Both the position numbers and the translations under genes were made by a program. Of a stretch of 35,149 nt of DNA, positions 1 to 35,149 are shown piece after piece. Positions within the stretch are counted from its first letter, which is position 1; the number at the start of each line of letters is the position of its first letter. The stretch covers positions 142,316-177,464 of the forward strand of contig JAACPI010000002.1 of assembly GCA_009995545.1 (NCBI GenBank), read 5' to 3'. A model generated the notes under the pieces. That model was given only the letters and a program-made list of their open reading frames with translations, was not told the DNA's origin and searched no databases. The DNA is from a bacterium. Lineage in GTDB: Bacteria > Patescibacteriota > WWE3 > 2-01-FULL-39-13 > JAACPI01.

Positions 1-1
1 G

Positions 2-1699
2 AAAATTAGAGTAAGGCAAATAGTGGGAAAAGATGAATGCCCTGCCTGGATAGGAACTTTTCATTCTATTTGCTCTAGAATAATGAGGGTAGATGGGAGT
101 TATTTAGGAATAGCCAATAACTTTAATATCTATGACACAGAAGACTCAATTAGTTTAATCAAAGAGATATCTATAAAAAAGAATATATCAAAAAAAACCA
201 GCCCATCTGCAATCCTAGGAAGTATTTCGTCCGCAAAAAATGAGTTAATAGAACCCCAAGAATATAGATCATTAGCAAGGGGGATGTTCCAAGAAGAAGT
301 AAGTAAAGTCTACGAGGAATACGAAAAAAGATTATTACAAAACAATGCTTTAGATTTTGGCGATCTACTTTCTAAAACCGTTAAACTGCTTCAAACAAGC
401 GAAACGGCCAAGAAAAAGTATACTGAAAAATTTCAATATATACTGGTAGATGAATACCAGGACACAAATAAAGCTCAATACACCTTTACCAAAATTTTAG
501 GGGGCATGAGAAATAATATTTTTGTGGTAGGAGACATGGCTCAAGCTATATATAGCTGGAGGGGGGCTGATTACAGAAATATTCTAAATTTTAAAGGTGA
601 TTACCCAGAATGCTCAGTTTTTAACCTAACTAAAAACTACAGATCCACTGGAAATATAATTAATGCTGCCAAGGAAGTTATAAAGAATAATAAACAGAAT
701 ATAAATCTTGATCTATGGACTGAAAACGGTGATGGGGAAAAAATAAAACTCTACGAAGCACCTGGAGAAAAAGAGGAGGCAAGTTATATAAGCAACCAGA
801 TTAAAAAAACAAGCGTAGAGTATTCAGATATTGCAGTTCTTTATAGAACCAATGCCCAAAGTAGAAACATTGAAGAATCATTCATACGTTTAGGTATACC
901 CTATAAAATTATTGGGGGGCTAAAGTTTTACTCCCGTAAGGAAGTTCGAGATATAGTTTCTTATCTAAAAGTGATTAATAATCCCAAAGATACTGTCGCT
1001 TGGAGAAGAATTATAAACCTACCTCCCAGAGGAATAGGGAAGAAGAACCTAGAAATAATCGAGGAGAATAATTACGATATTGAAGAAATAAGTAGTAAAA
1101 CCCACATTGACTTTGGCAACTTTATAAAAGATGGGGGCGCCGAGACTACAGAAAAATTAATAGATAAAGTTCTGGAGGTAACCAAATACATAAGATTTTT
1201 AAAGGCACAACCCGAGGATCCGGAGCAAATTAATTCAAGAATTGAAAACATAAAAGAACTTAAATCTGTTGCGCAAGAGTTTCCAAAATTACAAGATTTC
1301 ATAGAAAATGCAGCTCTTTTAGAAAGTACAGATTCCTCAGAAGCAGAAGAGAATAGACAAATCACACTTATGACTTTGCACGCAGCCAAAGGTTTAGAGT
1401 TTGAGTTGGTATTTTTGATAGGACTAGAGGAAGGGATATTTCCACATTCCAGGGCATTTGAGAGCCAAGAAGGTTTAGAGGAAGAGAGAAGGTTATGTTA
1501 CGTCGGGATAACCAGAGCGAAAAAACAGCTACATTTGACCTATGCTAAACGAAGAACACTATATGGAAGAAGTACGAGTAATATAACATCAAGATTTATA
1601 GCAGAAATTCCAGAATCGTTAATTGATATACCAATAAGAGAAAATAGTTCAGTAAAAATACAAGATGTAGAAGATTTTTTTCGAGACATTGGTTTATAA
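2..1699 (+). CDS. UvrD/PcrA-type superfamily 1 DNA helicase, 5' truncated by window edge
   Basis: Frame open to base 2. Motifs GTFHSICSRIMR, ILVDEYQDTNKAQY, VVGDMAQAIYSWRGAD, LTKNYRST, VLYRTNAQSR, TLHAAKGLEFELVFLIGLEEGIFPH and EEERRLCYVGITRAKK. Walker A must lie upstream of the window. Confidence 0.96.
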   Translation, partial: KIRVRQIVGKDECPAWIGTFHSICSRIMRVDGSYLGIANNFNIYDTEDSISLIKEISIKKNISKKTSPSAILGSISSAKNELIEPQEYRSLARGMFQEEVSKVYEEYEKRLLQNNALDFGDLLSKTVKLLQTSETAKKKYTEKFQYILVDEYQDTNKAQYTFTKILGGMRNNIFVVGDMAQAIYSWRGADYRNILNFKGDYPECSVFNLTKNYRSTGNIINAAKEVIKNNKQNINLDLWTENGDGEKIKLYEAPGEKEEASYISNQIKKTSVEYSDIAVLYRTNAQSRNIEESFIRLGIPYKIIGGLKFYSRKEVRDIVSYLKVINNPKDTVAWRRIINLPPRGIGKKNLEIIEENNYDIEEISSKTHIDFGNFIKDGGAETTEKLIDKVLEVTKYIRFLKAQPEDPEQINSRIENIKELKSVAQEFPKLQDFIENAALLESTDSSEAEENRQITLMTLHAAKGLEFELVFLIGLEEGIFPHSRAFESQEGLEEERRLCYVGITRAKKQLHLTYAKRRTLYGRSTSNITSRFIAEIPESLIDIPIRENSSVKIQDVEDFFRDIGL

Positions 1700-1728
1700 A
1701 TAATGCTTTATGGTATACTCCAAACTAT

Positions 1729-2355
1729 ATGAAAAAAAATAAACTTACCCCCAAAATTGAACCTGTAAATTTTTTTGTTAAAAATAAGAATCCTATTTCC
1801 CTAGTAGTACTTATACTTCTATTATTTAGTGTATTTTATTATTATAAAGGTCTGTTTATTTCGGCCACAGTCAATGGTAAACCTATAACTAGAATACAAG
1901 TTATTCGTGATTTAGAACAAAGAAGTGGAGCCCAAGCATTGGACTCTCTGATTACTAAATCCTTAATTAACCAAGAAGCTGCTAAAAAAGGCGTAAATGT
2001 GACAGACCAAAATATAGAAGAAGAGATAGCTAAAATCAGAGAAAGTTTAAAAGCACAAGGTCAGGACCTAGACCAAGTCATAGCCACACAGGGATTAACA
2101 GAACAAGATGTTAAAGACCAATTAGACTTGCAACTTAAAATTGAAGGACTCCTTTCCGACAAGCTTAATGTGACAGAGACAGAGATAGACGATTTTATCT
2201 CTACTAACGAATCTTTTTTTACTGAAGAGCAAAAATCCGCGCCTAATTTCAGAGACACAATTAAAGATCAAGTAAAGAGTCAGAAAATCTCACAACTAGG
2301 ACAACCCTATGTCGCAGAACTGAAAAATAGCGCAGATATAAAATACCTAAAATAA
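1729..2355 (+). CDS. SurA N-terminal domain-like membrane-anchored protein, no visible parvulin PPIase domain
   Basis: N-terminal TM helix, then ATVNGKPITRIQVIRDLEQ...LDSLITKSLINQEAAKKGVNVTDQNIEEEI, typical of SurA_N/trigger-factor-like chaperone folds. The protein ends before a PPIase domain. Confidence 0.75.
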   Translation: MKKNKLTPKIEPVNFFVKNKNPISLVVLILLLFSVFYYYKGLFISATVNGKPITRIQVIRDLEQRSGAQALDSLITKSLINQEAAKKGVNVTDQNIEEEIAKIRESLKAQGQDLDQVIATQGLTEQDVKDQLDLQLKIEGLLSDKLNVTETEIDDFISTNESFFTEEQKSAPNFRDTIKDQVKSQKISQLGQPYVAELKNSADIKYLK

Positions 2356-2366
2356 TAGATAAAGGT

Positions 2367-2738
2367 ATGAAGTACCTATTTTGGATTTTTATCCTATTAG
2401 TAAGTTTAACTCTTTTCAGGGCTATCTACCCTACAGTTAAAGTAGCTAATGCTTGTATGTACGAGTTCGAAAAAAATTCACCTTCTAGGCTTATATTGAC
2501 TAGAAGCGGTAACTCGGAGTCGACAAAAAACTTCTGTGTAAAAAATTTAAGCAATATAAAAAAAGTTAAAACTTGTTTAGAGTCATCAAAAAAAGAAGAG
2601 AAGATAAAGGGTATAACTGAATTAATAAAAAAGATTGACGAAATTGCCACTTTGTCTGGGGAAGAAATTTCTAACAATGTTATAGAGCACAATAGAGACT
2701 GTGAAAATTTTCCAGAACTATTATTTAGAGAACAGTAA
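2367..2738 (+). CDS. Hypothetical protein with N-terminal signal/TM segment
   Basis: ORF with hydrophobic N-terminus (MKYLFWIFILLVSLTLF). Stop overlaps the start of the next CDS at 2738. Confidence 0.6.
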   Translation: MKYLFWIFILLVSLTLFRAIYPTVKVANACMYEFEKNSPSRLILTRSGNSESTKNFCVKNLSNIKKVKTCLESSKKEEKIKGITELIKKIDEIATLSGEEISNNVIEHNRDCENFPELLFREQ

Positions 2739-4525
2739 TGGGCAGAGCCTATTTTAAATTGACTCAGATAATTTCGATCTTATCGAAAGATAAGGTTAAA
2801 AATACTCTCTCCTCAAAAAAATTTCACTACATTCTAATTATATTGTTAGGACTAATTCTCTACGCAAACACGTTTAATAATGCGATGTTTTGGGATGATA
2901 ACGACTTTATTTTAAACAACAGCTATATTAAAAGCTGGTTATACCTACCAAAATACTTTTCACAAAATGTAATAGCGGGTACCGGATTAGTGAGTGACTA
3001 TTGGAGACCTTTATTAATGTTGGTGTTTTCTCTTGAGTGGAGTCTCTGGGCCGACTGGAACGGGGGGTACCATATTGTCAATACAATATTTCACATAACC
3101 TGCGGACTATTAACTTATAATTTAGTAGTACGTTTATTTAAAAATAGGTGGGTTGCCCTTGTCACAAGTTGTGTATTTATCTTACACCCCTTGCAAACCG
3201 AAGCGGTCTCCTATGCAAACAGTTTAGGAGATTCACTCTCCACATTCTTTCTGCTGTTAAGCTATATCTTCTTCGATAAATTTTTAACTACAAAAAATAG
3301 GGATTACAAAATAATTATCAAGAGCTCTTTATTTTTTACTGCAGCCTTAATGTCCAAAGAGACGGCTGTTGTCGGGGCACCTATAATTTTAACTATTTAT
3401 CTTTTAAAAAACCCTATTCTTAAAATCAGGTTTTTTGATTTTAAGAATTTACTTAAAAATACCTGGGTTAGTATTTTTATAGTGTCGGTATATTTTATTT
3501 TAAGGGCTAGTAAATTAAACTTTAGAAACTCGTTCAACCTATACAACGAACAAAACGAATTCACTTCAAATATATTTCTCAGAGTTATCACTTTCTTCAA
3601 AATCTTTTACAACTATCTATCTCTAATTTTTATTCCTATTAACCTACACATGGAAAGGACCGTGCAAAAGATAGAGGGGTTTTTGGACTATCAATTGATC
3701 CTAGGAGTTCTATTATTTTCACTAATTTTATTTACCGGAATTAGGGCTTATCTTAAAAAACAAAAAATTATATGGTTTGGGGCTACTTGGTTTCTGATAG
3801 CATTAATACCAGTTTCAAATATTATTGTTCCAATTAACGGGTTAATTTATGAGCACTGGATGTACTCTCCGATGATAGGTTTTTCGTTATTTTTAGCAGG
3901 CCTAGTTAAATTAAATTGGAACAAATACTTACATAAAAAACAAACTAAGATCCTTTTCATCACCTCGTTAGTGCTTTATTTATCACTTTTAAGTATCAAA
4001 ACAATGCAAAGAAATAATGATTGGGAAGATCCCATCTATTTCTACCAACAAACACTCAGTTACTCACCTAATAACTATAAAATATTAAATAACTTAGGGA
4101 TGGAGTATGCTGAAAAATTAGATCACGACAACGGTATAAAATACTATAACAAGGCAATTTATGTCGATCCTACAAACCCAGTTGCATACCACAATCTAGG
4201 TAACTCCTATTATGAACAAAAGAATTATACAAGGGCAGAAGAGCTTTATATAAAGGCTCTAGATTTGGATCCGAAGTTCGTTTTCTCAAAAAATGCTCTA
4301 ATAAAAACCTACGCCACTCAAGACAGCTGGGAAAAGTTATATGGGGTATTTTTAGGGCACGAAGCTGAGTCCTTGGAAGACTTCATAAAGCTATACCAGC
4401 TAGCCACTCAATTACAAAACTATGGGGTGGCACAAGATTTTATAAATAAAGCAGTAGATCTCGCACCGAATAATTTAAACCTAATAAAATTACAAAAACA
4501 AACTAAAGTACTCTCATCTCCGTAG
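2738..4525 (+). CDS. Polytopic membrane protein with C-terminal TPR repeats (TMTC / GT-C glycosyltransferase-like)
   Basis: Many TM helices, NSYIKSW...DYWRPLLML and HPLQTEAVSY motifs. C-terminal TPRs (NNLGMEYAEKLDHDNGIKYYNKAIYVDPTNPVAYHNLGNSYYEQKNYTRAEELYIKALDLDP). Confidence 0.8.
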   Translation: MGRAYFKLTQIISILSKDKVKNTLSSKKFHYILIILLGLILYANTFNNAMFWDDNDFILNNSYIKSWLYLPKYFSQNVIAGTGLVSDYWRPLLMLVFSLEWSLWADWNGGYHIVNTIFHITCGLLTYNLVVRLFKNRWVALVTSCVFILHPLQTEAVSYANSLGDSLSTFFLLLSYIFFDKFLTTKNRDYKIIIKSSLFFTAALMSKETAVVGAPIILTIYLLKNPILKIRFFDFKNLLKNTWVSIFIVSVYFILRASKLNFRNSFNLYNEQNEFTSNIFLRVITFFKIFYNYLSLIFIPINLHMERTVQKIEGFLDYQLILGVLLFSLILFTGIRAYLKKQKIIWFGATWFLIALIPVSNIIVPINGLIYEHWMYSPMIGFSLFLAGLVKLNWNKYLHKKQTKILFITSLVLYLSLLSIKTMQRNNDWEDPIYFYQQTLSYSPNNYKILNNLGMEYAEKLDHDNGIKYYNKAIYVDPTNPVAYHNLGNSYYEQKNYTRAEELYIKALDLDPKFVFSKNALIKTYATQDSWEKLYGVFLGHEAESLEDFIKLYQLATQLQNYGVAQDFINKAVDLAPNNLNLIKLQKQTKVLSSP

Positions 4526-5683
4526 ATTATTTTCGTGCACAATACTGATATTTTTAAAATTTTCAATTATCTGATTGTATTTATCGTTGCTAGGCACTGT
4601 AACCTGGCCGTAGTCAACGATGTAGGTAGGAATAAATTCTACGTCTACAAGATCTTTCCCACTAAAGCTTAGTTTTGCGACAACCCCCTCTTTTGTTTTT
4701 TCGCTCCACAATTGATCAAAAATAAAGTTACCCTGTGCATATAAAATTAACTTATCCTTATAAAATTCTGCCGGTTGAATCCAGTGTGGGTGGTTACCGA
4801 TTACTACTGTAGCACCCGAATCGATAGCCAGATGTGCCAAAACCTTCTGTCGCTGAGTTACTTTATCAGTATATTCTTCGCCCCAATGAAAACTCACAAT
4901 CAGCACGTCGGATTCCTTTACACCAATACTTATCTGGTTCTCTACATTTTCTATTTCAGCCGCATTAATACTGCTGTAATTTCCAACATCATTAAAACCG
5001 ATAAAACCGAATCTAATTCCCCTTAGGGTAACGAGAGTTGCAGGAAGGCTTTTTATCCCGAAGGGTTTAATACTCTTTTCTTGTAATATACTAACCGTTT
5101 CATTCATACCAGATAACCCATAATCAGAGGCATGATTATTGGCCAAATTAACTACATCTACTCCGGCTAAAACTAGACCTTCAGTATTTTGGGGGCTCCC
5201 ACAAAAAACCATGCCCTCGTCGGTTGTAGGACAAGTAGAAACCAGGGGGGTTTCTAAATTTATAAGTGTTATATCCGCTTTATTAAGTGTCTCTGCAAGA
5301 TTTTCAACTACCCAACTAAAATCATTCTTTGATATTGCTTTAGAGTTAACACTTCTAGCTGTCATATAATCCCCTGTTGATACTAGAGTTACAATATCCG
5401 AGTTTGACTCTTCTTTGAAAACAGTTTTAGGGCCAAATAAGGATGCAACCTCTCTTTTATTCATACTCTGATTAATATCAGATAGGTGTTCGGACCTGCT
5501 TCTTAAATCTTTAGGGGTTTCATCGAGAACATCCTTACCTGAGTATTCAGGGCTGGAAAGATTTTCCAGACTGTATCTGTAGTTTGTTATTTTAATATTA
5601 AGAATCCAAAAAAACAGTATCAAAAACAATATAAACAGCAAGAGGTATAGCAGTAAAAATTTAATTCTTTTCTTTTTTTCCAT
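4514..5683 (-). CDS. CapA / PGA_cap family metallophosphoesterase-like protein (poly-gamma-glutamate synthesis-type)
   Basis: N-terminal TM helix. Motifs TGDYMTARSV, LINLETPLVS, NLANNHASDYG, VSFHWGEEY, VVIGNHPHWIQ, YAQGNFIFDQ. Converges on the previous CDS with a 12-bp overlap. Confidence 0.88.
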   Translation of the reverse strand: MEKKKRIKFLLLYLLLFILFLILFFWILNIKITNYRYSLENLSSPEYSGKDVLDETPKDLRSRSEHLSDINQSMNKREVASLFGPKTVFKEESNSDIVTLVSTGDYMTARSVNSKAISKNDFSWVVENLAETLNKADITLINLETPLVSTCPTTDEGMVFCGSPQNTEGLVLAGVDVVNLANNHASDYGLSGMNETVSILQEKSIKPFGIKSLPATLVTLRGIRFGFIGFNDVGNYSSINAAEIENVENQISIGVKESDVLIVSFHWGEEYTDKVTQRQKVLAHLAIDSGATVVIGNHPHWIQPAEFYKDKLILYAQGNFIFDQLWSEKTKEGVVAKLSFSGKDLVDVEFIPTYIVDYGQVTVPSNDKYNQIIENFKNISIVHENNLRR

Positions 5684-5821
5684 TGTATAAATGTTATAGT
5701 GTTTCTACCTGTTTAACAATTAAAGTAGAGGTTAAAAATTTTATCAAAAGTTTAAATAAAGTAGATAAAAAAATTAAACAGGTTTAACATTAGATAGAAG
5801 CTTTTACTTTAAAAAATAATT

Positions 5822-6727
5822 ATGCCCCTAATACTGTCATTAGATGGAGGTTCTACTAGCTTAAAAATTGGGTTATTAGATACTGAAAGCCAAAGAATTA
5901 TAAGCCAGCTAACTATTAATAGGGCATTTAGTTATAAAACCATTACAGACCCCCAAGGAGTACAATACCTTGATGAAATTTTGAGCCAGCTACCAAAGGA
6001 GGGTATTAAAAAAATTGTATTAGGAATTTCTGGGGCAGACACAGAAACAGAAATTTCAGACTGTTCCAATAAAATATCGGGCCATTTTAAAACACAATAC
6101 CCAGAAGCAGAAATTAAAATATTTAATGATGTAGATTTAGTTCTAGAAAACACGGGTTCTACATTAAAAAATAAAATTGCTATTATTTCCGGCACGGGCA
6201 GCAACTGTGTAGGTATAAACGAAAATGGAATTAAAGCAAAAGCAGGTGGACTAGACTACATTTTATCAGACCAAGGAAGTGGTTATAATATAGGGCTTCT
6301 TGCCCTTAGATCTGCTGTAGAAAGTGAAGATGGTAGATCTAAAAAAACGGACCTACAAAATGAAATTTTTAAGCAACTATCTGTTAATTCCGGAAAAGAG
6401 CTTAAAAAAATTGTTTATAATAAAGACTTTGCAAAAAAAGACTTTGCAAAATTGGCTCTTGTGGTAGTAAAAATGGCTAATTCTAAGGATCAAACCAGCA
6501 TTCAAATTTTACAGCAGGCAGGATACGAACTTTTTAAACATGTTAAAGCAGTAGCTCTAAATTTAGAACTAAGAGACAAGGAATTTTTGGTAATACAGGC
6601 TGGAAGTATGTTCAAAGTAAAAGATGTTCGAGATCCTTTTGAAGAAATGGTAAAAGACTATTTCCCAGGGGTTCTTTTAGAACTCCCCAAAAACCCGAGT
6701 TTCTGGGGAGCGATAAATCTTGTTTAA
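5822..6727 (+). CDS. BadF/BadG/BcrA/BcrD-type ATPase (N-acetylglucosamine kinase-like)
   Basis: Phosphate-binding motifs LSLDGGSTSLKIGLLD and IAIISGTGSNCVGIN; GGLDYILSDQGSGYNIGLLALRSAV. Confidence 0.85.
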   Translation: MPLILSLDGGSTSLKIGLLDTESQRIISQLTINRAFSYKTITDPQGVQYLDEILSQLPKEGIKKIVLGISGADTETEISDCSNKISGHFKTQYPEAEIKIFNDVDLVLENTGSTLKNKIAIISGTGSNCVGINENGIKAKAGGLDYILSDQGSGYNIGLLALRSAVESEDGRSKKTDLQNEIFKQLSVNSGKELKKIVYNKDFAKKDFAKLALVVVKMANSKDQTSIQILQQAGYELFKHVKAVALNLELRDKEFLVIQAGSMFKVKDVRDPFEEMVKDYFPGVLLELPKNPSFWGAINLV

Positions 6728-8382
6728 AGGTTTAAACCCTCTACAACTATCATAGGAGCCTCGCCAATTCTTTTATACAAATGCTTAGACAAAGCTTTTT
6801 CTACTACTCTTTTTACTAGGGAAAAATCTTTGGTGGTTCCCGATTCTTTTTCTCTTTCCAAGGTATCTTGAACATTCTTCTTCATCCCATTTAGTAGGGC
6901 CTGATTTTCTTTAACGTAAATAAAACCACGAGTGTAAATTTCAACCTTATCTGCACGTACTTCACCGTTACTTGTTGGAACGACAACAAAAACTACGCCA
7001 TTATCAGCTAAAGCTTTTCTATCTTTTAAGACTATGCTTTCTACTGAGTTCTTTTGGTTAGAGTTATCAATAAAAATTTCTTCAATCTCTACTTTTTGAC
7101 CTTTTTTAACAAAGTCGCCGGTAATTTCAAGCGTCTCACCATCTAGTAACTCAAATATATTATCTCCCTCAAAACCTTGGCTAGATAACATATCTTTGTA
7201 AGCTCGCATATGTTTAATTCCGCCACCTATGGGCCAAAAATATTTGGGCCTTATTAATTGAGCCATTAAGGTTAGATCTCCTCTAGAACCATGCCCAGAA
7301 ACATGTAAATCTTGTTGAAGTTCAGAATACACAACGTGTGCACCCAATAGAGTAAGTCGATCGATAACCTTATCTACTTGAGGCTCCATACCAGGTATAG
7401 GATCACCAGAAAATGCAACTGTAGAATTGGGTGTAAGCTTTAGTCTTCGATGTTCTCCTTTAGAGAGTTTGTCTAAAGTAGACCCTACCTGGCCATAGTT
7501 ACCTGGCACTACCAACATTAATTCATTATCTTTGTAATTACCCATCTCTTTTTCACTAATTAAGGTTCCCTCAGGAATATTAATTATTTTATGCTTTATA
7601 ACAACCTCTAAGTTGTTTTCTATAGAATAGCCACTAACAACAACTTTTCTATTATGACTTTTTGCACTATTTAAGGCTTGCTGAATTCTAGAAATATTTG
7701 AAGACATAGTTGTAATAACCACCAAGCCTGGAGCGTCTTTAATAACCGCATCAAAGCTGTCCTCTATATATTTCTCCGAACGAGTGTATCCAAAGTGAGT
7801 TGCACCTAAACTGTCGCTTAACATTAAAGTTGGGTTTAAACTCTCTGCTAGGGAGGCTATTTTTCTTATATTAGCTGGTTTGTCCATAATAGGCGTCCAG
7901 TCAAACTTAAAGTCAGTCTGGTGAACTACAGTTCCAGACGGAGTTTTAATAAAAAATCCCAACGTATTAGGAACTGAGTGATTTACTCTATAAGGAGTTA
8001 ATTCAAAGTCATTACCAATTTTAAATGAGGTATGCGGCTCAATGGAAGTAAATTTTGGAGTATTTACATTCTTAAAGTCCTTAAGCTTATTAAGTAAAAA
8101 GTCCTGCACCATAGGGTGCGCGTATATGTTTAACGGAATTTCTCTTAAAAGATAAGGGGTGGCACTATAGTGATCCTCGTGTGCATGAGTCAGTAGTAAA
8201 CCTTTTAATTTATCCTTTATTTTAAGCACATATCTAAAATCAGGAATTATCAGATCCACGCCGTAATCCTCTACCTCAGGAAAACCAATTCCACAATCTA
8301 CTAACAACGCCTCATTCTCTGTTTCGTAAAGAAACATATTTTTTTGTACACTAACTCCACCTAAATTTATGATTTTTAACAT
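6724..8382 (-). CDS. rnj: Ribonuclease J (beta-CASP metallo-beta-lactamase RNase)
   Basis: LLTHAHEDHYSATPYLL (HxHxDH), HQTDFKFDWTP, LLSDSLGATHFGYT, VVVSGYSIENN, DLHVSGHGSRGDLTLMAQLIRPKYFWPIGG. Confidence 0.95.
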   Translation of the reverse strand: MLKIINLGGVSVQKNMFLYETENEALLVDCGIGFPEVEDYGVDLIIPDFRYVLKIKDKLKGLLLTHAHEDHYSATPYLLREIPLNIYAHPMVQDFLLNKLKDFKNVNTPKFTSIEPHTSFKIGNDFELTPYRVNHSVPNTLGFFIKTPSGTVVHQTDFKFDWTPIMDKPANIRKIASLAESLNPTLMLSDSLGATHFGYTRSEKYIEDSFDAVIKDAPGLVVITTMSSNISRIQQALNSAKSHNRKVVVSGYSIENNLEVVIKHKIINIPEGTLISEKEMGNYKDNELMLVVPGNYGQVGSTLDKLSKGEHRRLKLTPNSTVAFSGDPIPGMEPQVDKVIDRLTLLGAHVVYSELQQDLHVSGHGSRGDLTLMAQLIRPKYFWPIGGGIKHMRAYKDMLSSQGFEGDNIFELLDGETLEITGDFVKKGQKVEIEEIFIDNSNQKNSVESIVLKDRKALADNGVVFVVVPTSNGEVRADKVEIYTRGFIYVKENQALLNGMKKNVQDTLEREKESGTTKDFSLVKRVVEKALSKHLYKRIGEAPMIVVEGLNL

Positions 8383-8454
8383 AATATTTACATTTTTGTG
8401 TGGTAAACAAATTTAAACACTACTTAGTGCTTTATATACCACACCTTAATTTAA

Positions 8455-9087
8455 TTAAAACAAACTTATACCAACATTAATATCACTTTTTTTACCCTTA
8501 TTAAAAAAAGCAATTTCGTTTATATCCTTTTTTAAAAGCCCCGGAATTTTTGCAAAGTCCGAAACTAATATATTTTTTATCGCAGGGTTTCTCAGCGCCC
8601 CCGAAGGATGATAAACAGGAAATACAATAAAGTTTTTAACTCTAAAAGCCTTTCCGTGCTCCTCACCAAGCTTCTTACCAGGCAAGTAGTATTCCATTGC
8701 AAGTCTGCCAATAGTCACTACCACCTTTGGTTTTATAATATCAATCTGCTTGTCTATGTAAGGGGAACAAGCCCTAATTTCATCTACCATAGGATCTCTG
8801 TTCTCTGGAGGGTGGCATTTGATTAAGTTACCTATCCACACCTCTCTTCTATTATAACCAATCTTGGCAATGAGTTCATTCAGAAGCATTCCAGATTTTC
8901 CAATAAAGGGTCTACCCATAGAGTCCTCCTCTGAGCTAGGGGCCTCCCCTAAAAAGATAAGCTTAGAAGTTATGTTACCCTCTCCGGGTATTGCATTAAT
9001 CCTAGTTCTGCAAAGCCTGCACTGCCCACAGTTTAACACTGCTTTATTAATTTTTATAAATAAATCTCTTCTATTTGATATTTCCAT
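8455..9087 (-). CDS. Family 4 (Fe-S) uracil-DNA glycosylase
   Basis: CGQCRLC cysteines, FLGEAPSSEEDSMGRPFIGKSG, WIGNLIKCHPPENRDP, CSPYIDKQI, VYHPSGALR. Confidence 0.93.
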   Translation of the reverse strand: MEISNRRDLFIKINKAVLNCGQCRLCRTRINAIPGEGNITSKLIFLGEAPSSEEDSMGRPFIGKSGMLLNELIAKIGYNRREVWIGNLIKCHPPENRDPMVDEIRACSPYIDKQIDIIKPKVVVTIGRLAMEYYLPGKKLGEEHGKAFRVKNFIVFPVYHPSGALRNPAIKNILVSDFAKIPGLLKKDINEIAFFNKGKKSDINVGISLF

Positions 9088-9140
9088 AACTAAAATTTTT
9101 TATCTAGGGCAAAAAAATACTGAAAAGAATAAAACTTACC

Positions 9141-10223
9141 TTAATAACTCGGGAGGTAGTCTTTAAAATTTTGGGTAGTAATTACCACTTTTTCTTTTTC
9201 TCCGGTGACAATTTCTTTTACTGCTTTTCTGATTACGCTGTCTAAGTTCTTTTTTAGACTTCTAATCCCGCTATCAAATCCTAATGGCCTAATAAAGTCA
9301 TCCCAAACAGGTGCCTCAACAGTAAAGGATCCCTCTTCAAGACCCGAATCGATAATTAATTTTGGCAACAGATAATCTCGCGCAATTACCTTTTTTTCTT
9401 CATCTGAGTAACTGGGCATTCTTATAACCTCTAACCTGTCCATAAGGGCAGCACTAAATGTTCCAGTATTGTTTGCTGACACAATAAAAAGACAACTAGA
9501 TAAGTCCATAGGGTAATCGATGTAATGATCTCTAAATGTGGTGTTTTGCTCTGGATCCAGTATTTCAAGTAAAACCGCCATCATGTCTGATCTTAGACCC
9601 GTTTCTCCAGATACCTTATCCAACTCATCCAATAATATAACTGGGTTCATAACCTTAGTTCTAATTAAGCTTTTAATTATCTGCCCAGGCTCCGCACCGG
9701 GAATAGCCTTATTTCTACCCCGTAGTTCTAAGGTAGATCCTAAAGCACCCATAGAAACACGGATAAATTCCCTGTTTAAAGCTTTGGCCACACTTTTTGC
9801 CATAGTTGTTTTACCTACACCCTGCAAACCTACTAAACATAAAATAGGCGACTTTTTTAAAGCTTTTTCATATTTACTATCAGTTTCAGCTCTTCTGGTA
9901 AGTAAAATTCGGGTAGCGATGTACTCCAAAATTCTTTCTTTTACTGATTTTAAGCCGTAATGCTCTCTGTTTAGCATTTCGTCTGTTTTTTTTATATCTA
10001 AACTTTCTATAGAGTCTATTCCCCAAGGCACACTAACTATCCAATTTATATAAGAGCTAATGTATTCATAATCTTGAGAGTAATTACCCATTTTAGCCAT
10101 ACGATTCAATCTATCCAACATAGCGTACACCGAAGTCTTTAAATCCTCGGGGGTCTTAGAACCGTCTATAACGTTCTGTAGGTTCTCAAGTTCTTTAAAT
10201 TCGTATTTACTTTTTGTTTCCAT
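9141..10223 (-). CDS. Lon-like AAA+ ATPase lacking N-terminal LAN and C-terminal S16 protease domains
   Basis: Lon-type AAA+ block: YINWIVSVPWG, LNREHYGLKSVKERILEYIA, Walker A GLQGVGKTT, Walker B VILLDELDKV, LLEILDPEQNTTFRDHYIDYPMDLS. Ends at the small AAA subdomain (NFKDYLPSY). Confidence 0.9.
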   Translation of the reverse strand: METKSKYEFKELENLQNVIDGSKTPEDLKTSVYAMLDRLNRMAKMGNYSQDYEYISSYINWIVSVPWGIDSIESLDIKKTDEMLNREHYGLKSVKERILEYIATRILLTRRAETDSKYEKALKKSPILCLVGLQGVGKTTMAKSVAKALNREFIRVSMGALGSTLELRGRNKAIPGAEPGQIIKSLIRTKVMNPVILLDELDKVSGETGLRSDMMAVLLEILDPEQNTTFRDHYIDYPMDLSSCLFIVSANNTGTFSAALMDRLEVIRMPSYSDEEKKVIARDYLLPKLIIDSGLEEGSFTVEAPVWDDFIRPLGFDSGIRSLKKNLDSVIRKAVKEIVTGEKEKVVITTQNFKDYLPSY

Positions 10224-10225
10224 AA

Positions 10226-11203
10226 TTAGTTAAGTTGCTTAACCGAGTACCCAGTTGAATCTTTTACTACATACAAACCAGAACCCTCGACCTTTCCTAA
10301 ATCCTCTAGCAAACTATCTAGCCCAAATAGCTTTAGATCTACTTCAAGGTCATCCGCTAAAAAATCTTTGGAGGGGGAGTAGGCAAAGAATACTACGTAA
10401 TCTTTTACACTCCCAATACTCCTAGAAAAATTCGCATTATTTTGTAAACCTAAAGAGATCTTATTATTAACATCTTCCATTTCTTGAACTAAATTAAGAT
10501 CATTAGATACGACTAAAAACTCCCCTATTCTAGAAGTTAAAATGCGGGCATCTTTGCTTTTATTTTTTTGATACTTCGCATAAGTTCTTTCAAAAAAATC
10601 TACACCACCTGTCTTAGTTATTATAGCCCAACTACTTTTGTTCTTTTTAACAAAGGCATAGTCGGACCTCATAAAAATTAAAAAATCAGAGAATTTTAAT
10701 TCATAGGAATCCGCTATGTACTTCTTTTGCTGGGAAGTAAGCAAAGACCCCATTAGATATCCAGGGTCACTGCTTTCTGCGTAGAAAATAACGCCACCAG
10801 GCACCACAGCGTAAAAGTCCGATTTTAAAACCTCTTCTTCTAATTTTATGCCTAAGTTTTTAACCTCTAATTCTACACTGTTTACAGAAACAAGGGGATC
10901 TATAGTATTTGTATTTTTAATAAAATTTGTTCTAAAAAATACCCCTGCGGAAAATAGTACAAACATTAAGGACAGGGCATTTGCCCCGAGCACAAAGGAA
11001 TTCCATTTTTTAGTTTTTTTATCATCAAAGTGAGATACTTTGTTAACAATCGAACTAGAGTCTGCGCTGACCACCTCTTCAATTTTGTTTGAGTCGAAAG
11101 AAACTTCCTTTTCTTTTATTAAAAGGCGAGACCCACAATCAAAGCAAAAGAAAGATAAGGGATTATTTATCTGTGCATGACATTTTGGGCAACTTCTCAT
11201 CAA
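10226..11203 (-). CDS. Zinc-ribbon plus single-TM protein of unknown function (DUF3352-like?)
   Basis: N-terminal CPKCHAQINNPLSFFCFDCGSRL zinc ribbon, one TM helix, then an extracellular domain. Confidence 0.7.
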   Translation of the reverse strand: MMRSCPKCHAQINNPLSFFCFDCGSRLLIKEKEVSFDSNKIEEVVSADSSSIVNKVSHFDDKKTKKWNSFVLGANALSLMFVLFSAGVFFRTNFIKNTNTIDPLVSVNSVELEVKNLGIKLEEEVLKSDFYAVVPGGVIFYAESSDPGYLMGSLLTSQQKKYIADSYELKFSDFLIFMRSDYAFVKKNKSSWAIITKTGGVDFFERTYAKYQKNKSKDARILTSRIGEFLVVSNDLNLVQEMEDVNNKISLGLQNNANFSRSIGSVKDYVVFFAYSPSKDFLADDLEVDLKLFGLDSLLEDLGKVEGSGLYVVKDSTGYSVKQLN

Positions 11204-11334
11204 AATTCTATAAATTTACTCAATTCTATTTGTGCAATTACCAAGGGTAATAAATAATACATTTTTAAATAGGGGGTCATCAAATGAATGATAAATAAAC
11301 CCCTATCTAAATATACCAAATAAGTCTTTTAGTA

Positions 11335-13443
11335 TCACTCCTTAAACTTAAGAGTTAAAGTGTACTTACCGTCATTTCCAATTTCTTTAAGTAATACTCT
11401 AACAACCTGACCCTCTTTAAAGTGCTGGTTTATGTCTTCTACGTATTCATCAGAAATTTCACTAACGTGAACTAAACCCTCTTTCTGAGGTAAAAATTCA
11501 ACTAAAGCGCCAAATGCAAATAATTTTGTCACAGGTCCTTCGTATATTTTACCCACTTCAGGTTCTTCAACCATACCTCGTACTCTATTTAAAGCTATTT
11601 CTAAAGCCTCTTTGTTATCAGACATAATTATTACGGAGGCGTCAAGCTCTCTTTCAATAATGTCTAAACTTGCACCAGAAACTGCCTCAATTTCTTTAAT
11701 ATTTTTACCACCAGGTCCAATAATTAAACCAATTTGATCTTTCTTTATGGTAACTTCTTTTACTCTAGGAGCGTTATCTTTAAGATCTTTATTTGGATTA
11801 GCTATAATCTTTTTCATTTCTTCTAAAATACTTAATCTTGCAGTTTTAGATTTATCTATAATCTGATCAAACAAGTTTAAGGGTATTCCTTTAGGTTTTA
11901 TATCCATCTGAATTGCAGTTACACCTTTATCTGTACCAGTCATTTTAAAGTCCATGAGCCCAGCAAAGTCCTCGGCTCCTTGAATATCCGTTAAAATTCT
12001 GTAGTCGGTTTCTTCGTCATTAGAGATAAGTCCTATAGATATCCCACCAACCATACCTTTAATAGGAACTCCGGCATCCATCAAAGCTAAAGTACTTCCA
12101 CATGTTGCAGCCATAGAGCTGGATCCATTTTGAGAAAGAATTTCTGATACTACACGTACAACATAAGGGAACTCAGAAACATCAGGTAAAACTGGAATTA
12201 AAGCTTTTTGAGCCAATAGTCCATGACCTATCTCCCGGTTTCCTACCCCACCTAGTCTACTAGGCTCTCCTGTAGAAAATCCTAGACCTACGTAGTGGTG
12301 GAAATATCTGCTATCTGATTCACCAAAAATAGTATCGGCATGTAAGGTATTTGCAGGTGACCCTAAAGTAACTACAGACAAACCTTGAGTTAAACCCCTT
12401 TCAAATAAAGCACTACCATGAACTTGAGGTAAAACGTTTACCTCTCCAGAAATTTTTCTAACTTCGTCAAGTTTTCTACCATCTATTCTCATATTCTTAT
12501 CTAAGGCTAGATTACGCAGATTTATTTGTTGAAGTTTATCTACAGCGTATCCCACCTCTTTAGGATCAAAGTCTTCTTCTTCGGAATGTTTTCCCTCAAT
12601 TTCTTCTAAAGCATTTTTTCTAATAAGATCAAATGCTGCCCAAAAATCTTCTTTATTTTTAGGGCTACTGACTAGTTTATTTATATCGGAATCAAACTTA
12701 GCTTTAACTTCTTTGTATATGCCTTCGCTGGAGCTAAAACTAATGTACTCTCTTTTTTTCTTACCTATTTGCTTGGCAAAGTCATTTATAAATTTAAATA
12801 AACCTTTGGAGCTTTCAAAGCCATATTTAATAGCTTCTTTTAGTACCTCTTCGGTTACTAAATTAGCACTAGCTTCCATAGCCTGAACTCTTTCATTTTC
12901 TAGATAAGAAATCATTAAGTGTAAATCAGATGTCTCTGACTCTTCCATAGTTGGATTTGGTAACATCTTACCCTCTTTATAACCAACATGCATACTTGAA
13001 ATTGGCCCTGCAAAAGGTAATGGAGAAGCTGTTAAGACAGCAGAAGCTGCTATTAAAGCTAGTAAGGTTGGGTCACTTTTTTTGTCAACAGACATTACAG
13101 TTAAAACCAACTGAACTTCGTCTCTAAAATCTTTAGGAAATAAGTATCTAATTGCGTGGTCTACTAATCTTCCAGCAACTACATTTTCATCACTAGGTCT
13201 TCCTTCCCTTTTATTCCACTTTCCACCAGGCACTATACCGCCTGCATACATTTTCTCTTCGTATCTGACCATTAAAGGTAAATAACCCGGATCCACTTCG
13301 TTTACGCCAGAAACTACTGTTGCTAAAACAGTGGTACCTTCTAAACTGGCTAAAACAGCCATGTCAGCCTGTGGGGCTAAACGACCTGCTTTAAGGGTCA
13401 ATTTTTTACCGTGGTAGTCTATTGATGTAACTACTTCACTCAT
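11335..13443 (-). CDS. pnp: Polyribonucleotide nucleotidyltransferase (PNPase)
   Basis: Full-length PNPase with RNase PH domains (GGKWNKREGRPSDENVVAGRLVDHAIRYLFP; IFGESDSRYFHHYVGLGFSTGE), KH (IIGPGGKNIKEIE) and S1 domains. The ORF track start at 13497 is a TTG; the ATG at 13443 (MSEVVTSIDYHGK) is the likelier start. Confidence 0.97.
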   Translation of the reverse strand: MSEVVTSIDYHGKKLTLKAGRLAPQADMAVLASLEGTTVLATVVSGVNEVDPGYLPLMVRYEEKMYAGGIVPGGKWNKREGRPSDENVVAGRLVDHAIRYLFPKDFRDEVQLVLTVMSVDKKSDPTLLALIAASAVLTASPLPFAGPISSMHVGYKEGKMLPNPTMEESETSDLHLMISYLENERVQAMEASANLVTEEVLKEAIKYGFESSKGLFKFINDFAKQIGKKKREYISFSSSEGIYKEVKAKFDSDINKLVSSPKNKEDFWAAFDLIRKNALEEIEGKHSEEEDFDPKEVGYAVDKLQQINLRNLALDKNMRIDGRKLDEVRKISGEVNVLPQVHGSALFERGLTQGLSVVTLGSPANTLHADTIFGESDSRYFHHYVGLGFSTGEPSRLGGVGNREIGHGLLAQKALIPVLPDVSEFPYVVRVVSEILSQNGSSSMAATCGSTLALMDAGVPIKGMVGGISIGLISNDEETDYRILTDIQGAEDFAGLMDFKMTGTDKGVTAIQMDIKPKGIPLNLFDQIIDKSKTARLSILEEMKKIIANPNKDLKDNAPRVKEVTIKKDQIGLIIGPGGKNIKEIEAVSGASLDIIERELDASVIIMSDNKEALEIALNRVRGMVEEPEVGKIYEGPVTKLFAFGALVEFLPQKEGLVHVSEISDEYVEDINQHFKEGQVVRVLLKEIGNDGKYTLTLKFKE

Positions 13444-13574
13444 AGTGTATTTTTCGAGGTGGGATAGTTTAGGAAAGTAAAACGTACAAACGTACAAAAA
13501 GGCCCTAAATCGACCATCTTATGCGTTCTTACGTTTTTAATACTTAAACTACCTTTCCTCAATTTAATTTTTTA

Positions 13575-13844
13575 TTACTTTTTTAAACCTAGTCTTTTTA
13601 TTAAAGCTAAGTATCTTTCTTCACTTTTTCTTTTTAAATAAGCTAATAATTTTCTTCTCGTGCTAACCATTTTTAAAAGGCCTCTTCGAGAATGATTATC
13701 CTGTTTGTGTACTTTTAAGTGGTCCGTAAGTTCTGTAATTCTTTCACTTAACAAGGCCACCTGTACTTCTGGAGAACCAGTATCTCCCTCTTCAGTACTA
13801 AAATCTTTTATTAATTTTTCTTTTAATTCTTTTTTAATAGCCAT
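13575..13844 (-). CDS. rpsO: 30S ribosomal protein S15
   Basis: [52 protein letters not shown]. Classic rpsO-pnp order. Confidence 0.98.
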
Positions 13845-13979
13845 AGATTGCTACAGTATTCTAACACGTCACTTAGTAAATACAACACATATGCCTTAAC
13901 ACAGGCAATGTACCGTAATCAAAGTATACAACATCCTATAATAGGTATCTAGTATCAGCAAACGATAAAGGGTAATAAC

Positions 13980-14588
13980 CTAACTCTTTAAACCTGTAAA
14001 CAGGGCCAAAGAGGCAAGTTTAGTGGGTTTTACCTTTTCGGTAAAATAAATATCGACAACCCCTTCTACTAAAGAGTCGCCTTTTAAATTTTTGTGATTA
14101 AAAATAAACTGGTTTTTAATGGTTTTTACGTAAGGAACAATAGTTTCAAACTCTTTTTTATCTTCAAAACCAATGCCTACAACAAAATCAAAATTCTCTC
14201 TTTCTTCTTTAAATTCAATTTTTTCTTTGTAACCCTTAACTTTTTTAAACCCTGTTAAACCTAAATTAAACTCCTTTTTCTTATTATCAAAGTCGTAGGT
14301 AACTTTTTCAACATTTTCACTCGGAAATTTTATATATAAGGTAATTTCACCTATTTTGTCAAAAATTGTAATATTTTGCGTAAACTCTTCTGACCCTTCT
14401 GGTAGGGGGGATAAAAAATATACTTCTGCAGAAAAATTTTCTTCTTCTTTTAAAAAGGCGGTAATAAGTTCTCTCAATCCTATAGCGGCACACAAAGAGT
14501 CCAAACCCTTAGTGGTATCACAAACTATGGCGATATTTTTAGAATTCTTTAGATTGTTACTAAAGTCTCCAATCTTGTTCTGTTGCAT
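13980..14588 (-). CDS. Degenerate DHH/NrnA-like protein (N-terminal domain only)
   Basis: N-terminal Rossmann-like IAIVCDTTKGLDSLCAAIGLRELI aligns in concept with the DHH start (xNPDGDxxGSxxAL) but lacks the Asp/His set. It sits downstream of infB, where nrnA is often found. Confidence 0.5.
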   Translation of the reverse strand: MQQNKIGDFSNNLKNSKNIAIVCDTTKGLDSLCAAIGLRELITAFLKEEENFSAEVYFLSPLPEGSEEFTQNITIFDKIGEITLYIKFPSENVEKVTYDFDNKKKEFNLGLTGFKKVKGYKEKIEFKEERENFDFVVGIGFEDKKEFETIVPYVKTIKNQFIFNHKNLKGDSLVEGVVDIYFTEKVKPTKLASLALFTGLKS

Positions 14589-14645
14589 GCTATTTAAGAT
14601 TGGGCGGGACTATTATTATTAAGTTAGGGGATTATATCACTAATA

Positions 14646-16094
14646 CTATAGGACTTCAAGAAGCATGCCTTCTTTAAGTTTATCGTAGCCAGAGTTAAGC
14701 AAAACGCCACACTCGGTGTCAATACCTATAGTTTTGGTCTGAACGGAGGCTTTTTTAAGAATTTTTATTTTGCTTTTAAATACCTCAGCCTCTTTGTTTG
14801 GCTCTGTTCTTATCGAAACTGAGTCCCCTTCTCTTAAACGTCCGTGTGTTATCAAGCACCCAGCAACTACATCACCCGAAGGAAGTGGAAATATTTTAAG
14901 AATTTCAGCTCTTCCCTTAACCTTTTCCTCTTTCAATTCAAAAACACCCTCAAGAGCACCTTGAATTTCTTCAATTAGTTCGTAAATAATATCGTATTTT
15001 CTTACCAAAATTTTCATTTCGCGAGATTTATCAACTATTTTTCCAGCAACAGCAACCTTAAAAGCAACAACGATGGCCTTAGAAACAGAAGCTAAAAGTA
15101 GATCGCTTTCCTTTACCTCACCAACATCTTTTAAAATAATAGTAACTTTATTCCCTTCGTACTCCAGTTTTTGCAAGCTACCCACTAAAGCTTCTAACGT
15201 TCCCTGGGTGTCGGCTCTTAAAATAAGGTTCAATTCCCCACCTTTTGCAGCAAAAGGATCAAAATTCTCATCATTTTCTACTTCTTCAATTTCTTCAACT
15301 GTTGTATCTAAACTTTGACCTGTATATAAAACAAAAGTTTCTCCGGATTGAGGTAACTCCTTAAGGCCCAGTATTTCACCGGGATCACCCGCCTGTAGTG
15401 TTGTAACTTTTTTGCCTAAAAAATCTACAATAGATTTAACCTTACATTTAATAGCCTTACCAATTAATATTTCTTGGCCAACTGATAAAGAACCGTTAGT
15501 AACAATTAAGGTAGCAGTATAGCCTTTTTTAGAGTCATGCTTCGATTCTAAAACAAATCCTTTTAGGTCTTTGCTCTCTTTTGTATCTTCAGTCATTTCC
15601 CAAATAGCTAAAATAGAATCTAAAAGTTTGTCTAAGTTAGTCTTCATTGTGGCCGAAACCTCTACACTGATAATTTCTCCACCGAACTCCTCAAGTTGTA
15701 GATCATATTCTAACAACTGGTTTTTTACCTTTGACACATTAACACCTGGTAAATCAACCTTATTTATAGCAACAATAATTGGCACCTTAGCTGCCTTTGC
15801 ATGCGCAATTGCCTCTTTTGTTTGGGGTTTAACACCATCGTTTGCAGCTACTACTAAAATAACTATATCGGCGGCTTTTCCCCCTCTTGAACGCATTTCC
15901 GAAAAGGCTGCGTGCCCAGGGGTATCTATAAAAGTTATCTTTTTATTATTGTGAGTAATCTGTGAAGCACCAATGTGTTGAGTAATACCACCGCTTTCGG
16001 TGTTTACTACTGAAGTGTTTCTTAAAGCATCTAGTAACGACGTTTTACCATGATCAACATGGCCCATCACAGTGACTATTGGAGGTCTATTCAT
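14646..16094 (-). CDS. infB: Translation initiation factor IF-2, minimal form starting at the G domain
   Basis: MNRPPIVTVMGHVDHGKTSLLDALR at residue 1; DTPGHAAFSEMRSRGGKAADIVILVVAANDGVKPQT; NKVD; IF2 domain II-IV sequences. Confidence 0.96.
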   Translation of the reverse strand: MNRPPIVTVMGHVDHGKTSLLDALRNTSVVNTESGGITQHIGASQITHNNKKITFIDTPGHAAFSEMRSRGGKAADIVILVVAANDGVKPQTKEAIAHAKAAKVPIIVAINKVDLPGVNVSKVKNQLLEYDLQLEEFGGEIISVEVSATMKTNLDKLLDSILAIWEMTEDTKESKDLKGFVLESKHDSKKGYTATLIVTNGSLSVGQEILIGKAIKCKVKSIVDFLGKKVTTLQAGDPGEILGLKELPQSGETFVLYTGQSLDTTVEEIEEVENDENFDPFAAKGGELNLILRADTQGTLEALVGSLQKLEYEGNKVTIILKDVGEVKESDLLLASVSKAIVVAFKVAVAGKIVDKSREMKILVRKYDIIYELIEEIQGALEGVFELKEEKVKGRAEILKIFPLPSGDVVAGCLITHGRLREGDSVSIRTEPNKEAEVFKSKIKILKKASVQTKTIGIDTECGVLLNSGYDKLKEGMLLEVL

Positions 16095-16103
16095 TAATTT
16101 TTT

Positions 16104-17294
16104 TTAGTGAACACTTAATATTTTTAGTATTTTTTCAGCCGTTCTTGGCCCAATACCTTCTATTTCTAACAAGCTTTTTCTATCTACCTCTTTTAATTTT
16201 TCTACGGTAGATACATCAACATTTCTTAAAGCTTTTTCAACCTTTTTGTCTAAACCTAAAACTGCAATTGGAGTAGTTCTCTTTTTTCTAACTTTTTGAT
16301 CCTTTTCTTCATTTTCAGAGTTTTTATCTATCTCTGCAGTGGCCTTTGCTAGGTCCTCTACTCCTTCTATATCTATTTTCCACTCTGTTAATTTATGAGC
16401 TAATCTAACGTTTTGTCCCTGTTTTCCAATAGCTAAAGACTGCTGATCTTCAGGAACTCTAACTACTGCAGTTTTAGTTTCTTCGTTAAGTTTTATACCA
16501 GTAACTGTTGCGGGCGAAAGACTATTAGCAATGAATTTTTCGATATCCGCGCTGAAAGGCACTATATCTACTTTTTCACCATTTAATTCTTCCAAAACAC
16601 TTTGTACTCTTACACCCTTATGTCCAACACAAGCACCTACTGGATCAATACTGCTTTCACTTGAGATAACTGCAATTTTTGTTCTACTTCCCGCTTCTCT
16701 TGCTAAAGCCCTTACTGTAACAACACCAGACTGCATTTCAGGAACTTCAGACAAAAATAACGCTTTTACAAAATCTTTATCCGATCTAGAAACAATAATT
16801 TCGGTACCCCTGGGGCCATCTTGAATATCTTTAACTAAAACATTTAATCTTTGACCCATTCTATAGTTTTCTGTTTCTACTTGCTCTCTAAGGGGCATTA
16901 CACCGTGTATTCTTCCTAAGTCTAGAACTACTAAGTTGGAGTCTATTCTAAAAATTACTCCATATACTATAGTTCCAAGTTTATCTCTATATTCTTCTAA
17001 AATATTGTCTGTTTCAGTTTTTCTTATTTGTTGAATTATTACCTGCTTAGCTGTTTGTGTAGCTATTCTTCCAAATCCAGGAGGAGTAACATCTTTACCG
17101 TTCTTAAGTATTTTCGCCTCACCTGTGATGGGATCAATATGGGCTACCAAAACATCATCTTCGTTTGCATCTTCTTCAAAGTCTCTGTTATAGGCTGCCA
17201 CTAAGGCACTATTTAAGGCCTGCAATACACTATCCGGAGAGATCCCTCTCTCTGTAGCTACTTGGTTTAATGCTGCACTAAATTCTGTAATCAT
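16104..17294 (-). CDS. nusA: Transcription termination/antitermination factor NusA
   Basis: NusA_N, S1 and KH domains (RVPEDQQSLAIGKQGQNVRLAHKLTEWKIDI), C-terminal helix-hairpin-helix (LLEIEGIGPRTAEKIL). Confidence 0.95.
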   Translation of the reverse strand: MITEFSAALNQVATERGISPDSVLQALNSALVAAYNRDFEEDANEDDVLVAHIDPITGEAKILKNGKDVTPPGFGRIATQTAKQVIIQQIRKTETDNILEEYRDKLGTIVYGVIFRIDSNLVVLDLGRIHGVMPLREQVETENYRMGQRLNVLVKDIQDGPRGTEIIVSRSDKDFVKALFLSEVPEMQSGVVTVRALAREAGSRTKIAVISSESSIDPVGACVGHKGVRVQSVLEELNGEKVDIVPFSADIEKFIANSLSPATVTGIKLNEETKTAVVRVPEDQQSLAIGKQGQNVRLAHKLTEWKIDIEGVEDLAKATAEIDKNSENEEKDQKVRKKRTTPIAVLGLDKKVEKALRNVDVSTVEKLKEVDRKSLLEIEGIGPRTAEKILKILSVH

Positions 17295-17331
17295 AATTAA
17301 ATAAGTTATTTTTTATACCACTATTTAGCAT

Positions 17332-17359
17332 AAAAAAAGGTGAGACCTAAAATCTCACC
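17332..17359 (-). terminator. Rho-independent terminator for the 17424..18551 gene
   Basis: Stem GGTGAGA (17339-17345) / TCTCACC (17353-17359) with A7 at 17332-17338. On the minus strand this reads hairpin followed by U7. Confidence 0.85.
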
Positions 17360-17423
17360 CCATATAATTAGCATAAGTATAATATACGACGGGGAAAAAA
17401 CAAAGTAGGGAGCCTTTTGGTGC

Positions 17424-18551
17424 TTAAATTAAAGATTTTGCTAACTCTTTTTCGCCATTCTTCATTAAGTCTTCAATTAGTTTTTGATCTGAGGCTACAA
17501 ATAGACCCCTTAATTTATAAGCGTCCTTAAAGATATTAGTGTCACTACTTGCTATTAAACACACATTGGCTTTTTCTTTTTCGCTGGATTTAAGACCAAG
17601 TTGCTCTATCCACCAATTTAAATCTTCGGATTCAACATAAAAGTGAATAGTAAAGAATTCGTCTATATCTTGATGTAAAGACAAACCTCCATACATGGTT
17701 GCAGCATATTTTCTACCTGTTTCCTTGCTTAAATCATTGAGTTTTTTAGCAATCTCTAATAAACCTAGTCCTTCATTACTGTAGTAATTCCAAGGCTCAC
17801 CTGTAGAACTGCCAGAATTTTCAGTAGTTAAAGGTGACGGGTTATTGGTATTGTTGTTAGAATTTTCGGTAGAACCCGAATTAATACTCTTGCTCTCTTC
17901 TAAAGGGGACACGGAGTCATTCGTGTTAGAAGACTGGGCAGGAGCGGGAGCACTAAGCTCGGGTTCTACTACAGTTTTTAAATTTTGTGACGTGTCAGAG
18001 TTGTAAGTATTAGGGTTTTCATTGAAATTAGCTGTGGCAGGAGCGGGAGCAGAAATATTAGCTGTAAGGTCTTTTTCTAAATCTTTTAGCTCTTTATCTA
18101 AGTCAATTTCTTCTTCTAAAGGTGGGACTTCTGTATTTATTGGTGTAGGAGCAGGGCTTTCTTCTTTGTTTAAAGAAAGTGGCGCAGAATCAACATCGTC
18201 ACCAACTAGGTTATTAGGTTGGGTGTTATTTGTTGATGACTGGGCAGGTAAATGTTGACTTATATCCTGTGCCCGAGTTTGTGTTGGCATATCAAATGCC
18301 GTATTACCAGGTGTAGAATACTTGGTACTCTCCTGCTCCACCAATTTAACTTGTTCTAATATTTCTTTAAAATTATCTGGGTACAAATATTTGTAAATCT
18401 CCTCTCTAACAAAACGGTAGGTACCGCTTTTTGTTTTTGTCTCAGGAGAAATTTCCCCATTTTTTACATATCTGTATAAAGTTCTCGAAGTTACACCAAT
18501 AACATCGGCGGTTTCGTCACTAGTGTAAAGTTTGTTGGCAAGAACTATCAT
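17424..18551 (-). CDS. MerR/HTH_17-type DNA-binding protein with long disordered linker and AbiEi-like C-terminal domain
   Basis: N-terminal YTSDETADVIGVTSRTLYRYVKNGEI HTH; Pro/Ser/Asn-rich linker; C-terminus KETGRKYAATMYGGLSLH...IHFYVESED...NVCLIASSDTNIFKDAYKLRGLFVASDQKLIEDLMKNGEKELAKSL resembles AbiEi-family C-termini. Confidence 0.65.
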   Translation of the reverse strand: MIVLANKLYTSDETADVIGVTSRTLYRYVKNGEISPETKTKSGTYRFVREEIYKYLYPDNFKEILEQVKLVEQESTKYSTPGNTAFDMPTQTRAQDISQHLPAQSSTNNTQPNNLVGDDVDSAPLSLNKEESPAPTPINTEVPPLEEEIDLDKELKDLEKDLTANISAPAPATANFNENPNTYNSDTSQNLKTVVEPELSAPAPAQSSNTNDSVSPLEESKSINSGSTENSNNNTNNPSPLTTENSGSSTGEPWNYYSNEGLGLLEIAKKLNDLSKETGRKYAATMYGGLSLHQDIDEFFTIHFYVESEDLNWWIEQLGLKSSEKEKANVCLIASSDTNIFKDAYKLRGLFVASDQKLIEDLMKNGEKELAKSLI

Positions 18552-18663
18552 ACGTGTCTAATATAATATGGGAGACACCCTTATGACAAGAGTTACTTTG
18601 TGATGAAAAGTGATGAAAAAGGATAACGTTAAACTAATAGCCTTACTAAGGCTTTTATAAAAA

Positions 18664-18963
18664 CTATCTCTTTTTGTCTAATTTATCAAAGCCAAAACCT
18701 TTAACAAAAAAATAAACAACGGCTGCAATAATAGCAAAATCTATTAATACTCCTAAAAAGTGCCCATAAAGTAAAGTTACAGGACCAAGTTTAAGTACAG
18801 CAGCAGCTAATCCCTTAGTCGACCCTAGCAAGGGCGCTAATAACGGGGTGATTAAATCGTCTACCAAGGCAGTCACAACCGACTTAACAGAACCTCCTAA
18901 AATAAAACCAACAGCTAAACCAACTACTCCTTGGGTTCTTATAAATTCAATAAAGCCTTTCAT
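18664..18963 (-). CDS. mscL: Large-conductance mechanosensitive channel MscL
   Basis: 99 aa, two TM helices: IRTQGVVGLAVGFILGGSVKSVVTALVDDLITPLLAPLLG ... YGHFLGVLIDFAIIAAVVYFFVKG. Confidence 0.88.
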   Translation of the reverse strand: MKGFIEFIRTQGVVGLAVGFILGGSVKSVVTALVDDLITPLLAPLLGSTKGLAAAVLKLGPVTLLYGHFLGVLIDFAIIAAVVYFFVKGFGFDKLDKKR

Positions 18964-18980
18964 GTTTATAATTTTAAAAA

Positions 18981-19421
18981 TTAATTAGTTAAAATACCAG
19001 ACTTGTACAAAACAGGAAGAACATTAATTCCTAAATCGGTAGGGAGATCTTTTAGAGAAAACATCTTTGCTACTACTACTTTTTTGTCTATAGGATTAAG
19101 TTTTTTATTATCTATAAACTGCGCAAAGTAATGAATTAAAATGGCGATAAAATTTTCTTTGTTAATCGTATAAAAAACCGGGGATTTATTTAATATTTTC
19201 ACTCTTTTTCCTGTCTCTTCCAAAGCCTCTCTTTTTGCAGCCTGGATTAAGTTCTCTGAATCATTTATTTTTCCACCAGGTAATTTCCAAAAATCATCTT
19301 TGTTATCTTTAGTTAGTAGTACCTTGCCTTCTTCAATAATAACCACACCACTTAAAATACTGACGGTTAAATCCGAGGAGTTTTCATTACTGGTTAAAGA
19401 AGATATTTTGTTTATTTCCAT
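18981..19421 (-). CDS. Nudix hydrolase
   Basis: Complete Nudix box GKINDSENLIQAAKREALEETGKRV. Confidence 0.93.
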   Translation of the reverse strand: MEINKISSLTSNENSSDLTVSILSGVVIIEEGKVLLTKDNKDDFWKLPGGKINDSENLIQAAKREALEETGKRVKILNKSPVFYTINKENFIAILIHYFAQFIDNKKLNPIDKKVVVAKMFSLKDLPTDLGINVLPVLYKSGILTN

Positions 19422-19503
19422 TTCTTACACAATAATAACATTCTAAAAAACTGTGACCAACAAATTAAAGTGATTAAAAAAAGGGGGGAGGTTTTTATAT
19501 AAA

Positions 19504-19530
19504 TCCGGGATTGAAGTAATCGCCCCCGGA
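19504..19530 (-). terminator. Possible terminator hairpin downstream of the RRM gene
   Basis: TCCGGG (19504-19509) / CCCGGA (19525-19530), 9 nt past the RRM stop; followed on the minus strand by the weak U-tract TTTATAT. Confidence 0.4.
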
Positions 19531-19538
19531 AAATATTA

Positions 19539-19790
19539 TTATCTTTCTACTTGAGGACGAGCTTCATTAACTATCAAATTTCTTCCATTGAAGTCTTTTT
19601 GATCTAATGCAGCTATAGCCTTTTTTGCATCTTCGTCAGACATTTCAACAAATCCGAATCCTTTACTTCTGTTATTGTTCATTTTATCAACAATAATGAA
19701 AGCTGAGGATACAGGTCCAAATTCTTCGAATAATTTTTGCAAATCAGCATCGGTTATAGTGTATGGTAAATTACCTACGTATAATTTCAT
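19539..19790 (-). CDS. Small RRM-domain RNA-binding protein
   Basis: RNP2 LYVGNL and RNP1 KGFGFVEM; 83 aa. Confidence 0.95.
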   Translation of the reverse strand: MKLYVGNLPYTITDADLQKLFEEFGPVSSAFIIVDKMNNNRSKGFGFVEMSDEDAKKAIAALDQKDFNGRNLIVNEARPQVER

Positions 19791-19943
19791 TTAAATTTCA
19801 CCACCTTTGGAGTAATTGTTCTTTGAGAATGCATGTAAAAGGGGAGGTACTTAACAGCGATACAAATAAGATACAGTTAAAAATTGAGTAATAATAGAAT
19901 CATATACTATTTATTTCAAAAGTAAAGCATTATCTTATAGTAT

Positions 19944-21023
19944 TTATTTAAAGACAATTACGTTCCAAACCAGCAATAAAACCTGAAGCCACCAGGTAAT
20001 AAAAGACACCACAAAGGCGACAGCAATTTTTCTTTGTAAAGACTTATCCATTTTTGCGGCTTTTACTTTTTCTAATTTTAAAAGTTTTGGACTAATAACA
20101 AAACTTAGATAGCTGCCATTTATCAACATTATAAGTAAAAGCACAAGTTGAAAAAGTGCCACCCCTGTAAACCAACCTTGCCAATTTAAAACAACTCCCC
20201 CAATAGCTAGAAAAATAGTTCCTAACCAAATTAAGGGTTTTGTAATTTTATGAGCGCTTATAGAAGCTTTTAGCCAGTAGGGGTCATACCTTCCTAAAAA
20301 TCCGTGCAAATCAATCACAGTAACCGCGCCCAAACCTATAATTAAACCTATAACCATAAGTAAAGTACCAAAAAACTGTTGCCACATAACAACAGTCTCC
20401 CCTACAATCCCCATTTTAATTTTAAACAAACTAACAAATAAAGATTTTTTTGAAACATTTTTAAAATTTTCTACGGTACCAATTCCAAGAGAGTAGTCAC
20501 CTATATAATTGTTAGGTTCAAAGACACCTACAAAATATTTAGTGTTTTCAGTTACAATAAATTTAAGCTCCCTACCTTTATAAAGTCTTTCTAAACTAAA
20601 TGGCTCATAAAATACCTCTCTGGGGTTACTAACTACGTTAACTATTTTAATTCCGTAATTTTCTGGAACGGGAATATCTAGTTGGTCACTAGATTTATCT
20701 TTTATATTTGGGGCTAAAAAAAAGTACGAGGGTTTAAAATTTAAATTTTTAAACCTAACTGGAACTAACACCTCAATAGGCACCTCACCATTTTTGCTGG
20801 GTGTAAAAGTATATAAACTTATCTGACCAGGTTTAGTTAAATTTCCGTATAAGGCTAAGGATTGTTCAGAAGGATCACCAAGCTCTAAAGCCTTACTATA
20901 AAATTCTTCATCACTTAATTTACTTGCTTCAAATTGAGTTACACTACTTTGTTTTGTAACAGGTTCGTGGGCGTAAACGGGGTTTATAATTAAGGCTAAA
21001 GAAAATAAAAAGTTTAAGAGCAT
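19944..21023 (-). CDS. Secreted/membrane protein of unknown function with C-terminal TM helices
   Basis: N-terminal signal-like MLLNFLFSLALIINPVYA, extracellular domain, about 4 C-terminal TM segments. Confidence 0.65.
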   Translation of the reverse strand: MLLNFLFSLALIINPVYAHEPVTKQSSVTQFEASKLSDEEFYSKALELGDPSEQSLALYGNLTKPGQISLYTFTPSKNGEVPIEVLVPVRFKNLNFKPSYFFLAPNIKDKSSDQLDIPVPENYGIKIVNVVSNPREVFYEPFSLERLYKGRELKFIVTENTKYFVGVFEPNNYIGDYSLGIGTVENFKNVSKKSLFVSLFKIKMGIVGETVVMWQQFFGTLLMVIGLIIGLGAVTVIDLHGFLGRYDPYWLKASISAHKITKPLIWLGTIFLAIGGVVLNWQGWFTGVALFQLVLLLIMLINGSYLSFVISPKLLKLEKVKAAKMDKSLQRKIAVAFVVSFITWWLQVLLLVWNVIVFK

Positions 21024-21054
21024 AACTAAATATTACTATATAAATTTACTAAAT

Positions 21055-22044
21055 TTATACCAAAAACTTTAAGCTAAAAAAACCTAAAAAAGCTGGTAAC
21101 CAAATAGTTAACCCTCTAAAAGTTAAAGTAGTAAGCGTTGCTACACCAATATCAACCCCCAAAGATACAAAAACTAAGGGCATAACTGACTCAACAATAC
21201 CAATCCCCTGAGGTGTCGGGGAAATAATCCAAAACAAAACGCCAATACTGTACCCGGCAAACAACACTCCTGGGGTAACTACCGTACCAAAAGCCATAAA
21301 AACAAAAAATAAAACCAAAAGCTCAATAAAATGTGCGGTTAAAACAACCCAAAAAGATCTAATAATGGTTTTTTTGTTACTCCAAAAAGTTTTAGACAAA
21401 TAAATAACCTCCTCCGATTTTTTAGTAGGCCAATCTTTAGACAACATTTTGGCAGTGGGAAAAAACCTACTAAACCTGTTTACAAATTTATGTAATAAGT
21501 CTACTAACTTGGAGATGCTCTTAGGGCTAGCCTGTCCAAGTACTAAAAGAACAAATAAACCCAAAGTCATGAGTAAAAAAAGCAGTAAACCTATAAGCTG
21601 ATATTCCAAAACGTCTTTTTTTATTATCAAGGTACCAAATCCCGCACATAAGAGTACTAACAAGCTTAAAAAATCTACAAATAATATAAGTAAAACCGCA
21701 GAAGAACTTTTTGTTTTAGAAATTTGTTCTTTTTTTCCTGCAGTTATAAACACACTGCTCCCTGCTAAAGAGCCTAAGGGAACTAATAAACTCACAAATA
21801 ACGACCCCAATACTAAAGATGCTACTTTTTCTAAACTCCAATTTATTTTATAAATAGCTAAAATCTTTTGGTGTAAAACAGAATAAAAAAAATAAAAAAC
21901 AACCTGTAATAAAAGGGCCAATAAAAAAAAGTTTAGCTTTGCTAGTTTAACTATTTTTATTAAGTCTTTTCCCTCATTTAAATATTTAAGCCCAAAAAAG
22001 GTAAAAAGTAATACAAATATTAAAAATATTATTTTTTTTGACAT
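21055..22044 (-). CDS. Lysylphosphatidylglycerol synthase TM-domain / UPF0104-family membrane protein
   Basis: About 8 TM helices; VSLLVPLGSLAGSSVFI and ISPTPQGIGIVESVMPLVFVSLGV are typical of the AglD/MprF TM family. Confidence 0.82.
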   Translation of the reverse strand: MSKKIIFLIFVLLFTFFGLKYLNEGKDLIKIVKLAKLNFFLLALLLQVVFYFFYSVLHQKILAIYKINWSLEKVASLVLGSLFVSLLVPLGSLAGSSVFITAGKKEQISKTKSSSAVLLILFVDFLSLLVLLCAGFGTLIIKKDVLEYQLIGLLLFLLMTLGLFVLLVLGQASPKSISKLVDLLHKFVNRFSRFFPTAKMLSKDWPTKKSEEVIYLSKTFWSNKKTIIRSFWVVLTAHFIELLVLFFVFMAFGTVVTPGVLFAGYSIGVLFWIISPTPQGIGIVESVMPLVFVSLGVDIGVATLTTLTFRGLTIWLPAFLGFFSLKFLV

Positions 22045-22100
22045 AATTTCGTGGCAAGGTATACCCGAGTTATTCTAACAGATAGAAAAATTTTGAATTA

Positions 22101-22757
22101 CTAAATACCAAACAAAGATGTCGGGCTAGTAAGCATTGCCCACTCCCCAACCCGTGCCCTGCTGGCAAGTTTAGTGATAAGAGTTAAGTTGGAGTTATTA
22201 GAAATTGCAGAAAGTCCCGTGTAACTGTTTAGGACTTTACACAAGTCCAACTCATAGGGATAATCCATATTTAATCGAAAAGATTGCTTCGGCTTCACAA
22301 AAGAGTTGGGAGCTAAATCATCAAACACCCTCTTTCTAAAATTAAACATACTTTTATTAGTTTCACCAACCATAAAAGCATTAAAATATTTAGGATTTTC
22401 CTTAGTTAGTTGGTCATAGAATTCTAAAAACCTAATAAAGGCACTACAAAATACCGTTGTGTTTTTAAATATATTTCTATTATGCTCCTTAAAGCTACTA
22501 TCTGGCTTATACGACATAGGCCATTTGTAGGGAGGGGGAACATCGTCTACTGAATGACCAATATCCACGATCAAACCACTGTTTCCAATTGTTAACACAC
22601 CGTTGTCTGCTACGTAAGGCTCTAATGTAAGTAAGTACTCGCCAGGTTTAGCCCACTCAGGAGGCACAGGTGAGGAGTATTTGCGCGCAGTGGTAGTCAG
22701 TAAAACGTCGGTTTCTTCTTCAATATAAGATTCTAAACGAGTATCGGGCATTAACAC
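22101..22757 (-). CDS. Hypothetical protein
   Basis: Open frame of 218 aa without a recognised motif. Confidence 0.5.
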   Translation of the reverse strand: MLMPDTRLESYIEEETDVLLTTTARKYSSPVPPEWAKPGEYLLTLEPYVADNGVLTIGNSGLIVDIGHSVDDVPPPYKWPMSYKPDSSFKEHNRNIFKNTTVFCSAFIRFLEFYDQLTKENPKYFNAFMVGETNKSMFNFRKRVFDDLAPNSFVKPKQSFRLNMDYPYELDLCKVLNSYTGLSAISNNSNLTLITKLASRARVGEWAMLTSPTSLFGI

Positions 22758-22818
22758 ATTTCAATTCTAACATTTTATAGTATTTGAATAAGAAGTTGGC
22801 AAAACCAAAGGTAAAAAC

Positions 22819-23433
22819 TTAAACTACAAAAACCAAGTCATTAAAAGAAAGGTTGGGGGAAATTGAGCAATTAGGGTACGCAGTTACTATAAAAAAAGGT
22901 AGTTGTACCGGATCGACTAACTCTACACTAATTGTTGTTGTAGTATCTAGCTTTAACCCCGTAATAGTATTTACTAAAACACTACTTTCCCCCTTACAAC
23001 TACTTCGAGGAGCACTTTTTATTTTATTTTTATCTTTTGTAGAAATATTACTTACTAATAAACAATTTATTTTACCCACAGGTAATTTGTAACCAACTGT
23101 AAAAGAGGTGGTTTTAAACCCGGTGTTTTGGGCCCAATTTAAACTTCCAGAGTCTTTTAATTTTTTAAACTCAGCTTGGGCTATTTTTAGTAATTTTTTG
23201 GGGTTTTCAATACCAACAACATCGCTGTTAAATTTAGTGCCTACTACTTTTAAAGCATTTTTAATATCACACTGTGTAATTTTTGATAAAACAAATTTGC
23301 CTTGGCTCTGGTCGTAATAGTAATAAGGCTTGCCGAGTAAGGTTTTTTTGTAATGCTCACTAACAAAATCAAAGTGTCTTAAAATATGAAATTCGTTAGT
23401 AGGGTTAATAACAAATTTTTTTAAATTGATCAT
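22819..23433 (-). CDS. Hypothetical protein
   Basis: 204-aa ORF; no recognised family. Confidence 0.5.
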   Translation of the reverse strand: MINLKKFVINPTNEFHILRHFDFVSEHYKKTLLGKPYYYYDQSQGKFVLSKITQCDIKNALKVVGTKFNSDVVGIENPKKLLKIAQAEFKKLKDSGSLNWAQNTGFKTTSFTVGYKLPVGKINCLLVSNISTKDKNKIKSAPRSSCKGESSVLVNTITGLKLDTTTTISVELVDPVQLPFFIVTAYPNCSISPNLSFNDLVFVV

Positions 23434-23519
23434 AATTTTAGGAATACTTTGACTGAAAGTATTCTATTCGCTTGGGGATTATAAATAAACCTTTGTTCGG
23501 GAGAAGGGAGGGGATTATT

Positions 23520-23993
23520 TTATTCCTGATTTAGATCTTCAAAATACTCAACTACACCACCAAGATGTTCTATAGCTTTTTGAACATTTTCAAAGGCCTC
23601 TATTTCAGTTGGTTTAACAGTACCTTCAGTGTGATAAGTTTGCCCAGTTTTTTCTTCGTCTGTATGTACAAAACCCTCTGAAGGAAATTTGTAAATAAAA
23701 ACCGGTTGCTCTAGACGTTGTTTAAACTTAATTGGAACTGTAAACAATACCTTTCCTGCAGAATCTACTGACAACCTAAATCCCTCATTGCTACCCCAAG
23801 CAAAAGAATGTGCTGCAGAAAATGCGGGGTTTGGACTTGCATAAACTCGGGGAGGGGCACTAATTTTATCTTTTCCAGGCGTGTATCTTTTTCTCGGTTC
23901 TAGGGCAGCGATGTCCGAAGCAGGAGATCCATGATATAAAATTTCGGGCAGTCTTTCCGTTTTTAAGTTAAGGGATGCTTCGTCTGTAGTCAT
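23520..23993 (-). CDS. Small protein with YHGS...YASP pattern (possible ADP-ribosyltransferase-fold family)
   Basis: LPEILYHGSPASDIAALEPR ... PPRVYASPNPAFSAAHSFAWG resembles the opening strands of PARP/ART-like YHGS families; function unproven. Confidence 0.5.
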   Translation of the reverse strand: MTTDEASLNLKTERLPEILYHGSPASDIAALEPRKRYTPGKDKISAPPRVYASPNPAFSAAHSFAWGSNEGFRLSVDSAGKVLFTVPIKFKQRLEQPVFIYKFPSEGFVHTDEEKTGQTYHTEGTVKPTEIEAFENVQKAIEHLGGVVEYFEDLNQE

Positions 23994-24014
23994 AAAATAG
24001 TGTTTATAAAAACT

Positions 24015-24410
24015 TTATCTATTCAAATAAGTAACTGTTACTTGCAAAATTGTTGCAAAGCAAACCCACAGTAAGTAGGGAACTTGGGCATAAGTAACCC
24101 ATTTTAAGTGAGGATAAATTGTAATCATTAGCCAAATTAAAGTTGCTAAAACTAACAAAATATCAACTAGAGCTAAAGCATTATTTTTTAACCCAAACTG
24201 CAAAGGAGTAAATGCTGCATTAAAAATTAAATTTAAAACAAAGGGTAAAATTACAATTGCAGGAATTTCTTTTTTAATTACTTTTAAAAATACAGCGCCA
24301 AAAGAAATAAAAATAGTTACGTACAAAAAAGACCACACAGGGCCAAAAATCCAACTAGGGGGAGCCCAACTAGGTTTAATTAATTTTGAATACCAAACAA
24401 ACGAGTTCAT
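24015..24410 (-). CDS. TspO/MBR family protein
   Basis: KPSWAPPSWIFGPVWSFLYVTIFISFGAVFLKV, N-rich TM helices, WVCFATILQVTVTYLN. Confidence 0.93.
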   Translation of the reverse strand: MNSFVWYSKLIKPSWAPPSWIFGPVWSFLYVTIFISFGAVFLKVIKKEIPAIVILPFVLNLIFNAAFTPLQFGLKNNALALVDILLVLATLIWLMITIYPHLKWVTYAQVPYLLWVCFATILQVTVTYLNR

Positions 24411-24472
24411 AAATTAACTATATCAAAAACAAGGGACATTATTAATGCGAATAGAGGTTATTTTATTTCTAC

Positions 24473-25354
24473 TTAACTTGTCATCGGGGTTTCCAGAGAG
24501 GAAGTTGCCTTAGCCTTAGAAAGTCCCCCAGCATCTTTAATTCCAAAAAGTTTTTCACTCACCTGGAGCGCTTTTTCATCTGGATAGGATTTAAAAAGTA
24601 AGATTCCTATCGACAACGCAACTGTGTTGTTGGCAGAATGGGCTAGTACAGCTTGTGTGTAACCCCTCTCCCTCATTAAATACCAATAAAATAAACCACC
24701 CATGAACTGACTTATAGGTATAGATTTAGCAAATTGAATATTCCCAGATTCATCCGGCTCGCGGTTATGGGCTAGTGCAAATAAAACCGTAGAAGATATA
24801 CCTATTCCCCACCTACTTCGCCTACTCATATTGTTGATTAAACTCGAGGGTAAAGCGCGAAATATTGCCTCCTCTAAAACTGGGCCTAAAATTCCGCCCT
24901 CCAATAAACCTTCTATAGGCTTGTCCCTCAGCATTTCAACTAACCGTTCATCTGTCAAAGACTTATTACCGTGTTCAATACCCAATTTTTCAAAAGTACT
25001 CTCAGCAATAGATTTTGCAACCATCACCAAACCTTGTTCAAGTAAAGTCTGGGTATACGGATTTTTAGCTTCTTCGGTTTTCTCATCTAGTTTTATGGAA
25101 GTAACTGATTCAGTTGCATCTTCCTCAGCGCCTTCATCAGAAACTGGCTCCTGTGCATCTGCGGTTTCTATATTAAGATCCGAAAGAGTAGTAGCTGCTC
25201 CAGCTGCAAGAATAAATTTAAGAAAGGATCTCCTAGACCACGTAGGGGCATCGGGCATAATATTTTCGGACACCACAGTCTCAGGAGAAGCAACCTCAGG
25301 TGTACTACTGGGTACAAACAAGTTAAAAAGCTCTCTCCGATTTAAAGCAGCCAT
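24473..25354 (-). CDS. CPBP (CAAX/Rce1-like) intramembrane metalloprotease with N-terminal twin-arginine-like signal
   Basis: SRRSFLKFILAAGAATTLSDLNIETADA at the N-terminus; CPBP motifs EEAIFR, FALAH and HSANN in the C-terminal half. Confidence 0.82.
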   Translation of the reverse strand: MAALNRRELFNLFVPSSTPEVASPETVVSENIMPDAPTWSRRSFLKFILAAGAATTLSDLNIETADAQEPVSDEGAEEDATESVTSIKLDEKTEEAKNPYTQTLLEQGLVMVAKSIAESTFEKLGIEHGNKSLTDERLVEMLRDKPIEGLLEGGILGPVLEEAIFRALPSSLINNMSRRSRWGIGISSTVLFALAHNREPDESGNIQFAKSIPISQFMGGLFYWYLMRERGYTQAVLAHSANNTVALSIGILLFKSYPDEKALQVSEKLFGIKDAGGLSKAKATSSLETPMTS

Positions 25355-25544
25355 ATTATTTACTAATACTTAACGACCTTACTAACATACAATTTAATTC
25401 TATCATTTTCGTGGAAGAGGTGGACTTTTTGTATTTAAGATCCTGTAAACAAAATATATTGAAATAAGAAATAGAAATAATAAGAATAGGCATTTTCAAA
25501 AAAAGTTCTGATTGATTTCGTGGGCTGAGGTAAACTAGGGTTTG

Positions 25545-25835
25545 TTATTTAAACCCCTTGTTTGCATTGGGTCTGCGATGAGGGCAACCAGGCCAACAGC
25601 AGGGCCTACGTTTTCCTTTGATAAGGTCAGCACACAAACGATCTATATGTTCTTTTCTTGTTTCTGGTTTTTTAACAATAGTGGTCCAACATATCCACTC
25701 ATTACGTGCAAGCGGAGTAAGGCTGTTCCATTTTTCAAGCACAGCTGGTTTAGAAGCTAAAGTTTCTCTTAAATCACCGGGCACCCTATGTACTACACCG
25801 GTAGCGATTGTTTTTTTAGTTATATTTTTTTCCAT
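25545..25835 (-). CDS. YdeI/OmpD-associated family protein (bacteriocin-protection-like)
   Basis: VPGDLRETLASKPAVLEKWNSLTPLARNEWICWTTIVKKPETRKEHIDRLCADLIKGKRRPCCWPGCPHR. Confidence 0.82.
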   Translation of the reverse strand: MEKNITKKTIATGVVHRVPGDLRETLASKPAVLEKWNSLTPLARNEWICWTTIVKKPETRKEHIDRLCADLIKGKRRPCCWPGCPHRRPNANKGFK

Positions 25836-25870
25836 TAATTATCAAATAACAAAATACCTTTTTTATTATT

Positions 25871-26173
25871 TTACCGACTAAATGCTGCGATTTGGTTAAC
25901 GCTTTTACTAGATATTGAGCCCTTTTTGTAGCACGAAAACCAATCACTGGCATTTGGAATATTTACCATGTCTGATTCTGATTTATCAGCATCTTCTTTT
26001 GACTCCCAATAGACAAAGTCGGTATAACCACCCTCTATATTTTTGTTAATTTCCCATTTAATAAACCCTTTCTGCTTACTCATCCAGGTTTTTATAATTT
26101 CACTTGCAACATCTAACAAATGTTTTTCTGTAACACCTTCTGCTAATTTGTAGCTTATTATATCTTTGTACAC
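25871..26173 (-). CDS. Small ABM-like (dimeric alpha/beta barrel) protein
   Basis: DIISYKLAEGVTEKHLLDVASEIIKTWMSKQKGFIKWEINKNIEGGYTDFVYWESKEDADKSES, typical of monooxygenase-like small proteins. Confidence 0.6.
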   Translation of the reverse strand: MYKDIISYKLAEGVTEKHLLDVASEIIKTWMSKQKGFIKWEINKNIEGGYTDFVYWESKEDADKSESDMVNIPNASDWFSCYKKGSISSKSVNQIAAFSR

Positions 26174-26209
26174 GGTATTATTTTTATAAATTAAATTTCT
26201 AAGCTTTGT

Positions 26210-26371
26210 ATGGCGGGCGAAGTGTCCCGTAGGTGGAACACCATTCTTCCCAGTCTTCTAAATACTTTCGAACAACTTAAAACACGAGGCTTTACCTATT
26301 ATAACGGAAAGGTCTCTGTTATTCGTACAATCAAATTACCAAACGGAAAGGGGGTGAATAATCATGATTGA
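26210..26371 (+). CDS. Possible 53-aa small protein overlapping the PLD gene start
   Basis: Hand-translated ORF MAGEVSRRWNTILPSLLNTFEQLKTRGFTYYNGKVSVIRTIKLPNGKGVNNHD*, below the ORF-track size cutoff. Overlaps the downstream ATG by 8 nt. Confidence 0.35.
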   Translation: MAGEVSRRWNTILPSLLNTFEQLKTRGFTYYNGKVSVIRTIKLPNGKGVNNHD

Positions 26372-26861
26372 TCATCTAATAACCTTACTTCAAAGGTTTA
26401 ACATAATCTCACCTGATCTTACTCATTCAAAGCTTTTTGATGATGATTCTTTTTACAAGCAATTTGTCGCGGATCTCAAGCACTGTAAAAAAGAGGTAAT
26501 TATTGAAAGTCCTTACATCACACATCAAAGAATGAGTACCTTAAAGCGTCATTTTGCATCCTTGGTCGCAAGAAAGGTAAAAGTATACGTAATTACCAGA
26601 AATCCTTATGATCACGACCTATCTATGAGACAGCAGGCAGATGTAGAAATCAGAAACTTTGAGATGATAGGTGTTCAGGTATTACTAAACACAAATTATA
26701 ACCATAGAAAGGTTGCCATTCTTGATCGCAAAATACTTTGGGAAGGAAGCTTAAATATTCTTTCTCAGACGTATAGCAAGGAGCTAATGCGAAGGATAAG
26801 TAGCAAATCTTTGTCAAATAATATGTTTCAGTTTCTTAAGCTTGGAAAATATATCTATTAG
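26364..26861 (+). CDS. PLD-superfamily protein with a single HKD motif
   Basis: EVIIESPYITHQRMSTLKRHF ... NHRKVAILDRKILWEGSLNILS (HxKx4D then GS); good SD (aaaggggg) upstream of the ATG. Confidence 0.82.
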   Translation: MIDHLITLLQRFNIISPDLTHSKLFDDDSFYKQFVADLKHCKKEVIIESPYITHQRMSTLKRHFASLVARKVKVYVITRNPYDHDLSMRQQADVEIRNFEMIGVQVLLNTNYNHRKVAILDRKILWEGSLNILSQTYSKELMRRISSKSLSNNMFQFLKLGKYIY

Positions 26862-26893
26862 TCGCAGAAATTTGGAAGTTGTATAATATGGAT

Positions 26894-27103
26894 ATGAAAA
26901 ATTATCAAATAAGCGAAAAAGATATTGAAGCCGTGATAAATTACCTTAAGATCTTTGATCCGGAAAATGCAACGCCTGAAATGGCAATTGAGCTTTTCGA
27001 GTATATGCAGGCAACTTATCACAATATAAATCACGAAGATCCAGAGCATCTTAAAAAGATCTATGAGGATTTACAGAAGCAGAAAAAGCTTACAACTAAC
27101 TAA
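26894..27103 (+). CDS. Small hypothetical protein
   Basis: MKNYQISEKDIEAVINYLKIFDPENATPEMAIELFEYMQATYHNINHEDPEHLKKIYEDLQKQKKLTTN. The ORF-track TTG start at 26879 overlaps a TATAAT, so an ATG at 26888 or 26894 is likelier. Confidence 0.6.
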   Translation: MKNYQISEKDIEAVINYLKIFDPENATPEMAIELFEYMQATYHNINHEDPEHLKKIYEDLQKQKKLTTN

Positions 27104-27342
27104 AAAGGCAGAACATCCGAAGATCTGACTTTAAGCGCAGTCAAAACCTTTTTTAAAGTGATGACTGACAAGCTAGGGTTCTCTCTTTCCATCTTTGCAT
27201 AATAATTGGTGTTAATTCCTGCTTTTTTGGCAAGCTGCGCTTGTGTTAAACGCTGTTCGAGCCTTAACGCCTTTATTTTGGCAGTAATATTCTGAATGAC
27301 CTTCGCATCTTGAGGATTAAGCATATGAGGATAGTATAACAT
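27100..27342 (-). CDS. XRE-family helix-turn-helix regulator
   Basis: IKALRLEQRLTQAQLAKKAGINTNYYAKMERENPSLSVITLKKVLTAL. Confidence 0.92.
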   Translation of the reverse strand: MLYYPHMLNPQDAKVIQNITAKIKALRLEQRLTQAQLAKKAGINTNYYAKMERENPSLSVITLKKVLTALKVRSSDVLPF

Positions 27343-27350
27343 TACAAAAC

Positions 27351-27713
27351 TTAGTTGTAATTTATATTGCTTTCTGGCATTTCTACCAAAGTCTCAAACG
27401 CTTCTTTATTTCTTTGAACAAATACAACCTTTTTTGCCTTTAGAGAGCTTGTTTTTAAACTCCATTCATCGTAATCCCAAATAAGCCCTGCGGGAAATAG
27501 AAAGTGTAAAAGAATCTTCCGTTGAGGTAATGAAGCATTTTGAAAGGTAGTATAAAAATTATCGAGTAGCAATTTGAAAGAATCTCTAAGTTTTTGAATG
27601 TTTGATCCGTATAAAGCAATTTTTATTTTTTCTTTTTCCAAATCATCAATTTGCTTTGCAATAAATGCAACTTGTTCCGTTGTAATTTGATTCCAATTAT
27701 GAAACTGTTTTAC
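27351..27713 (-). pseudogene. Probable C-terminal remnant of a large serine recombinase
   Basis: Frame open up to the TrlF-like stop: VKQFHNWNQITTEQVAFIAKQIDDLEKEKIKIALYGSNIQKLRDSFKLLLDNFYTTFQNASLPQRKILLHFLFPAGLIWDYDEWSLKTSS. The LPQRKILLHFLFPAGLIWD tail resembles C-termini of CPR serine recombinases. No catalytic domain present. Confidence 0.5.
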
Positions 27714-30707
27714 TTAGGTCTCGTTTTCTAAAACAGTCACCCTTTTTAGATACTTTTGATCTCTTTTTTGAAAAGCTGGAAGTGTTCCTTCTAGAACATC
27801 TAGTATTTTCTTGTTGATCATCGGATTTTCTATGCTACCAGAAGTATATCTAATTTCATAGGTATGCTTGTTCATCTCGGAGCTGATTATTTGTTCCGCA
27901 TCACAGACAACGGCAAGGTTAGGGTTATGGGTAACAATAATGATCTGTCGTTCTTTCTTGGCTTGTTTTATGTAGGGAACAAGAAGGGTATAGACAGATT
28001 CATTATCTAGATTTTCTTCCGGTTGGTCAATTATAAGGGGCACTTTGTTCTTGTCTATTAGTAAGTAAAATATTAGCAACAACGCCCCTATTTCCCCAGG
28101 TGAAAATTCATTCTCATTTAGATCTTTACCATTGAAAGTAATATTATATTTGACCTCCAGATATTTTAGTCCATAAAGATAGTTATAAAGTTCTAATTTC
28201 TTACCATCACTTTTTATTAGTTGATCATCGAGGAGTTTGGACGGATTTTCCTTTACTGATTTGTCTACCCTTAGACACTCGATAAGTTCCTTTATTAGAT
28301 TTACAACGCCATCTTTTGTTTTCAGGTCATTGTTTGCGATAGTTTCCTTTACTCTAGTTAGCGCTTCATCTTTCCCTTGAAAACTGCCATCTCTGCTTTG
28401 ATTAATAAAGGATAAAAAATCTATGGGAAAATTTAGTTTGTCAAAAACTATACCAACATCAAAATTAAGCACACTGCCTGTTTCTCTTTGTTCCTCCTCC
28501 TTATTACTTATGACCTTGACTAGGGGAGCATAGATTTCTTCATAAAATGAAATCTTTTTTAAATGTTCATCATAAATTTGCTCAACCGTCTGATCTCTAA
28601 GTTTTTCCGATGCTTCAATATTTTCATCTAAGCCCTTCTGGATATACTGTATTTCACTAGTTAGGGATTTTATAGTCGTTAGGCTTGTATCATCATCTGC
28701 CCCTTCGATTAACCTTCGTTTTGTCTGGTATACTTTCAACGCTTTTTGATATTCTCGAAAGTTGTTGTTTTCTTGGTCAAGGCCTTCAACGATTGTTTTT
28801 AAATTTGCCTGAATCCCTTTCTTCTTTATAACTAGACTTGTTTTTGCGTTTCCTTGTTCTGATAATAAAGCAGTTAATTTACGATTTTCTAAGTTTATAA
28901 GAGTTTTCTTTTGTGCGATAAGAGTTTCATTTATTTTGATTCTTAAGAGTTTCTCAGAATCAATACCCAAAAGGGTTAAATCTTCTCTATAGCTAGAAAT
29001 AAAATCGTTAAATTGCTTTTGGAGACTGCCTAGAGCAATTTCTAGGTTTTGGACCTTTGTGAAGTTTTGGTTAATAACCTTTAATGCTATTTGCTTTTCT
29101 CCAATTAGTTTTTCAACATTTTCAAGGGATTTATTAAGAGCTGAGATTTTATCTTCTACCTCTTTCGACGGCTTGCTTTTAGGCTCTGAGACTTTCTTTG
29201 GTTTGACTAAATTTTTTAGCTCTCGTTGTTTTTCCTCCAAATTACGCAGGAGCCTTCCGAGATATGTTGGAAGTTTTTTGTCTTCTAGTTTACATATCAC
29301 ATTATTTTGTTCTGATACTTTTTGCTTTAAAGTTTCAACATTGCTGTCAATAAGTCCGGTTTTTAGCCTAATTAAATCATTTAAATTACTAGTGTTATTT
29401 CTATTTTCCTCAGGAACATATGAAAAGATTACTTTGTCGATTTCCTGCTGAAAAAGTTGATTGACACCACTATTATCGCAAATCGCTTCAACAAATTTCT
29501 GAGGAAGATATTTTACTTGTTCAGGCTCTGTGAGCTTTACTTGATCATCAAGACTCGACTTAATCGATATGCCATCCTCCCAAGTTAGTATCACTTCATA
29601 TTGTTTCGCTAATCCTTTTTTTCTGAACTTATCATCTCTTAAAAAAGAGTAGGTATTCGAATCGGTGTGACTTTTTCCCGCCAAAGCGAGGGAGTCTGCT
29701 TGCGCGCTTTTACCGCTCCCCTTTTTGCCAATAATTGCTACCAAGCCAGGATTGATAGGTATTTCATTATCAAACCAGGGGTTCTCTTTGGTTCTGTCCA
29801 CTGATTTCAAAGATATAGTCTTAATATAACGGGATTTATTACTCTCAATGTCGAGTAACTTTGGGGGCATTTTACCAATGAAGATTCTATCCTCTGGTTC
29901 ATTTACAACTTGTCTTAACCCACCAAAAGTTGGATCAGCTTTTATCCAACAACATCTTTCGCCAGCTTGAGAGTTTTCATTTCGCATTGCCCCAATTGGA
30001 TATGTGTATTCGTGAGAATCACTACCTTTAAGACAGGGTTTTTTATCCTCGAACCACTCTTTAAACTTTTCCTCTTTAATTTTACTATCTTTCCAAAGAA
30101 AGAAATCTATTTGTTTTTGATTCGACGAACCAATAAAATGAGAATCATTTATAAGTCCTTGTTTAAACCACTGATCATTTACTGGATCAATATTGTCAAT
30201 ACCACCATACTCGTCATACGGCATCCAAATTAAGTATTTTCCTCTGAAGGTTGGGTTTGCCTCAAGTAATTCCTTTGTTTTGGCGAAGTCAACAGCTACA
30301 CTCTCATACAGGAACTTGCTATCAGAATATTTACTGGAGATTTGACTCCCGTTAACTATAAGTGACTTTAGGAAGTTTTCTATATCTAAAATGTCGATTT
30401 CGTTGCTAAAAATGATATGAAAGTTTATTCGTTGACCATTTTTAGAATTTTTGTTTAACAGTGCGTTGGTCATCCTAAACTCAACCACGGGCAGGGTAAT
30501 TTTGTTTGAATTTGGTACTTTGGCTATAAACTGCTTATACCCCTCTACAGAGCAGTAATCATTGATACCAATAACATCACAATCCGATTTTTCAATCTGA
30601 TCAAAAAATTGAGGGTAGGTACCCTTGTAGCTAAATGAGGCAGGACTATGGACATGTAAATCCCATTTCCTCCAAATTGATCCTCTGGGATCATTCTGTA
30701 TATTCAT
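27714..30707 (-). CDS. PHP-domain plus SMC/ABC-like ATPase (TrlF family; resembles Ppl-type defence proteins)
   Basis: N-terminal PHP motifs WDLHVHSPASFSYKGTYPQF, INDYCS, GSDSHE; Walker A VAIIGKKGSGKSAQADSLALAGKS; long coiled coil; Walker B PLIIDQPEENLDNESVYTLLVPYI; H-loop IIIVTHNPNLAVV. Confidence 0.9.
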   Translation of the reverse strand: MNIQNDPRGSIWRKWDLHVHSPASFSYKGTYPQFFDQIEKSDCDVIGINDYCSVEGYKQFIAKVPNSNKITLPVVEFRMTNALLNKNSKNGQRINFHIIFSNEIDILDIENFLKSLIVNGSQISSKYSDSKFLYESVAVDFAKTKELLEANPTFRGKYLIWMPYDEYGGIDNIDPVNDQWFKQGLINDSHFIGSSNQKQIDFFLWKDSKIKEEKFKEWFEDKKPCLKGSDSHEYTYPIGAMRNENSQAGERCCWIKADPTFGGLRQVVNEPEDRIFIGKMPPKLLDIESNKSRYIKTISLKSVDRTKENPWFDNEIPINPGLVAIIGKKGSGKSAQADSLALAGKSHTDSNTYSFLRDDKFRKKGLAKQYEVILTWEDGISIKSSLDDQVKLTEPEQVKYLPQKFVEAICDNSGVNQLFQQEIDKVIFSYVPEENRNNTSNLNDLIRLKTGLIDSNVETLKQKVSEQNNVICKLEDKKLPTYLGRLLRNLEEKQRELKNLVKPKKVSEPKSKPSKEVEDKISALNKSLENVEKLIGEKQIALKVINQNFTKVQNLEIALGSLQKQFNDFISSYREDLTLLGIDSEKLLRIKINETLIAQKKTLINLENRKLTALLSEQGNAKTSLVIKKKGIQANLKTIVEGLDQENNNFREYQKALKVYQTKRRLIEGADDDTSLTTIKSLTSEIQYIQKGLDENIEASEKLRDQTVEQIYDEHLKKISFYEEIYAPLVKVISNKEEEQRETGSVLNFDVGIVFDKLNFPIDFLSFINQSRDGSFQGKDEALTRVKETIANNDLKTKDGVVNLIKELIECLRVDKSVKENPSKLLDDQLIKSDGKKLELYNYLYGLKYLEVKYNITFNGKDLNENEFSPGEIGALLLIFYLLIDKNKVPLIIDQPEENLDNESVYTLLVPYIKQAKKERQIIIVTHNPNLAVVCDAEQIISSEMNKHTYEIRYTSGSIENPMINKKILDVLEGTLPAFQKRDQKYLKRVTVLENET

Positions 30708-30764
30708 AAGTAGTTTGACAATTTAACTATAAATTACGTATTTGATTCTCTTGCTCTAACCTAT

Positions 30765-30782
30765 CTGTAAATTTTTACACAG
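30765..30782. promoter_or_regulatory. SOS-box-like inverted repeat upstream of the PHP-SMC gene
   Basis: CTGTAAATTTTTACACAG; perfect IR TGTAAA-TT-TTTACA at 30766-30779; CTGT-N8-ACAC is one base from CTGT-N8-ACAG. The 10-mer CTGTAAATTT also occurs in the lexA-like promoter. Confidence 0.4.
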
Positions 30783-30824
30783 GGAGGCACTGATCTGTAC
30801 TTTAACCTAATATTACTCTAAAAG

Positions 30825-31298
30825 TCATACTAGAGTATCCAAATTTCTTATTAATATCTTCCCTTCAAGTGGATCAGCTGAATAGGAGGCTTTATCGATT
30901 TCATACACTTTCCCATTTTGTTTCAAAACTAAGCGAGGAGAATCTTTTTTATCGTTGTTCCAGATGTAAGATTTGCCCGTGAATAAATGATAATCAGCAC
31001 CAACCATGTCTATGGGAGCAAGATTTTCAAGTGGCATTTTCCCTCCTGAATGGATACGAATTATTTTATTTACACCTAGAATACCTGCAAACCCCATTAC
31101 TTCATCCCAGACACCGTTTGGATATTTAGATGTGTAAGCTATGTGGTCAAGTTTTATATTTTCAAGCACATAACCCTCGCTCCCACTATTTTTGAAATCT
31201 ACCCATTCGCCGGCAAGCTGAGGCGATGGAATAAAGTTTAAAATACGATCTTTTCCTATTGGGTTTGGCTTAGCCTGTATTATTAATAACTGTTTCAT
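30825..31298 (-). CDS. Small protein with lamin-tail-domain-like sequence
   Basis: GEWVDFKNSGSEGYVLENIKLDHIAY...GVNKIIRIHSG...SYIWNNDKKDSPRLVLKQNGKVYEID fits the LTD pattern; no signal peptide. Confidence 0.6.
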   Translation of the reverse strand: MKQLLIIQAKPNPIGKDRILNFIPSPQLAGEWVDFKNSGSEGYVLENIKLDHIAYTSKYPNGVWDEVMGFAGILGVNKIIRIHSGGKMPLENLAPIDMVGADYHLFTGKSYIWNNDKKDSPRLVLKQNGKVYEIDKASYSADPLEGKILIRNLDTLV

Positions 31299-31324
31299 AA
31301 TAGTTTATCCTTGGATATTTGCAC

Positions 31325-31353
31325 TTGACACTACTGTAAATTTACCATAAAGT
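31325..31353 (+). promoter_or_regulatory. Promoter of the lexA-like/methyltransferase operon with a palindromic operator candidate
   Basis: -35 TTGACA (31325-31330), 17-nt spacer, -10 TAAAGT (31348-31353). Perfect 10-bp palindrome GTAAATTTAC (31336-31345) lies in the spacer; ATG at 31360. Confidence 0.5.
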
Positions 31354-31359
31354 TATCAT

Positions 31360-31962
31360 ATGACAACACCAAAAGTCAAGCCCATCACTGGTAGGCAAAA
31401 AGAGGCTCTAGACTTTATTAACTCTTTTATAAATACAAAAGGATATTCTCCATCACTTCGAGAATTGGCAAGTCTCCTTAAGACTGACAATTTAAGCACC
31501 GCCCAATATTTTGTTAAAGAGCTGGAAAGTAAAGGTTATATTAGACGTGCTCATTACAAGAACAGAGGAATTACCCCAGTAACCCAAAAGAGAACAATAC
31601 CACTTTTGGGCTATATTGCTGCTGGTGAACCAATTGATCCTATTGAAGAATCAGAGCCAATACAAGTTCCATATGATATTAAATTAGACAGAAATCAATC
31701 GTACTACGCACTCAAGGTTCAAGGCGATAGTATGATTGACATGGGAATACTTGATAGGGACGTTGTTTTGATAAGACATCAAATGTTTGCTGCTGATGGC
31801 GACGTGGTTGTAGCTATTACGGAAAATGGAGCGACATTGAAAATTTTACGCAAAAATAAAAAGAAAATGTATTTGGAAGCACGAAATACAAGTTATCAGC
31901 ATATTTATCCCGAGCAATTAGAAATTAGAGGAAAATTTATTGGATTAATAAGACATGAATAA
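31360..31962 (+). CDS. lexA: LexA-type autoproteolytic repressor (winged helix plus S24 peptidase)
   Basis: TGRQKEALDFINSFINTKGYSPSLRELASLLKTDNLSTAQYFVKELESKGYIRR; cleavage-site-like LGYIAAGEPID; catalytic Ser VQGDSMIDMGILDRD; catalytic Lys ATLKIL. Confidence 0.93.
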   Translation: MTTPKVKPITGRQKEALDFINSFINTKGYSPSLRELASLLKTDNLSTAQYFVKELESKGYIRRAHYKNRGITPVTQKRTIPLLGYIAAGEPIDPIEESEPIQVPYDIKLDRNQSYYALKVQGDSMIDMGILDRDVVLIRHQMFAADGDVVVAITENGATLKILRKNKKKMYLEARNTSYQHIYPEQLEIRGKFIGLIRHE

Positions 31963-34003
31963 AGAACTTCAGCTAGATAGTGATTCACAAATTACTTCCA
32001 ACAGAATGAACTATAATGTTATTTTGAATAGTAATCTTTCGAACCAAAAATTTGATAAAAAGTTGTTTAATGAGGCTCTTCAATTACGTGATAAATTGGC
32101 TATACAATATAGTCAATTTTTTTTGGAAAGCTATGACATTAGCTATGCAAAAAAAGAAATATCTAATTCTTTACTAAAGCAATTACTTAACAGAGAACCT
32201 TTTACCAATTGTCTTCAAAAGTTGTCTTTTTCCCAATATTTAACTGACATTGCAGTTAATCACATACTGAGTTCTGATAAACCTCTTTTAAACAAAGTCG
32301 GATTAGTAGGTTATGTTACGGAAATAGGAGGAAGGGAATTTATAGACCCTAATTTTCCCCAAAGAAAGGAAAAAAACCTTGCTTCATCCAAAAAACATGG
32401 CTACTTCTTTACCCCTGTTTCCTTAGCAAATGAAATGTCACATCTATTGATTAATTCAAAAGATAACTTAAAAGTTATCCTGGATCCTGCATGTGGTACC
32501 GGCACCCTATTGGCAATTACTTTAATTAATTATCCGCAAGTCAAGAAAGTTATTGGTGTAGAAATAGATGCATTTACGTCAAAAATAGCTAAAAAACTAC
32601 TTGAGCATGTTTCTCTAAAACTAGGAGTCAAAACTGAAACTGAAATTTTAAACATGGATTTTCTTGACATAGTTTCCACTAACATCAGTCATTCACTACT
32701 TTCCCTGAAAATTGATGGAATCATCATGAACCCTCCATATGGAAGAATTAGATTTACAAGCTCTAATTTATCTAATAGGGAAACAAAAGTCGGATTAGTC
32801 GGAAACGATGTCACAAATTTAGCAAAGGGATTAAAAAAAGAGCATGTTGAAAACGCTGAAGGGTATAGAAAGAAGTTCGAAAATGTAGGCTTGGGGAAAG
32901 CAACCCCTGAATTTTCAACACTGTTTATAGCAGGATCGACAAAGCTTTTAAAAAAATATGGGTCTTTGGTAGCGATTACACCCACTTCTTGGCTATCAGA
33001 CAAGAATGGTGCTGGTTTAAGAAAATACCTTCTTTCTAACCATGGGCTTAGTGAAATTTGGAATTTTAAAGAAACTGCAGGAATGTTCCCAGGAGTTAAT
33101 CAAGCTACAAGCGTAATTCTACTCCAGGCAGAAAATCAATTGGGCAAAATCAAAATTAAAGCAGATATCGAATCTATTCAAGATTTGAATTGTGATAGTC
33201 ACGAGTTGGATTTAGAAAAAATTTACAAATTCAGCCCAAACTTACTAAGAATACCTAAATACGGTAACTCTAGAAGTGAATTACTAGAAAAAATCCATAA
33301 TCATAAAACTCTAGGGATGCATAAAGACATCCTTAATTTAAGAGGTGAATTTGATTTAACTTTTAATAAAGATCTAATATCAAAAAATAAGTCTGAAACA
33401 AGATTAATTAGAGGAGACCATATTAGGAAATGTTTACTTACTGATCCTGAAAATTCTGAGAAAGATGGATATGTAAATTTAGAGAAATTTTATCAAAGAA
33501 TGGGAAATAGCTCCAAAAAACAACATATTTCTAGTTGGAGAATTGCTTTACCTCAATGTTCATACATGCAAAAAAAGAAACGAATAGAGGCTTGTATAAT
33601 CCCTCCCAAAAGTGTAGTAGCGAACTCATGTAATTATATAGTTATAAAAGATGCTCGAGATCAAGACTTTGACACTTTATTACTTTATTGTGCGTTTTTA
33701 AATAGTCTTGTTGTAGAATGGAGATTTAGGCTATTTAGTTCTAATAATCACATTGCAAATTACGAAATTGACGAATTACCAGTTGTTGAAGTTTTGGCTC
33801 TATCGGACAAACTTAAAAACAATATTATCCTTAATATGAAAAGTTACCTAAAAACAAAGGATACTCAGTATTTATTGCAAACAGATATATTAGTAACAAA
33901 ATCATATGGTTTGAGCACTGAAGAATTTACTACCGTCCTTAGAGACTTAGACTCGGATCAGTATGATCAAATGATAAAAAATTATGAAAAAATATCACTT
34001 TAA
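31955..34003 (+). CDS. N6-adenine DNA methyltransferase (possibly Alw26I/Eco31I/Esp3I-type M.A subunit)
   Basis: HGYFFTPVSLANEM, motif I LDPACGTGTLLA, motif IV IIMNPPYGR, ITPTSWLSDKNGAGLRKYLLSNHGLSEIWNFKE; C-terminal specificity region. Overlaps lexA by 8 nt. Confidence 0.9.
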   Translation: MNKELQLDSDSQITSNRMNYNVILNSNLSNQKFDKKLFNEALQLRDKLAIQYSQFFLESYDISYAKKEISNSLLKQLLNREPFTNCLQKLSFSQYLTDIAVNHILSSDKPLLNKVGLVGYVTEIGGREFIDPNFPQRKEKNLASSKKHGYFFTPVSLANEMSHLLINSKDNLKVILDPACGTGTLLAITLINYPQVKKVIGVEIDAFTSKIAKKLLEHVSLKLGVKTETEILNMDFLDIVSTNISHSLLSLKIDGIIMNPPYGRIRFTSSNLSNRETKVGLVGNDVTNLAKGLKKEHVENAEGYRKKFENVGLGKATPEFSTLFIAGSTKLLKKYGSLVAITPTSWLSDKNGAGLRKYLLSNHGLSEIWNFKETAGMFPGVNQATSVILLQAENQLGKIKIKADIESIQDLNCDSHELDLEKIYKFSPNLLRIPKYGNSRSELLEKIHNHKTLGMHKDILNLRGEFDLTFNKDLISKNKSETRLIRGDHIRKCLLTDPENSEKDGYVNLEKFYQRMGNSSKKQHISSWRIALPQCSYMQKKKRIEACIIPPKSVVANSCNYIVIKDARDQDFDTLLLYCAFLNSLVVEWRFRLFSSNNHIANYEIDELPVVEVLALSDKLKNNIILNMKSYLKTKDTQYLLQTDILVTKSYGLSTEEFTTVLRDLDSDQYDQMIKNYEKISL

Positions 34004-35149
34004 AACAAGCAATCAAAATAACCATATCTTCCCCCAACTTTCCCAGTTAGATATGGCCATGATCAAGCATGTCAAACCAGGGGGAAATTGGATGGATATC
34101 CCAGAGGAAATTCCGTCCAATAGACTTAAACAGATAAGACAAATGTCCAAAGAGAGAGGGATTGTGAGAACAACTTATTATGGTCGGTTGAGAGCTGATC
34201 AACCGGCGTATACAATCTCTACTTACTTTAACAGACCCGGGAATGGGACAAATATTCATCCGTGGGAACATCGCACCTTAAGTTCTAGGGAGGCTGCTCG
34301 TTTACAATCCTTTCCAGACTCATTTGAATTTATTGGCTCTGAAGCTTCAGTTAGAAAACAGATAGGTAATGCTGTGCCACCACTGGTTGGTTATGCTGTA
34401 GGAAAAACGCTTGGTAAACAAACTTTTGTAGATTTGTTTGCTGGAGCCGGTGGCTTAAGCTTAGGTCTAGAAATGGCTGGCTTAGAGTGTGTAGGTGCAC
34501 AAGAACTTGACAAAACATTCCTTGAAACCTTCGAAAAAAATCACCCTAAGGTGGCTGGAATTTTGACTGGCGATATTACAGATGAACAAATTCAAAAAAA
34601 GTTTGTCGTACTAGTTGAAAAAAGTTTAGGTGGTGAAAGGCTGGGACTACTAGTTGGTGGCCCCCCCTGTCAAGGATTCTCACACGCAGGTTGGAGAAGA
34701 CAAGATGATAAGAGGAACTCTCTCGTTAGCTACTTTCTTAAAATGATTGAACTACTAAATCCTGAAAATGTATTGATAGAAAACGTCGAAGGATTATTAA
34801 CTATGGATAAAGGAAAAGTATTGGCCGGAATTTTCAAAGCACTGGAAGAGCTAGGATATGATCATTACGATAAACCCTTTGTTTTGCACGCAGAAGAGTA
34901 TGGTGTGCCACAAATGCGAAGGAGAGTTATAATTGTTGCCACAAAAAGAGGAAACAAACTTCCTTCCCCACCTATAAAACTATTTGATAAATGCTACGGA
35001 AGAAGGGAAAAATCAGAACATAGGAGTAATCCTTTAATTTCTTACCCTGTTGTTGTGGCTGAAGCCTTATGGGACTTACCCAAAATTGGTAAGCCCATTA
35101 ACAGTTTTCTCCCCAATTTCAATTCAGTAGATAAAACTTATTCAAAATG
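33984..35149 (+). CDS. Circularly permuted C5-cytosine DNA methyltransferase, 3' truncated by window edge
   Basis: Hand-translated from ATG 33984 (MKKYHFKTSNQNNHIFPQLSQLDMAMIKHVKPGGNWMDIPEEI...). Motif IX RTLSSREAARLQSFPDSF (34272-34325) and X QIGNAVPP (34359-34382) precede motif I FVDLFAGAGGLSLGLE (from 34425), IV GGPPCQGFS (34656-34682), VI ENVEG and VIII QMRRRVIIVA. No stop before the window end. Confidence 0.95.
   Translation, partial: MKKYHFKTSNQNNHIFPQLSQLDMAMIKHVKPGGNWMDIPEEIPSNRLKQIRQMSKERGIVRTTYYGRLRADQPAYTISTYFNRPGNGTNIHPWEHRTLSSREAARLQSFPDSFEFIGSEASVRKQIGNAVPPLVGYAVGKTLGKQTFVDLFAGAGGLSLGLEMAGLECVGAQELDKTFLETFEKNHPKVAGILTGDITDEQIQKKFVVLVEKSLGGERLGLLVGGPPCQGFSHAGWRRQDDKRNSLVSYFLKMIELLNPENVLIENVEGLLTMDKGKVLAGIFKALEELGYDHYDKPFVLHAEEYGVPQMRRRVIIVATKRGNKLPSPPIKLFDKCYGRREKSEHRSNPLISYPVVVAEALWDLPKIGKPINSFLPNFNSVDKTYSK

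Follow-up and report, generated by a model that had tools for sequence, protein, structure and literature searches.

How a cell survives a Type II restriction enzyme when methylation lags is a long-standing question, and one end of a 35,149-nucleotide stretch of patescibacterial DNA (the window) raises it in an unusual form. There, a gene related to lexA, whose product normally senses DNA damage, stands directly in front of two DNA methyltransferase genes. Known controllers of restriction-modification (R-M) systems time expression, and to our knowledge they have not been described as damage sensors. What, then, is a LexA-type repressor doing at the head of such an operon? A first-pass annotation of the sequence proposed that it is dedicated to the methyltransferases and that DNA damage would release both methylation and any nuclease encoded beyond the window, with the host's ordinary lexA as an alternative. 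Here we describe evidence, which we judge to give a probability of about two in three, that the window carries an Alw26I/Eco31I/Esp3I-type (Type IIS) R-M system in which a dedicated, damage-releasable LexA autorepressor holds the methyltransferases low.

Open reading frame (ORF) calling places all three genes on the forward strand: lexA at 31360-31962 (200 aa), an adenine-N6 DNA methyltransferase gene at 31955-34003 (682 aa), and a cytosine-C5 DNA methyltransferase gene at 33984-35149 (388 aa, open at its 3' end). The overlapping layout seen at first reading is borne out, with 8 nt shared between lexA (TAA at 31960-31962) and the adenine methyltransferase gene (ATG at 31955), and 20 nt between the latter (TAA at 34001-34003) and the C5 gene (ATG at 33984). 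Because the window stops where the contig stops, the 3'-terminal codons of the C5 gene are cut off, and an endonuclease gene beyond them would be out of view.

The first gene encodes a member of the LexA family. Its product scores 150.8 bits against TIGR00498 (cut-off 110.95), exceeds the Pfam cut-offs for both PF01726 (LexA_DNA_bind, the LexA-type winged helix-turn-helix, HTH) and PF00717 (Peptidase_S24), and has LexA structures (3k2z, 7ocj, and 1jhh) as its closest solved relatives. The cleavage site and catalytic residues picked out in the first-pass annotation are likewise upheld, as IAAGEP, GDSM, and ATLK align with the host LexA; the protein thus shares with the SOS repressor its domain make-up, its Ala-Gly cleavage bond, and its Ser/Lys dyad. 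Like the C proteins of Type II R-M systems, it is a small dedicated regulator encoded within the system; however, C proteins are small HTH activators or repressors without a cleavage domain that usually time the endonuclease (PMC3874152), and the LexA/S24 architecture differs from the small XRE-type HTH. The regulator had no PADLOC match. Since LexA and methyltransferase are separate, overlapping genes in the window, its DNA-binding domain does not form part of the methyltransferase chain, as it does in M.EcoRII and M.SsoII.

The two enzymes are those of Alw26I/Eco31I/Esp3I systems. The adenine methyltransferase scores 402.4 bits against TIGR02987 (cut-off 353.5), and the C5 methyltransferase matches PF00145 with 232.8 bits split over two stretches, motifs IX-X preceding motif I in the alignment; this circular permutation is known in M.Alw26I, M2.Eco31I, and M.Esp3I (PMC5944983). 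A single PADLOC model of 1036 positions covers both window enzymes, which are joined as one chain in plasmid relatives of Enterococcus and Lactococcus. The window differs from these systems in its LexA leader gene, which is absent from four Alw26I-type relatives (loci L025, L026, L027, and L036). For the adenine methyltransferase, a single-query pattern scan of genome contigs and viral contigs found no close relatives, and an alignment query gave, among the matches listed, only distant enzymes plus one viral contig.

The association of LexA with methyltransferases extends well beyond this locus. When 380 genomes of the same phylum were searched with the window LexA, many of the top matches belonged to open frames some 490-633 aa long, and 21 ORFs from 20 of these genomes encode LexA followed by a DNA methyltransferase of the C5, D12, or N6_N4 family in one chain. 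All nine fusions scanned with Pfam contain LexA_DNA_bind, Peptidase_S24, and a methyltransferase domain (N6_N4_Mtase in six, MethyltransfD12 in two, and DNA_methylase in one), and two further fusions lie outside the 21, in loci L144 and L145, the latter on an IMG/VR contig. Free LexA genes also occur: in genome G360 (locus L066), a lexA whose product shares 69% identity with the window LexA leads an operon that goes on to encode an N6_N4 methyltransferase and then an EcoO109I endonuclease, and in L071 a free LexA gene stands tail to tail with that of an AlwI endonuclease, which comes after a D12-like methyltransferase. Including the window, the linkage is present in at least 23 of the 380 genomes. 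It is therefore more than chance and not, as the first-pass annotation had allowed, peculiar to one contig. Among the best LexA matches listed from 300 genomes of the phylum of an Acidaminococcus genome there were no fusions, the longest ORF listed being 357 aa. No relatives of the window LexA itself were found on viral contigs, and its plasmid matches are ordinary lexA genes with less than 40% identity. In open-licence papers we found no description of a LexA-methyltransferase arrangement.

The sequence in front of the window lexA points to a private operator. A promoter/operator cassette, CACTTGACACTACTGTAAATTTACCATAAAGTTATCAT (31322-31359, forward strand), contains a -35 element, TTGACA (31325-31330), and a -10-like element, TAAAGT (31348-31353), and is identical at 35 of 38 nt (92%) to the cassette before the G360 lexA; the local alignment score is 61, whereas shuffled sequences reach at most 29, and the flanks of the two cassettes are unrelated. 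Spanning the -10 element and the start codon is a direct repeat with an 11-bp period, TTACCATA-N3-TTATCATA (31342-31360, forward strand), a candidate LexA operator. Palindromic operators, which were examined first, proved unconvincing, direct repeats being the common feature. In the 70 nt before 24 such LexA genes, the best 8-mer match at the 11-bp period averages 7.12, whereas shuffled sequences average 4.89 (sd 0.20), giving z = 11.5; for every other period between 8 and 24, z stays at or below 1.8. The 11-bp period is also seen in front of the phylum's canonical lexA genes (z = 4.5), where the half-site is close to TTCGG; half-sites vary between groups (TTTCGG, TTTCTA, TTTCGA, and TTAyCATA), and the geometry is that of the alpha-proteobacterial LexA box, GTTC-N7-GTTC (PMC3323433). 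The window also has a perfect palindrome, GTAAATTTAC (31336-31345), between -35 and -10, but we prefer the direct repeat because the G360 counterpart, GTATATTTAT, does not preserve the palindrome. An exact copy of the 19-mer operator occurs once in its own genome, at its own promoter; other matches there differ at two positions, and a reversed control gives equally many. By this conservation and geometry, the dedicated LexA would be expected to bind the repeat over its own promoter.

Whether such a repressor does more than hold expression steady is addressed by its cleavage residues. Every one of the 24 aligned LexA parts retains three features: the Ala-Gly bond, the Ser within G-x-S-M, and the Lys within TLK. 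Overall identity to the window protein is 38-46% for most of them, and the same residues were read in L144 and L145. On the strength of these residues, RecA-stimulated cleavage of the window LexA is predicted. The foremost competing explanation holds that LexA only keeps the methyltransferase low and constant, damage cleavage being vestigial or irrelevant. It has precedents in M.EcoRII, M.SsoII, and M.Ecl18kI, methyltransferases that repress their own genes through an N-terminal HTH (PMC3874152), and it accounts for the operator data without any cleavage; conserved residues, moreover, may persist though unused. The loci described here resemble those systems in placing a repressor over the methyltransferase promoter and, in the fusions, in one chain with the enzyme, but here the regulatory portion is an entire LexA, self-cleavage domain included, and is found with C5, D12, and N6_N4 methyltransferases alike. 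A plain HTH would suffice for constant repression, whereas bond, Ser, and Lys have all been retained in proteins so divergent, and we therefore regard this explanation as unlikely, though one to be taken seriously.

A second reading, that of the first-pass annotation, is that damage derepresses methyltransferase and endonuclease together and so raises defence. By Pfam, Type II endonucleases adjoin LexA genes in 14 loci and belong to 11 families: EcoO109I, MamI, NgoFVII, BglII, EcoRV, MutH (Sau3AI-like), HindIII, and ScaI in one locus each, and BsaWI, MvaI/BcnI, and AlwI in two each. ORFs in L078 and L088 appear by eye similar to the MamI-type neighbor, and the neighbors in L072, L075, L083, L084, and L086 had no Pfam family match. 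Convergent orientation predominates: in 17 loci out of 20, the endonuclease gene or candidate runs toward the lexA-methyltransferase gene from the opposite strand and adjoins or overlaps the LexA gene at its 3' end (gaps of -21 to +30 nt). When up to three mismatches were allowed, endonuclease starts showed no copies of the cognate operator; the one exception, with three mismatches, lies some 130 nt into an ORF. Since these genes are convergent and have no convincing operator, LexA should in most loci control itself and the methyltransferase and not the endonuclease. The same-strand endonuclease genes behind the lexA-methyltransferase gene in the remaining three loci (L066, L070, and L082) favor joint induction and could be co-induced; as a general account, however, SOS-induced restriction is very improbable, and the expectation that the nuclease would be derepressed too is not supported.

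For the window itself, the four Alw26I-type relatives without LexA, whose endonuclease genes are all convergent, lead us to predict a convergent endonuclease gene beyond the contig end, and this arrangement argues against joint induction here as well. Searches of its own genome with Pfam RE_Alw26IDE and with a three-sequence alignment, neither of which had a positive control, gave no match, and no other contig had an end that overlapped the window end by k-mers or gave a convincing match. The endonuclease gene probably lies past the contig end and outside LexA control, although, because it was not found in the assembly, the window could instead hold an orphan methyltransferase pair.

A third possibility is that the system serves chiefly as an establishment timer, the repressor being initially absent from a newly entered cell so that methyltransferase is expressed first, and any damage response being secondary. 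Timing is a known role of R-M controllers (PMC3874152), and mobility of the LexA part would suit it. The window and G360 have methyltransferases from different families behind their near-identical cassettes. In L145, the LexA is 75% identical to that of L082 and the methyltransferase is 81% identical to that of L083, whose convergent ORF its own resembles; between the LexA domains of L145 and L083, identity is just 54%. These comparisons point to the LexA part as a portable module that has moved between unrelated R-M systems. An establishment role, however, leaves unexplained why a self-cleaving LexA was retained over a small HTH protein, and as the main function it seems very improbable as well.

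The remaining question is whether the gene belongs to the host's own SOS circuitry. The source genome (872 kb in 16 contigs, 92% complete) contains a single other lexA, the second copy that the first-pass annotation had suggested looking for, on contig C2; its product is 35% identical to the window LexA, and the ORF behind it was read by eye as UvrB-like. RecA is encoded on the same 177-kb contig as the window. Among 38 LexA domains placed in a tree, those of 13 canonical lexA genes form a clade (99/97), and the window LexA, on a long branch, pairs with the G360 LexA (100/100) outside it. The possibility that the window gene is simply the host lexA, or stands beside the methyltransferase genes by chance, is already refuted, even though its product exceeds the general LexA equivalog cut-off (TIGR00498), by the second lexA before the uvrB-like gene, the tree, and the recurrence of the linkage. 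It differs from an SOS lexA in being a second copy with a private operator, neither the only or main lexA nor adjoining SOS genes such as uvrB, and in lying in an operon with methyltransferase genes, to which its relatives are fused. Dedication to the R-M operon, as originally proposed, is thus supported both by the second lexA and by the recurrence of the arrangement.

Taken as a dedicated, damage-releasable autorepressor, LexA would bind the 11-bp-period repeat over its own promoter and by negative autoregulation set the expression of lexA and methyltransferase, keeping the latter low. Because the cleavage bond and Ser/Lys dyad are kept, LexA should cleave itself when RecA assembles into a filament at DNA damage, and so release methyltransferase synthesis; methylation would be induced by damage, and restriction usually not. 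In the relatives in which repressor and methyltransferase are fused, cleavage would additionally detach the enzyme from the operator DNA.

Such a circuit suggests that more protective methyltransferase is made when the cell's own DNA is cut. Imbalance between R-M activities is known to trigger SOS (PMC3874152), and an under-methylated chromosome cut by its own endonuclease would supply the damage signal that raises the methyltransferase. A safety loop of this kind against self-restriction is the most likely purpose of the LexA control, and the same loop would favor methyltransferase-first expression on entry into a new cell, a compatible second use. More tentatively, and at somewhat less than even odds, we propose that the loop is fully closed, so that an undermethylated chromosome is cut, a RecA filament forms, free or fused LexA undergoes self-cleavage, and the level of methyltransferase, but not of endonuclease, goes up; the LexA module would then be a portable, RecA-gated guard against autoimmunity shared by unrelated R-M systems of one phylum, and a single chain would often serve as both repressor and protective enzyme. 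A LexA in the position of the HTH would make the brake on methyltransferase synthesis sensitive to damage from the system's own endonuclease, and LexA wired to or fused with a methyltransferase would let an R-M system sense its own failure directly.

When 380 genomes were searched with the window LexA, the only LexA matches found in several genomes of the same phylum, namely G289 (loci L077 and L084), G183 (L067), G015 (L076), G274 (L082), G076 (L083) and G098 (L087), were LexA-methyltransferase fusions, in which both domains lie in one chain. The fusion might thus be the sole LexA in these genomes, with gaps in the assemblies a possible reservation.

In the window, the promoter cassette before lexA contains a TAAAGT motif (31348-31353); if this is the -10 element, the transcript's first nucleotide would coincide with the ATG or fall very close to it (window 31348-31360), and the lexA message may be leaderless. 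Divergent from lexA, on the minus strand, lies a gene (30825-31298) whose 157-aa product weakly matches the lamin-tail-like (LTD) family. The same strand carries a TrlF-family AAA-like ATPase gene (27714-30707; NF045780, 598.8 bits), likely a defence gene, and an ORF adjoining a LexA-D12 fusion in another locus (L070, 2108-4987) has a start (GSIWRKWDL) resembling that of this ATPase. Also on the minus strand (27100-27641), a small XRE-type HTH protein and an adjoining 96-aa ORF, the latter without a family match, are perhaps a toxin-antitoxin pair; the HTH protein has a weak likeness to R-M control proteins as well.

Divergent from the LexA-C5 fusion of L077 is a Vsr mismatch endonuclease gene (4953-5369, minus strand; Pfam), and a Vsr-like ORF recognized by eye lies near another C5 gene (L068, 8786-9199, plus strand). 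Among viral contigs, L159 encodes a 358-aa ORF (3302-4378) whose LexA-like C-terminus is preceded by about 215 other residues, and L036 has, by eye, two tandem endonuclease-like ORFs (10967-12364 and 12381-13772, minus strand) convergent to one fused Alw26I-type methyltransferase. Large serine-recombinase-like ORFs, likewise identified by eye, lie close to LexA R-M genes in L071 (8558-10165), L073 (4789-6231), L078 (9070-10374), L087 (2488-3963) and L088 (5354-6640), and may mark mobile islands.
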